Positions 1-64,000 of a DNA stretch of 64,000 bases are shown here, piece by piece. Origin of the DNA: an uncultured Verrucomicrobiae bacterium (GTDB taxonomy: Bacteria > Verrucomicrobiota > Verrucomicrobiia > Limisphaerales > AAA164-E04); the NCBI GenBank assembly GCA_943788245.1, contig CALSPN010000026.1, forward strand, positions 81,905-145,904, read 5' to 3'. The translations under genes were made by a program, and so were the position numbers. The notes below the pieces were generated by a model. That model saw nothing but the letters and a program-made list of their open reading frames with translations, did no database searches and was not told the DNA's origin. Every line of letters begins with the position of its first letter. The stretch's first letter is position 1.

Positions 1-28
1 TATTTGAAAAGCTCATCTTTGGAGGAGG

Positions 29-788
29 CTACTTGCCTTTCCAAGCAGACTTTACCACCGCGGCCGCGTAGTCGCGGTTGAGACGAGAAATGAAGTCCAG
101 CGAAATTTCTTTAGGGCAGACAGCTTCACATGCTCCAGTGACGGTGCAATTGCCAAATCCAGCTTCGTCCATGGATTTAACCATCGAAAGGACACGTTGA
201 TCTTTCTCTGGTTGACCTTGGGGGAGTGTGCCTAAGATGGGAAACTTTGGCAGAAACAAAAAGCATGGCAGATGCGTTCTTACAAGCTGCCACACAAGCT
301 CCACAGCCTATGCAAGCTGCAGCGTCCATGGCTGTGTCGGCGTTGTGCTTGGAGACAGGAATCGCGTTGGCGTCCGGATTACCGCCTGTGCTGGCAGAAA
401 CGTAGCCACCAGATTGTATCACCTTGTCAAATGCTTGGCGGTTTACAATCAGATCGCGTATCACAGGGAATGGTCGAGCTCGCCATGGCTCGATGGTTAT
501 CGATTCACCATCCTTAAAATGGCGCATGTGGAGTTGGCAGGCTGTTGTCGCTTTCTGCCCACCGTGAGGTGTTCCATTGATCACGAGCGAACAAGTGCCA
601 CAGATTCCCTCTCTGCAGTCAGAGTCGAATGCAATAGGGGCGTCGCCTTTGGATGTGAGACCCTCGTTGACAACATCCAGCATCTCAAGGAAAGACATGT
701 CTGGACTGACATCTTTTGCCTGATAAGTGACAAACTCACCAGCATCGTCGGCGTTTTTCTGACGCCAAATTTTTAGAGTAAGATTCAT
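29..788 (-). CDS. sdhB: Succinate dehydrogenase/fumarate reductase iron-sulfur subunit (one frameshift)
   Basis: Electron-transfer subunit of membrane complex II, passing electrons from the flavoprotein to the quinone site. The N-terminal part has the plant-ferredoxin 2Fe-2S cysteines (C58, C63, C66, C84; CREGICGTC). The C-terminal part has [11 protein letters not shown] and, after a frame change, CEAVCP for the 4Fe-4S and 3Fe-4S clusters. The frame changes near 235: the 788-start frame reads ..SAKVSHL and the other resumes [13 protein letters not shown].. to a TAG at 29-31. One extra base (TT for T on the coding strand) restores a normal length of about 250 residues. The start ATG overlaps the sdhA stop by one base (TAATG). 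Family assignment is secure. The frameshift is probably a sequencing error because both halves are fully conserved. Confidence 0.93.
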
Positions 789-2702
789 TACTTATAGCTC
801 CTCTGGGTCATTTTGACCTCTTCATATTTCAACGGCTCTTTGTGCAGAATGGGTGGTTTTTCAGCTCCTTGGTATTCCCAGCCAGCAACGTAAGAGAAAT
901 CTTTATCGTTTCTAAGCGCTTCACCGTCTGCTGTTTGGTACTTCCGTCCTGAAATGACCTCCACAAGATTCATCACGGTTGTGCGCGTCGCGACAGAGCA
1001 ACTCACCAAATTCCATAAAATCTGATACTCGTGAAGCCTGTTCCAAGGCCACGTTCAGTTCGTTGGCACTACCGGGAACACTGACATTTTGCCAGAACTC
1101 TTCTCTTAATTGAGGAATGCGCTCTATCGCATTGGCAAGACCTTCTTTGTCACGCGCCATGCCGCATTTTTCCCACACGAGACGGCCTAGCTCCCAGTGC
1201 ATCGATCGTATGGATCGATTACCCTTGATGGAGAGCAGTTGACTGATTTTTGTGTTAACTTCATCTTCGGCGGATTTGAAAGCAGCATGAGAAGTGGAAG
1301 GTTTGAACTGATCATGGGAGGCAAAGTAGTGGCCGATTGTGTAGGGAATTACAAAATACCCATCAGCAAGACCTTGCATTAGAGCACTGGCTCCGAGACG
1401 ATTCGCTCCGTGATCTGAAAAGTTGGCCTCTCCAAGGACGAATAGGCCCGGAATGGAACTCATTAGGTTATAATCAACCCACAATCCGCCCATGGTGTAG
1501 TGGGGAGCAGGGAAAATACGCATGGGCTGTTTATAAGCGTTTTCCCCCGTTATTCGCTCATACATGTTGAATAAATTACCGTAGCGCTCTTGAACCGAAT
1601 TTTCACCAAGACGATTGATGGAATCCTCGAAGTCAAGGAAGACGCCTAATCCGCCAGGACCAACGCCCCGACCCTCATCGCAAACTTCCTTGGCAGCTCG
1701 AGATGCAATGTCGCGTGGGGCAAGATTGCCGAAGCTGGGGTATTTGCGTTCAAGGAAGTAGTCACGCTCCGTCTCGGGAATATCGCAGGATTTGCGTGCA
1801 TCTCCCTGTTTTTTGGGAACCCAGACTCGCCCATCATTGCGCAGTGATTCGGACATCAAGGTGAGTTTGGACTGGTGCTCACCACTGACCGGAATGCATG
1901 TGGGGTGAATCTGCGTGTAGCAGGGGTTCGCAAAGGCGGCACCACGTTTGTAAGCTCGGTAGGTGGCAGTAACATTGCAACCCACCGCGTTGGTGGAAAG
2001 ATAGAAGACTGGGCAATAGCCGCCGGTTGCCAAAATCACCGCATCTCCTGAGTGAGATGAGATTTCTCCAGAAACCAAGTTGCGCACCACAACTCCCTTA
2101 GCATGCCCATCAACCAGAACAAGGTCCTGCATTTCCGTTCTGGAAAACATTTGGACGTTGCCGAGACCAATCTGCCGACTCAAAGCCTGGTAGGCTCCGA
2201 GCAGAAGTTGCTGACCTGTCTGCCCGCGAGCATAGAATGTTCTTGAAACCTGCGCTCCACCAAAGGATCTGTTGGATAGGTAACCGCTATACTCTCTTGC
2301 GAAAGGAACGCCCTGAGCCACACATTGGTCGATGATCTGGCGACTTACCTCAGCCAGACGATGGACGTTGGCTTCCCGGGCTCTGAAATCGCCGCCTTTG
2401 ATTGTGTCGTAGAACAGTCGGTGGACGCTGTCACCATCGTTTTGGTAGTTCTTCGCTGCATTGATACCGCCTTGAGCAGCGATGCTGTGTGCGCGTCTGG
2501 GGCTGTCCTGGTAGCAAAAACATTTCACCTTGTAGCCAAGCTCGGCCAAGGTGGCAGCAGCGGAAGCACCAGCCAGGCCGGATCCAACAACTAGAACTTC
2601 AAACTTTCTTTTGTTGGCTGGATTGACCAGCTTCATGTCGAATTTGTGCCGTTCCCACTTACTGGCGAGTGGCCCCGAGGGTATGTTAGAATTCAGATTC
2701 AT
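788..2702 (-). CDS. sdhA: Succinate dehydrogenase/fumarate reductase flavoprotein subunit (one frameshift near the C-terminus)
   Basis: Catalytic subunit oxidising succinate to fumarate, or the reverse, on a covalent FAD. The Rossmann motif GSGLAG lies at residues 40-45 and the flavin-linking histidine in AHSIAAQGG (H72). The Arg/His active-site segments ([15 protein letters not shown]) are present, and HDHGANR-type sequence reads [11 protein letters not shown]. The long frame ends in a wrong tail after GGHFRTE. The correct C-terminus ([18 protein letters not shown]...) is in another frame and ends with TAA at 788-790. One extra base around 940-945 explains this, giving about 638 residues. 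Start and stop each overlap the neighbouring sdh gene by one base, so translation is probably coupled. This is the Bacteroidetes-like three-subunit arrangement with one large cytochrome b. Confidence 0.95.
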
Positions 2703-3379
2703 TATTTCAAAACCTCCTTACCGAAGCCGAGAAGGACGGCAAGTGGAATGGAGGTGTTACCTATGAAAATAATCCATGCCGTGGCAGAAGCGATTCCATT
2801 GAATAAACTGCGAAACTGCCCTGTGCTCAGTCCCAGTGACTGGAACAAGCTTTTGACTCCGTGACTCAGGTGAATGCAAAGCAAACAGTTGGCAATAAGA
2901 TAGAAAATGGCGGAAAACGGGTTGGAAAAGCCGAGCACGACCATTTTGAAGATGTCGTGACGACCCTTGTCGTCATGACCGGTGTAGTCCGGCGCGATCG
3001 TAAAATCGAAAAGGTGATAGACGATGAAGGCAAAGACAATCAAACCACTCCAGATCATCGTCCGGGAAGCGAAGGATGTTCCCATGCGCTTGGCTTGGAC
3101 ATAACGATCAGGACGGGCTGCCCGGTTTTCACGAACAAGTTTGACTGCCGCCCAGATGTGAAGACCCACGCAGGCCAGAAGGCCGATGCGGGCTACCCAC
3201 AGCAATTTAGGCATGGATTTCAAGAAAGCTCCGTAAGCATTCAGCTTATCTTGTCCTAGAAAAATCTGTAAATTCCCGACCATGTGTCCAATCACGAATC
3301 CAAACAGAGCAAGGCCTGTCAGTCCCATGATATACTTTTTCCCCAACGAGGAATGAAAAATGGCTTTGAAGATGTTCAT
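2702..3379 (-). CDS. sdhC: Succinate dehydrogenase cytochrome b558-type membrane anchor
   Basis: A 225-residue membrane subunit of the b558 family, which anchors SdhAB and carries haem and the quinone site. Five hydrophobic helices can be seen: around residues 17-37, 60-80, 105-125, 150-175 and 195-220. Histidines sit inside the helices ([27 protein letters not shown]) and are suitable as haem ligands. It is the first gene of sdhCAB, and its TAA shares a base with the sdhA ATG. The roughly 160 bp upstream (3380-3542) is AT-rich and should hold the operon promoter, but I do not see a convincing -35/-10 pair. No separate sdhD is needed in this enzyme type and none is present. Confidence 0.93.
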
Positions 3380-3542
3380 TGTTATAACCCGCTCTGCTGG
3401 TGATGAATTGTTACCCCTGTGAGACTACCGACTCTCGGCAACTACCGTTATAAATATCTATAAGGTTAACTGCTTAAAGTCAATGAAAGCAGAAAAATAT
3501 TAGAAAACCTAATAGTGAACATTAACTCAGCTCCCTGAATAA

Positions 3543-4253
3543 TCAAATCCAGGCTTCAGTGATTCTGGGACTTAATTCGGTGAGTCGGTCGATCACTTCA
3601 ATTCCACATTGAGCATTCCTATCCAGCAACAAGGAATGCAATCCTGCATTCCGAGCCCCTTTTAAATCTTCATCTACTTGATCTCCTACATGAAGCATCC
3701 TTTCCGGAGGCAAGCCAAACTTCCCGATAGTATGCTCAAAAATAACAGGTGAAGGCTTGGTGAATCCAATATCGCAGGATACGCAGACAAAATCGAAGAA
3801 GCCATCCAGCTTCAATCGCCTCAGCAGCGGCTTGAGGCGGTTATCCCAATTAGAAACGATCCCCAGACGAAACCCACGACTTGCCAGATCATCCAAAGCA
3901 GGCATGACATCGTCAAATATCCGCCAAACATCCGGGTCTTCAAAACGCCGATATAATTTCGGAAAAAGCTCGATGCATGCTTCACGAGAGACCATGCCCT
4001 CGAAACTTTCGATCACGATATTCTGCCAATGTTCGGGGCTGTAGTGAAAATCTACTTTGGTTTTCCAGGCTCCCTCGAATTGATGGTTCAATCGCTCAAC
4101 ATCCAGGATTTTCCATCCCGAAGCTTCAGCAACTTCCGCATACACGTGGCCGATGGAAGGCCAGGGTTCCATCAAGGTCCCCCCCACGTCAAAGAGCACT
4201 GCTTCCAAAGCAAAAGGGGCAAGGTTTTCTGAATGATTATTGGTCAAATCCAT
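3543..4253 (-). CDS. HAD-superfamily hydrolase (subfamily IA, REG-2/HDHD3-like)
   Basis: A 236-residue cytosolic haloacid-dehalogenase-fold protein, probably a small-molecule phosphatase of unknown substrate. Motif I is FDVGGT (nucleophile D22), motif II is the serine in GIVSNWDN, motif III is the lysine in FTKPSP and motif IV is HVGDQVDEDLKGA. An alpha-helical C1-type cap lies between motifs I and II. The usual second aspartate of DxDGT, the acid/base, is glycine here. This occurs in REG-2-like members and could reduce phosphatase activity. The gene stands between sdhC and the NAD(P)HX repair gene, all on the minus strand, but the gaps of over 100 bp do not prove an operon. Confidence 0.85.
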   Translation of the reverse strand: MDLTNNHSENLAPFALEAVLFDVGGTLMEPWPSIGHVYAEVAEASGWKILDVERLNHQFEGAWKTKVDFHYSPEHWQNIVIESFEGMVSREACIELFPKLYRRFEDPDVWRIFDDVMPALDDLASRGFRLGIVSNWDNRLKPLLRRLKLDGFFDFVCVSCDIGFTKPSPVIFEHTIGKFGLPPERMLHVGDQVDEDLKGARNAGLHSLLLDRNAQCGIEVIDRLTELSPRITEAWI

Positions 4254-4369
4254 GAATGCTCAATCCGACAAGATATGTAAGATCGTTGAGACAGAGGGAG
4301 TGCTATCTAATCAACCCCGCGAGTGCAAGCGAAATTGACTGGAACCACGGTACAATCCAAGAATACTTT

Positions 4370-5773
4370 TTATAGATTATCCAGAAATTGATCAAAACCT
4401 GCCATTTTGTGGTGAGTTTCACACTCATCCGCCGCATGACCATGGGCCCAAACTCCATAAGACAAGGTGGAGAGCGGATCACTCGCCATGGTTTGCTGCG
4501 CCAGTAAGCCTCCCAGATATCCCGCGAGTATATCACCCGATCCGCCTTGAGCCAGAGAGGGGTTTCCACTTGGGTTAACATACAAACGGCTTGTCGAATT
4601 TCCAACAAGCGTTTGATGCCCTTTCAAAACAACATAACAATTACCAAACTTTTCTGACAATTGCCTCAGCGATCGAGGGCGATCTGCTTGAACTTCAGAC
4701 GCCTTGACCCCAAGCAAACGTGCGGCTTCGCCTGGATGTGGCGTGATCACTCGCAGCGCCTCGGTAACAGGTCTACCAGAGGGGATCCAATCCAAAGCTG
4801 TCGCGTCGACGATGACCGGAGCAGGAAGGGATTCCCAAGTTTCAACCACCTGCGCCCGCAGCTCTTGAGGTAAGGTATTGGACGCAAGCCCGGGTCCAAT
4901 CACAACGGATGTCGTCTTGGCTGGGATCAAAAACAGTTTTTTAACCGGATGAACCATGACATTTTGCAGCTGAGCAGCAACCGGACCATAAACAGCCTCA
5001 TGAGTCGCCAGTTCAACCAAACCGGGCCGCGCCTGCGTAGCTCCGCGCGCAGCCAGAACCGCGGCACCATGATAACCGGAACTTCCCGCAAAGAGCGTCA
5101 CATAGCCATGTGTTCCCTTGTTTGACTCCAGAGATCTGCCTGATTGAAAGCCGGCGAAATCTGAGGCTTCTCCGTAAAATAATGGACTGGAAACATCTTC
5201 GAGCCTGAGGAGCCCTACATCACTCAGCACGTCAAGACGCCCGACAAATTGGCTCGCATCTGGCTTGAGCAAGCCGGTTTTAACAGCACCAACGGTCCAC
5301 GTCTGGTCAGCCTTAATCGCAATACCCAGGGGTTTTCCATCATCGACATGCAGCCCGGAAGGGATATCGATGGCGACCGTAGGTGAATTGCACACATTCA
5401 CTAGTCCCACGATACTTTCCCAGGCACCCGTCAAGGGGCGATTCAATCCAATACCAAATAATCCTTCGACGATAAGTGAGGGTGCCCGGGCAAGTGCGTT
5501 TTCAAGATATGGCAATTGAGAGATGGGATCCCGGAAATTAATCAAGGTGATTTCGCGCTCCAGAATCCATCTGCAAGCAGCACGCACATCGTCACCGTTA
5601 TGCCCCGGACCAGCCAGCAAGAGCACGGAATCTCCGGGAATGGTGGCGTCCATGATCCGTTGACCAATTTTCTGACCAACGCGGGCAATCACTTCCTCTT
5701 CCAGAATGCCTTCAGCCCAGGAATCGGCTTCCCAGGAGCGCATGGATTCAAGTGTCAGGACAGGTATTGCCAT
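4370..5773 (-). CDS. nnr: Bifunctional NAD(P)H-hydrate epimerase / ADP-dependent NAD(P)HX dehydratase
   Basis: A metabolite-repair enzyme of 467 residues that restores hydrated NADH/NADPH. The N-terminal YjeF_N domain (about 1-205) has the signature GPGHNGDD and epimerises the R and S hydrates. The C-terminal ribokinase-like domain (about 220-467) has THPGEAARLLG and the QGGSGDILAG catalytic loop and dehydrates the S form with ADP. The YjeF_N domain is slightly short for the family and its signature has HN where NN is usual. The start MAIPVLTLESMRSWE matches the typical N-terminal Mx(3)D/E-type epimerase start. The stop of the upstream Gfo/Idh gene lies about 20 bp away on the same strand side, so the genes may be co-transcribed. 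Confidence 0.92.
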   Translation of the reverse strand: MAIPVLTLESMRSWEADSWAEGILEEEVIARVGQKIGQRIMDATIPGDSVLLLAGPGHNGDDVRAACRWILEREITLINFRDPISQLPYLENALARAPSLIVEGLFGIGLNRPLTGAWESIVGLVNVCNSPTVAIDIPSGLHVDDGKPLGIAIKADQTWTVGAVKTGLLKPDASQFVGRLDVLSDVGLLRLEDVSSPLFYGEASDFAGFQSGRSLESNKGTHGYVTLFAGSSGYHGAAVLAARGATQARPGLVELATHEAVYGPVAAQLQNVMVHPVKKLFLIPAKTTSVVIGPGLASNTLPQELRAQVVETWESLPAPVIVDATALDWIPSGRPVTEALRVITPHPGEAARLLGVKASEVQADRPRSLRQLSEKFGNCYVVLKGHQTLVGNSTSRLYVNPSGNPSLAQGGSGDILAGYLGGLLAQQTMASDPLSTLSYGVWAHGHAADECETHHKMAGFDQFLDNL

Positions 5774-5794
5774 GAATGAATTGGGGGTGTTGAG

Positions 5795-7125
5795 TCAAGA
5801 CAAGTCCCAACCCTCTCGATAAGTTCGCTTCAGGTAACGCTGATCGTCCTCCAGGTTGGGCATTCTCATCTCAGCATGATTCCAGTCGATGCGCTGTCCC
5901 AACCGATAAGCCACGTTTCCAAGATGGTTGGCTTCTGTCAATGGTCCCGCATAACCAAAATGGCAGGTGGTGGGAGCACCCGTTTTACAGGCGTGAATCC
6001 ATTCCTTGTGATGACCAATCGATTTGGGAATCCAAGGTGCAGGTCTTTGAAAATTCGCAAAACGCACCTCCGGAAGCAGGATGTGCTTGCCGTAGTCCGA
6101 CAGCAGCATCCCTTCATCTCCAACAAATAAAACTCCACTGTTCCACTGAGGTATTTCGCCGCGCTTCCAGACATCTGGTTTGTGTGTTCCCTGATGCCAG
6201 GTTAATTTCACTGCAGCACGATCTCCTCTGGCTGGGTAGTTATACTCGGCAGCCATCGAGGCTGGAGCAATCTCCGCATGGGGAGGCGGCCCCCATGCTC
6301 GCACCGATGTTGGGGCATCAAGGTTCAATGCCCAAAATGGCAAGTCATTCCAATGACTTCCCAGATCTGACATGGTGCCGTTGCCAAAATCCCACCATCG
6401 ATACCACTTGGGTCCCGGAAAATAAATATCATGATAAGGACGCCATGGCGCCGGACCCAACCATAAATCCCAGTCCACATGATCAGGAACGGGCTTTCTA
6501 CCCGCAGGACGCTCGTGACTCCACACCAGATCTCGATGAGCCTCCGCTTCGCTCTTACCCTGCCACCCCCCATGCTCGAGACACCCAGACATGAACCTCA
6601 GATACCTGACCAATTGCACCACTTTGAATCAGTTCGACAACGCGCCGGTAATTATCGCCTGCATGAATTTGTGTCCCCATCTGCGTGGCTACACCCGCTT
6701 TGGCAGCAGCTTCCGTGATGATTCGAGCTTCATGGACATCACGCGTCAGCGGTTTTTCACAATACACATGCTTGCGACGCTTCAACGCAGGCAGCGTTGC
6801 AAACGCATGCGTGTGTTCTGTGGTGCTGACGACTACTGCATCATAATCCTGGTCATCCGCATAGAACTCTCGAAAGTCTTTGTAGGTATTAGCACTGGGA
6901 TGTTTCTTTTTGGCGACATCCAAATGGTGCTGATTCACGTCACAAAGGGCCACGATATTTTCACCCCCCCATTTGCCCCATGTTATGACCACCACGTCCC
7001 CCTACTCCAATCACAGCAATATTGAGTTTACTGTTTGGAGAAGAAGAGGAGACCACAGCTGGAAACCCTATGGCTCCCAGAGCCATGGTGCTTAGGTTAA
7101 ACTTTAGAAACTGACGTCGGTTCAT
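5795..7125 (-). CDS. Tat-exported Gfo/Idh/MocA family oxidoreductase (two +1 frameshifts in G runs)
   Basis: Predicted NAD(P)-dependent dehydrogenase of sugars or inositol-like compounds, probably periplasmic. The start at 7125 gives [20 protein letters not shown], a Tat-type signal with RRQFLK. It is followed by the Rossmann motif [11 protein letters not shown] and, in the next frame, the catalytic-site motif EKPL (YCEKPLTRD). The third frame continues with the C-terminal alpha/beta domain ([19 protein letters not shown]), typical of the large Verrucomicrobia/Planctomycetes expansion of this family. Frame changes fall at a G7 run near 6965 (G6 expected, ATG GGG GGT GAA) and a G6 run near 6560 (G5 expected, TGG GGG TGG). 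Corrected length is about 443 residues. Error or very recent inactivation is likelier than old decay, because all motifs survive. Confidence 0.9.
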
Positions 7126-7325
7126 TCCCTTTTTTTGGATAGGCTTGCAGGGGTTCATGGAAGGATCTTCGCATGAAATGATGCTGGAGACAATCAAGGA
7201 ATCAGTGACTTGTTCGGATATAAATGGATGCACTCTGCATGGATATCGAGGGCAATACTGAGCGACCGATGCATGTTCAGGCCAACTTCTAATTATGATT
7301 GAGGCCTACTCAAGCCCAATGGTGA

Positions 7326-8111
7326 TTATCCGTTTTTATCCCGAATATCACGACAGATACCACGCTGGGATGACTGGATAAATGTCAGCACCTGTTGACA
7401 TGGGGCTGATGAAAACAATTCCATCCCCTGGATCACAGCTTCGCTCAAACGCAATTTTTCCGAGTAAAGGTGGTGGTAAAGCTTTTTTAATTCTGTTCGC
7501 TGAGCCGGGTTGAAACCTGCACGTCGCAATCCCACGGTATTCAGGCCACAAACGGTGTTGTTCGCCATCGACATCATGAAAGGAGGAAGATCTTTACTGA
7601 TACCGGCGCCACCTTGCATCATGGCAAGCGTCCCAATCCGCGCAAACTGATGCACCATGCAGTTACCCGAGATAAAGACACGATCCTCAATGGTGACGTG
7701 ACCGGCAATCAACGCTCCATTGACAATCACATTATGGTTTCCGACATGGCAATTATGGCCAAGGTGAGAATTTGCCATGAAAAAATTCCCCTCCCCAATA
7801 GTTGTGTCTTCATCGACAGAATTCGATCGATGCACGGTGACGTGTTCCCTGAAAATATTGTGATCCCCAATGCGAAGACGTGTAGGTTCGTTCGAATATT
7901 TCATATCCTGAGGGGCATCTCCAATAACTGCCCCTGCGTGAAACCGGCATCCCTCCCCTACAGTCAATTGCCCAGTTAAATGCACATGCGGACCTACAAT
8001 ACAGTCGGAAGCAAGCTGCACCCCTTCATCAATCACAGCAAAAGGTCCGACATCCACTCGGATGTCGAGTTCGGCCTTTGGGTGAATAATCGCGGTCGCA
8101 TGAATCGGCAT
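7326..8111 (-). CDS. lpxA: Acyl-ACP--UDP-N-acetylglucosamine O-acyltransferase
   Basis: First enzyme of lipid A synthesis, which transfers an acyl chain to the 3-OH of UDP-GlcNAc. The 261-residue length is typical. The N-terminal two thirds show the hexapeptide repeats of a left-handed beta helix (for example IGEGNF, VGNHNV, IEDRVF). The catalytic histidine of SHLGHNCHVG is H119, equivalent to E. coli H125. GDAPQDMKY matches the conserved GDxPQDxKY stretch. The C-terminal part is helical. lpxA is separated from fabZ/lpxC-type neighbours here. Its presence shows a diderm envelope with lipid A, as expected for Verrucomicrobiota. Confidence 0.95.
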   Translation of the reverse strand: MPIHATAIIHPKAELDIRVDVGPFAVIDEGVQLASDCIVGPHVHLTGQLTVGEGCRFHAGAVIGDAPQDMKYSNEPTRLRIGDHNIFREHVTVHRSNSVDEDTTIGEGNFFMANSHLGHNCHVGNHNVIVNGALIAGHVTIEDRVFISGNCMVHQFARIGTLAMMQGGAGISKDLPPFMMSMANNTVCGLNTVGLRRAGFNPAQRTELKKLYHHLYSEKLRLSEAVIQGMELFSSAPCQQVLTFIQSSQRGICRDIRDKNG

Positions 8112-8223
8112 GGGCTCAATTTAAAAACCCGTGTGATTTGGGACAAGTTTATAGGTGAATTAAATCAATCAAGCGACACGTTGAAGCACGCAAGACGGAA
8201 GAAAGCCTATTACACCTGATCAT

Positions 8224-8937
8224 TTATTGATAAAAATAACCCAACTCGCGCAAGGAAATGAAATCCCTGGAACGTCCTTCGCTTGCCTGCCCCATGATGA
8301 TGTGATCCAGAACCTCTATCTTTAGTATTTTGCCCGCACGCATTAAATCACGTGTCACCCTGATATCCGCCTCGGAAGGATTGGGATCTCCAGAAGGGTG
8401 ATTATGTGTCAGCACCAATGCGGAAGCCTGGTGCTCCACGGCAGCACGAAAAACCTCCCGCGGATGAATAAGAACAGAGTCCAGCGTCCCTTGAGTGATG
8501 TTAACGATGCGTATCAATTTCCGTCTCGTATTCAGCAAGACAACTTGAAAATACTCCACATCACGCATGCGGGCATCCTCCCTCAGAACATCTGCAATGC
8601 GATCCGGGGTATCCAGCAGAGGGGACTCCATCTGAATCTCGCGAGCCATTCTTTGTGCCAGGGTAAAAGCCGCCTTCAAGCTCACGGATTTGTCAGGGCC
8701 GACTCCAGGCACCTTTCGCAACTCTTCAAGACTCGCCTTGGCCAAACGTTGCAAGGAACCAAATTGCCTCATTAATTGTTCGGACAAATGAATAGCAGAG
8801 CTCCCTCGTAAGCCGGTCCTCAGCAAAATGGCAAGCAAATCAGTATTATCCAACGATTCAGCCCCGATTTGCATGAGGCGCTCACGCGGTCTTTCCCTCA
8901 GAGGCAGATCTTTGATACGCACGTTTCGACTCATCAT
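8224..8937 (-). CDS. radC: RadC family JAB/MPN-domain protein
   Basis: A 237-residue protein with an N-terminal UPF0758/HhH-type region (LPLRERPRERL.., KVPGVGPDKSVSLKAAF) and a C-terminal JAMM metalloprotease-like domain. The metal motif THNHPSGDPNPSEAD is intact. The name comes from an old DNA-repair assignment, and the actual biochemical role of chromosomal RadC proteins is unsettled. The frame begins with two consecutive ATG codons (8937 and 8934), and either could be used. It lies about 110 bp upstream of lpxA on the same strand. Confidence 0.93.
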   Translation of the reverse strand: MMSRNVRIKDLPLRERPRERLMQIGAESLDNTDLLAILLRTGLRGSSAIHLSEQLMRQFGSLQRLAKASLEELRKVPGVGPDKSVSLKAAFTLAQRMAREIQMESPLLDTPDRIADVLREDARMRDVEYFQVVLLNTRRKLIRIVNITQGTLDSVLIHPREVFRAAVEHQASALVLTHNHPSGDPNPSEADIRVTRDLMRAGKILKIEVLDHIIMGQASEGRSRDFISLRELGYFYQ

Positions 8938-9088
8938 AAAAGGACTTCATTCCAAACCATAAAATGAAATAGAACAAACATGGTTTCATAATATCAGATA
9001 GAATTTCCAAGCTGTGGATAGTCGTGTTTTGTGGATCGTATTTTTACCGTAACTTTTCCGTGACTTTCCGCCTCGCATGATGATCGTT

Positions 9089-9124
9089 GTGGAAGCAGGG
9101 GTGAAACCCATTCACCCGTGGAAG
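9089..9124. other. Hairpin flanked by GTGGAAG direct repeats in the 8938-9263 intergenic region
   Basis: The 326 bp between radC and the sulfatase gene has no plausible ORF. The one clear structure is a 7-bp stem with a 5-nt loop (GGGTGAA-ACCCA-TTCACCC, 9099-9117) framed by two GTGGAAG copies at 9089 and 9118. No T-run follows on either strand, so it is not a standard intrinsic terminator. It may be an operator or a structured leader for radC. Confidence 0.4.
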
Positions 9125-9263
9125 GGGCAAAACTCAACAGAGAGCTCCTTACTGTAATTTCTCAGCGGATTCTCTGGAATCTATGTGTGTTAGAACCTTG
9201 TCTGGAAATGGTGAGATTCAACTTGCTCAAGCATTGGGGCAAATGAAAACAAATGAAGGAAGT

Positions 9264-10655
9264 TCAAGGTAATGGCCACTCTCTTGAATCGGATCGAGCA
9301 GACGCCAAATAAGATTCAATTTTTTTGATCATGCGCCGGTTGCTTGATGATACATCCTGTGTTTCACCGGGATCAATCGAAAGGTCATAAAGCTCGAGCG
9401 GTGCATCCACACCATGTCTGACAGCCTTCCAGTCGCCCATTCGAGCTGCTTGATGAAAACCCTTTTCATGAAACTCCCAGTAGAGAGGGGCATGCTTTTT
9501 TATTTTCCCGTTCAAGAGAGGTTCCACCATGGATTCACCATCCAGCCCCAGAGGCACTTTCAGCCCGGCAAGCTCGGTTAAGGTGGGAAACACGTCCCAT
9601 GCAGCCCATACCTGGTCGCTTGTTTGGCCTGGTTGAATTTTCCCTTTCCATCGCACAATCATGGGCGAACGAATGCCACCTTCGTAAAGGTCACGTTTGA
9701 TCCCTCTGAAAGGGCCTGAAGATCGAAAAAAACCGGGATCAATGCCTTCTTGATCATGGGGTCCGTTATCACTGCAAAAGAAGACAATCGTGTCTTCGGA
9801 CAGACCTTGATCATCCAGAGCATTCAGAATTTTACCCACATCACGATCCAATCGATAGATCATGGCTGCGAGCATTTTCTGAGGTTCCGGCCACTTTTCT
9901 TCTTTGTAGGGTTTAGCAGTCGGAGCAATGACTTGCTTATGGGGCAAGGTGTAGGCCAGATAGAGAAAAAAAGGGGCTTTGCGAGGTGTTTTGATATAGT
10001 TGATTGCCGCATCAGTGAACTTGTAATGTATGAACAATCCTTGTTTACCTTCGCTGTTTTCAGGAAACTGCCATAATTGTTGATTTCTCCAGACAACCTC
10101 TGGAAAATGATTGTGAGCTTTTTTTTGATTCAAAAACCCGAACCATTCATCAAATCCTTGCAGATTGGGCAACCCGGTTGATCCAGCTTCCCCCAAGCCC
10201 CATTTCCCCAGGACACAGGTGTCGTATTTTTTCTTTTTCAGTATTTCGGCCACGGTCAAATCGCCGTAATCCAAAGGCACGTTCCCATTGCCCCGGATGC
10301 GCGTATGCCCCGAGTGAAATCCAGTCATCAATACCGATCGTGAAGGGGCACAAACCGTGCTCCCTGCGTAATACTGGGTAAAACGGATTCCTTCACGAGC
10401 CATTTGATCGAGTCGTGGCGTTCGAAAATACTTTTGTCCGTATGCACCTACATCTCCGTAACCAAGGTCATCAGCCATGATAAAAATGATGTTGGGTGGC
10501 TTGGCGCTGACCTGGGCTGCTCGCAAATCCTTGGCAAAGCTCAAGCCAAAAACCACTAGCAGCAGTCCTAGAGAGCAAGAAAGGGCAGGAGCAAGAAAAA
10601 CAACTCCAGCGATAGCGTGATATCGTGGGGCAGACATGAAATTCAAAAGACGCAT
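9264..10655 (-). CDS. Arylsulfatase (sulfatase S1 family), exported
   Basis: Hydrolyses sulfate esters, probably of polysaccharides, in the periplasm or outside the cell. The N-terminus is hydrophobic up to about residue 47 (signal peptide or anchor). The mature part starts PPNIIFIMADDLGYGD with metal ligands D62 and D63. The sulfatase signature CAPSR begins at C102, the cysteine that must be converted to formylglycine by an FGE-type maturase not seen in this window. FFCSDNGPH supplies the later metal-binding Asp-Asn, and KWGLGE fits the Lys-His-type region. Length 463 is normal for the family. Sulfatases are greatly expanded in Verrucomicrobiota that degrade sulfated glycans. The substrate cannot be told from sequence. 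Confidence 0.93.
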   Translation of the reverse strand: MRLLNFMSAPRYHAIAGVVFLAPALSCSLGLLLVVFGLSFAKDLRAAQVSAKPPNIIFIMADDLGYGDVGAYGQKYFRTPRLDQMAREGIRFTQYYAGSTVCAPSRSVLMTGFHSGHTRIRGNGNVPLDYGDLTVAEILKKKKYDTCVLGKWGLGEAGSTGLPNLQGFDEWFGFLNQKKAHNHFPEVVWRNQQLWQFPENSEGKQGLFIHYKFTDAAINYIKTPRKAPFFLYLAYTLPHKQVIAPTAKPYKEEKWPEPQKMLAAMIYRLDRDVGKILNALDDQGLSEDTIVFFCSDNGPHDQEGIDPGFFRSSGPFRGIKRDLYEGGIRSPMIVRWKGKIQPGQTSDQVWAAWDVFPTLTELAGLKVPLGLDGESMVEPLLNGKIKKHAPLYWEFHEKGFHQAARMGDWKAVRHGVDAPLELYDLSIDPGETQDVSSSNRRMIKKIESYLASARSDSREWPLP

Positions 10656-10753
10656 ATGATTCAGTTAATTTATCCCCCATACCTTTCAAGTGTAAAGTCC
10701 GTATGCTTCGATGAAATTTCCAGGCCCTGATTGAATCTTTTACCATTTAACAC

Positions 10754-10779
10754 ATTACCGGCAGGATTACCGGTTGACA
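10754..10779 (+). promoter_or_regulatory. Tandem ATTACCGG boxes abutting a TTGACA -35-like element
   Basis: In the 100-bp divergent region between the sulfatase and DUF4159 genes, ATTACCGG occurs at 10754-10761 and again at 10766-10773 (12-bp period). The second copy touches TTGACA at 10774-10779. The -10 expected near 10797 (CAAATT) is weak. The placement suggests an operator for an activator or repressor of the DUF4159 gene. It also argues against translation starting at the TTG at 10774. Confidence 0.35.
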
Positions 10780-10830
10780 GTAGCATTTGGGTCGATCAAA
10801 TTGGTGTTATTCTCAGCAAACCGAACCAGA

Positions 10831-11736
10831 ATGAAACCATACAAGGACAGTCGACCGAATCAGATTGTGATCATGACCATCTTGCTTAGCTGCTTGATGT
10901 CCTCACAGTGCTCTGCTCAGCTTTTGTCCGGCCCGAGATCAGGTGGACGAGGATCTGAAAGATTGATCACCGAGCCCGGTCCAGCATCACGTGCAGGTGT
11001 GCCAGATTGGAATATTGATAATGACTTTACAGACGACATCTTCACTTTTGTACGCATCATGTACAGTGGCAGGGGATGGGGAGGACGAGGCGGGAGCTGG
11101 AGAACAGATTTTCCCAATGCGGATCTGAATTTTTCGTATCGTCTGGAGCAACTGACCTCCATGGTTGTTGATCCTCAAGGAGGCACCATCGATTTACTGG
11201 ATGACAAGCTTTACGACTATCCGTTTATTTTCATCATTGATCCAAGAACTCTGTCTTTCAAAGACAATGAAGCGAAGGCCCTCAGACGCTACCTACTGAA
11301 TGGAGGATTTCTCATGGTGGACGATTTCTGGGGAACTACCATGAAGCGTGATTTCTTGAGTGAAATGGAAAAAGTATTCCCGAACAAGAAACCGATTTCT
11401 CTGGAATTGTCTCACCCCATCTTCAACGCAGTTTTTCCCATGAAAATAAAACCTCAAGTTCCAAGCGAAGATTCCGCTGAGCGCAACAAAGGAAGAGGTG
11501 TTTATGAAACATACGAAGATGAAATCATCAATCGCTACGGCGAAGGCCCCGCGCCTGCCGATTATCTTGCCATTTTGGATGACAATGAACGTATCATGGT
11601 GCTCATATGCCACAATACGGACTTGAGTGATGGGTGGGAAGAGGAAGGAAAAAGTCAGTGGTTCTTCTCAAGATTTTCGGAGTCACTATCTTATCCAATG
11701 GGAATCAACATCGTTTACTACGCTTTGACACATTGA
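10831..11736 (+). CDS. DUF4159 domain protein, exported
   Basis: A 301-residue protein of a family common in Verrucomicrobiota and Planctomycetes with no established biochemical function. The ATG at 10831 gives a signal-peptide-like start (MKPYKDSRPNQIVIMTILL.., SSQCSAQ). The ORF-track start at the TTG at 10774 overlaps a -35-like hexamer and is unlikely. The DUF4159 core reads TFVRIMYSG...NFSYRLEQLTSM...YPFIFIIDP...LRRYLLNGGFLMVDDFWG. It resembles a glutamine-amidotransferase-like fold without a catalytic cysteine. The extended N-terminal part is rich in Gly/Arg. DUF4159 proteins are usually near MoxR ATPase/vWA genes, which are not present here, so this is a stand-alone copy. Confidence 0.85.
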   Translation: MKPYKDSRPNQIVIMTILLSCLMSSQCSAQLLSGPRSGGRGSERLITEPGPASRAGVPDWNIDNDFTDDIFTFVRIMYSGRGWGGRGGSWRTDFPNADLNFSYRLEQLTSMVVDPQGGTIDLLDDKLYDYPFIFIIDPRTLSFKDNEAKALRRYLLNGGFLMVDDFWGTTMKRDFLSEMEKVFPNKKPISLELSHPIFNAVFPMKIKPQVPSEDSAERNKGRGVYETYEDEIINRYGEGPAPADYLAILDDNERIMVLICHNTDLSDGWEEEGKSQWFFSRFSESLSYPMGINIVYYALTH

Positions 11737-11805
11737 ATTTCATGACGTTCTGGATTGCCTCGTTCGGGGAGATTCAGGCAGCCCCCTTCAAGAAAACATA
11801 CTTTT

Positions 11806-12285
11806 TCAGCTATCAAGACTGAGAAAGGAAAAATCCGTTTTATCACCACTGATTTCGACGATTGCGACCGATCGTCGAGTATGCATCTTGCGCCGCCCTG
11901 AGTAGCCCGGATTCAGGTAGAGGGTGTGATCCAAGGTCTGTGAAAAAGCCTGATGCGTGTGCCCGAATACCACCAGATCAGGCCGAGTCGCAGTGATCCT
12001 GTCGCGAATGGCCGGGGCTGGCGTTGGCAGACTGACAATGTGATGAACGAGGATATTTCGACCCGAGAGGGTAACTGATTCCGTTTCACGCACATCAATA
12101 TCAAAATCGGTATTTCCCATCACCGCAGTCACCGGCGCAATCTCTTCAAGTTCCATGACGATGTGGGGTGGACCAATATCTCCTGCATGCAAGATATGAT
12201 CGACTCCTCGAAAAAGCTTCTTTATTTGAGGATCAAGAAAGCCATGTGTGTCTGAGATGACTCCGATTTTAAAATGCTTACTCAT
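11806..12285 (-). CDS. Metallophosphoesterase, YfcE/MJ0936-type phosphodiesterase
   Basis: A 159-residue calcineurin-like hydrolase. The five metal-binding blocks are all visible: SDTHG (near residue 11), HAGDIG, MGNTD, VHHI and FGHTHQ followed by NPGYSGRR. This compact form matches YfcE/MJ0936 phosphodiesterases, which cleave model phosphodiesters; the natural substrate is unknown. It is convergent with the DUF4159 gene (about 70 bp between stops) and lies downstream of the DUF6580-like gene on the same strand. Confidence 0.9.
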   Translation of the reverse strand: MSKHFKIGVISDTHGFLDPQIKKLFRGVDHILHAGDIGPPHIVMELEEIAPVTAVMGNTDFDIDVRETESVTLSGRNILVHHIVSLPTPAPAIRDRITATRPDLVVFGHTHQAFSQTLDHTLYLNPGYSGRRKMHTRRSVAIVEISGDKTDFSFLSLDS

Positions 12286-12387
12286 GCTTGACTAGAGACG
12301 CTTGCGGATCTTTGGGTCTTGGTGATACCAGTGAAAAAACGTGGACTCTTTTCGTTGAGCGAAGAACATTCAACCGTTGGTCGCAAC

Positions 12388-13008
12388 TCAAACAGTCGCT
12401 TTTTCAGGCTCGATGTCCTCGGGTTCATTTTCGGTGTCGGACTCTTCCTCGGCAGCTGTCTCACGCGCTTCTATCCACTTGGCAGCACCTACAAACAGTC
12501 CAGAGAAAAGTCCACCGCTGATGAGCGTATTACGCAGAAACATCCAGGTGGGTGGAAGGCCGCTCGTTCCAGTGGTCAAGGCCAATAGCCAACCTGAGAG
12601 ATCACGCGTGTATTCCTTGTTCTCGAAAGGATTCAGGAGCCAGGCCATGGTGTTCGTGATGAGGTAAAACAAACAGGCTCCAACCAATCCTCCACCGATC
12701 AGTTTGGCCCAATGGTCTTTTTTACTCATCCACTGGCCTAAACCAATCAAACTGGCATATCCCAGATAATTACTCAGCTGATACCACTGCGGCCAGTAAC
12801 CATAATACGCATTCAAGGCCAGATCTGTGACCGCCAGCGTCCCCAGAGGGATCAGCCAGGCCAATTTAGGAGGGAAGTAGAGCCCCGCACAGAATGCCAA
12901 CGCATAAGCTGCACTAAAATTCATAGGCATGAGCCCTGGCCATCGTGTTCCTGCGAACACGATCAGCATGAGGGCAACCAGCCATTTATTTACCTTTTTT
13001 TGAACCAC
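12388..13008 (-). CDS. Integral membrane protein, DUF6580-like
   Basis: A 206-residue protein with about five hydrophobic helices (around 10-25, 33-65, 80-95, 105-130 and 145-175). It ends in a very acidic tail (EARETAAEEESDTENEPED) on one face of the membrane. The pattern AAYALAFCAGLYFPPKLAWLIPLG resembles small DUF6580/ECF-S-like membrane proteins, sometimes suggested to be transporter substrate-binding units. No ATPase or ECF-T gene is adjacent, so a transport role is only a guess. Its start lies 170 bp from the divergently transcribed RluA-type gene. Confidence 0.72.
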   Translation of the reverse strand: MVQKKVNKWLVALMLIVFAGTRWPGLMPMNFSAAYALAFCAGLYFPPKLAWLIPLGTLAVTDLALNAYYGYWPQWYQLSNYLGYASLIGLGQWMSKKDHWAKLIGGGLVGACLFYLITNTMAWLLNPFENKEYTRDLSGWLLALTTGTSGLPPTWMFLRNTLISGGLFSGLFVGAAKWIEARETAAEEESDTENEPEDIEPEKATV

Positions 13009-13177
13009 GTGGGTTTATATTACGTCATTCATTCTTGATGACAAGTAGGGATAGAGCTGGATCTTTTTTTTTGAAACCCTCACACCGAAATTCCTGCCAG
13101 ATGTTGATGAGACAGTCAAAATTCCTGACACCCAGACTTGCTTTGAGGCAAATTTTTAGTTTAGGGATTTCCCAGAC

Positions 13178-13906
13178 ATGACAACATCACTGGATCCACT
13201 TTTCCCCATTATCTACGAAGATGATTCCCTGCTGGTGCTGCACAAACCGGCCGACTTGGTCTGTCATCCAACCAAAGGGGATGTTTACTCCAGCTTGATC
13301 AGCCGTGTTCGGCTTTATCTGGGCGAAGCAAATGAAGGCCAAATGATCAATCGAATTGATCGAGAGACCAGTGGCGTTGTCCTCATCGCAAAGAACAAGG
13401 AAACGGCCCGTAGCTTGCGCCTGCAATGGGAAGCCAGAGAGGTAGTCAAAATATATCATGCCATTTCCTACGGCTGGCCCAAGAAGGATTCGTTCAGTGT
13501 GGACAAGCCTCTTGGCAAAGATATTGAAAGCGAAGTTGCCATCAAGGATTGCGTGAGGAGGGATGGTTCTCCGTCTTTCACAGGATTCCGCGTCCTGAAG
13601 CGGTTCGAAAAGAATCGATCCAAGTTCGCATTGCTTGAAGTTTGTCCGCGAACAGGACGCAAACATCAAATCCGTATCCACCTTCAGCATCTGGGGCATT
13701 CCATCGTCGGGGACAAGCTCTATGGACTGAATGAACAATTTTATCTGGATCTGGTTTATGGCCGTTTAACCGATGATCAACGAAAGCAACTTCTACTCCC
13801 ATTCCACGCCCTGCACGCGCATAGTGTCACCTTGACATATCAGGACCAGGAACGAACGTTTGCATCTGAAGCTGAGGATTGGTTCCGCAGCTTCCATGAA
13901 GGGTGA
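13178..13906 (+). CDS. RluA-family pseudouridine synthase
   Basis: A 242-residue RNA-uridine isomerase. The catalytic aspartate is D61 in the family signature RIDRETSGVVLIAK. LHKPADLVCHPT is the conserved N-terminal motif and GRKHQIRIHL..GHSIVGDKLYG the C-terminal motif. It lacks an S4 RNA-binding domain, as in the short RluA/TruC-like members, so it may modify a tRNA or a specific rRNA site. It is monocistronic here, with divergent and convergent neighbours. Confidence 0.92.
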   Translation: MTTSLDPLFPIIYEDDSLLVLHKPADLVCHPTKGDVYSSLISRVRLYLGEANEGQMINRIDRETSGVVLIAKNKETARSLRLQWEAREVVKIYHAISYGWPKKDSFSVDKPLGKDIESEVAIKDCVRRDGSPSFTGFRVLKRFEKNRSKFALLEVCPRTGRKHQIRIHLQHLGHSIVGDKLYGLNEQFYLDLVYGRLTDDQRKQLLLPFHALHAHSVTLTYQDQERTFASEAEDWFRSFHEG

Positions 13907-13959
13907 GTTGTTTCACTCAAGCCTGGCATCAAGTTGGATGTTTCGAGGCTTTGCAGCAA

Positions 13960-15369
13960 TCATGGTTGTGTTAGTTGAATCGTGAAATCTTGCCTTCTGT
14001 AAAGACAAGTTCCATTGATTTCTTCGCAGATATTGTAAAGTGCATAGCCTTTGAGTTCGTGTGAGTTTTCCCCCGTGTGTTGGACTATTTCAAACTCAAG
14101 AGATCGTGGGGATTGATCGGTGACCAAGGGGGGATTGGGGAATTGAAGAAATACCCTTTCCGGCCCCCAGCCTTTGCTCGACTTAAGCCAGACAGTCAGA
14201 GGCTCGGCTTCGTTGTTCCAATGAAATGCGTGGGCAACATTCGGTTGCAATCGCAAGTGAATACGTAACGCTTTTTTGCTCGCATCCGTTGCGGATACAA
14301 TTGTCGATTCAATCTGAATCGCAGGCAGAATATCGCGAAACACCCTCCCTCCGGGATCTGGCTCTGAAAGTTTCTTGATGGAATCAGTGTTTTTTTCAGC
14401 TGGATAGGCAAACTCGGCACCTCCTGGCTCAACTCGCAGGGGGAAAGGTTTTTCTCCTCGGGCAGTAATTTCCTTACGAGCCTGATTCACCCAATCATAA
14501 AATGAATAGGGTTTATCCAATCGTGGGCCGTATTGCTGAATCCTGCGGCGCCAGATATATTGATTCGGATCCAGCTCCAACGCAGTCTGCCACGATTTAA
14601 TTGCTTTGGTGAAATCTTTCGAATTGGATTGATTCAGATCAAAAAAACTCCGGTGGGCAACCCCCATTCTGAAATGCAGCCATCCATCATCAGGCGCATT
14701 GGAGGAGGCCATCTGATATGCATGAATGCATTCATCCAGCCGAAGGTCTCCTCCCCAAAGAAATAAGGAATCAGCATATGCTCCCCATGCCTCAGCAGTC
14801 TGCCGCATGCTGGCTCTGAGCTTGAGTTTTTCCAAACCCGGACTACCGGGAAGTGCATTTATTGCGTCGTCACGCTCATCATGAGGAGATGAGACCGAAT
14901 CCACAAATGCTTCGAATTCTTCCTGTGAGGGATTGATGGACCGAACGATTCCCTTTTCATCGATCAATACGGTGTAAGGAACGGCCGCCACCTTGAGGAG
15001 ATTGAGTGAATCTACAAGGATAAGCCAATCCATCTGATGCCACTGCATGAACAGTCGACAACGGTCTGGATGTTGTTCTTGAATGATTCCGAGGACTTTA
15101 ATTTTACCATCAAGTCGGAAGGGCTCTGTGCGAGCGTGCCACACGGGCACGTGCTGACGACATCCTGCTCACCAAGAGGCAAAAACATGCAATACAACTT
15201 TTTCACCGTAATAATCATGAACTGAAACCGGTTTTCCATTTTCAAGCGACGGAAAAGAATAATGAGGAAAGGAAGAATTTTTTTCAAATGCATGACTCAT
15301 GACTGTGAATAGTAAAAAAAGAACGCATGGAATCGAATGAATAAGAATCGTGTGATGAGTTTTTTTCAT
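13960..15369 (-). CDS. Candidate selenoprotein: thioredoxin-fold/TPR/DsbD-alpha-like exported protein with in-frame TGA (Sec67)
   Basis: The track lists two ORFs (15169-15369 and 13960-15150), but they are in the same frame and separated only by one TGA at 15169-15171. Read through, they form 469 residues. Residues 1-27 are a signal peptide. Residues 33-170 are a TlpA/thioredoxin-like domain with VVLHVFASW-U-AGC, so the TGA replaces the first Cys of WCxxC, and AAVPYTVLIDEKG supplies the cis-proline. Residues about 185-310 are TPR-like (AIKSWQTALELDPNQ). The C-terminal beta domain ends in NICEEINGTCLYRRQDF, like the Cys pair of DsbD alpha domains. A SECIS-like hairpin follows the TGA. The likely role is thiol-disulfide exchange in the periplasm. 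Alternatives are a TGT/TGC-to-TGA sequencing error or a true nonsense mutation; no selA/B/D or tRNA-Sec lies in the window. Confidence 0.75.
15135..15151 (-). promoter_or_regulatory. Putative bacterial SECIS hairpin
   Basis: Downstream of the in-frame TGA on the mRNA there are 17 nt, then CGTGCC-CGTGT-GGCACG: a perfect 6-bp stem with a 5-nt loop. The loop starts 24 nt after the TGA and has G at its second position. Bacterial SECIS elements are known to be short stem-loops about 16-37 nt after UGA with a G among the first loop bases, so geometry and sequence agree. Two more G-C pairs can form below after an internal loop. Energy was not computed. Confidence 0.6.
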
Positions 15370-15416
15370 GGCAGGTGACTTTGGACATTAGGCCGTCAGG
15401 AAAAAGAAAGCAAATA

Positions 15417-16769
15417 TCACCTGACTTTCGTTTTGAAATAAAACCTGAAGGTCAGGCAAAAGGCAGCAACTCCCAGCCCTAAAGCCAGACCAATCCAAAT
15501 CCCCAAAGCTCCCTTCTGATAATAAAAAGCGAGCATACACGCCATCGGCATGGCCAGGAGCCAGTATGCGACAATCGCCACAATCGCAGGTATCCTTACA
15601 TCCTGCATCCCGCGCAATATGGAAATCGCGGTCACCTGAAGACCATCAAAAACCTGGAATATGGCGGCTACCATCAGCAACTGGACAGCTAGATCCTGTA
15701 CCTCTTTAGATTCCACAAACCAAGCGGCCATCGTCCTGCCTCCAAAAAAGAATAAACAGCCGAAAGCAGTCATCAACACGACGGCAGTCATCAAACTAAC
15801 CAGCCCAATGCGCCGCACACGGCGATTCAGTCCGGCCCCGAGGACTTGCCCGACTCGCACTGAAGCAGCCATTCCGAGACTGAGGGAAAACATGAACGTT
15901 GTGCTGGCACAGGTGAAGGCAATTTGATGAGCCGCCAAAGCATTCGCCCCGATCCATCCGAGCATGAGTGCCGCAAATGCAAAAGATCCCATTTCCAGCA
16001 GGTGCTGAAGCGACACAGGCAAACCCAACTTGAACAGCTTCCTTAAAACCGGTAGATCTCCCGCACCCGACCAGGAACCTTGACGAAAACGCGCCAGTGA
16101 TTTGGATCGCACCAGCCAAGCAATCATCGCAGCAGCAGTCACGATACGAGCCAGGAGGGTTGCCAATCCGGCTCCGTTGAGCCCCATCGCAGGGCAACCC
16201 AGATTTCCGTATATCAACATCCAGTTGAGCAGAATGTTAAGTAAGACGCCCCCGATCATGAGTAGCGTGGGGATCCATGGATGGTTCAATGCTTCACAGA
16301 ATTGTTTTCCAGCCAAACCAAGCAACATCGGCAGCAAACTAGGCGCAAGGAACCAAAGATAACCTCCGGCGGCATCAACAACCTCGGGAGGTTGTCCCAG
16401 AAAAGGCAGTATCCACCGGAAGGCCATGAAGATGACCACAAGTAAAGCAGATGTGACCAGCGTCAGAACGGCTGAGGCTCGATAAACGCGGCCTACTTGT
16501 AAAGGGTCATTGGCCCCGAAGGCATTGGCACTGAGCACAGAGACAGAGGTCAACATACCAAATCCAAACACCATGGGAAGGTGAAACAAGTTGATCACCA
16601 AAGAAGAGGCTGCCAACGGAATGACCCCCACCTGCCCCACCATCACGGTATCAGCAATACCCATGAGGGTCTGTCCGACGAGACCGGCCATGATCGGCAA
16701 ACTCAATCGAAACAAAGAACGCACTTCACGTGCATATTTCCATAAAACCCTTAAGGTACGATAATTCAT
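15417..16769 (-). CDS. MATE family efflux transporter (NorM-like)
   Basis: A 450-residue inner-membrane antiporter with the usual twelve hydrophobic helices in two related halves. The first half has LPIMAGLVGQTLMGIADTVMVGQVG, the conserved TM1-TM2 entry motif, and the second half has LPVSLQHLLEMGSFAFAALMLGWIGANALAAHQIAF. MATE proteins export cationic drugs or metabolites using Na+ or H+. The substrate cannot be inferred here. It lies just upstream of the thioredoxin-fold candidate selenoprotein on the same strand with about 50 bp between them, so co-transcription is possible. Confidence 0.93.
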   Translation of the reverse strand: MNYRTLRVLWKYAREVRSLFRLSLPIMAGLVGQTLMGIADTVMVGQVGVIPLAASSLVINLFHLPMVFGFGMLTSVSVLSANAFGANDPLQVGRVYRASAVLTLVTSALLVVIFMAFRWILPFLGQPPEVVDAAGGYLWFLAPSLLPMLLGLAGKQFCEALNHPWIPTLLMIGGVLLNILLNWMLIYGNLGCPAMGLNGAGLATLLARIVTAAAMIAWLVRSKSLARFRQGSWSGAGDLPVLRKLFKLGLPVSLQHLLEMGSFAFAALMLGWIGANALAAHQIAFTCASTTFMFSLSLGMAASVRVGQVLGAGLNRRVRRIGLVSLMTAVVLMTAFGCLFFFGGRTMAAWFVESKEVQDLAVQLLMVAAIFQVFDGLQVTAISILRGMQDVRIPAIVAIVAYWLLAMPMACMLAFYYQKGALGIWIGLALGLGVAAFCLTFRFYFKTKVR

Positions 16770-16821
16770 TCATTCCCAGAACTTGCTGCGATACGGATAC
16801 AAGAGATGATTGAATCAGAGA

Positions 16822-17643
16822 TCAGGCAAAAGTCTTTTTTAAGTAATCAAGACTTTGCTGGGCAATGGCTTCAGGGCCTTCTTCGAATTTAAATACTTCG
16901 ACGGAAACATAGCCCTGATATCCAACTTCTTTAAGTGCAGAGGCAATGGGCACAAAATCGACATCTCCAAATCCAGGTCCCTTGAGATTTGCATCATTGG
17001 CATGAAAATAAGCGAAGGCTGGCCAGGATTCCCGAATGATATCAGCAATGGGTTTACCCATGGAACACATGGCTTTGACATCCAGAATGATCTTGAAAGC
17101 AGGCGAAGGGATGCGACGGATAAATTGAATCGCCTCTTCTGCCGTATTCATGAAATTAGTTTCAGATGGCGCCAGAGGCTCAAAACAGATCGTCACTCCC
17201 TTGTCTTCGCCGTCTTGGACCGCCGGACGAAAAACCTCAGTCGCCCACTCAGTGGCCTGTTCCAGAGTAACACCTGGTTCCAGATTCCGCTGATGAGGTG
17301 ATCCTACAACAATCGATTTCCCTCCCAAATCCTGGCAGAATTGGACCAAGTCGCGAAAGTATTGCTGCGTTTTGGCACGGATGCTCGCATCCGGATGCGT
17401 CATGTGCATGCCCTCAGCCTCTACAAGCACCCAATGGATACCTGAAATTTCCAGCTGATGTCTCGCAGCTAAGTCCTTGATTTCAGAGCGACGCTGCTTG
17501 GAAACATCGGTGACGTACTTGGCACAGGTGAAAGGGGCAATTTCAATCCCGTCGTATCCTGTTTGTTTGACAAACTCAAAGGTTTTTTCAAACGACCACT
17601 CCTTGAAGATCTCATTGCAGACACCAAATTTCATGAGGGGCAT
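16822..17643 (-). CDS. Sugar phosphate isomerase/epimerase (xylose isomerase-like TIM barrel)
   Basis: A 273-residue AP-endonuclease-2-type TIM barrel. The start is MPLMKFGVCNEIFKEWSFEKTFEFV. Metal-binding acids fit E in TICFEPLAP, D in KIILDVKAM, H in YFHANDANL and E in VSVEVFKFE. Such proteins isomerise or epimerise sugars or inositol derivatives and are often paired with Gfo/Idh/MocA oxidoreductases, one of which lies 10 kb away. The exact substrate is unknown. Confidence 0.88.
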   Translation of the reverse strand: MPLMKFGVCNEIFKEWSFEKTFEFVKQTGYDGIEIAPFTCAKYVTDVSKQRRSEIKDLAARHQLEISGIHWVLVEAEGMHMTHPDASIRAKTQQYFRDLVQFCQDLGGKSIVVGSPHQRNLEPGVTLEQATEWATEVFRPAVQDGEDKGVTICFEPLAPSETNFMNTAEEAIQFIRRIPSPAFKIILDVKAMCSMGKPIADIIRESWPAFAYFHANDANLKGPGFGDVDFVPIASALKEVGYQGYVSVEVFKFEEGPEAIAQQSLDYLKKTFA

Positions 17644-17706
17644 TGAGCCAAATTTAAGACTCTTTTGCCATCGCTATTTTCAATAAAGATCAGCAATGGA
17701 ACCTGC

Positions 17707-17964
17707 TCATAAATAAAAATCGCTCACTTCATGATTTGTTTTTTCCTCCTCGCCCCTTTCCGATTCCGATTCATTTTGAAAATCAATGGGGCGCATTTCC
17801 CTGTCATTAGCCTGCCAATCCTCTGCCGAATCTACCGCACGTCGCATTTGATCGAACCACCAGGAGGCTCTCTGTAATCGTCTTTGCGAACGATGACGGA
17901 AACGAAAGGATGCGTTTCTTTGCTGACTTAATCCGAGTTCAAGTTGTTCTGTGTTCCATTTCAT
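17707..17964 (-). CDS. Small conserved-looking hypothetical protein
   Basis: 85 residues, N-terminal half strongly basic and aromatic (RNASFRFRHRSQRRLQRASWWFDQMRRAVD), C-terminal half acidic. No signal peptide or membrane segment. The RASWWFDQMRRAVD block looks like a constrained motif, and I recall similar short proteins in Verrucomicrobiota genomes, but I cannot confirm that here. It starts with ATG and sits 60 bp upstream of the isomerase gene on the same strand. No function is proposed. Confidence 0.55.
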   Translation of the reverse strand: MKWNTEQLELGLSQQRNASFRFRHRSQRRLQRASWWFDQMRRAVDSAEDWQANDREMRPIDFQNESESERGEEEKTNHEVSDFYL

Positions 17965-18101
17965 ACATCGCTACTATGCATTCAGGCCTTGGACATTTAC
18001 TGTCCCACGCGAAAGAAAGTAGAGTTTTAAGGGAATGCGGCTCGTTTTGATGCAATCATGGCATCATTCATGCGGTTTTTACTTGCATTCTCAATCACGC
18101 A

Positions 18102-18123
18102 AATGTAAACACAATGTAAATAC
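18102..18123 (+). promoter_or_regulatory. Two 11-bp tandem boxes AATGTAAAYAC upstream of secreted-protein gene
   Basis: AATGTAAACAC (18102-18112) is followed directly by AATGTAAATAC (18113-18123), 10 of 11 bases identical with a one-helical-turn period. They lie 75 bp before the ATG at 18198 in an otherwise gene-free divergent region. A partial palindrome TGATGC..GCATCA is near 18050-18065. These are candidate regulator-binding sites only. Confidence 0.3.
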
Positions 18124-18197
18124 AAAATCAGTGTCAACTTCATTCGAATGAGTGATCTTTATTTGATACTGATAATAATCAAGCAAGGGCGGATCAT

Positions 18198-19280
18198 ATG
18201 AAGCCAATCAAATACCTTCCACTGGCATGTCTCTTTCTAGGGCTAAATCTCGAAGCCCAGATCACCATCACCTCCGATGACATGTATAACCAACCCGGGG
18301 AATATTATAGATCCTATGTAAATCAACCTCCGGCTCTGCTGCAGCGTTTTCCAGTCACGGTTGCTGGCAAACTAGGGGAGTCTGGTGGACCGAATTTTTG
18401 GGACTTCACAGATGGTCCGACAGATGAGGTCTTTCGATACGATTATGTCGCAAAAGCCACCTCGATTGTTTTCAATGACTTTCCGGAGGCAAGCCTAGCC
18501 GAAAGATCATACAGGGAGAGCAAACCCAACGATGTCAGCTGGATAATGCTTGATGATGTAGAAAACCTGGGACGAAAAGTGTTTGGGTTCTGGATCATCA
18601 ACGCGCAATTTGATGATCCATCCAATCGCTTCACTCTGCCGATCGTCGATTTCCCGGCAGAAATCAATTACGGAGACACCTGGACCACTACTGCTGAATA
18701 CCAAAACTCATTGCTAGGTATTCCTGCCATCTATAATGAGGTGCAATCCTTTGAGGCTGATGCTTATGGATTTATCGAACTACCCGAACTGGGTGTGTTC
18801 GAATGCTTGAGAATCAATTCATTGAAGGATTTTTCTGTTGCGATTGATTTCAATGGAACAGCTACTTTTACGAATGTTGAACGCCAATTCACGAGGATTT
18901 ATTATTGGTTAGTTCCAGGAAAAGGTATTGCCGCTCAAATCGTTTCAGAACCAAGTGGCAACCCTGTTGCTGAACAATTTAATCTTGCGAGCATGTTTCA
19001 GCGCACTTTTGAGACCAATAAGGAAGAAAAAAATGCAGGTTGTCTGGAAGCCGCTGCAGTCACTGGGCTGGATATTGTTCACCAGCCAAATCTTGTACGC
19101 CTCAAATGGAATGAGGCTGATTGCGCACAGAATTACCGAGTTCAATTCACTACCTCTGGACTTGGAGCCGAGGATTGGACTGATTTAAGCCCCACGCCCT
19201 ACACTGACACTTTCTTCATCGACACGAACGTAAATAAAGCTAGGGTCAAAATATATCGCGTGCTCTCTGAAAGAAATTAA
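18198..19280 (+). CDS. Hypothetical secreted protein with C-terminal Fn3-like segment
   Basis: 360 residues with a signal peptide ([21 protein letters not shown]). The body is soluble and aromatic-rich ([43 protein letters not shown]). The last about 70 residues ([22 protein letters not shown]..) look like a fibronectin-III-type domain. I do not recognise a catalytic motif. The gene is followed 58 bp later by a pseudopilin-like gene on the same strand, so the two may form a surface or secreted unit. Similar 'T9SS-like' secreted proteins of unknown role are common in Verrucomicrobiota, but no sorting tail is seen here. Confidence 0.75.
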
Positions 19281-19338
19281 CGTTTCAAAGGGTGTCTCAG
19301 GGAGAAGCCGCAATGCGGCTGGAGCCATAGGAAGCACT

Positions 19339-20220
19339 ATGAATACAAAATCAACCATTCATCCTGAATATGGGCATCGAAATTCGGGACGCGATGAGGG
19401 ATTTACTCTCATTGAATTACTGGTGGTCATTGCGGTCATCGCCATTCTGGCCTCCATCCTGCTCCCTGCCCTCTCTGGGGCCAAATCCAAAGCCCGAGAA
19501 GTCGCGTGCATGAGTAACATGAGACAAATAGGTTTGGGGATGACCTTATTCGTGAACGATACGGGGCATTACCCTGTTTACAACCTCGATCCAAGTGCCT
19601 CGTTGGAAATGACATACTGGGCAGATGCTTTGGAGTCCTACACGGGAGGCGACTGGACAAACAAACTTTATCGTTGTCCCGACTACAAAGGGTTCACTCT
19701 TGAGGGCAATAACGATGGTGCTTTGCTGGGCAGTTATGGATATAACGCCAACGGAACTAAATTCACTCCCAGCCGATATGGCCTGGGAGGAACGCTTGCA
19801 AAAATTTTTCTGGAAGATGAATTGGATGACCTTGCGGGGGGTATGCTGAGGATTAAGGAATCCATGGTGCGCTCTCCAAGTGATATGATCGCACTTGGAG
19901 ATGCACATTTGGTGTGGACGCCAGCCGGCATGATGGCAGCGTTGTATGGTGACGCATACGCTAAGGAAAATTTCAGTGGAATGGGACTACTGGATATCAA
20001 CAGTCGATATGGTGTCCAGAGACCCTCATGGCCCGGAAGTGAAGGTATCAAGGACGCAACCAACCTGAGACATCGGGATCGCTACAACATCTCTTTTACA
20101 GATGGACATGTGGAAACGATTCAGAGTCAAACGCTGTTCAGGCAAGATCACGATACCCTGAAGCGCTGGAATAATGACAACGAATCTCACGCAGAGTTCC
20201 TTGTGCATAAGGATCAATGA
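19339..20220 (+). CDS. Pseudopilin-like protein with prepilin N-terminus and H-X9-DG tail
   Basis: 293 residues. A prepilin peptidase cleavage site and hydrophobic helix are at residues 20-45 ([20 protein letters not shown]). The soluble domain begins [22 protein letters not shown], typical of the large Verrucomicrobia/Planctomycetes/Lentisphaerae family. Near the C-terminus [12 protein letters not shown] matches the H-X9-DG processing-associated motif. These proteins resemble type II secretion pseudopilins but occur in dozens of lone copies per genome, and their role is unknown. No secretion machinery genes are in this window. Confidence 0.92.
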
Positions 20221-20376
20221 GAGGGTCATTCCCGGTGATACAGAATGTTCGAGATGACCAGGCGCTTGTTTATAAAGCCTGAGGTCTTTGAGTATGAAGT
20301 ATTGCTGAACCAAACCTCAGGAATCCAAGGTGAGTCAAAGAATCCAATGGGATTGCTGTGATTGATGCTTTGACCA

Positions 20377-20979
20377 TCAACGAACCAACATTGCCGCTAC
20401 TCTTTCCCAACTTTCCAAGTCATCCACATCCTCCAGAGTTCTCAGTTGGAAGCAATTCAATCCCAACTTTTTAATTCTATCATAGGTTTGCCCCAAAACC
20501 TGATCAGTACTCCAGCTGATGTTTGTGAATATTTCCGGCTCAGCATTTCTGAATCCTATCATCCAATATCCACCATCTGCTGCGGGACCTATGACGACTT
20601 CTGAGGATAGCAGCGCTTCAATGGCTGTTTCCACATCGTAGGATTCAACGTAGGGGCAGTCCGTTCCAAAAATTAAAACGGCATCTGCCTCATCCAGGGC
20701 CTGGTGCATCGCACGTTCCATCCTCTCCCCAAGGTTTCCTTCCCCTTGGGGTTTCATCGTCCAATGAGACGATTTTAAAAAAGGAGTCATCGCATCGACT
20801 GCATTATCCGGAGTAAAGCGAAGTTCGACGTTCTGACAGGCAGACAATTGATTCAAAAAATGGTGAGCCAACAGCTCGTAGGCGCGACATGCTTCCTGAT
20901 TACCCAATGATACCGCAAGACGGGTTTTAACAAAACCTGGCTTGGGAGCTTTGATGAAAACAACGATCTTGACCTTCAT
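20377..20979 (-). CDS. DUF2064 / TIGR04282-type glycosyltransferase-like protein
   Basis: A 200-residue nucleotide-diphospho-sugar-transferase-fold protein. The start MKVKIVVFIKAPKPGFVKTRL is the family signature for the nucleotide-binding loop. LIFGTDCPYV is the DxD-like region and VIGPAADGGYWMIGF the substrate loop. Related proteins are annotated as arsenosugar biosynthesis glycosyltransferases when next to arsS, which is not present here, so the substrate is open. It is convergent with the pseudopilin gene. Confidence 0.85.
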   Translation of the reverse strand: MKVKIVVFIKAPKPGFVKTRLAVSLGNQEACRAYELLAHHFLNQLSACQNVELRFTPDNAVDAMTPFLKSSHWTMKPQGEGNLGERMERAMHQALDEADAVLIFGTDCPYVESYDVETAIEALLSSEVVIGPAADGGYWMIGFRNAEPEIFTNISWSTDQVLGQTYDRIKKLGLNCFQLRTLEDVDDLESWERVAAMLVR

Positions 20980-21049
20980 GAAACAAAAAACCGCGAACTT
21001 TGAGTTGAATCAAAGATCACGGTAAAAATTTTTTGAGGATTGAAGAGAA

Positions 21050-21496
21050 TCAGCCTTTAATTTCAGCGTGATAGAACTCCAACCAATCGTCTAGATTATT
21101 GAGGTTCACCGCGTCATACGGGCCACAAGAACCTTCCTCAATGCCATTGGCTGAAAGAATCGACTGACGAGTCGCATCATCATGGATGTAACCGTCGATA
21201 GATGCATTCAAGGCGGTAATGGATCCTTGATCTAATTTGGCGCCTGGCTGTTGCCTGATCCAAGCCTCCAACTGCGGATAGGTAGGTTTATCGTTTTTCA
21301 TATATTCCAGGGTGGACTCTCTGTTGAGTCCCAGACCATCAAGGACCATTTGGTCGTAGCCAGCGCCACAGCCTGGATATCCGTCCGCCAATTTAGCGGC
21401 ATTTTCTAGAGAAACTTTTTGCCAGAAACGTGGAAGGTGTTGCACTCCTAAAGGACCGGCCACACTTGAACTTATCGTAGGTACTATTTTACTCAT
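21050..21496 (-). CDS. DUF5069 domain protein
   Basis: 148 residues, cytosolic, no membrane segment. GVQHLPRFWQKVSLENAAKLADGYP and DYDQMVLDGLG-like sequence (YDQMVLDGLGLNRESTLEYM) match the DUF5069 pattern found mainly in Verrucomicrobiota and Planctomycetes. Function is unknown. The C-terminal part (NLDDWLEFYHAEIKG) is helical. It stands alone between a convergent and a divergent neighbour. Confidence 0.75.
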   Translation of the reverse strand: MSKIVPTISSSVAGPLGVQHLPRFWQKVSLENAAKLADGYPGCGAGYDQMVLDGLGLNRESTLEYMKNDKPTYPQLEAWIRQQPGAKLDQGSITALNASIDGYIHDDATRQSILSANGIEEGSCGPYDAVNLNNLDDWLEFYHAEIKG

Positions 21497-21727
21497 TGCT
21501 TTATTGTCTAGGGTCTAATGGTTCAGATGGAGATTAAGCAAGCTGATGAAAGTGGGTCAACATGATTCAGTATCCAGAGGCGCCAATTCCAGCTGCACCT
21601 TAGATTTAAAATTAATAAAATGAATATTCAGGGCTGCATTCAGTCAAGAGAATACTAAGTTCTTGACGTATCGTATCATCTCGCCATTTTGTGAGTATAA
21701 GTCAACCTTTGGTGAACATTTAATTCT

Positions 21728-22975
21728 ATGAAAACAAGACACATCGTCCCCGCAGGCGCATTTTGCCTTCTTCTGGCAGGTCTGATGCCTCAATCCATGG
21801 CTGAAAATAACTGGCCACAATGGCGAGGAGTCAACCGTGATGGACACTCCTCAGACACCGGTCTTTTGGATAAATGGCCTGAGAACGGTCCTGAAAAGAT
21901 CTGGATGTTTGAAAACGCGGGTAAAGGGTATTCCGGCCCAGCCGTTGTGGGTGGTAAATTTTTTACGATGGGCACCCGTGAAAACAGAACTATCATGCTA
22001 TGCCTTGATGCAAACACTGGTGAAGAGCAATGGGCGAAGGAAATCGGAGCTGTCCTTGGTAACGCTTGGGGTGACGGACCACGCGGAACGCCAGCAGTGG
22101 ATAGTGAGAATGTCTACACACTGACCGGCGAAGGAAATTTGTTATGCGTTGCCGCGGTTGATGGTAGCATCCTTTGGGAGACTAAAACATCAGAGCTTGG
22201 AGGGAAGACGCCAAATTGGGGATACAGTGAGTCAGTTCTGATTGACGGACAAAAATTACTTTTCACCCCTGGAGGGGAAGAGGGCACAGTAGCGGCACTT
22301 GATAAATCAACCGGTAAGGTGATCTGGCAAAGCAAACAAATTGAGGATAAAGCACATTATTCATCTATCGTTGCGGCTCGGATAAATGGAGCCAAACAGT
22401 ATATCCAGCGTACCGAAAAATCAATATTCGGATTGAATCCTGATGATGGGGCTCTGTTGTGGAAAACGGATTTCCCTGGTCGAACAGCTGTGATACCTAC
22501 TCCCATTGTCATAGGAAACCGTGTTTATGTGACCGCTGGTTATGGCTCCGGCTGTAAAACAATTGAAATTCAACCCGACAACACGGTCAAAGAACTTTAC
22601 TCTAACCGTGAGATGAAAAACCATCATGGCGGTGTCGTTCGAATAGGAGGTCAAGTATTTGGTTATTCAGATGGTATAGGCTGGCTTTGCCAAAACTTAA
22701 GCGATGGTTCAGAGGTATGGTCGGAACGGAAAGCCTTGGGCAAAGGAGCTATCACTTATGCCGATGGCAAACTGATATGCCTGGACGAAGGGAAAGGTCA
22801 TGTGGTCATGTTGAGAGCATCGACCGATGGATACAGGGAACTAAGCAGATTCACCCTCGACCCTCAATCCGAAATCCGAGCATCACGCGGTAAAATCTGG
22901 ACCCATCCAGTGGTTGTCAATGGCAAGTTGTATCTCAGGGATCAAGATCTGATCTACTGCTACAATATCAAATAG
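21728..22975 (+). CDS. PQQ-like beta-propeller repeat protein, exported
   Basis: 415 residues with a signal peptide (MKTRHIVPAGAFCLLLAGLMPQSMAENN) and then WPQWRGVNRDGHS, the usual start of the Verrucomicrobia/Planctomycetes outer-membrane-biogenesis-like beta-propeller proteins. Repeated blades end in DANTGEEQWAKEI, AAVDGSILWETK, DKSTGKVIWQSK and NPDDGALLWKTD. No PQQ dehydrogenase catalytic residues are evident, so it is more likely a scaffold or sensor than an enzyme. A strong intrinsic terminator follows 30 bp after the stop. Confidence 0.9.
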   Translation: MKTRHIVPAGAFCLLLAGLMPQSMAENNWPQWRGVNRDGHSSDTGLLDKWPENGPEKIWMFENAGKGYSGPAVVGGKFFTMGTRENRTIMLCLDANTGEEQWAKEIGAVLGNAWGDGPRGTPAVDSENVYTLTGEGNLLCVAAVDGSILWETKTSELGGKTPNWGYSESVLIDGQKLLFTPGGEEGTVAALDKSTGKVIWQSKQIEDKAHYSSIVAARINGAKQYIQRTEKSIFGLNPDDGALLWKTDFPGRTAVIPTPIVIGNRVYVTAGYGSGCKTIEIQPDNTVKELYSNREMKNHHGGVVRIGGQVFGYSDGIGWLCQNLSDGSEVWSERKALGKGAITYADGKLICLDEGKGHVVMLRASTDGYRELSRFTLDPQSEIRASRGKIWTHPVVVNGKLYLRDQDLIYCYNIK

Positions 22976-23006
22976 AATGTAATTTCACTCTTCAAGGGAG
23001 TACATG

Positions 23007-23041
23007 AAATCCGGCAGCTCATCCGAGTTGCCGGATTTTTT
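23007..23041 (+). terminator. Intrinsic terminator of the PQQ-propeller gene
   Basis: AATCCGGCA (23008-23016) pairs with TGCCGGATT (23029-23037), a 9-bp stem with a 12-nt loop, followed directly by T's. It lies 30 bp after the stop codon at 22975. Confidence 0.9.
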
Positions 23042-23229
23042 GCTATACCAAGAGCGTTTTCGTGGGTTCGTCTAGCAGGACCGCATTTGCCTGTCTTCAT
23101 TGGAGCTGCATCTGCCGGATGGGTATTTCTATGCTATTCGAAATCTATGTATGATTACTTTTCCTTTTCTAAATATTATTTTGAGTGGATGAAATTAAGG
23201 AGAATTAGTAAAACGACGATGAAGTCGGT

Positions 23230-23520
23230 TTAATGCTGCAAAGCAGGAGGGAGGAGCTGATATAAGGAAGGAAGGCGTGCGGGATCCTTTTTGGAACACA
23301 GGATCTTGGCCGGTTTGTGAAAGAGAAAGTATTGTTTGAGTCTGGGACGCAAGGTTTGACCCTCCACAGAGACGGAGTCAATGTTGGGATCAATGGAGTC
23401 ACCAATCTGAGCCACTTTGGATTGATTGAGAAGGACTTTTCCCTCACCAATCAATATTTCGGCGGCGCGACGCGAGCAAATACCGGACTGGGCAATATAT
23501 TTCTGTAGCCTCAGCCGCAT
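23230..23520 (-). pseudogene. Truncated RsuA/RluB-type pseudouridine synthase (S4 domain and start of catalytic domain only)
   Basis: The 96 residues begin MRLRLQKYIAQSGICSRRAAEILIGEGKVLLN, a clear S4 RNA-binding domain, then FLFHKPAKILCSKKDP and LYQLLPPALQH, which match the start of the catalytic domain. Full members continue with the catalytic GRLDxxTxGLLLLT segment. Here the frame ends in TAA after ALQH, and I do not find that segment in any of the three frames downstream (23000-23230). So this is a genuine truncation rather than a simple frameshift. The gene begins 14 bp after the small basic protein gene and was probably co-transcribed with it. Confidence 0.8.
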
Positions 23521-23533
23521 TTCTCAGAATGTG

Positions 23534-23689
23534 TTAAGCATCTGGTTTGGTCTTTTGAAGACCAATGACCCGATCACCTTCGTTCCAAAGGCCGCGCTTT
23601 TTGAGCAGCTCAACTCTTTCAAAACGTTTGAGCACGCTGCGTTTAGCTGCCATTCCGCTGGGACCTCTTAAACTAGGATGTTGTGACAT
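23534..23689 (-). CDS. Verrucomicrobia/Chlamydiae small basic protein (51 aa)
   Basis: Too short for the ORF track. The ATG at 23689 opens 51 codons: MSQHPSLRGPSGMAAKRSVL, then KRFERVELLKKRGLWNEGDR and a short tail, ending TAA at 23534. The sequence and location match the small basic protein family (TIGR04137, Chlam_Ver_rRNA) known in Chlamydiae and Verrucomicrobia and encoded immediately downstream of the 5S rRNA. Its role is unknown; its basic charge and placement suggest contact with rRNA or the ribosome. It follows the rRNA terminator by about 20 bp, so it must have its own promoter or depend on read-through. It is the best single phylum marker in the window. Confidence 0.88.
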   Translation of the reverse strand: MSQHPSLRGPSGMAAKRSVLKRFERVELLKKRGLWNEGDRVIGLQKTKPDA

Positions 23690-23712
23690 AATATTGACTT
23701 AGTTTGGATTAG

Positions 23713-23741
23713 AAAAAAAGCCGAACCCTCGAGTTCGGCTT
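23713..23741 (-). terminator. Intrinsic terminator of the rRNA operon
   Basis: On the minus strand, AGCCGAA (plus 23734-23740) and TTCGGCT (plus 23719-23725) form a 7-bp stem with an 8-nt loop, followed by a run of seven T's. It lies about 12 nt after the 5S 3' end. Confidence 0.93.
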
Positions 23742-23752
23742 TAGAAATAAAT

Positions 23753-23866
23753 TTGGCGGCAACCTACTCTCACACAGGCTCTACCTGCACTACCATCGGC
23801 AATGCTGCGTTTGACGTCCGAGTTCGGGATGGGATCGGGTCGGACCACAGCTTTATGGCCACCAAA
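23753..23866 (-). rRNA. rrf: 5S ribosomal RNA
   Basis: About 114 nt beginning GGTGGCCATAAAGCTGTGG and containing the conserved CCCGATCCCATCCCGAACTC block and the terminal GAGAGTAGGTTGCCGCC. Ends are estimated to within a few bases. It is the last RNA in the operon, just before the terminator. Confidence 0.95.
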
Positions 23867-23964
23867 AAAACCGTTGAGAATCATATTCTCTGAAAACTAC
23901 ATATAGGAAAAACCAAGACCTACATTCGCTTTGAAAATCGCTTTACCACCGAAGTGGAAAAAAG

Positions 23965-26804
<2,840 letters not shown>

Positions 26805-26925
26805 CAAAAATTGAACTCTTATTCTAAAATAAGAACTCAGCGAATTGTAGATTATTTGGTTTTCACCTATATGTAGTTGTCAAAGAACAAAACCGATTCA
26901 ACAATCGGTTCAAATTAAATTGGTA

Positions 26926-27002
<77 letters not shown>

Positions 27003-27040
27003 TACCGTAAAGTAACACTCTTGATAATTGTAACTCAAAA

Positions 27041-27116
<76 letters not shown>

Positions 27117-27251
27117 ATCAAAAGGCCTGGCCATGGTTCCTGTTTTCAGGATCCTATATACCTTTTTTGAAAGCTGAATTGTGCGATCAGCAATTACCCC
27201 ATTCCGTCGAAACGGAATTCGACCTAGCTATGGTTTATTCAACCATGCCTA

Positions 27252-28815
<1,564 letters not shown>

Positions 28816-29072
28816 ATTATATATTGTGAGCATTTCAGTATTGCTACTGAAAGCGCATTCTTAAAACTCTTGTTTTCCGAAGAAAACATCAAGGGCTCAT
28901 GCTTAATCGCACAATTCAATTTTCAAAGAACATTGTTCCTTTAGGACAGGAACATCAAAGTCATTAGGGGCCAAAAAAACTGAGAGCCGATTTCTTTCGA
29001 AGTCGTATCGGCATCTCAGTAGCCAATGTTAATGACGAGCTGTGTTTTATGTTTTTCAGCACCGTCAGTCAA
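28816..29072 (-). promoter_or_regulatory. rRNA operon promoter and leader
   Basis: On the minus strand TTGACT (29067-29072) and TAAAAC (29044-29049) are 17 nt apart, a good sigma-70-like pair. Upstream is a very AT-rich stretch (TTTGTAAAAAAGTTTTAAATTA) that could act as an UP element. The leader of about 220 nt down to the 16S contains a stem from the GCCGAT..ATCGGC-type repeat near 28987-29010. No ORF is seen between 28816 and 29491. Confidence 0.65.
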
Positions 29073-29282
29073 CAGTAATTTAAAACTTTTTTACAAAATC
29101 TTTTAAACCACCCTGCCGCTTACATCCTTGGTTTTGGACGTGTCGCGACGACAATGAAAAACTTATGTTTTTTCCCTTTATTGGTCAACAGGATTTTAAA
29201 TCTTTTTCCTCAACCTATCGGGCTCAGTGGGGAAGGCTCTTATTTAACATGAGCCTACAAAAGACCGACCTCAGAATACGTT

Positions 29283-29307
29283 GCCCCCATGCATTTTGCA
29301 TGGGGGC
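29283..29307. repeat. Perfect 11-bp inverted repeat upstream of the rRNA promoter
   Basis: GCCCCCATGCA and TGCATGGGGGC are separated by TTT. This is a very stable hairpin on either strand without a following T-run. It lies about 210 bp upstream of the rRNA promoter and 185 bp beyond the end of the NIPSNAP gene. It may terminate transcription from the upstream gene or bind a protein. Confidence 0.6.
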
Positions 29308-29491
29308 ACTTTGATGCAGGTTATTTTACCTGTAATTACCCACAATCTACCCCATGAAATTAATGGCTTTTTTCGCTTTTGATACTCATTTATCAGGCCC
29401 CGAACTGCTCAACATTTCTGTTACACCTGAGGCTTATCAATAAGGATTGAACCAACAAGGGATGTCTCCCACTTCCCTCCTACCAATGTGG

Positions 29492-30286
29492 TTAAATTTG
29501 TGAATAAGGTGCTGGCTTCAGGAATGTTTGGTTAATTTTGGAGACAGTGTCTGCGTAGCGTTTGTTTTTCCTGAGCACTTGCCAGTCCGGATCTTTGGAG
29601 AAACGACCCCATGCCGCTTTTCGCTCTGCCATGTCACTGTAGGCAACAAGGTAAATTAAATTGGGCAAGCCTGGTCCGGACAAAGCTTCGCCACAAAAGA
29701 CGCTGTCAAGGCCTACGTTTTTAAAAATGTCAAATTCGCCGCTATTGAACATCTCCACTTTTAAGGCGGCTTTTTGCTCATTGTGGCTTTCATACACACG
29801 GAGTTCAAAAATCCGCTCTCCCGTTCGTGGAATTTTGACGTAGGGATAGTCATCAAAGGGGCGCATGAGCGTGCTTTCGATTCTTGTATAGGCTGGATCC
29901 CCTTTCGGCGTGGAGAGGTATTCCTGACCGTTTTCAACGAAACCACTGTCCTCACCCAGCGTACGCCGCATGTCGTAATAGGACTCAAGCGTCGGATAAG
30001 GAATCAATGCATGAATGGAGTGGTCTTGTTCTCCATCTTTAGGTTGAGAATGGAAGACACCTACCGGCTTGATACCTTGTCTGTTCAACGCCGGAATGGC
30101 AGCATTTTTTAAAAATCGATCCACCATCGCTTGTTTGGAAGCGGATTCAATATGCCAACGTCGCCACTCAAGTAACTTGGGGTTTTTTGCTTCATTGTGG
30201 TGATCTGCTTTTAGCTGATGAGATTGGGTCATACCCACCGCAGCAGCGGATGCAGTAGCTGAATGAATGAATTGTCTTCTGTTCAT
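29492..30286 (-). CDS. Tat-exported NIPSNAP family protein
   Basis: The ATG at 30286 gives MNRRQFIHSATASAAAVGMT, a Tat-like signal with RRQFIH; the ORF-track start 51 bp upstream lacks this logic. The remainder of about 240 residues has two NIPSNAP-type ferredoxin-like modules, the second starting RIFELRVYESHNEQKAALKVEMF. NIPSNAP proteins have no agreed enzymatic role. Exported copies with a Tat signal are typical of Verrucomicrobiota and Planctomycetes. The C-terminus ends TFLKPAPYSQI, the common 'LxPxxxSxI' tail. Confidence 0.88.
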   Translation of the reverse strand: MNRRQFIHSATASAAAVGMTQSHQLKADHHNEAKNPKLLEWRRWHIESASKQAMVDRFLKNAAIPALNRQGIKPVGVFHSQPKDGEQDHSIHALIPYPTLESYYDMRRTLGEDSGFVENGQEYLSTPKGDPAYTRIESTLMRPFDDYPYVKIPRTGERIFELRVYESHNEQKAALKVEMFNSGEFDIFKNVGLDSVFCGEALSGPGLPNLIYLVAYSDMAERKAAWGRFSKDPDWQVLRKNKRYADTVSKINQTFLKPAPYSQI

Positions 30287-30791
30287 GATCGTTTTGGATA
30301 TTCTGTCACAGTTAGCCTCGAAAGAGTCAAAATACAAGCTTTCAAATCACGAGGCTTTGCCAACTATTTATTCCTCTGTCCTGAGATCCACAAGAGTAAC
30401 TCTGCAACAAGATCAAAATGAATTTTACAGGCGCGCAAGTTTTGAAGCTTTCAACATCCTTTTTGAATGATGATGAATTCATGCCTTTGAAGTGATAATT
30501 GTCGCTGGATATCCTTCTTTAAGCATATCAGCCCATGATCGCTTTTGCGGACACGTAGGAGTAATCAATATTTGACTGAGGCTCTGGACTGTTCGTCACT
30601 CAGCAAAATGCAAAATGACATCAGAATCGCTTTACCAAAGGTACATGACACGCTGACAGCAAACGCTGAATCGAGTCTTTTCGGATAGTAGACTTGCAGG
30701 AAGATGCAAGACAGTTTAAATCCTTTGATGTAATTCGATATCAATAGGATAACGAAAGTCAATTATGGGATCTTAACCGTATGGGCCCATG
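30287..30791. other. Gene-free region between NIPSNAP and SIS genes
   Basis: About 500 bp with no ORF that shows coding character. It contains a 6-bp hairpin CTTGCA..TGCAAG (30693-30710) and the palindrome ATGGGCCCAT just after the SIS stop. It probably holds the promoter of the NIPSNAP gene. I see no RNA gene in it. Confidence 0.5.
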
Positions 30792-31547
30792 TTACAAGTG
30801 CCGAATCCGATCACGATATTTATCGGCAAGCCGAGTGTTATGATCGTCTCCATTGCTGTTGCTACTGATGTAAATTTCAGGATCGATTCCGTTCGACTTC
30901 ATGTGTGAAACGGCAGCTACCATTACCAAATTCACCAAAAGAGCTCCGGTAATAGTTGACGTAGGAGCAACCCGCCCAGGCACGCCGTCGATTTCAAGAG
31001 CCGCATCCCCTTCGATACCGCAGTTGTCCAGGACCAAATCCGCCGTTTCCGCCAGGTTTCCCCCCGAAGAATGACGTGTCGGCCAGGCTTTGCTATGCTC
31101 CAGGTTCACCAGAGCAATCACCTTTAACCCCAGCTCCTTGGCATGGAGCGCCATTTCGATTGGCAGAGCGTTTCGACCTGAGTTGGACGCAACAAGAAGA
31201 ACATCACCTGAAGCAACCGGATACTGACTGAGTAATTCTTTCGCCGCACCCTCTTTTCTTTCAAATGCTGTCGCAGCTTCAGCCCCGGCCGTAAAATAAA
31301 CCATTGGATCGAGAAAAGGAATGGCCCTTGCCAGGCCGCCTGCTCGATGAAAGACCTCTTCAGCCAACATGCGAGAGTGTCCCGTGCCGAAAGTATAAAA
31401 CCAGTGATCAGCCGCAAGGGCATCGCCGATCCATTGCCCTGCAGTTTGAATCGAGGACCATTGGGTTTCACGAACCTGACGGATCTGACTGGCAACGATG
31501 TCCAAATAACGTTGCGCATCATTCATGGGATCTTTCATATGGGTCAT
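30792..31547 (-). CDS. SIS-domain sugar isomerase family protein (UPF0309-like)
   Basis: 251 residues, cytosolic. The phosphosugar-binding SIS fold is shown by FYTFGTGHSRMLAEEVFHRAGG and LLVASNSGRNALPIEMA, with GLKVIALVN as the central strand. Such proteins bind or isomerise amino-sugar phosphates, or act as sensor domains. The stop of this gene's upstream neighbour, an OGA-like GNAT gene, is only 7 bp away, so the two are probably one operon. Together they hint at hexosamine metabolism. Confidence 0.88.
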   Translation of the reverse strand: MTHMKDPMNDAQRYLDIVASQIRQVRETQWSSIQTAGQWIGDALAADHWFYTFGTGHSRMLAEEVFHRAGGLARAIPFLDPMVYFTAGAEAATAFERKEGAAKELLSQYPVASGDVLLVASNSGRNALPIEMALHAKELGLKVIALVNLEHSKAWPTRHSSGGNLAETADLVLDNCGIEGDAALEIDGVPGRVAPTSTITGALLVNLVMVAAVSHMKSNGIDPEIYISSNSNGDDHNTRLADKYRDRIRHL

Positions 31548-31553
31548 TGGTTC

Positions 31554-32204
31554 TTAAAATGCTTCCGGCTTCAAGTTTTTTCCCAGATAAAGCACTTCTT
31601 CCCTGGGCAAATCCGCATACTCCAGTTTGCGGAACCCTATTTTTTTAAAAAAGGATAGCGCACTGTGGTTTTCCGGATGCATTCCCAGATGAACGCCAGG
31701 ACAGCCTTGCTTTTGAAGCACCTGAAATAATTCCTGGATCCAGTTACTTCCGTTTCCCATGCCTCGAACATGCTCGAGCAATGCAATATGAAAATGAGCA
31801 GGATAGTCATGCAACCATTCGGGACGATACATTGAATAATCGAACAGGGAAGCCAACAAGGCATCGTCTGGACTGTCAGATGTTCCATCATGAAGCTGAA
31901 CTTGCCTGCCCTTTTGGATTCCTGGAAGCCACTCAGTCAAGAACCAGTTTTGATAGCTTACTGTGTCACTGACGGCCGCAAGATATCCACAAAGCCCAAG
32001 ATTGTTCTCCATGACCCAAACCATCTCTGGCTGATGATGCAGGTAGGAGCCCAGATAAAGATCACCAAGCAGGAGGGTATCTTCGTATATATGGCGGGCA
32101 TCGTGACCTGCATTTGCAGTTCGGATACAAATTTGATAGAGAGCCTTTTTGTCTCCAGCTTGATAAGGGCGTTTGTCGGGGTGATTGTGTTGTATTAAGC
32201 TCAT
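31554..32204 (-). CDS. GNAT N-acetyltransferase, O-GlcNAcase-associated type
   Basis: The ATG at 32204 gives MSLIQHNHPDKRPYQAGDKK and about 216 residues; the longer track ORF adds an implausible hydrophobic N-terminus antisense to the ftsH leader. The GNAT core reads ALYQICIRTANAGHDARHIYED..LGDLYLGSYL and ends with GVHLGMHPENHSALSFFKKIGF, the acetyl-CoA-binding motif region. This layout resembles the acetyltransferase-like domain found fused to O-GlcNAc hydrolases. It is probably co-transcribed with the SIS gene and divergent from ftsH. Confidence 0.82.
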   Translation of the reverse strand: MSLIQHNHPDKRPYQAGDKKALYQICIRTANAGHDARHIYEDTLLLGDLYLGSYLHHQPEMVWVMENNLGLCGYLAAVSDTVSYQNWFLTEWLPGIQKGRQVQLHDGTSDSPDDALLASLFDYSMYRPEWLHDYPAHFHIALLEHVRGMGNGSNWIQELFQVLQKQGCPGVHLGMHPENHSALSFFKKIGFRKLEYADLPREEVLYLGKNLKPEAF

Positions 32205-32363
32205 GTATGCGGAGTTTAAAATATCTTTTGCGCTCGAAGCCAAAGAGCGCAGGAAAAACGACAGGTTGATTGAGATAAAGCACGGCGTTACAGAAACAAT
32301 GAGGTCCATGGTATAGATGGTTGCATCCAACATGCGCAAGGTGTAACGTCTACATAATTTACG

Positions 32364-34424
32364 ATGCCAAAGAACGCACCAAAAAATAACAAACCAGACG
32401 AAGACAACGAAAATGGCGAAATGAAAGTTCCGCCAAAGACTCTTCTGATCTGGATAGCCATCCTGGGACTTATTCCATTGATCATGTTCCTGCAACGCCA
32501 GAATGAAGCTGGTAATCAGGAAACCATCAACTATGCCGAGCTACAGTTCATGGTCGAAAACGACCTCGTGGAAAAAGGTGTGATCAACTACGACCCTCAG
32601 AGTCGCCTTCAGGAGATTACTGGTCTTTATAAAGAACACACGGTCAGCAACGGCGGACAGATAGACTATATATTGGATGAGGAACAAGCTCAGTCACTGA
32701 AGGCCTTTCACATCAAGACAGTCTTGATGGAACCTCTTGAGATAAAGATGCTTGAAAGCTCAAAATTTCGGGCTACCCAACCAAATACCATGCTGACGGG
32801 TTTCCTGTTTTCTATTTTACCGTTCCTGATCATTGCAGCTCTCGTTTACTTCTTTCTCATCAGACAGATACGCAACGCAGGCAAGGGAGCACTGAGTTTT
32901 GGAAAAAGCAAGGCCCGCATGCTGAGCAAAGATAAGAATCGCACCACTTTCAAGGATGTTGCAGGTGTGGATGAAGCCAAGGAGGAGGTTTCCGAGCTGG
33001 TAGAATTCCTGAAAGATCCGAAAAAATTCCAGAAACTCGGAGGTCGTATCCCAAAAGGAATCCTAATGATAGGCTCACCCGGCACAGGCAAGACACTCCT
33101 GGCCAAGGCAATTGCAGGGGAAGCGGATGCATCTTTTTTCAGTATCAGTGGATCCGATTTCGTCGAGATGTTTGTTGGCGTAGGAGCAAGTCGAGTAAGG
33201 GACATGTTTGAGCAGGCCCGCAAGAGCACCCCGTGTCTTATTTTCATTGATGAAATCGATGCAGTGGGTCGCAGCCGCGGTCATGGACTGGGCGGCGGCA
33301 ACGACGAGCGTGAACAGACGCTAAATGCGTTGCTCGTGGAGATGGACGGATTCGACACACAGGAGGGAATCATCATTATTGCGGCAACCAATCGCCCGGA
33401 TGTGCTGGACCCGGCGCTGCTTCGGCCCGGTCGATTTGATCGCCAGATTTCCGTTAATCTACCCGACATCAAAGGTCGTGAGCAGATCCTCAAGGTCCAT
33501 GCCAAGAATGTCAAACTGGGCCCAGATGTGGACCTGGGCGTCATAGCACGAGGCACTCCGGGCTATTCCGGCGCAGAGCTGGCCAATCTTCTCAACGAAG
33601 CTGCGCTCATTGCCGCACGCGCCAATCGTAAATCCATCGGCATGTTGGAATTGGAAGAAGCTCGTGACAAAGTGAGGTGGGGTCGTGAGCGAAGAAGTCT
33701 GGCCATGACAGACGAGGACAAGAAAATCACTGCATGGCACGAAGCAGGCCATGCCATTGTCAATGTCATGCTGGAGCACACCCACCCTCTTCACAAGGTC
33801 ACCATCATTCCTCGTGGGCAGTCTCTGGGTTCCACAATGTCGCTTCCAAAGCAGGATATTTTAAATCGTCAGAAAAAAGAAATGGAGGACATGATTGCCG
33901 TCACCATGGCAGGCCGCATCGCAGAGGAAGTTGTCACAAATGATATGTCCACAGGAGCTGCAGGTGATATTCAGCAAGCCACCCAATTGGCGAAGGCCAT
34001 GGTTTGTCAATACGGCATGAGCAAACGCCTGGGAATGGTTCAATATGGAGGAGACGACAGCGATTACGTTTTTCTGGGTAAGGACATGGCAAGATCAAAG
34101 GCCTACAGCGAGCATACCTCTCAGGAAATCGATACAGAGGTGAAGCGACTGATCGATGATGGTTTCAACACAGCAAAGACTTTGATCGATGACAACAGGC
34201 CAAAACTTGAATTGATTGCCAACAGCCTTCTGGAATACGAAACACTGGATGGGGCTCAAGTCGAAGAAATCGTTCGTACGGGAAAGTTCAATCCGCCTCA
34301 AGCACCAGCGGATCCGCCCACTCCACCCATGGGGGCTCAGGCCGTCACGTCAACACCCGAGCCTGAGACACCCAAAACTGAATTGGACCCAGGATTTGGA
34401 GGAGCGTCTCCAGCGACTGCCTGA
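32364..34424 (+). CDS. ftsH: ATP-dependent zinc metalloprotease FtsH
   Basis: A membrane-bound AAA+ protease of 686 residues for quality control of membrane and regulatory proteins. Transmembrane helices lie at about 25-43 and 143-167, with a periplasmic segment between. Walker A GSPGTGKT is at 237-244, Walker B LIFIDEID at 292-299, the second region of homology ends [20 protein letters not shown], and the zinc site HEAGH is at 459-463. The C-terminal tail is long and Pro-rich ([13 protein letters not shown]). rpe follows 15 bp after the stop. A clean, unbroken frame. Confidence 0.98.
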
Positions 34425-34438
34425 CCTAGGAATTGCTG

Positions 34439-35173
34439 ATGAGTGGAAAGGACACCCGCCATCCTTTGATCATCGCGCCGTCCTTGCTAGCGGCGCATTT
34501 TGGCCATTTTCACAGGGATTCAGAGCGCGTCGGACGTTCTGGAGCGGAATGGCTTCATCTGGACATCATGGATGGGCATTTCGTGCCCAACCTGAGCTTT
34601 GGTCCAGATGTGGTCAAGGCCCTGAGAAAGCACTCTTCCTTGCTGTTCGACGTTCACCTGATGTGTTCAAAACCTGATACCCTGCTGAAGCTTTTTAAAG
34701 AAGCAGGAGCAGATGCCATCACGATTCATGCAGAGTTGGGCAGGAGAGTAGAGGATCTCATCTGGCAGATTCGTTCATTAAATCGAAAAGTAGGTCTGGC
34801 GGTGAACCCGCCTACTTCCATCAAAGATGCAGAACCTTATCTGGATAAGATTGATCTTCTTTTGGTGATGACAGTCAACCCAGGATTTGGAGGGCAATCG
34901 TTCATTGAAGAAACACTGCCTAAAATCCAACAAGCTCAAAAATGGAGGAAGGACCGCAAGCTCAATTTCCGCATCCAGGTGGACGGAGGTATCAACGACA
35001 AAACAGGCGCCATGTGCGCTCGCGAGGGTGCAGATACATTCGTGAGTGGATCCCATTTATTCAAACAACGAAACATGCGATATGGAGTGAAAAAATTGCG
35101 TCGAGCCTGCCATGAGGCAACTGAATTTTCAGAACGCATGAATTCAGAACGCATGAAAACAGTCCAGTCATAG
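34439..35173 (+). CDS. rpe: Ribulose-phosphate 3-epimerase
   Basis: Interconverts ribulose 5-phosphate and xylulose 5-phosphate in the pentose phosphate pathway. A TIM barrel with IAPSLLAAHFGHF, HLDIMDGHFVPNLSFGPDVV, FDVHLMCSKP, VNPGFGGQSFIEE and QVDGGINDKT, which include the metal and catalytic residues. The ATG at 34439 is preceded by TAGGA at a good distance; the track's TTG at 34433 is less likely. The C-terminus is extended by about 15 residues and includes a 15-bp tandem duplication (35128-35157, SERMN/SERMK). It forms a two-gene unit with ftsH. Confidence 0.96.
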   Translation: MSGKDTRHPLIIAPSLLAAHFGHFHRDSERVGRSGAEWLHLDIMDGHFVPNLSFGPDVVKALRKHSSLLFDVHLMCSKPDTLLKLFKEAGADAITIHAELGRRVEDLIWQIRSLNRKVGLAVNPPTSIKDAEPYLDKIDLLLVMTVNPGFGGQSFIEETLPKIQQAQKWRKDRKLNFRIQVDGGINDKTGAMCAREGADTFVSGSHLFKQRNMRYGVKKLRRACHEATEFSERMNSERMKTVQS

Positions 35174-35215
35174 GGAATATTTACAGGGCCGATCGAATCA
35201 GGATTCACTGATTCC

Positions 35216-35860
35216 TTATTCAGTATTTTTGGGAGGCGCTCCTCTGGTAATGAATGCAACGATGTCCTTCAGGTCTTGCAGTGAATACAAGCGGACGATG
35301 CTCTGCATTAATCCACCCTCGATATCTCTAACATCATAACCACGCATTCCGGTTTGGTATTTCCTCAATTGCTCCATCAAATACCAATCTTCCTGCACGT
35401 TCAATGGTGGCGCCTTCAGGCTCTGATTTCCCTGCCCTTGAGCCCCATGGCAACTTGAGCAAACGGCAAACAGCAGTTTCCCTCTTTCAGGATTCCCTCG
35501 TATCAACTTGAGATGATCGGGTGCCGGCAGAGATTCGATATGTGCCGCAAGCTCCTTCCAGATAATGGGATTGTCGTATTGCTTTACGACGGAGTGCATT
35601 AAGAATTCGCTCTTGTTTTGTTCTTTTGCACCACGTATCCCTTGCTTGAATTTACTTAATTGATGCATCACATACCAGGAAGGCAACCCATCGAGGATTG
35701 GACCGCGTTGCATTTCCCGGGTGCTATGGCAAACCATGCATGAGTCATATACTTCAGATGATCTGGTGCTTGCCCTTGAAATTTGTGATTCAGCAAGCGT
35801 GGGGCTCAAGGGAACCATCAAAAGCGCGATACAGGACACGACTCGTTTGAGTTGGGACAT
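35216..35860 (-). CDS. Di-haem class I cytochrome c, periplasmic
   Basis: The ATG at 35860 gives MSQLKRVVSCIALLMVPLSP, a signal peptide, and a mature protein with two haem-binding motifs: CMVCH in the first domain and CSSCH in the second (AVCSSCHGAQGQG). Each is followed by a methionine-containing repeat (RKYQTGMRGYDVRDIEG; SKFKQGIRGAKEQNKSE), so the two halves are related duplications. This matches the c553/c4-like two-domain cytochromes that pass electrons to oxidases. It is convergent with rpe and partly divergent from the pseudopilin gene. Confidence 0.9.
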   Translation of the reverse strand: MSQLKRVVSCIALLMVPLSPTLAESQISRASTRSSEVYDSCMVCHSTREMQRGPILDGLPSWYVMHQLSKFKQGIRGAKEQNKSEFLMHSVVKQYDNPIIWKELAAHIESLPAPDHLKLIRGNPERGKLLFAVCSSCHGAQGQGNQSLKAPPLNVQEDWYLMEQLRKYQTGMRGYDVRDIEGGLMQSIVRLYSLQDLKDIVAFITRGAPPKNTE

Positions 35861-35947
35861 GCCTGATCGAAAGATTTGGTGTATTGCAAAAGCTCGCATT
35901 TTTCCTACCATAACCCAATGCACAGCCATGAGCCAGATCATGATTGA

Positions 35948-36670
35948 ATGAACAGGAGAACACGACAGCACCAATCAGCATTTACACTGATCGAATTGCT
36001 GGTAGTGATCGCGATCATTGCCATTCTGGCCTCCATGCTGCTGCCAGCGCTGAGTAAGGCGAAGGAGCAGGGAAAACGTGCCGTCTGCAAATCCAATCAA
36101 CGTCAGGTCGTGTTGACGATGCTGATGTATGCCAATGACAATGAGCAAAAATTTCCGGAAGGTCTGAGAGACAACGGAGTTGAGCATTTCTCCTTCATAC
36201 ACTCCAGAGTCTTTGATTACATGCGTGTCAGTGGCGGTTTATCGACAAATTCCTTCAGTTGCCCAAACAACCAGAAGTGGTTTCGTGTGCAGCCCGGCGT
36301 AGGCTACCGTCTGGGCTATTACTTTCTCTGGGGGCACGGGACCGACAAGGACCCACGTGACCGCAGTGCCGATTATCAGGATGATCCATGGCCATGGGAT
36401 TCCCCTCAGCGAGCCACAGATGATCCAAACCTTCCCATGATCAGTGATGTTATTGAGAAAGGCACCGTGAATCCCCCCATTACCTCGTCACCTCACGGCG
36501 CCACAGGGCCGGTTAAAAGTGGCGAGAACTCATTTCCTGAGCCTGAAACCATCAAATCTCAAGGTGGCCATGTCGGCTTGGTTGACGGTTCCGTCAACTG
36601 GCGAAAACAATCAGAGATGCGACCCCACAATGCCACTATCCCTTCAGGTCGCATCATTGGATATTGGTAA
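35948..36670 (+). CDS. Pseudopilin-like protein with prepilin N-terminus
   Basis: 240 residues. [20 protein letters not shown] is a class III-type prepilin signal with cleavage before the Phe, followed by the usual hydrophobic helix ([21 protein letters not shown]) and [29 protein letters not shown]. The C-terminal [15 protein letters not shown] is a degenerate form of the H-x-DG tail seen in the other copy at 19.3 kb. Function is unknown. Its stop overlaps a possible TTG start in the ribulokinase frame, and the real ribulokinase start is 30 bp on. Confidence 0.92.
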
Positions 36671-36699
36671 TCAAATATCGAACAAAACCCCCGAAGAAA

Positions 36700-38376
36700 A
36701 TGTCACCCACAAGTTATGCTTTAGGACTGGATTACGGCACCAATTCAGTGAGATGCCTTATCATTGACGCTCAAAGCGGCCAGGAAGCAGCAAGTGCTGT
36801 GGCCCTTTATGAGCATGGACAGCAAGGGATTGTAAGCAACCCGAAAATACCTGATTTGGCGCGCCAGCATCCAGAGGATTATTTGAAGGGGGCCGTTGCC
36901 TCGGTGAAAAAGGCATTAATATTAGCAGCGGAAAACAATGCACAATTCCATCCTGATCAGATTCTGGGAATTGGTATCGACGCGACTGGCAGCACTCCCA
37001 TGCCTATCGACAAAAATGGGAATTCCCTTGTCAGGCAGCCCCAGTTTGCTGATGAGCCTGCTGCCATGGCGTGGCTATGGAAAGATCATACGGCATCCGA
37101 AGAAGCACAAAAGCTGACTGCAGCAGCCTCCGTGGATAAACCTGAGTATCTCGAGAAATGCGGCGGCAACTATTCATCAGAGTGGTTCTGGGCAAAACTG
37201 TGGCGCTGTGTGCAGTCAAATCCAGAAGTGGTTGCCGCTGCATATAGCTGGATTGAAATATCCGATTGGATACCGGCAATTTTAACCGGCAAAGAACAAA
37301 ACCCTGTTCGAAACATTTGTGCTGCTGGCCATAAAGCCCTCTACAACACAGATTGGGGGGGCTATCCCGACGAGGCTTTTCTGGCAGCACGGCACCCAGA
37401 GCTGGCAAGAATCAGAAGATCTCTGGACGGTGCCATAGTCCAGCCAATCCACGAACCAGCAGGACATTTGAGTCCATCCTGGGCATCGAAATTGGGGCTG
37501 AAGCCAGGAACTCCCATTGCGACAGGAGCATTGGATGCCCACATGGGAGCAGTTGGCTGTGGAATCAAGCAAGGTACCATGGTCAAGATCATGGGAACTT
37601 CGACTTGCGATATTATCGTAGCACCACAAATACAGGAACTACCGTTCATTCCTGGGTTATGTGGAATTGTGTCTGAGTCCGTCTTGCCCGATCATCATGG
37701 ATTAGAGGCAGGACAATCTGCTGTTGGCGATTTATTTGGTTGGTGGGTAGATACCATTCTAGGTGATTCCGCTCATACGCATGCTTCCTTGACTGATGAA
37801 GCAATTTTACTGAAACCTGGAGAAACTGGTTTATTGGCTCTGGACTGGAATAATGGAAATAGATGCCTGCTGTGCGATCCACAGCTCACGGGACTGATCC
37901 TAGGCCAAACCATACAAACCAGACCATCAGAGATATACCGTGCATTGATCGAAGCTACTGCATTTGGAGCGAGGATGATTCTTGAGCAAATGGCCCGCCA
38001 TGGGATTCCGGTAAATAAAGTCATTGCTTGTGGTGGCTTGGCAGAACAAAACCCCATGCTCATGCAAATTTATGCAGATATTACACATTGCGAGATCCTG
38101 ATTTCCGGCTCCAATCAAACGTGTGCACTGGGGGGAGCCATCGCAGGAAGTGTGGTTGGAGGCATTTACCCAGACATCATGACAGCTCAAAGCCATTTAA
38201 CCTATACCAAACCAATAAGTTACAAGCCGGACCAGGCCTCAAGGATCGTTTACGATTGTTTGTTCAATCTTTACCGGCAGCTGCACGATTCATTCGGCGC
38301 TCAATCGAATCCCAATCCCAGCATGCACGGCGTCATGAAAGAGCTTCTACTGATCCGCCAAAAAGAACGGATTTAA
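36700..38376 (+). CDS. araB: Ribulokinase
   Basis: FGGY-family kinase that phosphorylates L-ribulose, and often other 2-ketopentoses, with ATP. The ATG at 36700 (MSPTSYALGLDYGTNSVRCL) gives 558 residues, normal for AraB. The phosphate-binding motif GLDYGTNSVR, the substrate region GIGIDATGSTPMPID and the C-terminal ATP-binding signature (KVIACGGLAEQNPMLMQIYADI, CALGGAIAGSVVGG) are present. No araA/araD lie nearby, so the pathway must be completed elsewhere. An intrinsic terminator overlaps the stop codon. Confidence 0.95.
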   Translation: MSPTSYALGLDYGTNSVRCLIIDAQSGQEAASAVALYEHGQQGIVSNPKIPDLARQHPEDYLKGAVASVKKALILAAENNAQFHPDQILGIGIDATGSTPMPIDKNGNSLVRQPQFADEPAAMAWLWKDHTASEEAQKLTAAASVDKPEYLEKCGGNYSSEWFWAKLWRCVQSNPEVVAAAYSWIEISDWIPAILTGKEQNPVRNICAAGHKALYNTDWGGYPDEAFLAARHPELARIRRSLDGAIVQPIHEPAGHLSPSWASKLGLKPGTPIATGALDAHMGAVGCGIKQGTMVKIMGTSTCDIIVAPQIQELPFIPGLCGIVSESVLPDHHGLEAGQSAVGDLFGWWVDTILGDSAHTHASLTDEAILLKPGETGLLALDWNNGNRCLLCDPQLTGLILGQTIQTRPSEIYRALIEATAFGARMILEQMARHGIPVNKVIACGGLAEQNPMLMQIYADITHCEILISGSNQTCALGGAIAGSVVGGIYPDIMTAQSHLTYTKPISYKPDQASRIVYDCLFNLYRQLHDSFGAQSNPNPSMHGVMKELLLIRQKERI

Positions 38377-38390
38377 GCCGTTCTTTCTTT
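38362..38390 (+). terminator. Intrinsic terminator overlapping the araB stop
   Basis: AAAGAACGG (38362-38370) pairs with CCGTTCTTT (38378-38386) around a 7-nt loop, followed by CTTT. The TAA stop at 38374-38376 lies in the loop. Confidence 0.82.
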
Positions 38391-38889
38391 CACAGCACTT
38401 CCCATAATCAAGCTCCGATGCATTGAAACTCTCAAGCCTCCATCAGAATGCGTGAATGAAAAATCGAATACGATCACCCAAAGGGATGCAAATAAAGATA
38501 GTGCCGCTGAAAAGTCACCTCCACACAACGGTTTCGGAAGAAACTTGAAATGAACTGATTTCTACCTAAAATTCTTTTCTGGAAATCATAAGCCTCAGAA
38601 AATCAAGGGCTCGAAAAGAATCTTTCGGTATTTTTCAACTAACCTCATCACCGAAATATTTGGATAAGAAGCAACCAGGGCCATCAACTATCGGTACGCG
38701 CAAAGAACATTGCCAAAACCACACGCATCCATTTCGATCTGAAAACCCGACCCCTGCTCAGCCGAAGTAGCGAAGAAAGGCAGGAAACAATATACTTCTT
38801 TTTGCAGTCAGATGTATCTTTCAAATTCATCGAAGTAATGGCCGCTGGAGATTCGAGCAGATTTCACAACAAAAAAATTTAACGAGAAC
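38391..38889. other. Gene-free region upstream of the Hpt gene
   Basis: About 500 bp without a credible ORF, tRNA or clear repeat. The 3' end just before the Hpt ATG (CACAACAAAAAAATTTAACGAGAAC) is AT-rich with a weak GAG ribosome-binding motif. It should hold the promoter of the Hpt gene, but no strong -35/-10 pair is obvious. Confidence 0.45.
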
Positions 38890-39270
38890 ATGACTGAGAA
38901 TCTGAGGAAAGAAATTGATGAATTGTCCACAAAGTTAAAGGGCCTTTATCGTGACATTGGAAAGGATGGCACCATGGAGTTGGTTGCAGATTTTCTCGAG
39001 AGCACTCCTGAGAGGTTGAATGAAATGTTAGAGAGTCTGAACTCGCCTGACCTGAAAAATTTAAGAAGACTTGCTCATTCTTACAGGTCTGTCTGCCAGA
39101 TTTACGGCTTGAATTTGATGTCAAGTGTTTGTGCAGATCTGGAGAAATCCGCCTTGGAGGAAGACAAGGTGTCTTCTGAAAAACTGATTAAAGAAATTAA
39201 AGAACTCTTCAAGGCGGTCGTGCCAGTGATGAAGGGGAATCATTGCTCGAAAGAAATTGGAGAGAAATAA
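38890..39270 (+). CDS. Stand-alone Hpt-like (histidine phosphotransfer) protein
   Basis: 126 residues, all helical. The four-helix Hpt pattern is visible: LVADFLESTPERLNEMLESL, then LRRLAHSYRSVCQIYGLNLM around H63, then VCADLEKSALEE. H63 would be the phosphoacceptor. The usual HxxKGS following it is HSYRSV, so the conserved Lys is Arg and the Gly is Ser. Such a small protein would relay phosphate from a hybrid kinase to a response regulator. The window also has a hybrid kinase with a receiver domain (about 48-51 kb), a possible but unproven partner. Confidence 0.7.
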   Translation: MTENLRKEIDELSTKLKGLYRDIGKDGTMELVADFLESTPERLNEMLESLNSPDLKNLRRLAHSYRSVCQIYGLNLMSSVCADLEKSALEEDKVSSEKLIKEIKELFKAVVPVMKGNHCSKEIGEK

Positions 39271-39388
39271 AAAGCTGTATTGAGCTCAGTCCAGGTCTCG
39301 CTCAGAACAACTCTCAATTCTATTTCACCTCCTTCTTCTAACAGGCAGTTGTTGACTTCCCCGCACGATCTCCGTTTCAATCTTGCCT

Positions 39389-40273
39389 ATGATTAAGTCA
39401 ATGACCGGCTATGGCCGGGGAGAGAGCGTGGACAAAGGGTATCGAGTGGTTGCGGAAATCAATTCTGTCAACCGAAAACAACTCGAATTTGCAATGTCTT
39501 TACCTCGGGAATTTGACGCCCTGGAGGGCAAGCTACGCTCTTATTTGAGTGGTTTTCTGTCAAGAGGACGAGTTCAGGTGAGGGTACAACTATCCGATCT
39601 GGAAGGCAACGATTGCGCAGAACCCCGCATCAACCAGCAATTAGCTGAAACCTCTATCAAATCGCTTCAATCACTCGCGTCCAAGATGGGCACAAGGACG
39701 GAGGTCAATTTGGAGCTTCTGACCCGTATTCCAGGTGTCTTGAAAATTGATCCGAAAATCCCGGATGCAGAGAGCATCTGGTCGACCCTGAAATCAGCCG
39801 TTGAACAAGCCATGAAAGGTTTGATTTCAATGAGAGAAACCGAAGGCAAGCACCTTCACAAGGATTTGACAGAACGTATCAAGTCCATGCGTGAATCCCT
39901 TGCACAAATCCAGACGAAAGCTTCAGAGCTGCCGGCTAAGCATCGACAACTATTGATGGATCGATTGAAGCATGCGGGACTTGAACAGATCGACCTCACC
40001 GATGAACGCATACTGAAAGAACTGGTCTTATTTGCTGACAAAAGCGATATAACCGAAGAAATCACCCGGCTTGAAAGCCATTTTGAACATTTCAACTCAC
40101 TTTGTGAGAAGCAGCAACAAGTTGGTCGCAGTCTGGATTTTCTGGCGCAAGAAATGTTCAGAGAAATTAATACGATCGGATCCAAAGCTTCCAACCATGA
40201 AATCGCACACATTGTGGTAACGTTAAAAACGGAATTGGAAAAATTCCGCGAACAAGTGCAAAATCTTGAATAA
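39389..40273 (+). CDS. yicC: YicC/YloC family endoribonuclease
   Basis: Family proteins are recently recognised endoribonucleases affecting small-RNA and mRNA turnover. The ATG at 39389 gives MIKSMTGYGRGESVDKGYRV, the family start; the track's TTG is 6 bp upstream. The N-terminal YicC_N domain (about 1-155) is followed by the DUF1732 C-terminal domain with DKSDITEEITRLESHFEHF and GRSLDFLAQEMFREINTIGSK, both strongly conserved. Length 294 is typical. It is followed by gmk, the usual neighbour. Confidence 0.95.
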   Translation: MIKSMTGYGRGESVDKGYRVVAEINSVNRKQLEFAMSLPREFDALEGKLRSYLSGFLSRGRVQVRVQLSDLEGNDCAEPRINQQLAETSIKSLQSLASKMGTRTEVNLELLTRIPGVLKIDPKIPDAESIWSTLKSAVEQAMKGLISMRETEGKHLHKDLTERIKSMRESLAQIQTKASELPAKHRQLLMDRLKHAGLEQIDLTDERILKELVLFADKSDITEEITRLESHFEHFNSLCEKQQQVGRSLDFLAQEMFREINTIGSKASNHEIAHIVVTLKTELEKFREQVQNLE

Positions 40274-40311
40274 GGAGCCATACTATCGCTACCAGTCAAC
40301 ATATCCCCCTT

Positions 40312-40929
40312 TTGCTTTTGATTACGGCGCCTTCAGGTTCTGGCAAAACCACCCTGTGCCAGAATTTAATGAATGCAGAACCACAGGTAAGCCGGGTCAT
40401 TACCTGCACCACGCGCTCCCCCAGAGCCAACGAGAAGCAAGGGGTTGATTATCACTTTCTGGACAAGAAGGCTTTTGAGGAGGGAATCCAGAACGCCGAT
40501 TTTCTGGAATATGCCGAGGTCTATGGGAACCATTATGGAACTCGAAAGAAGGATATCTTTAATCAACTTGAAGAAGGCCACGATATATTGCTCAATATCG
40601 ACGTGCAAGGGGCAGAAAATATTCGTAACCACGCAAAACATGACCCAAAACTCCATAAATCTCTCGTCACCGTATTCCTGAGCCCTCCGAGTTTTGGTGA
40701 ACTTGAAAGTAGACTAAGAAACCGGGATACCGATCAACAAGAGGTGATTCTCAAGCGACTGGCTCACGCAAAAAGAGAAATTGAGCATTGGGAGTTCTTT
40801 GATTTCCTGATTATATCGGGTTCTGTGAAAGAAGATTTACGCAGGCTGCAAGGCATCGTTCAATCGGAACGCTTGAAAGCGCATCGTCAACAGCTTCCCG
40901 CTGCGATTCAAAATGCGTTGGAAAATTGA
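40312..40929 (+). CDS. gmk: Guanylate kinase
   Basis: Phosphorylates GMP to GDP. The P-loop is APSGSGKTTL, the GMP-binding region is SRVITCTTRSPRANEKQGVDYHF, and LEYAEVYGNHYGT and INIDVQGA (LNIDVQGAENI) are canonical. The TTG at 40312 leaves only five residues before the P-loop strand, shorter than usual. A strong AGGAG (40274-40278) lies 7 nt before an in-frame ATC at 40285, which would add nine residues (IATSQHIPL). No ATG, GTG or further TTG is in frame between the yicC stop and 40312. The true start may therefore be a rare ATC or a sequencing error in an ATG. Function is secure. Confidence 0.94.
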   Translation: MLLITAPSGSGKTTLCQNLMNAEPQVSRVITCTTRSPRANEKQGVDYHFLDKKAFEEGIQNADFLEYAEVYGNHYGTRKKDIFNQLEEGHDILLNIDVQGAENIRNHAKHDPKLHKSLVTVFLSPPSFGELESRLRNRDTDQQEVILKRLAHAKREIEHWEFFDFLIISGSVKEDLRRLQGIVQSERLKAHRQQLPAAIQNALEN

Positions 40930-40951
40930 CTTAACAAAACGCATAGGAAAA

Positions 40952-41494
40952 ATGAGCAAGAAGATCGCACTCGGTGTCACAGGCTCAATTGCTGCTCACA
41001 AAGCCATTGATATTGCCAGCGAACTCACCAAAAAAGGACATCAAATCACAGTCATAATGACTCAGGATGCACAAAGATTCATCACTCCTCTGCCGTTCAA
41101 AACACTTTCACGCCGCCCTGTCATCACCGACTTATATGACGAAGAAGATGGTTGGAAACCTGCGCATATTCGTTTAGCAGATGAGGCAGACCTGCTTTTA
41201 GTCGCGCCCGCCACAGCAAAGACGATAGCTGGTTTATCATTGGGATTGGCAAACGATGCACTGACATGCGTTGCACTCGCTTTGAATCCAGAGGCGAAAG
41301 TCCTGCTCGCTCCTGCCATGAACGGTAAAATGTGGCAGCACCCCGCCACTCAAGCACACGTCAGCACCTTGACTGCACGAGGAGCTCAATTTATTGGCCC
41401 TGAGGAGGGTATGTTATCATGCGGTTACGAGGGTATTGGCAGGTTGTGGAAAACCCATGAAATCGTAGATAAGGCATTGGAATTGCTAGCATAG
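40952..41494 (+). CDS. coaC: Phosphopantothenoylcysteine decarboxylase-type flavoprotein (CoaC domain only)
   Basis: 180 residues from the ATG at 40952, which has AGGAAAA upstream. The HFCD flavoprotein fold is shown by KIALGVTGSIAAHKAIDIA, AHIRLADEADLLLVAPATA with the active-site histidine, and the substrate motif APAMNGKMW. It would decarboxylate phosphopantothenoylcysteine in CoA synthesis. Most bacteria have a fused CoaBC; here the CoaB synthetase half is absent, and the next gene is a kinase, so coaB must be elsewhere. Its position after yicC-gmk is where rpoZ and dfp usually sit. Confidence 0.9.
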   Translation: MSKKIALGVTGSIAAHKAIDIASELTKKGHQITVIMTQDAQRFITPLPFKTLSRRPVITDLYDEEDGWKPAHIRLADEADLLLVAPATAKTIAGLSLGLANDALTCVALALNPEAKVLLAPAMNGKMWQHPATQAHVSTLTARGAQFIGPEEGMLSCGYEGIGRLWKTHEIVDKALELLA

Positions 41495-41517
41495 ATCCAA
41501 TGTTCTGATCTCGCGCC

Positions 41518-42891
41518 ATGTCATTCGATCGATTAGCAAGTTTCTTCAAAAAACGCTGGCCACATCTGGAAAAAAACCGGGATGTGGAAAGCAAACGCAT
41601 CGCAAGCCGCATCAAAACAGTTGAGTGCGACTTTGGGCTACCAGTCAAAACTTGTATTCTTATTTTACTTGGCTACTACCTGTTTTTTTCGAACTGGGTG
41701 CACGATGTGGCCAACACCCGCGAAGTAGCTTTGAGCATTGTGCGCCAGTTTTTCATTATTTACACCTTCATCAACATAGGCTGTGGAATCATGATTGCGG
41801 GAATGAGGGACCTTCCACTCTGGTTCAATCAACTGATTGTCCTTGCCGTCAGCGTCCTTGATATGCTTTTCCTCTCGGCTTTGACGCTGGTAACAGGAGG
41901 ATTTCAAAGCTTGCTGTTCTGGCTTTTCTTGCTCTTGATCATTCGCAATGCTCTGAGTATTTACGCTCCAACGACACAAATCACCGTAAATACGTTGACC
42001 GTCATTTGCTTCATGATGGCAGGACTGACGGATGTTGCGATAGCAAGGGTCGAATTGGAATCCGTGAATACCAACACCGATTCTTTTATTTTGAGGCTGG
42101 TGATTCTGGGCACCATGACCTTGTGGTGCTACGGCTTTCAAACCTTGTTTGACAAGCAGAGACGGGCTGAAGATGAGTCAAGAGAATTCAAAATACGTCA
42201 AGAGCAGCTTCAGGCCACAGGCAGATTAGCAGCTGAGATAGCCCATCAATTGAAGAATCCACTTGGAATCATCAATAATGCCGCCTTTACGCTGCAAAGA
42301 ACGGTTAAAGAAGGAAAAACGATTACGCAGCAAATCCACCTGATCAGAGAGGAAGTCCACCGATCCGATCGCATCATCACCGACCTCATGGGGTTCGCCC
42401 AACTTGCGGAAGGTTCTGTCGAACCTTTGAATATTCCAGAAGAAATGGATCAAGCCGTTGAACAGGTTTTTCCAGAAGCAGCAGATTTCAAGATGAAAAT
42501 TGAACGCGACTACGGACCAGCTCTTCCAAAAGTTTTTATGCAGAGAGGGCATTTCAATGAAATCATGGTCAACATCCTTCAAAATGCAAGAGAGGCCATA
42601 CCTGAAAATTGCAACATTAAACTGACAGCCTCAGCCAGTGAGGGTTATTCAATCCTCGTCACCATTGAAGATAGTGGTCCAGGAATGTCGCAAGAGTTAT
42701 TGGATCAAGTTTTTGAACCTTATTTCACGACCAAAGAAAAAGGAACCGGATTGGGCCTGGCCATCGTCAGACACAATGTAGAAATTTACGGAGGACATCT
42801 AAAGGTGGAATCACAGCTTGGCGAAGGCACCAAGTTCATACTACAGTTTCCCGCTCGAACATTGATCAAATTGCAAAGAAATCCGGGATGA
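41518..42891 (+). CDS. Sensor histidine kinase, membrane-bound (NtrB-like)
   Basis: 457 residues. About six hydrophobic helices lie between residues 42 and 208 with no large periplasmic domain. A short coiled linker (QRRAEDESREFKIRQEQL) leads to the HisKA H-box AAEIAHQLKNPLGI with H243 as phosphoacceptor. The HATPase domain has ILQNAREAIP (N box), DSGPGMS (G1) and GTGLGLAIVRHNVEIYGG (G2). The stop overlaps the ATG of the regulator by ATGA, so the two form a tight two-component pair. The signal is unknown; the polytopic sensor suggests a membrane or small-molecule cue. Confidence 0.93.
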   Translation: MSFDRLASFFKKRWPHLEKNRDVESKRIASRIKTVECDFGLPVKTCILILLGYYLFFSNWVHDVANTREVALSIVRQFFIIYTFINIGCGIMIAGMRDLPLWFNQLIVLAVSVLDMLFLSALTLVTGGFQSLLFWLFLLLIIRNALSIYAPTTQITVNTLTVICFMMAGLTDVAIARVELESVNTNTDSFILRLVILGTMTLWCYGFQTLFDKQRRAEDESREFKIRQEQLQATGRLAAEIAHQLKNPLGIINNAAFTLQRTVKEGKTITQQIHLIREEVHRSDRIITDLMGFAQLAEGSVEPLNIPEEMDQAVEQVFPEAADFKMKIERDYGPALPKVFMQRGHFNEIMVNILQNAREAIPENCNIKLTASASEGYSILVTIEDSGPGMSQELLDQVFEPYFTTKEKGTGLGLAIVRHNVEIYGGHLKVESQLGEGTKFILQFPARTLIKLQRNPG

Positions 42892-44273
42892 ACAAAAATC
42901 TACCCCCCATCCTCATCGTTGATGATGAGAAAAATATGCGCATTTCGCTCGCAACCGTCATGAAAGACGAGGGCTATGAAACAATAGCCGCGGAATCAGC
43001 GGAGGAAGCGCTTGAAATGCTCAAGACGGAGCCATGCTTTCTTGTCATTACAGATGCTCGGCTGGGAGGGATGAGTGGTTATGAATTTCTCAAGGAGATG
43101 TCCAAGAGCAAACCTGATCTTCCCATTTTGATGATTACAGCTTATGCCACACCGAAACTCGCTGTTGAAGCAATTAAGTCGGGTGCCATTGATTACCTGG
43201 CAAAGCCATTTGCCCCGGAGGAATTACTGCACGCAGTGGCTCGATGCGCCGAGAGGCATGCACTCATTCAGGAAAATCTGGCATTGAAAAATGCCAGTAA
43301 AACCTCCTTTGGCTTGGAAAAAATCATCGGAGAGTCTGCAGGTATAAATTCCATGAGGGAACTGATCAAAACAGTCGCCCCCACAAATGCCACCGTTCTG
43401 GTTCTGGGAGAGAGCGGGACCGGTAAAGAACTCATCGCTGGAGCCATCCATGCACTCAGTCAGAGAAGAGAGGAAAGCTATACGCGCATCAATTGTGCTG
43501 CCATTCCAGACCAACTTCTGGAAAGTGAACTCTTTGGTCACGAGAAAGGAGCTTTCACTGGGGCCATTAAAAATAAAGTGGGGCGTATGGAAGAGGCCGA
43601 TGGGGGAACAGTTTTTCTTGATGAAATTGGTGACATGAGCCGCCCACTGCAGGCCAAGCTGTTGCGTTTTTTAGAGGATGGAACATTCACTCGAGTTGGA
43701 GGTAACCAGGAATTACAGGTCGATGTAAGACTCATTGCCGCTACAAACAGAGATATCGTTGAAGCCATTCGTGGAAATCAGTTTCGGGAAGATTTGTTCC
43801 ATCGTCTGAATGTGGTTCAATTCACTCCACCCGCTCTTAGAGAAAGGGGAGAGGATGTGATTACTTTAGCAAAACATTTCCTCAAGTTTTTTTCGATGAC
43901 GATGAATAAAACGATCGATGATTTCACAGATGAGGCGACAAGCCTCCTTCGCACGCACCACTGGCCCGGAAATGTGCGTGAACTGAGAAATGCAATCGAA
44001 AGGTGCGTTATTCTGGAAACAGGAGAGCAAATTAAGCCCTCGAGCCTTCCGGATTTCAAAGTGGAATCGCGTCTGGGGAATTCAGAGCCTTCGAAGGCAA
44101 AGTCCGACACATCCCTCGAAGAGCAATTAAAAGAGACCGAACGAGATATTATCCTGCAGAAACTTTCAGCAACAGATTTCAATATTGAAACCGCTGCTGA
44201 AACGCTTCAGTTGAAACCCCATGACTTGCGTTACAGGATGCACCAGTTGAAACTCGAGCTTGATTCGGACTAG
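42888..44273 (+). CDS. Sigma-54-dependent response regulator (NtrC family)
   Basis: 461 residues in three domains. The receiver (1-120) has phosphoacceptor D56 in VITDARLGG. The AAA+ domain (about 140-375) has Walker A GESGTGKE and the sigma-54 contact loop GAFTGA (HEKGAFTGAIKN), with LDEIGDMS as Walker B. The C-terminal Fis-type HTH (about 415-460) has FNIETAAETLQLKPHDLRYRMHQL. It activates sigma-54 promoters upon phosphorylation by the kinase encoded directly before it. The ATGA overlap indicates translational coupling. No target promoter is evident here. Confidence 0.95.
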   Translation: MNKNLPPILIVDDEKNMRISLATVMKDEGYETIAAESAEEALEMLKTEPCFLVITDARLGGMSGYEFLKEMSKSKPDLPILMITAYATPKLAVEAIKSGAIDYLAKPFAPEELLHAVARCAERHALIQENLALKNASKTSFGLEKIIGESAGINSMRELIKTVAPTNATVLVLGESGTGKELIAGAIHALSQRREESYTRINCAAIPDQLLESELFGHEKGAFTGAIKNKVGRMEEADGGTVFLDEIGDMSRPLQAKLLRFLEDGTFTRVGGNQELQVDVRLIAATNRDIVEAIRGNQFREDLFHRLNVVQFTPPALRERGEDVITLAKHFLKFFSMTMNKTIDDFTDEATSLLRTHHWPGNVRELRNAIERCVILETGEQIKPSSLPDFKVESRLGNSEPSKAKSDTSLEEQLKETERDIILQKLSATDFNIETAAETLQLKPHDLRYRMHQLKLELDSD

Positions 44274-44308
44274 ATTTCAAAATCAGGATTAGACAACTTA
44301 ACTCCCAC

Positions 44309-44710
44309 GTGTTAAAAAATTTTTTCATGATAGAATTGAGACCAATATGGTTCCTGGCACAGTCCGATATTCATCGGATGGGATCCAGCATTCCGACTCC
44401 GGATTCGGGAACCCAGAAAATTCGATGGTTCGATGACATGGCCATCGTGATGGGGATTGGTTTGCTTTTGATGCTCGCTTTGGCTCTGTGGGTCAAGTTT
44501 TTCCGTAAATCCTCCGAGACAAGGGTTAGAGAAAAAGACGCATTCAGGAGTGTTCCTGATGGCTCTTCCCTTTCCAATGTAAACTCGGAGACGGAGAGGC
44601 GCCGGAAGAAAAGAAAACGCAGACGACGCGATCACAGACCACGTAATCCCACACTGGCTGAAACTGGGGGACTTCCGACACCAAAAGAGCTCGACGAGCA
44701 GGATTCATAG
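44309..44710 (+). CDS. Small single-span membrane protein with basic C-terminal tail
   Basis: 133 residues from a GTG at 44309, or 127 from the ATG at 44327. One membrane helix (about 44-65, IVMGIGLLLMLALALWVKFF) is followed by a charged region with RRRKKRKRRRRDHRPRN and then NPTLAETGGLPTPKELDEQ. The RPRNPTLAETGGLP ending looks constrained. I recall a similar motif in other Verrucomicrobiota, but cannot check it. It sits 10 bp before the squalene/phytoene synthase gene, so it may be co-transcribed. No function is proposed. Confidence 0.65.
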   Translation: MLKNFFMIELRPIWFLAQSDIHRMGSSIPTPDSGTQKIRWFDDMAIVMGIGLLLMLALALWVKFFRKSSETRVREKDAFRSVPDGSSLSNVNSETERRRKKRKRRRRDHRPRNPTLAETGGLPTPKELDEQDS

Positions 44711-44719
44711 AGGACATCA

Positions 44720-45598
44720 ATGAGTCAGGTTCAGGCCAGTAAAAATGTCACGAAAAAAAGCGCTTCCAATTTGGCGCTGGCTTTCGCGCTGCTCCCTAAA
44801 CACAAGAAGGAAGCAATGTGCGCACTCTACGCGTTCTGCAGAGAGGTGGATGATGTTGCCGACAGCGAGGAGCATTCTGTCGAGGAAAAGCGAGTTGAGC
44901 TGAAGCGGTGGCGTGAAGATTTACAGCGAGCTTGTCAGGATAAGGAACCAAACATCCCCATTGTCAAAGAGCTCAAGCCGGTTATTCATGAATGTGATCT
45001 ACCTACAGAGCATCTTGAGGCTTTGATCGATGGTATGGAGATGGACCTTACCAAAACGAGATACGATTCATGGGATGATTTGGCCAATTACTGCTATCAT
45101 GTAGCCTCTGTCGTAGGTCTATTGAGCGTTAAGGTATTCGGTTACAATCATTCCTCTCTGGATAACTATGGGTATCACCTGGGGCAGGCTTTGCAACTCA
45201 CCAACATCCTGCGCGATGTGAGAGTAGATGCCGAAAAAGGTCGTATTTACCTGCCTCAAGACTTGCTCAGAAAGCACGGGGTTTCGGATGATGACGTTCT
45301 AAATTACAGATTCACTCCAGACTTTCGAGCGGTTGCCAAGGCAGTTGCCGAAAGGGCAAGAAGTCATTATCGCTCGGCAAGCCAATACGTCTATCCTGAT
45401 AAGAGAAGGCTTCTGGTTGCGTCCGAAATGATGGCAAGTGTCTACTGGAGAATTCTCCTGAAAATTGAAAAATCAGATTATCAGGTTTTAAGCCCAAAAC
45501 TAACCAAGCTGACAAAGGCTCATAAACTTGGCATATTAGCTAGAAGTGCAGTCAGGTATTGGCTGAATATTAATTCTTCCGATTACGGGCCACGTTAG
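44720..45598 (+). CDS. Squalene/phytoene synthase family protein (HpnD-like)
   Basis: 292 residues, all-helical isoprenoid synthase. The two aspartate-rich motifs are REVDDVAD (about residue 42) and RDVRVDAEKGRIYLP, both needed for Mg-diphosphate binding. The enzyme joins two C15 or C20 prenyl diphosphates. The sequence fits presqualene diphosphate synthase (HpnD) of the hopanoid/squalene route better than carotenoid CrtB, but this is not certain. The partners hpnC/hpnE and squalene-hopene cyclase are not in the window. ispH is 9 kb away on the other strand. Confidence 0.88.
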   Translation: MSQVQASKNVTKKSASNLALAFALLPKHKKEAMCALYAFCREVDDVADSEEHSVEEKRVELKRWREDLQRACQDKEPNIPIVKELKPVIHECDLPTEHLEALIDGMEMDLTKTRYDSWDDLANYCYHVASVVGLLSVKVFGYNHSSLDNYGYHLGQALQLTNILRDVRVDAEKGRIYLPQDLLRKHGVSDDDVLNYRFTPDFRAVAKAVAERARSHYRSASQYVYPDKRRLLVASEMMASVYWRILLKIEKSDYQVLSPKLTKLTKAHKLGILARSAVRYWLNINSSDYGPR

Positions 45599-45641
45599 CT
45601 GTGGGCTAAATCATTTCGTCGACTTCATGACTTGGCTGTGC

Positions 45642-46751
45642 CTACTGCCAATGAATTTCCAGCTTGTCTGGCAAGCCGATTTTCGATGGATAGATGATGT
45701 AAACTGTTTGGCGCGAGGATTGCCAAGCCTTAATAAAATGTTCCAGTGGATAAGTACGCCGAACCTCAGGACAGGCAGCCGGATCATTAATCATTGGATC
45801 ACCCGATTGATCAAAACCAACCACCACCACAAGATGTCCGTCATTGTTACCTTTGACAGACTTCCCTTTAAGTAAATCATACGAAACAGAGGCAGCAACA
45901 GGCACACCGGCACCAATCAGGGACCTCAGTTCATCTATTGCATTGAGTCGGTTCACATGAGCCCGCATATTTAAGTGCCCGCCTGCAAATGCCACGTTGA
46001 AAGCCCAATTTCCGGTACCTGGCCAACCTGGATCATAAACAAGATTGGCAGTTTCCAAGACGGAGTATCTCAAATCAGGCCTTGCAAGTTTTTTAGACCA
46101 ATAATGCATGATCATTGTAACGGAGGTCGGACTGCACCAAACGCCCCCACCGATGTAATCACGCTGACATAAAAGTGGAACGTCAATCAATCGGGTCTCC
46201 AGGATTGGCGAAGGCCTCAGCAGTTTATCGAAAGCGGGAGGAGGCGAAAGACAGACACCAAAAAAATCAAGAGTTCCTCCCTTGCTGTCATTACCCGGAT
46301 AAAGGCTTAATTCTACTTCACAATCGGTGGGGGGCTTTTTAAAAACCAAAGTGTCAGTGTACACGACACCGCAATCATTTTTTTGGTCATTCATGCTGGT
46401 GCGAAGACCTGCCAGATCAAGAGATTGCCTCCCATCGGCCCAACGTCCCATATTGAATATGTGTGATTCCCCTGATGCAAAAGATACGTGAACATTTATA
46501 TCTAGGAAGCCTTCCGCAATCGATTGAAGGTTCCATGATGGAATTAATTCACTCACTTGAAAATCAGGAAGAGGAAGTGGGAAGCGATATACCACTTTTT
46601 CTCGATCGTGAGGAAGCGAAAGACGATGATTATCCGGAGTATTCCACGCCAGAAATCGATGCTTTTCGCCCATTACAAGAAGAGAAAAAACACACGAAAA
46701 AAGAACGATTAACAAAGTGTGATTTTGCTGTTGAATCTTAAACTTTTTCAT
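45642..46751 (-). CDS. C39-like (peptidase_C39_2) exported cysteine peptidase
   Basis: 369 residues with a hydrophobic N-terminal segment (HTLLIVLFSCVFSLLVMG), a roughly 165-residue beta-rich middle region, and a papain-like C39_2 domain from about residue 190. Catalytic Cys is in GGVWCSPTS, His in NNDGHLVVVVGF and Asp/Asn in MINDPA, all in order. Such proteins are annotated as bacteriocin-processing-like but more often have unknown targets. No peptide substrate or ABC exporter is nearby. It is convergent with the squalene synthase gene and downstream of the GT4 gene. Confidence 0.82.
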   Translation of the reverse strand: MKKFKIQQQNHTLLIVLFSCVFSLLVMGEKHRFLAWNTPDNHRLSLPHDREKVVYRFPLPLPDFQVSELIPSWNLQSIAEGFLDINVHVSFASGESHIFNMGRWADGRQSLDLAGLRTSMNDQKNDCGVVYTDTLVFKKPPTDCEVELSLYPGNDSKGGTLDFFGVCLSPPPAFDKLLRPSPILETRLIDVPLLCQRDYIGGGVWCSPTSVTMIMHYWSKKLARPDLRYSVLETANLVYDPGWPGTGNWAFNVAFAGGHLNMRAHVNRLNAIDELRSLIGAGVPVAASVSYDLLKGKSVKGNNDGHLVVVVGFDQSGDPMINDPAACPEVRRTYPLEHFIKAWQSSRQTVYIIYPSKIGLPDKLEIHWQ

Positions 46752-46779
46752 CGGGAAAAATGGAGCTGTTTATTTTTTT

Positions 46780-47967
46780 TCAATTCTCTGAAGATAACTG
46801 CTCGATGAGCTGAAATTCCTGTTGAGCTACTTCATGATATTTGAATTTTCTGGCATGTATTTTCCCATTTATCCCTGAGCGCTCCATTTTGTCTGAATCA
46901 TCAAGCAAAGAAAGCACTGCTTGCGCTGCACTCAATTTCGATTTCATTGGGACAAAATGTAAAATATCCGCAAATAATTCCTTGAATACAGGTAATTCAT
47001 AAGCAACCACGGGTAGTCCAGCGGCCAGAAATTCAGTCACACTCAAGCCCCACCCTTCCTCGAAGGAGAGACTTAAACCTATTCTGGACTGTCTTAGCAG
47101 TTTGTTTTTGGTGGATTCATCAATGCCCCCAGTGAATGTGACATGGTCTAGCAAACCTTGAGTTTGAAGCCCCTCCATCAAAGCTTTTCGATGAGGGCCC
47201 TCACCAATCACTACCATACGGGATGCTGGTCTATTCTTGACAATCGTCCCCCATACTTCCACTAGATCGAAGATCCCTTTTTGCTCGTGCATACGCCCCA
47301 GGAGGACAAGGTCAAACTGGGGTTCTTCGTGCGGAGTATTATCTATTTCGGTAAAATCCAAGCCACAACCTACCACGTGCGCTGTTCTTTTTTTTAATTT
47401 CATTTCTGCAGCCAAAGCAGTGAAATCCCTTTCAACGGGACGACTGAGGCACATGATCAAGTCCGCATGGCGGCAAGCCAGACGCATACTCCATTTTTCT
47501 GATTTTAAAAACAAACGATCGAAAAAGGAATGACGGCCTGCTTGAGAATGAAGTAAGTGTTGTATTTTGACGACAAGTTTAGCCTTACAACGGCGAGCCA
47601 TGATAAGCGCTGGATACACCTCAAAAATTAGAAAATTCGAGGCATAAACAACCCCGTAATCGCAAGATGAAGATATAAGATGCGCGGAAACTAAGCGGAA
47701 TCCAAAAGCCGGAAAATAACGCCAGGTTTGATCAATATATTCACTGGCATCGAAAATTGGATCAGAGCACAGACGCCCGCAAAAAGGTAACTGAGATGCC
47801 ACCTGCGGAAAACCAGCCTTGGCCATCATAAAATCAACCTGATGCCCCATGTCGACCCAGGCTTTGGCCATCAGTAAATAATGCTTCAACACTCCAGACA
47901 TGGAAGTGCCATCGTTCAAGCTGTTATGAACTATGAGAATTTTCAATATCCGGCTATTCTGAGCCAT
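46780..47967 (-). CDS. Glycosyltransferase family 4
   Basis: 395 residues from the ATG at 47967 (MAQNSRILKILIVHNSLNDG); the track's first ATG lies 18 bp upstream. A GT-B fold is evident: the N-terminal domain has NSLNDGTSMSGVLKHYLLMAKAWVD, and the C-terminal domain has FDLVLLGRMHEQKGIFDLVEVW and the EX7E-type region SLSFEEGWGLSVTEFLAAGLPVVA. It would transfer a sugar from a nucleotide donor to a lipid, polysaccharide or protein acceptor. No polysaccharide cluster is present around it. It begins 14 bp downstream of the hybrid kinase stop, so the two may be one transcript. Confidence 0.9.
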   Translation of the reverse strand: MAQNSRILKILIVHNSLNDGTSMSGVLKHYLLMAKAWVDMGHQVDFMMAKAGFPQVASQLPFCGRLCSDPIFDASEYIDQTWRYFPAFGFRLVSAHLISSSCDYGVVYASNFLIFEVYPALIMARRCKAKLVVKIQHLLHSQAGRHSFFDRLFLKSEKWSMRLACRHADLIMCLSRPVERDFTALAAEMKLKKRTAHVVGCGLDFTEIDNTPHEEPQFDLVLLGRMHEQKGIFDLVEVWGTIVKNRPASRMVVIGEGPHRKALMEGLQTQGLLDHVTFTGGIDESTKNKLLRQSRIGLSLSFEEGWGLSVTEFLAAGLPVVAYELPVFKELFADILHFVPMKSKLSAAQAVLSLLDDSDKMERSGINGKIHARKFKYHEVAQQEFQLIEQLSSEN

Positions 47968-47981
47968 GCATCTGCGACCAA

Positions 47982-50900
47982 TCAACTCTTATCATATGGA
48001 TCACTGGATTCATTTTTTTCAAACAAGAAAGAATTCATGGCAGCTATCAAATCCTCTTTGGAGGAAGGTTTAAGCATCAGATGATCGAAAGCCGAAGTTT
48101 CCGACTGATTAGGCACGTTTTGTTGAGCATCAGCGGTTAAGGCTATAATGACAGGGCGGACAATCCAACGTTCTGTTGAAGATAAAGATTTTATCTGTCG
48201 TGCTGCTTCCCTTCCATCCATGACCGGCATGCGAATATCCATCCATATCAGATGCGGTCTCCATTCCTGCGCCGCATTCACTGCAAGTAAACCATTGGTC
48301 ACTATTCTTAACTCATAACCATAAGGCACCAGTATCGCTCTAATCAACTTGGCGTTGACTGGATCATCTTCAGCCACCAAAATCCGTACTTCCGTCGGGG
48401 AAAAAGTTACTTCACTCGATGGCTCGGCCTCGGGACTTTCATCCCGAGCAGGATGTCCAACATCAACCAGAGAAGAGACTGGTAGTTTTAAGTGTACCTT
48501 GGTTCCGAGCCCAAGTTTGCTCTGGACCTTAATTTCACCGCGTAGCAGTTCAACGTAATGTTTGCAAATTGAAAGCCCAAGCCCAGCGCCCTTTTGAGTT
48601 TGTGAATCTACTCCACCCTGAAAAAATGGCTTAAACAAATTAACCATATCATTTTCAGAAATCCCTACCCCAGTGTCGGCAACCGTTAATTGTATTGTCG
48701 TCGGCCTCAAATACTCATCTCCCTTCTGCAGACCGGGTGAAAACTCCCATTCACAATCAACGGATATTGAGCCACTTCGGGTATTCTTCATTGAATTGCC
48801 AACGAGGTTTAAAAGTATCTGCTTGATCTTGTCGGGGTCGCTTCGAAACCGCTGAGGCAGGTCATCCGGAATCCTCCAATGCAATGGGACATCACCACTG
48901 GACTCATGCATCGAAAGCATCCCTTTTAATTCGTCAAATAGCAGACTCAAATCGAATTCCGTTTCAACAATTTTATCTTTGCCTGCATCAGACTTGCCTA
49001 ATTGAAGGATATTTTCGATCATAACTCAACAAGTGATTACCACTGGCGCTCGATGATTCTGCAATGATTCCTGCTGGTCCTTTGGTGAGATTTTCCGCCC
49101 TCGCTATCAGTTGACTGAATCCGATAATAGGGTGGAGAGGGGTTCTTAATTCATGGCTCATGTTGGCGAGGAAAACGCTCTTGGCTTTATTCGCCTCGTT
49201 AGCATTTGCCATGGCAAGTTTCCAAGGTCTGGGTCCTTTCACTCACTGTCGATTCAAGCAAGTTCACGATGCGATTCAAGTTCCTTCGTGCTGTCGATTA
49301 ACGAAGGCGGTCATTCTGTTGAAAGAGGAGGTGAGAACACCTATTTCATCCATACAAAGCACAGGAAGCGTTGTGTCTAAATTCCCTTGATTGACTCGAC
49401 GCACTCCACCCAGCAGGGTGCGTAGAGGCAGGATCAGTGAATGGTGAAATAATATAGGTATTCCTACCAGCACGATCAGACAGCCAATGATCAAAGATAA
49501 TATGAAAATCTTGGCATTAGGAAGTCCCGCTTGGCCTATCATCAGGTTTTGATCATAAACCATCCCATTGGAAGTGATGCGTGAAACAGCAGGAGATTTC
49601 TCACTGAGGTGCAATCGATCGGGTTTCGTGGAACTATCTCCCCGCACGAAACCGTATAGGCGCACATCTACGGGGCGATCTACGCGGCTATAAATAATGT
49701 CCCTTGATTGCATTTCGCCATAATTGAGCTGGATCGTTCCATCGCTGTGCAGAACAATTTGAAATGAATGCTTCAGTGCCGTATTTCGTTTGGACGGAAT
49801 ATTAATCCATGAGAAAACAGCACGCTCGGCTGAGATGTTCGTAAAAAGACCTCCTCCTTCCTCGATTGCATTTTCATAGGTTTCCATCAAAGCCGCAACA
49901 ATCAGCGGGTGATGACCGTAATGAAGTTCGAATGCCCCAAGTTTGACAGCATTCTGAAAAGAAACGTAACCGTGAATGGAAGCAAAAACGCTGTGATATC
50001 CTTCTCCGAAGTATGGAAATTTGAAAGGTAATACCAACTTACCGTTGTCAGGCTTGTGAATTGATCCAATGTCATTTAACCAATTTAGCGGGCCACTTTC
50101 TATGAGATAATCTGTTGCATCATTTTGAAAGGTGATTTTAAGACTCTTGTTTTCGGGCACTTTCAAAGCACCTCCCTTTCCAGAGTCACTCAGATTATTG
50201 AATGCAGTCTGACGATCGTTCCGCAAAATGAGAACACCACAAAAGTTTAAGAGGAGCAGGATTAAACTCAGAAAAATACCTACCAATTTAACCTGCAGGG
50301 ATGTTCTCTCTGCCGATGCGCTCAGATAGAAAAGGACGAAGATAGAAAAAAGTATCAGGGCGCTAGATGCGACGATGGTAGGATCTATGTTAAGGCAAAC
50401 TAAAGGAGGAATGAAAAAACAAATTAGGCATAAATTTCGAGATGCCCGCAACTGCAGATGTTGAGGGTTTAAGAAGCGCAAGACCAGAGACCTTTTTTTG
50501 ACCTCAGGAAATTGGTAGGTTGCCTGCCTAAAAAAGAGAACGATTGTCCAGATGAATGAGAGACCAGGTACCGTATACTGGAACGAATTAGCCCAATATG
50601 CACAATCATCGATAAAGCTTGACCGGAGTAGATTAATGCCGGTGTAAACCGTAAACAATCCGATTGCGGCCAAGACCAGAAGGACTATCTTTGGCTCCCA
50701 TGGATGGACCTCCAACTTTCTTGGGAAGTTATACGCAAGCCAGGTGGTACATACCGAGACCCCCCATAAAGGAATGAGATACAAAACCGAGCAGATGAAA
50801 GCCCATTTTTGATGAAAGAAACTTAGACCGAAGGAAAAAAGCGCAAAGAGTAAAACAGAAAATCCAAATGCGGCAAAGGAAGACTGCGCGGGAGTACGCT

Positions 50901-51021
50901 GTCCACGCAAAAGGTCGTAGAGACCAAATGCAGAAACTGCCGCTGAAAGGAGCGCCAGCGAGAGATAAGCGAGTGTTGTTTCCGTGAAAACGAAGCTCCA
51001 TACTGTGCACAAGGGGACCAT
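47982..51021 (-). CDS. Hybrid sensor histidine kinase with 8-TM and extracytoplasmic beta domain (several +1 frameshifts)
   Basis: Three track ORFs form one gene of about 1010 residues. The N-terminus (about 15-270) has seven to eight hydrophobic helices. A periplasmic beta domain follows with [29 protein letters not shown] and VFSWINIP. Then come a membrane helix, a HAMP-like segment and a coiled coil. The HisKA box is [18 protein letters not shown], the HATPase has DTGVGIS and [12 protein letters not shown], and the C-terminal receiver has [14 protein letters not shown]. Frame changes fall near 49275, 49255, 49215 and 49025; single-base deletions restore [33 protein letters not shown]. Indels are clustered in 250 bp around the kinase start, so error or decay of that segment is possible. 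Confidence 0.87.
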
Positions 51022-51094
51022 TGCTTAGATCAAATTCTATTGTAGGTTCATAATAGCACCAGCATCAACCTGTAATATGAATTTCCCTGGAATA

Positions 51095-52734
51095 TTATAG
51101 CTTATCGGGCACACGACTAACTTCACCCTTGAATCTTATCCATGCCCAACACGCAATCAAACCAAAAGGCAATAGTAACCAAGCTGAAACACCAAAACCC
51201 GCTGGCAGATAGCCAGCAATCACGGCAAGTCCACCTGCAACCAACGCATATGGCATTTGAGTCCTGACATGGTCCAATGGGTCACACCCACTGGAAAAAG
51301 ATGAAACGATAGAGGTATCACTGATGGGTGAACAATGGTCACCGAATACAGCTCCCGTAAGGACTGACCCGATGGTTACAATCACAACATGACTCAACTC
51401 TTGTCCCAATTCCCAACCGGTTAAACTGACCGCCACCGGAATGGCCAATGGCATCATGATCCCCATCGTTCCCCAAGAGGTTCCCGTACTGAATGACATG
51501 ACTGATGACAGCAAAAAAACAAGTGCAGGCAGAAGCGCAACAGGAAGCCAATCGCCAAGAAAGCCAACCAGCCACTCTGCCGTCCTGAGATCATGGATTA
51601 CATTACTGAGCATGAAAGCAAATACCAGTATCAACATCGGCATGAACATGTGACGCATTCCTTCAAAGAAAATCTGCACCGGCGATTCCTTGCTACTCTC
51701 TGGTGCCATGAACCGTCGTCAGCATAATTGCAGCAACCGATGCAAATGCGGTGGCACAGATGAAAACAATGTCAGCTCGAGCTCGCCCAAATACTTGGAT
51801 AGCTCCTGACAATGAAAACTTCTCGTTCAACCCACCACCCTCGACATATAACCCTCCAAACACTCCCAATATGAGGATAAGCAATGGAATCAGACCAACA
51901 GCTAGTTTTCGTTTGGCATGAGCGCCTTTTTTGGCGCTCGGATCGGACGAGCAGGACGCTTTTCTGCGCTCAAAGGCAAGCATAGGGCCATACTCTCTCC
52001 CCAGCCAAATCGTCAAAAAGACGATCGCTAGAGCAAAATAGTTATAAAACCGATAAGGAAGACTTTGAATCAAGAGCTTGTAGGGAGCAATGGAGGGATC
52101 CGATACAGTCACTCCCGCATTTTCAAAACCTGCAAATATCAATCCCATTTCTGTAGCAATCCAGGTCGAAATCAAGGCAAAAGAGGCGATTGGAGAGGCA
52201 GTCGAATCAACAATAAAGGCTAGCTTTTCTCGTGAAACACCCGCGCGATCCGTCACCGCACGCATGGTTTTGCCGACCAGCATACAATTTGCCAGACCAT
52301 CAAAAAAAACGAGCCACCCCATTCCAAATGCTCCAAGTCCGGCTCTTTTGCGCGAATCGCCCGCTCCCAGAAATTTCTGAGCCAGAGCATGCATGCTTCC
52401 GCTGCGATTCAGAACCTCTACAAAACCTCCCATCATGAAGGAGAACAAAATAACGCTGACTTTCGATGGGATCTGCCAGCACAGGAACAAGGTGCTTGGC
52501 AAACAAGTCAATGAATGCCCGAAAGATATTTCCATCGTTCAGCAGCACAGCACCGGAAAAAGCGCCAATGAATAGCGAAACGTAGATATCCCTTGTCAAA
52601 AAAGCCAGAAGGATAGCCACGACACTCGGCCAGATCACAGAAGGACCCTGCAAGCTCTCCGGCAAGACAGCCCAGAGAAAAGTCGTCAAAGGCACACCCC
52701 AGATAATCCATTTTGTTCGTTTGGTTAGCTTCAT
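51095..52734 (-). CDS. NhaC-family Na+/H+ antiporter (two +1 frameshifts)
   Basis: Three overlapping ORFs combine to about 545 residues. The first (from 52734) starts MKLTKRTKWIIWGVPLTTFL and runs to ..LVPVLADP. The second continues SKVSVILFSFMMGGFVEVLN..FGMGWLVFFDGLANCMLVG, and the third has FSTGTSWGTMGIMMPLAIPV and GAVFGDHCSPISDTSIVSS, the conserved NhaC/ArcD-superfamily signatures. About twelve membrane helices are present. One extra C in the CCC near 52465 and one extra base near 51705 explain the breaks. It would exchange Na+ for H+, or an organic acid as in MleN-like members, across the inner membrane. Confidence 0.88.
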
Positions 52735-52809
52735 TCCAACTGATTATTCTTGAATAACACAAAAGCAGACGAGCAGGCAATCTGTTGCTTGCTAAAAGTG
52801 AGCAGAGCT

Positions 52810-53982
52810 CTAGCTCGGAATAGCAGGTTTTCGCGTCTTTTCAGGAAATAAACGCTCATACTCTCGCATGACATAAAGATCCGTCATTCCAGCAAGGTAG
52901 TTGCAAACAGCTCGTGGTATTTTGGTTGAGCCTTGATGTCTACCGAATTGAGATCCCATTTCATGAGGCTTTTCCATGAAGTAATGAAAGAGAGGCACCA
53001 GCATCCTTACAGCTTTCAAGTTCGGTTCATGTACAACAGGGTTGTAATAGAGATTGCGATAAAGATATTCCCTGAGCTCAGCATTCCAGCGTTTGCGCTC
53101 GTTACTGTAGTCAACCAAATTGTTCTTGTGAGCCCTTACTTCGCTGACATGATTGACACCTGAGGTCCTAAGAAACGTTTCCGTTGTGTGCACCACATCT
53201 TTGACCATGTCATCAATGATGCATCGAATGATAAAATAACGGCGTGATTCATTCTTAAGATCGCCATATTGCCGCTGAACGCGCTCAGTGGACATCCGCC
53301 ATAATTCAACATGTCCTCTAAGTTGTGATTCACGGATTAAACCAGAATCAAGTCCATCGTCCAGATCGTGGCTGTAGTATGCGATTTCATCCGCAAGATT
53401 TGCGACTTGTGCTTCCAGAGATGGACGATTGAAGGTTTCCACACTTCCTGCATCAGAAGCCCCTGAGAATTGGTAATGTTTGGCAAGCCCCTCCCGCGTT
53501 TCCCATGTTAAGTTCAGCCCTGGAAAACACGGATATTTTTGCTCCAACTCTTCAATGACCCTCAAGCTTTGTAGATTATGCTCAAATCCACCATGGTCCT
53601 TCATCAACTCATTGAGAGCTTCTTCGCCCTTATGACCAAATGGAGAGTGGCCCAGATCATGAGCAAGCGCAATGGTTTCACAGAGATCTTCATTGAGGCG
53701 AAGCGCACGGGCAATGTTGCGGGCAATACCAGCAACTTCCATGGTGTGGGTGAGTCGAGTACGAAGGTGATCACCTGTGCCATTAAGAAAAACCTGCGTT
53801 TTATACTCAAGCCGTCGAAAAGCTCTCGAGTGAATCACCCGATCCCGGTCTCGTTGAAAATGGGTACGCCACTCCGGGGGATCTTCCGGGTGAGTGCGCC
53901 CCAGAGAATCGCAGCTTAATTGTGCAAATGGAGCCAAAACCCGCGACTCACGCTGCTCCAACTCCTTTCGATCGCAAGGCAT
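52810..53982 (-). CDS. dgt: Deoxyguanosinetriphosphate triphosphohydrolase-like protein
   Basis: 390 residues from the ATG at 53982 (MPCDRKELEQRESRVLAPFA). An HD-domain phosphohydrolase with RLTHTMEVAGIARNIA (metal His), ALAHDLGHSPFGHKGEEAL (HD motif) and a distal NLADEIAYYSHDLDDGL. It removes triphosphate from dNTPs, adjusting nucleotide pools. The start is 5 bp downstream of the ispH stop, so the genes form an ispH-dgt unit. Confidence 0.92.
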   Translation of the reverse strand: MPCDRKELEQRESRVLAPFAQLSCDSLGRTHPEDPPEWRTHFQRDRDRVIHSRAFRRLEYKTQVFLNGTGDHLRTRLTHTMEVAGIARNIARALRLNEDLCETIALAHDLGHSPFGHKGEEALNELMKDHGGFEHNLQSLRVIEELEQKYPCFPGLNLTWETREGLAKHYQFSGASDAGSVETFNRPSLEAQVANLADEIAYYSHDLDDGLDSGLIRESQLRGHVELWRMSTERVQRQYGDLKNESRRYFIIRCIIDDMVKDVVHTTETFLRTSGVNHVSEVRAHKNNLVDYSNERKRWNAELREYLYRNLYYNPVVHEPNLKAVRMLVPLFHYFMEKPHEMGSQFGRHQGSTKIPRAVCNYLAGMTDLYVMREYERLFPEKTRKPAIPS

Positions 53983-53986
53983 GCAG

Positions 53987-55237
53987 TTATTGTTTTGAAA
54001 GACCGATCGCCTCTTTGGGAAAAGCATCTTCCAGAGGGATCATTTTGAGCTCGAACAAGCGCCGGATCGTTTCTTCAATCAGGTTATTGGGGCAGCTTGC
54101 TCCTGCGGTGATACCGATTGTGATATTTCCTTCAGGCAGCCAGTCTGATGTAAACTCCTCTATTTGCCTGTGCTGATTGAAATGCTTGATCGTCTCACAG
54201 GACTTCATCATAGCCGCATTCTTGATGAAATAAGTAGGTAAGCAGGCTTCCCCCATTTCGGCAAGATGTGAGGTATTGCTTGAATTATACCCCCCCACCA
54301 CAACAAGCAGATCCATCGGCTCGGTTAGCAGTTTTTCCAGGGCGTCTTGACGATCCTGAGTTGCGCTGCAGATAGTGTCAAAATAACGGAAATGATTCCC
54401 CAAATCCTTAGTGCCATATTTTTGTTCCATGGCCTCTTTTAACCTGCGCTGAACTTCCTCAGTTTCGCCTCTCAACATGGTAGTTTGATTGGCAACACCA
54501 ATCGCTTTCAAATGAATATCAGGATCAAACCCCTCAGAATAAGCTCCTTTAAAGATCGTCAGAAAATCCGTCTTATCGCCGCCATGGAGTATGTAATCAC
54601 AAATACGGTCTGTTTCCTCCAGGGTAAATGTCACTAAGTAATGTCCATTGGAAGCAGTAGCTTGAGAACTAGTGGCCTTGGTCTCCTCATGCCATGCCTT
54701 GCCATGAATAATACTGGTCACCCTATCCTTGGAATACTGCTTGACTCGTTTCCAGACACTCATGACATCACCACATGTCGTATCAACCATGACACAACCC
54801 TTTTCCTGAATGATCTGTCGAGTTCCTACCTCCGTGCCAAAGGCGGGTATGATCACGACGTCCTCCGATGTTAATTCATCTAATTCTTCCATGGACGGGC
54901 GACTTGAAATAGCAAGGATTCCCATCATCTCGATTTGTTCATTAACCTCGGGATTGTGAATGATTTCTCCCAATAGAAAGATGCGGGTTGGATTCGGAAA
55001 GACCTTACGTGCAGCGTAAGCCAGGTCGATGGCTCGCTCAACCCCGTAACAAAACCCAAATTGCTTGGCCAGACGTATGGTCATTCTGCCGGGTACCACC
55101 ACTCGGTTTTCGTGCGCCCTTATGTATTCTACGAGGGAGCTGCGATAATGAGTGACGACCTCAGCCTGAACTTCCTTCATGACGTCCGGTCGTCTGAGAT
55201 TGATTTTTTTAGGTTTTGTAGAGACAGAAGATGCCAT
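53987..55237 (-). CDS. ispH: 4-hydroxy-3-methylbut-2-enyl diphosphate reductase (plant/cyanobacterial type)
   Basis: Last step of the MEP isoprenoid pathway, a 4Fe-4S enzyme. 416 residues from the ATG at 55237 (MASSVSTKPKKINLRRPDVM). The three cluster-binding cysteines are in QFGFCYGVERA, DTTCGDVM and DTICSATQDR, with GYNSSNTSHL and GASCPNNLIE as substrate-binding motifs. It is about 100 residues longer than E. coli IspH and has the N-terminal extension seen in plant/cyanobacterial enzymes, which is also usual in Verrucomicrobiota and Chlamydiae-related bacteria. Its product feeds the squalene/phytoene synthase at 45 kb. Confidence 0.95.
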   Translation of the reverse strand: MASSVSTKPKKINLRRPDVMKEVQAEVVTHYRSSLVEYIRAHENRVVVPGRMTIRLAKQFGFCYGVERAIDLAYAARKVFPNPTRIFLLGEIIHNPEVNEQIEMMGILAISSRPSMEELDELTSEDVVIIPAFGTEVGTRQIIQEKGCVMVDTTCGDVMSVWKRVKQYSKDRVTSIIHGKAWHEETKATSSQATASNGHYLVTFTLEETDRICDYILHGGDKTDFLTIFKGAYSEGFDPDIHLKAIGVANQTTMLRGETEEVQRRLKEAMEQKYGTKDLGNHFRYFDTICSATQDRQDALEKLLTEPMDLLVVVGGYNSSNTSHLAEMGEACLPTYFIKNAAMMKSCETIKHFNQHRQIEEFTSDWLPEGNITIGITAGASCPNNLIEETIRRLFELKMIPLEDAFPKEAIGLSKQ

Positions 55238-55412
55238 TGATAGAAACATTAACATGATGGCGCATGAAGAGGAAGGTGATTTTAGATCAAAGGAGAAAGT
55301 AAAACAATCATGCCGACGAGCATCTCAAAGCGCCCCGTCATGAAAGAAATCTAGCATTGAAATCAGCTTTGATTTCGTTGCAAAAATAACAATCAACTGG
55401 CATAAGACGTCG

Positions 55413-56558
55413 ATGTATTATCGCCGATTTGGCAAAACGGAACTTAAAATGCCGGTGTTTACCTGCGGCGGTATGCGCTACCAACATCAATGGGTCGATA
55501 CCGCTCCGGAAGACATCCCAAAAAAGAATCAAGCAAACCTTGAAGCCACCATTCACAGGGCACTAGAACTCGGAATTAATCACATCGAAACGGCACGAGG
55601 ATACGGCACCTCAGAAATGCAACTCGGGTGGCTCCTCCCCAAATTGCCTCGTGAAAAAATGATTGTGCAAACAAAAATTGCACCCTTTGCCAGTCAAAAA
55701 GAATTTTACGAAACCTTCAACCAGTCCATGCAATATCTTGGATTGGATCACGTGGAACTCTTGTCCATTCATGGTATCAATAATAATCAACTACTGGATT
55801 GGACGACTCGAAAAGGAGGATGCCTCGAAGCCGCCTACGAATTAAAAAAACAAGGTCGAGCGAGACATATCGGATTTTCAACACATGCAACTCCGGATAT
55901 CATACTGGAGGCAATCAAGACCGACGCGTTCGAATACGTCAATTTGCATTGGTATTTTGTCAATGATTTGAATTGGTCCTCCGTTGAAGCGGCTGCAGAC
56001 CGCGATATGGGAGTGTTCATCATCAGCCCCAACGACAAGGGAGGGATGCTGTATGATCCACCTGCCAAATTGGCAGGACTCTGCGATCCGCTCAGCCCGA
56101 TGGCGTTCAATAACCTCTATTGTCTGGCAAGGCCTCAAATTCATACCCTGAGCATTGGGGCAGCCCGCCCGAGTGATTTTGATGCGCACCTCGCTTCATT
56201 GCAACACTACGGCAAGGCCACCCAAACAATGAAACCCATTGAGCAAGCATTGCGGGTTGAAATGAATCGAGTGCTGGGTAAGGAGTGGTGCGAAGAATGG
56301 CCGGAAGGGCTTCCCGAATACGTTGATATGCCGGGCGAAGTCAATCTGGTGGAAATCCTCCGACTCTGGACCTATGCCAAGTCTCTCGATATTGTCGGAT
56401 GGGGTAAAATGAGATACAACCTTCTGGGAAATGCTGAGCACTGGTTCCCGGGTCAAAATGTCACTCACTTGCCAGCAGCGGCCTCCGAGTGGGTTCACCT
56501 GTTGAACAAGAGTCAATTTAAAGATCAGATCCCGGGCATCCTTCAAGGAGGCTCATGA
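55413..56558 (+). CDS. Aldo/keto reductase family oxidoreductase
   Basis: 381 residues. An AKR TIM barrel with MYYRRFGKTELKMPVFTCGGMR at the start, HIETARGYGTSEMQLGWLL around the catalytic tyrosine (GYG), IVQTKIAP with the lysine, and SIHGINN. The canonical aspartate of DTAxxYG is glutamate here (IETARGYG). Many similar enzymes in Verrucomicrobiota carry this larger C-terminal region (about residues 280-381), whose role is unclear. The substrate is unknown. It is convergent with rpsR; a palindromic terminator lies between. Confidence 0.88.
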   Translation: MYYRRFGKTELKMPVFTCGGMRYQHQWVDTAPEDIPKKNQANLEATIHRALELGINHIETARGYGTSEMQLGWLLPKLPREKMIVQTKIAPFASQKEFYETFNQSMQYLGLDHVELLSIHGINNNQLLDWTTRKGGCLEAAYELKKQGRARHIGFSTHATPDIILEAIKTDAFEYVNLHWYFVNDLNWSSVEAAADRDMGVFIISPNDKGGMLYDPPAKLAGLCDPLSPMAFNNLYCLARPQIHTLSIGAARPSDFDAHLASLQHYGKATQTMKPIEQALRVEMNRVLGKEWCEEWPEGLPEYVDMPGEVNLVEILRLWTYAKSLDIVGWGKMRYNLLGNAEHWFPGQNVTHLPAAASEWVHLLNKSQFKDQIPGILQGGS

Positions 56559-56629
56559 AATGTTATTCGAAAAACCGGTGCAGCGATTAAGTCAGTCCTG
56601 ATGGGGGGGCTCAGTGGATTCGATCCATC

Positions 56630-56663
56630 AAAAAAGCCACCGCTTTAAAGCGGTGGCTTTTTT
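56630..56663. terminator. Bidirectional intrinsic terminator
   Basis: A perfect 34-bp palindrome, AAAAAAGCCACCGC-TTTAAA-GCGGTGGCTTTTTT, lies between the aldo/keto reductase gene (plus) and rpsR (minus). A-tracts and T-tracts on both sides make it usable in both directions. Confidence 0.92.
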
Positions 56664-56693
56664 GTGAAAGAATTAAAATCGAGACGTTCCCGA

Positions 56694-56951
56694 TTATTTC
56701 ATCAGCAGCAGCTGACGCGCTTGCTTGATAGAGCGGCTTAGGCGCCGCTGAAATGGAGCAGGTAAACCGGTGTATTTGCGAGGCAGGATCTTGCCTTGTT
56801 CGGTCACGTATCGTCGAAGCAAATCGACATTGTACGGTGCCAAAGCGTCAATGGTAAAGTCGACCACAGGCTTGGGCCTCGGTGTGCGCGTTGTATAACG
56901 TCCGGTGGTCTCACCGCGGCGTCCCTTTTCCTTGTTATTCTTGCGTGGCAT
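56694..56951 (-). CDS. rpsR: 30S ribosomal protein S18
   Basis: 85 residues. The C-terminal part has the S18 core: [40 protein letters not shown] and [12 protein letters not shown]. The N-terminus is a basic extension ([20 protein letters not shown]) longer than in E. coli. rpmG is 38 bp upstream, so the genes probably form a unit with the terminator downstream. In many bacteria rpsR sits with rpsF, which is not seen here. Confidence 0.95.
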
Positions 56952-56989
56952 ATCTTATGTTCAATTGAAATTAATTTTTAACACTCAAT

Positions 56990-57157
56990 CTACTTGATCT
57001 CACGATGGAGGGTGTGGCGCCGAAGGAATGGGTTGTATTTCTTTTTTTCAACCTTTTCAGTCTGCAATTTTTTATTGCGTGAGGTCATGTAGCGTGAGGG
57101 CGGCTTGCCTTCCTTACGTGCTTCTGTACATTCAATAGTGACTATTTCTCGTGGCAT
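56990..57157 (-). CDS. rpmG: 50S ribosomal protein L33 (55 aa)
   Basis: Not in the ORF track because it is short. The ATG at 57157 opens [20 protein letters not shown], then [34 protein letters not shown] and TAG at 56990-56992. The TSRNKK and [14 protein letters not shown] segments are L33 signatures. It keeps one Cys only (IECTEA), so this is a zinc-free (C-) type L33. Confidence 0.95.
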
Positions 57158-57162
57158 GATTT

Positions 57163-57790
57163 TTAATCCTTGTCTCGATTCGGTTTACGATCGGAATCAT
57201 CATCATCCGATTCTACAACGGGCGTAGCTCCTGGCGAATCAACAGAGCCAAGTGTCCCAAGTCGTCGCTGGCGAGCAACGCCATCTTTTTCTAGCTGCAT
57301 TTGTGATTCCACCGTGAAACGAGTCCAGGGAATAGCTTCCAAACGCGCTTTGGGAATTGGCTTTCCAGTCAATTCACAAACGCCATAAGTTTCTTTTTCA
57401 ATTCGGCGCAAGGCTTCTTCGATTTCATAAACCGCATCCTGATCGGATGACAGAAGACTCAACGCAAAGTCTCGGTCAAAGTTATCTGTCCCGGAATCGG
57501 CCATGTGGAGACTATAACTTTGCATCTCTTCAGCTGACTCTTTGGCCAACCCATCCATCTGTGCCATCAGACGCTCGTGTAATTCCAAGAGAGTTTTGTA
57601 ATATTTCGACCATTGCGGCTTCACTTTGGTCGAACTCCAGTTCTTGGATTTTGCTGACTTGGAGCTAGTTTTTGTTTCCTGAACAGGAATCCCCAGAATG
57701 GCTGCTGTTGTCGCTGTGGCAACAGTTGACCCACCCTTTTTAGCTTTGGCTCCAGTCACCTTTTTTGCTGTTTTTTTTCTTCGTTGTCAC
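57163..57790 (-). CDS. TraR/DksA-family protein with degenerate zinc finger
   Basis: The track ORF begins at a GTG (57759); about ten more residues (VTTKKKTAKK) are encoded upstream from a GTG at 57790 if the A8 run near 57775 has one extra base. The protein is a Lys/Ala-rich N-terminus, a coiled coil ([24 protein letters not shown]) and a DksA-type domain ([31 protein letters not shown]). The zinc finger reads [15 protein letters not shown], keeping one of the four cysteines. The role would be RNA polymerase secondary-channel binding in stringent-type control. Stop is 5 bp before rpmG. Confidence 0.82.
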
Positions 57791-58011
57791 GGGTTCTAAT
57801 CCATGTAGTTCAGCCAGTTCCGATCAGGTCTGGCAGTTCAACAGAACGCCAGAAATTTTGTTAAGAGCGGTGGAATTTAGCAAAGCCTTTTCAAATTACC
57901 ACCTTTTTTTGAGGGATAAGTAAATTTTGTATTCAGAAAAGGCGAGCGATCCCCCCATCCACTGCCGAAACTTGGTGTTTTAGCTTGAACGGACGATGGT
58001 TACGTAATGAT

Positions 58012-58386
58012 TTACTGGCGAGCCTTGCGGCGACGCATGTCTTTCTCTTTAACAAGCATCGCAGCTTTGCCAATACGACCACGCAGATAAGTCAACTTAG
58101 CACGTCGAACAGAGCCATAGCGATCAACGTCGACTTTGGCAACACGAGGTGAGTGCACTGGGAATACACGCTCAACTCCTTCACCGTAGCTGATGCGTCG
58201 GACAGTGAATGATTCATTCACACCTGATCCCCCTCGAGCGATGACAATACCGGCAAACACCTGAATACGCTCTTTATCGCCTTCAACCACACGGACATGC
58301 ACCTTCACGGTGTCGCCAACTGAAAAATTCAGAGGCTCCTTACGAAGGCTGTCGGCCTCAATTTTTTTTAACAATTCCTGATTCAT
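58012..58386 (-). CDS. rplS: 50S ribosomal protein L19
   Basis: 124 residues, the family length. It has [54 protein letters not shown] and [14 protein letters not shown]19 lies at the 30S-50S interface. It follows trmD by 36 bp, as in most bacteria, and ends a rpsP-khpA-trmD-rplS unit. Confidence 0.97.
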
Positions 58387-58422
58387 ACAACGTTGTGATT
58401 TCTAAATGAGGGGAAAGCCCCT

Positions 58423-59100
58423 CTATTTTAAATATTTTACCAAATCCGGGCGCATCGCCTCGGTTCGCTTGATCGCCTGTTCGTGCCGCCACTTGGCTAT
58501 AGCCGCATGATTGCCCGACATCAAAATTTCCGGAACCTTCATGTCCCTGAAAACTTGAGGACGTGTGTAGTGCGGGTATTCCAGCAATCCATGGCTGAAC
58601 GATTCGTCCACAGAGCTTTCAGCATCTCCCAACACCCCAGGCACCAACCTGGTCACGCAATCGACAATTACCATTGCGGGAAGCGCGCCATTTGTCAGAA
58701 CGTAATCTCCAATTGAAAACGTTTCATCGATCAGCGCTTCCCTGATCCTTTCGTCGAATCCTTCATAACTCCCACACAACAATACCAGATGTGGGCACTT
58801 GGAAAGCCTGACGCCATCCGCCTGTTGAAACTGCTTCCCTGAGGGTGCCATCATTATGACAGCAGTCCCTTCGGTTCTCATGCTTTCCACAGCATCGAAA
58901 ACAGGCTCGGGTTTGAGAACCATTCCTGGTCCTCCACCAAAAGGTCGATCATCGACTACGCGATGCTTGTCCTTCGTAAAATCTCTAAGGTTGTGGATAC
59001 TTAAATCCAGTAAACCTCTGTCCTGGGCTCGCTTTAGAATACTTTCATTGAGCGGTCCCAAAAACATTTCAGGAAACAACGAAATGATGTCTACCTTCAT
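58423..59100 (-). CDS. trmD: tRNA (guanine-N1)-methyltransferase
   Basis: 225 residues. TrmD makes m1G37 in tRNAs, preventing frameshifting. A SPOUT-class knot enzyme with the N-terminal DIISLFPEMFLGPLNESILKRA, GGGPGMVLKPEP, YEGFDERI and SIGDYVLTNGALPAMVIVDC, and the C-terminal LEYPHYTRP..VPEILMSGNH. All conserved SAM-knot residues are visible. The gene stands between khpA and rplS. rimM, which normally precedes trmD, is missing. Confidence 0.97.
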   Translation of the reverse strand: MKVDIISLFPEMFLGPLNESILKRAQDRGLLDLSIHNLRDFTKDKHRVVDDRPFGGGPGMVLKPEPVFDAVESMRTEGTAVIMMAPSGKQFQQADGVRLSKCPHLVLLCGSYEGFDERIREALIDETFSIGDYVLTNGALPAMVIVDCVTRLVPGVLGDAESSVDESFSHGLLEYPHYTRPQVFRDMKVPEILMSGNHAAIAKWRHEQAIKRTEAMRPDLVKYLK

Positions 59101-59174
59101 ATAAGTTTTAAGGTAACGGACACCATAATGCGATCCCTGGTTACAGAGCCAGACCTACCCTCAACTGAACGAAC

Positions 59175-59414
59175 TTAAACTTCCAATTCGGAAACCTCGA
59201 GAACACACCGGGCATCCGCCTTCGCGCTGCCTGCTTGCATCAAACCGCGAATGGCGTTGATGGTGTTACCCTGTTTTCCAATCACCTTCCCCATGTCATC
59301 AGGATGAAGTTTGACTTTGAAAACTGTAAGACCATCTTTGTCTTCAGCTTCAATTTCCATTGAATCAGGGTTCTCAATGAGCCCCTTGATTACGTATTCT
59401 ACATAAGTCTGCAT
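59175..59414 (-). CDS. khpA: KH-domain RNA-binding protein
   Basis: 79 residues from the ATG at 59414 (MQTYVEYVIKGLIENPDSM); the track start is 21 bp upstream. A type II KH domain with the GxxG loop GKQGN (HPDDMGKVIGKQGNTINAIR). KhpA proteins bind RNA with KhpB and affect ribosome assembly and small-RNA function. It lies between rpsP and trmD, the typical place of ylqC. Confidence 0.93.
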   Translation of the reverse strand: MQTYVEYVIKGLIENPDSMEIEAEDKDGLTVFKVKLHPDDMGKVIGKQGNTINAIRGLMQAGSAKADARCVLEVSELEV

Positions 59415-59453
59415 GGTCTTATCAGCAAAAATCAATAACCGCTCAGCTCAAAA

Positions 59454-59741
59454 TCAGGCAGTCGCAGCATCTGCTTCCACCTCTTCTGCAACAACTTCAG
59501 CAGAAGCCTTGCGTGCCTTACGGATGAAACTCATGACCGTGTCAGACGGCTGAGCACCGCAAGAGATCCAGTAATCGATTCTCTCCAGATTTAGCTCGAA
59601 TTTTTGACCAGAACGGGAAGGATGATAGGTTCCCAATTCTTCTATGCACTTGCCGTCACGCGGGCTGCGGCAGTCTGCAGCAACAACGCGGTAAACGGGA
59701 TGATTTCTCGCGCCCATGCGCTTTAAACGGATTTTTACCAT
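59454..59741 (-). CDS. rpsP: 30S ribosomal protein S16
   Basis: 95 residues. MVKIRLKRMGARNHPVYRVV is the S16 start, followed by CIEELGTYHPS and ERIDYWISCGAQPSDTVMSFI. The C-terminal tail is short and acidic/Ala-rich. It is the first gene of the rpsP-khpA-trmD-rplS cluster. The 190 bp to cysI hold two small hairpins (TCACCT..AGGTGA near 59767 and CCCC..GGGG near 59804). Confidence 0.97.
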   Translation of the reverse strand: MVKIRLKRMGARNHPVYRVVAADCRSPRDGKCIEELGTYHPSRSGQKFELNLERIDYWISCGAQPSDTVMSFIRKARKASAEVVAEEVEADAATA

Positions 59742-59933
59742 ATTCAGTTACAACTCAAATGATTTTTCACCTAGTCAAGGTGATCAGGTCTTGTTTAAGT
59801 TTGCCCCGCAAAAGGGGAACGAGGAAATTATGCATGGCACCTGGGAATGGCAAGCTCTCTTTTTAAAAAAAACCTTTATCAAGGCATTGACAAAATCTTC
59901 AAACTTTAGTTAATTAAGAAAGGTAATTTACTT

Positions 59934-61615
59934 ATGATTAAACCAGCATCGGAAAAAAAGCTATCGCATAACGAAATCCTCAAGGAAAACGATCCCCTTT
60001 TGGCTGGCAATCTTGCAGCCACTCTCAACGACCCTGAAGTAGATCGCTTTTCCAAAGATGACGGGCAATTTCTGAAATTTCACGGTATCTACCAGCAGGA
60101 TGACCGCGATAAACGCAAAACAGGCAAACATTACATGTTCATGATCCGTGGGCGGATCGCTAGCGGTATCATGGCGCCAGACCAGTATAGGGTTTACGAT
60201 GATCTGGCCACCAACTACGCCAATAACACCTTGAGACTGACATCGCGGCAAAGCATTCAATTCCATGGTGTCGTCAAGACGGGACTGGGCCCCCTGATGA
60301 AAACCATCAACGAAGCGTTGATGACCACCCTTGCGGCATGCGGTGATGTGAATCGCAACGTAATGGCATCCCCTACACCCGCCACTGACGCGTGGATCAA
60401 CGAAGTGCACGCAGATTCAGAACTGCTGTCAAATGCGTTACAACCCACCACTCAGGCCTACCATTCCATTTGGGTTGAGGGCGTTCAACTGGATCTGGAG
60501 GAGCACAAGGATCACGACGATCCTCTCTATGGAAAAACGTATCTCCCACGTAAATTCAAGACGGCATTCGCAATCCCTCCTCTGAACGATGTCGATCTCT
60601 TCACCAATTGTCTCGGATTTGTTGCGATCGCCGAGAATGACAAACTGGTTGGTTACAACCTCACGGCCGGCGGCGGCCTGGGTATGAGCCATAACAACCC
60701 GAACACATTTCCGCGGAAAGCAGATGTGATTGGCTACATCGCCCGTGATCAGATAGAGAACGTTGCAAAGGGAGTCCTGACGATCCACCGTGATTTCGGA
60801 GACCGCACCGACCGCAAACACGCCCGCTTGAAATATGTGCTGGAAGAAAAAGGCGTTGAATGGTTCAGAAATGAACTGGAAAAGCGCATAGGATTCAAAC
60901 TGGAAGATGCAAAACCATTTGAATTTACCCGCCAGGGAGACCGATTCGGATGGCACAAACAAGCCGATGGGAATCATTTTCTGGGACTTTTCGTTGAAGC
61001 TGGAAGGATCAAGGACACTGATTCGATTCAACTAAAAACAGCGATACGCAAGGTAGTGGATAGCTACAACACCGAAATCCGCCTCACGCCGACACAAAAC
61101 ATACTCATTGTGAATGTGGCGCCCGAATCGGTAGAAGGGATCAACAAGATCCTTGCAGACCACGGGGTTCAAACGACACATGAAAAGTCACCGGTGCGCA
61201 GTGCCACCATGGCATGCCCTGCGCTTCCGACATGTGGATTGGCTTTGGCTGAATCAGAAAGATATCTCCCTGGATTGATTGATCGTGTTGAAGGCTTACT
61301 CGGAAACGCAGGTATTCCCCAGGAGGAAATCATTATTCGCATGACCGGCTGCCCGAATGGATGCGCGCGTCCTTACATGGCAGAACTGGGCTTCGTGGGC
61401 CGCGCCCCAAAAAAATACAATGTTTATGTGGGCGGCAACGAATCCGGAACTCGATTGAACCGACTCTACAAAGTGAGTGTCAAAGACGACGAAATGGATG
61501 AGTTACTCGGCTCATTGCTGCACCGCTTCAAGGGCGAGCGTCAAACGGACGAACGCTTCGGCGACTGGAGCGCCAGGCCCTCTGGAAAGAGCTCGATGAA
61601 CAGGAAGAGGCATGA
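59934..61615 (+). CDS. cysI: Sulfite/nitrite reductase haemoprotein (CysI-like); frameshift at the C-terminus
   Basis: About 560 residues. A sirohaem/4Fe-4S enzyme reducing sulfite to sulfide. The two ferredoxin-like NiR/SiR halves are visible. The cluster cysteines are in ACPALPTCGLA and TGCPNGCARPYMAEL, the sulfite reductase signature. TLRLTSRQSIQFHGV and TPTQNILI are conserved substrate-region strands. The context with cysH, cysC and cysD supports sulfite over nitrite. The track ORF ends in a wrong tail after ERFGDWSA. Shifting one base near 61570 (CC for CCC) gives QALWKELDEQEEA and TGA at 61615. The start has AAGAAAGG about 10 bp upstream. Confidence 0.93.
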
Positions 61616-61665
61616 TCCAAGCAAATTCTGTCTCCACATGGCAGTGATCCGTCTGAAATAACGAT

Positions 61666-62437
61666 ATGCCCGATCAAACGGTAATGACTCATATGGTGAA
61701 AAAGCCCCAGCAAAACAATAGTCGACTCTCACGGCCTGGAGCTTCACGAAGAAAACGCCAAAGCTTGAATCAGCACTGCTGAGGAACGCGTCGCATGGGC
61801 CGTTGGGCATTTCAGAAGAAAGCCTCGTGACTTACTTCAAGCTTTGGTGCACAAGCTGCCGTTTGCCTGCATATGGCTACCAGTCAGTTGGCAGACATAC
61901 CTGTCATTTTAGTGGATACTGGTTATCTGTTTCCTGAAACCTATCAGTTTATCGACAAACTGACAGAGAGGCTCAAGTTGAATATCAAAGTGTATCGCTC
62001 GATATCTCACCTGCATGGCAAGAAGCGAGGTATGGGCAGCTCTGGGAAAACGGACTCGATGGAATCACCACTTACAATCAAATGAATAAAGTGGAACCAA
62101 TGAGGCGGGCATTGAGAGATTTAAATCCGAAAGGCTGGATTGCAGGCCTTAGACGTCAACAGAGTTCCAGCCGTAAAAAACTCAATGTCCTGGCCGTTGA
62201 TGACGTACATCTAAAAATCCATCCCATCGTTGATTGGACGAGCAAGGATGTTTTCGAATATCTAAAAAAACACGACCTACCCTACCATCCCTTGTGGCAT
62301 CAGGGATACCTTAGCATTGGCGATGTCCACACCACCAAGCGGGTGGATGAAGGAATGCGGAAGAAGAATCTCGGTTTTTCGGATTGAAGCGCGAATGCGG
62401 TTTGCACGAAACGGCGTCCAGCGACTTCAGCATTTAA
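61666..62437 (+). CDS. cysH: Phosphoadenylyl-sulfate reductase (multiple frameshifts)
   Basis: PAPS/APS reductase releasing sulfite with a thioredoxin. Reading across frames, the protein runs [102 protein letters not shown] and [17 protein letters not shown], which align along E. coli CysH in order. The catalytic Cys of ECGLHE is present. About five indels are needed, near 61750-61780, 61815-61835, 62010 and 62365, some +1 and some -1. The start is uncertain; ATG at 61666 is the best candidate. With this many breaks a real pseudogene cannot be excluded, but every motif is intact. Confidence 0.8.
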
Positions 62438-62481
62438 GCCCCCCTCATACGAATCCATTAATCAAAACAGCAACGGACATT

Positions 62482-63089
62482 ATGTCTGCGGAGAATATTC
62501 ACCCCATCTTCCATCGAAGCCTCGACAGATCAAGCAAGGAAACTTTGCTGGGGCAGAAGGGCTGTGTCATTTGGCTGTACGGACTTTCGGGTGCCGGGAA
62601 AAAGCACCTTGGCAATCGCTCTGGAGAAGAGGTTGCACACAGATGGCATCATGACCCAGTTGCTTGATGGGGATAATATCCGAACGGGGCTCAACCGCAA
62701 TCTGGGTTTTACGGATGCGGATCGCCGAGAAAACATCAGGCGCATCGCGGAGGTGGGCCAAACTATTCGCGAATGCCGGCATCGTTACCATTGCTTCGTT
62801 TATTACGCCCAAAAAGGAACTGAGAACCCTGGCTAGAGAGGTGATCCGCGAACCTGATTTCAGAGAAGTTTTTGTGACTTGCTCGTTTGAAACCTGCGAG
62901 CAGAGAGACGTGAAAGGGCTTTACGCAAAAGCAAAATCAGGAGATATCAAACACTTTACTGGGAAAGATTCGTCCTTTGAACCTCCAGACGAATCATCTC
63001 CTGCAGATCTTGAATTAAATACCGATGAAAAAAGCGAACATATTTGTTTAGAGGAACTATACTCCTTCGCAAAAAACGTTCTGAAGTAA
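62482..63089 (+). CDS. cysC: Adenylyl-sulfate kinase (two +1 frameshifts)
   Basis: Phosphorylates APS to PAPS. The ATG at 62482 ([20 protein letters not shown]) leads to [11 protein letters not shown], then after one extra A in the A5 run near 62602 the frame continues [27 protein letters not shown]. This includes the P-loop GLSGAGKST and the substrate motif DGDNIR. One extra G near 62757 (GGG for GG in GTGGCC) then moves it to [23 protein letters not shown]. Corrected length is about 202 residues, as in E. coli. It overlaps neither neighbour. Confidence 0.88.
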
Positions 63090-63128
63090 ATACAAATCAC
63101 CCATTTATCCGTAAGAAATATAGACTCA

Positions 63129-64000
63129 ATGCACACATACCGATTGACTCATTTAAAGGCGCTTGAAGCTGAAGCTATCTTCATCATGCGTGAAGTTGCG
63201 TCTCAGTTTGAAAAACCCGTCTTATTGTTTTCTGGAGGCAAAGATTCCATTGTCATGGTCAGGCTGGCCCAAAAGGCATTCCACCCAGCAAAGATTCCTT
63301 TTCCTTTCATGCATGTTGACACAGGTCATAATTTTCCAGAGACCATTGAATTCAGGGATAAACTTGTCAAAGAAGCAGGCGCCAACCTCATCGTACGCAC
63401 GGTTCAGGAATCGATTGATAAGGGTCGAGCTACCGAGGAAAAGGGACCTCAAGCCAGCCGGAACATGCTCCAGACAGTAACACTTCTGGATGCCTTGGAA
63501 GAGTTTCAATTCACGGCCGCCATTGGCGGTGCAAGGCGTGATGAGGAAAAAGCACGTGCCAAGGAACGATTTTTCTCGCATCGAAATGAGTTTGGTCAAT
63601 GGGACCCTAAAAACCAACGACCCGAGCTATGGAATCTTTTCAACGGGAACATGCATATGGCTGAACATTTCCGAATCTTCCCATTGAGTAACTGGACAGA
63701 AATGGATGTCTGGCAATACATCAAAATGGAAGAGCTTTCATTACCTTCCGTTTACTTTAGCCATGAACGAGAAGTCATCCATCGAAATGGCATTTACCTG
63801 GCCAACTCTGAGTATCTGACATTGGGCAAAGATGAATTCGTTGAGAACATGGTCGTCAGGTGTCGAACTGTTGGAGACATGACCTGCACGGGAGTCGTCG
63901 CTTCACCCGCTAGCAATGTGGACGATATCATTGCTGAAGTCGCAGCCGCCAGAGTCACCGAGCGTGGGGGAAGAACCGATGACAAACGCTCTGAAACAGC
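63129..64000 (+). CDS. cysD: Sulfate adenylyltransferase subunit 2 (runs off window)
   Basis: Absent from the ORF track because no stop occurs before the window end. The ATG at 63129 gives MHTYRLTHLKALEAEAIFIM, with the PP-motif LLFSGGKDSIVM near residue 38 and HVDTGHNFPET, AAIGGARRDEEKARAKER and LFNGNMHMAEHFRIFPLSNW. It is the small ATP-pyrophosphatase-type subunit that makes APS from ATP and sulfate with CysN GTPase, which would be expected next. At least 290 residues are open and unbroken, unlike the neighbouring cysH and cysC. Partial at the 3' end. Confidence 0.95.
   Translation, partial: MHTYRLTHLKALEAEAIFIMREVASQFEKPVLLFSGGKDSIVMVRLAQKAFHPAKIPFPFMHVDTGHNFPETIEFRDKLVKEAGANLIVRTVQESIDKGRATEEKGPQASRNMLQTVTLLDALEEFQFTAAIGGARRDEEKARAKERFFSHRNEFGQWDPKNQRPELWNLFNGNMHMAEHFRIFPLSNWTEMDVWQYIKMEELSLPSVYFSHEREVIHRNGIYLANSEYLTLGKDEFVENMVVRCRTVGDMTCTGVVASPASNVDDIIAEVAAARVTERGGRTDDKRSET

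Follow-up and report, generated by a model that had tools for sequence, protein, structure and literature searches.

The window, as the whole 64,000-nucleotide stretch of DNA analyzed here is called, comes from the genome of a marine Verrucomicrobia bacterium and carries on its minus strand a gene at 15369-13960. An earlier note on this DNA had described two open reading frames lying in one frame and split only by a TGA, and this was borne out, with the TGA at 15171-15169. In the thioredoxin motif FASW-U-AGCR (W-U-A-G-C), this internal TGA stands where the first active-site residue is encoded. The gene appears split into two because the standard code reads a selenocysteine (Sec) TGA as a stop. 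The features of the locus are the following.

15417..16769, minus strand: MATE-family transporter gene (PF01554, E 1e-52), ending about 48 nt upstream of the selenoprotein gene on the same strand
13960..15369, minus strand: selenoprotein gene of 469 aa with Sec67; a single open frame with one internal TGA and its true TGA stop at 13962-13960
15286..15369, minus strand: N-terminal hydrophobic, signal-peptide-like stretch, residues 1-28, from inspection of the sequence
15169..15171, minus strand: in-frame TGA read as selenocysteine, residue 67, motif FASW-U-AGCR; TGA in 110/110 distinct motif stretches from homologues
15135..15151, minus strand: SECIS hairpin, 6-bp stem and 5-nt loop (N1-G-N-N4-U), 17 nt after the TGA; supported by compensatory changes, constrained synonymous codons and fold energy
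14899..15276, minus strand: TlpA/ResA-like thioredoxin domain with UxxC and cis-Pro131, residues 32-157; Pfam AhpC-TSA, ResA as best fold match
14572..14835, minus strand: helical TPR-like region, residues 179-266; as many as 65/79 members match TPR models, and the structure model shows helices
14488..14571, minus strand: family signature DPNQYIWRRRIQQYGPRLDKPYSFYDWV, residues 267-294; across 79 sequences, most columns are invariant or nearly so
13963..14376, minus strand: C-terminal Ig-like beta domain with the invariant CX6C pair C448/C455, residues 332-469; model pLDDT 89.8, fold search
14005..14028, minus strand: CEEINGTC, from the C448 codon (14028-14026) to the C455 codon (14007-14005); invariant in the alignment

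The MATE gene and the family gene have the same arrangement in L050 and L068, and co-transcription of the MATE and selenoprotein genes is possible. Comparison of 80 loci gave no widely conserved neighbor, the largest clusters comprising 4-6 loci, and the neighbors are too little conserved for a pathway to be named. The window also contains a TIGR04282 glycosyltransferase gene (20377-20979), of a kind labelled arsenosugar-associated, and L050, L068 and L101 have TIGR04282-like genes close to the family gene. Directly 3' of the family gene in L094 (7457-8431) is a second in-frame-TGA gene, encoding an N-terminal part and then an AhpC-like domain with HWUPFC. Adjoining the family gene in L086 (7440-8018) is a peroxiredoxin-like gene with an in-frame TGA in GGWUPYCN.

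Conservation of the TGA codon and the SECIS hairpin

Strong matches to the gene were found in 18 of 196 related genomes, and wherever such a match spans the motif it is interrupted by exactly one stop, a TGA. When species genomes were scanned with a pattern, 80 loci were obtained among the matches listed, with 116 weaker matches lying outside these loci. The 80 loci come from Verrucomicrobiota, Acidobacteriota, Planctomycetota and Gemmatimonadota, together with a few other phyla; the latter are represented by a handful of records whose titles, which for MAGs may be in error, name Poribacteria, Neomarinimicrobiota, Armatimonadaceae and Actinomycetota. Searching with a family profile returned matches in 2/388 genomes of the window's own phylum, 19/396 of the phylum of L066 and 42/392 of the phylum of L101. 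Profile matches spanning the motif in the three phyla again have exactly one internal stop, TGA, and those without an internal stop are pieces outside the motif. The frame and the C-terminal end of the gene are common to 79 aligned homologues. A tree of 79 proteins places the Gemmatimonadota together and the other phyla mixed, a topology that allows for gene transfer without proving it.

The earlier note had proposed to compare the aligned position in homologues, and this position is always TGA, with zero exceptions. No Cys codon, TAA or TAG occurs there among the 110 distinct motif stretches; the statement that there is no Cys form thus refers to the sequences read, i.e., the genomes sampled and the matches listed. 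A weak homologue from the same genome, L002, was considered as a Cys orthologue and rejected, being a common CxxC protein that lacks the remaining domains. Misreading of a TGT or TGC codon, raised as a possible refutation in the note, is excluded, since the TGA recurs in genomes that were sequenced independently, among them a single-cell genome with a 97% identical protein. A screen of TGA triplets across the window, requiring an open frame on both sides, left four candidates with a comparable hairpin, and only the TGA at 15171-15169 falls in a recognizable active-site motif.

The hairpin reads CGTGCC (stem), CGTGT (loop) and GGCACG (stem), and its 6-bp stem, 5-nt loop, G at loop position 2 and start exactly 17 nt past the TGA are as the earlier note gave them. 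Its loop, as we take it, resembles that of the Moorella SECIS, a resemblance that was not counted as evidence. Folding, a check that had been suggested beforehand, gave a divided result: the isolated hairpin has a fold energy of -8.5 kcal/mol (z -2.5), whereas the 50-nt stretch from the TGA folds no better than shuffles (z 0.19). The bacterial SECIS model (PMC13188914 Fig. 2) is satisfied on all points: a loop of 5 nt (model, 3-9 nt), a stem of 6 bp (4-16 bp), G at position 2 (first two loop positions), 23 nt from UGA to loop (16-37 nt) and the energy of -8.5 kcal/mol (MFE at most -7.5). A comparable hairpin follows 42 of the 2904 TGA triplets in the window; because such a hairpin is not rare by itself, the decision was left to relatives. 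Taken alone the hairpin would be weak evidence, and at the level of sequence the comparative evidence is decisive.

In every homologue the hairpin starts exactly 17 nt past the TGA. Loop positions N1 and N4 are paired in 109 of 110 stretches (68 expected), and two further stem pairs vary in compensation across the 110 stretches, e.g., from GC to AT, CG or TA. The N1:N4 signal and both stem-pair signals each exceed all 5000 shuffles in a test that ignores shared ancestry, yet the compensatory changes are of several kinds and occur in different rows. The valine codon of the 5' stem is GTG in 82/82 stretches of the first set, compared with about 39% GTG elsewhere in the same genes, a synonymous-codon constraint whose combined probability is overstated because related sequences are counted as independent. 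The fixed offset, together with compensatory changes in the stem and at the loop-closing pair, indicates that the hairpin is selected as RNA. It provides an example of a hairpin maintained by compensatory change within a coding sequence, across phyla.

Selenocysteine machinery and the reading of the TGA

The genes selA, selB, selD and tRNA-Sec, which the earlier note had proposed to look for, are all present in the window's own genome (79% complete), with scores of 285 bits for selB, 468 for selA and 398 for selD. In this genome selB and selA adjoin, the tRNA-Sec has the anticodon TCA, and the SelD gene (L048) also encodes a selenoprotein, through an in-frame TGA of its own (CAGUAAK). Among the 196 relatives, selA occurs in 17 of 18 family genomes versus 54 of 178 others (Fisher p 1e-7). 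It was also found in 20 of 21 further family genomes, the exception being a small draft with a tRNA-Sec match. The family gene follows selB-selA-tRNA-Sec in L094 and L125, has selB directly upstream in L096 and L078, and has selA and tRNA-Sec upstream in L080. A SelD-type synthetase fused to a pyridine-nucleotide-disulfide oxidoreductase is encoded in L096 (178-2433), near selA-selB and the family gene. The single-contig MAG G597, the genome of L112, has the family gene and selA, with no tRNA-Sec match above the tRNA-Ser background; its tRNA-Sec may be divergent.

With TGA at the aligned position in every homologue and the Sec machinery in the genome, the selenoprotein reading is strongly supported. 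We conclude from the sequence evidence that 15369-13960 is almost certainly an intact selenoprotein gene, a degree of confidence that applies to the Sec assignment alone. Two other readings of the TGA were weighed. A decayed gene (pseudogene), or a sequencing error at the TGA, is favored by nothing beyond the standard-code reading and has a vanishingly small probability, given that the codon is identical in all homologues across phyla with the frame kept on both sides; error or decay would not recur in this way. It is also extremely unlikely that translation ends at the TGA and each half is a protein of its own, with GTG 15150 as the start of the second. A GTG codon is indeed present past the TGA, but it sits in the hairpin stem and is CTG, GTA, GTC, GTT or ATA in some homologues, and the split would part two active-site residues of one thioredoxin domain. 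Under such a reading TAA or TAG would be tolerated, and neither occurs among the stretches read; the presence of Sec machinery in the family genomes argues against it as well.

The family thus read occurs in several bacterial phyla, and the copies read all use selenocysteine, none cysteine. Because standard annotation splits the gene, it is easy to miss this conserved redox protein, which many uncultured bacteria encode. Many bacterial selenoproteins are described as derived from widespread Cys homologues (PMC13188914). In the genomes sampled here the search turned up no Cys orthologue, and the family is therefore a good test of what selenium can do and sulfur cannot.

Domain architecture and proposed function

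The thioredoxin domain matches Pfam AhpC-TSA (E 6.6e-10; 39.4 bits, cut-off 26) and has ResA as its top fold match (E 3.4e-8); domain match and fold place it in the TlpA/ResA thioredoxin superfamily. U67, C70 and the cis-Pro P131 are invariant in the homologues covering them, in agreement with the cis-Pro pointed out previously. C448 and C455 are Cys in 79/79 and 78/78 aligned members. The label "DsbD-alpha-like" given to the C-terminal region holds in part: the region forms an Ig-like sandwich in which a CX6C pair is invariant, but its matches to Pfam DsbD_N, which span the domain, fall below threshold (best 15.0 bits among the matches listed, cut-off 25). The best fold match of this domain is ApaG, not DsbD, and a profile search of the domain against PDB sequences returned nothing significant.

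From fold and conservation, the family is rather likely to be an exported selenol-disulfide oxidoreductase with an internal redox relay. Comparative data support a scheme in which the SECIS hairpin 17 nt downstream, SelB and tRNA-Sec would place selenocysteine at UGA codon 67, and the product is predicted to be exported. The Sec67 selenolate of the ResA/TlpA-like domain would then attack the substrate, with Cys70 resolving, as the fold and the conserved residues suggest. A partner is probably held by the TPR region together with the conserved middle segment. Electrons probably pass between the C-terminal CX6C pair and the UxxC site, as they do between the two corresponding domains of DsbD, one thioredoxin-like and one Ig-like. 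Overall, the protein would require selenium and act outside the cytoplasm as a reductase or isomerase of disulfides. Alternatively, the CX6C pair could have a structural role or bind a metal. We tentatively suggest a more specific model, in which this unnamed family is obligately Sec-dependent and a self-contained, soluble counterpart of DsbD: electrons would pass between the UxxC domain and the protein's own Ig-like CX6C domain, the TPR region and signature would hold the partner, and cysteine would never be accepted.

A different function is conceivable for a genuine selenoprotein of this kind, namely that UxxC and CX6C act outside the cytoplasm on peroxides, or on a metal or metalloid, and are not engaged in disulfide exchange. 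Among domain models, those for AhpC-TSA/Redoxin give the thioredoxin domain its highest scores, and MerA-like oxidoreductases are encoded near the gene in L054, L101, L102 and L120, some of these four loci also having DUF547, VTT and TIGR04282 genes (NCBI label arsenosugar-associated). However, such neighbors are confined to about 4 of the 80 loci, the protein lacks the TxxU motif that Sec peroxiredoxins have, and UxxC, cis-Pro and ResA as the top fold match point to thiol-disulfide exchange. We therefore consider peroxide or metal handling unlikely and retain the selenol-disulfide oxidoreductase as the preferred function.

Comparison with known redox families

The combination of UxxC, TPR and a DsbD-like domain, judged unusual in the earlier note, is not clearly matched by any Pfam, NCBIfam or catalogue entry. 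NCBIfam has no close model except NF041054, the ResA-like WAxxUGC family (WAxxUGC_long), which likewise has a TlpA/ResA-like domain with active-site Sec and which all family members match weakly. The window protein scores 53.9 bits against a cut-off of 300 and has UxxC (UAGC), in contrast to the UxC (WASWUGC) of NF041054; moreover, a Cys form of the NF041054 type exists (L020, WASWCGC). NF041054 UxC relatives within the same order are L021, L023, L030 and, as the cysteine form, L020. A 2026 review (PMC13188914) catalogues 119 selenoprotein families and subfamilies, and none of the 119 entries names the architecture of the window protein. Table 1 of the review includes a "Redoxin family protein" (PF08534, UxxC, HEU0032618.1), whose architecture is not stated. 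Compared by description alone, this entry has a Redoxin domain and UxxC as in the window family, and it might be the same family. The literature was also searched for a TPR-containing or WAxxUGC selenoprotein, and nothing relevant was found.

ResA, TlpA and CcmG (DsbE) share with the window protein the fold, the cis-Pro and the position of the active-site pair, whereas the window protein has Sec for the first Cys and, in addition, the TPR region, the signature segment and the C-terminal domain. DsbD likewise combines a thioredoxin-like with an Ig-like domain, both of which carry a redox pair, and structures of its N-terminal domain are among the fold matches of the window protein's C-terminal domain. 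The 469-residue model lacks the transmembrane electron-transfer domain of DsbD, and the window protein differs further in having CX6C and a reversed domain order.
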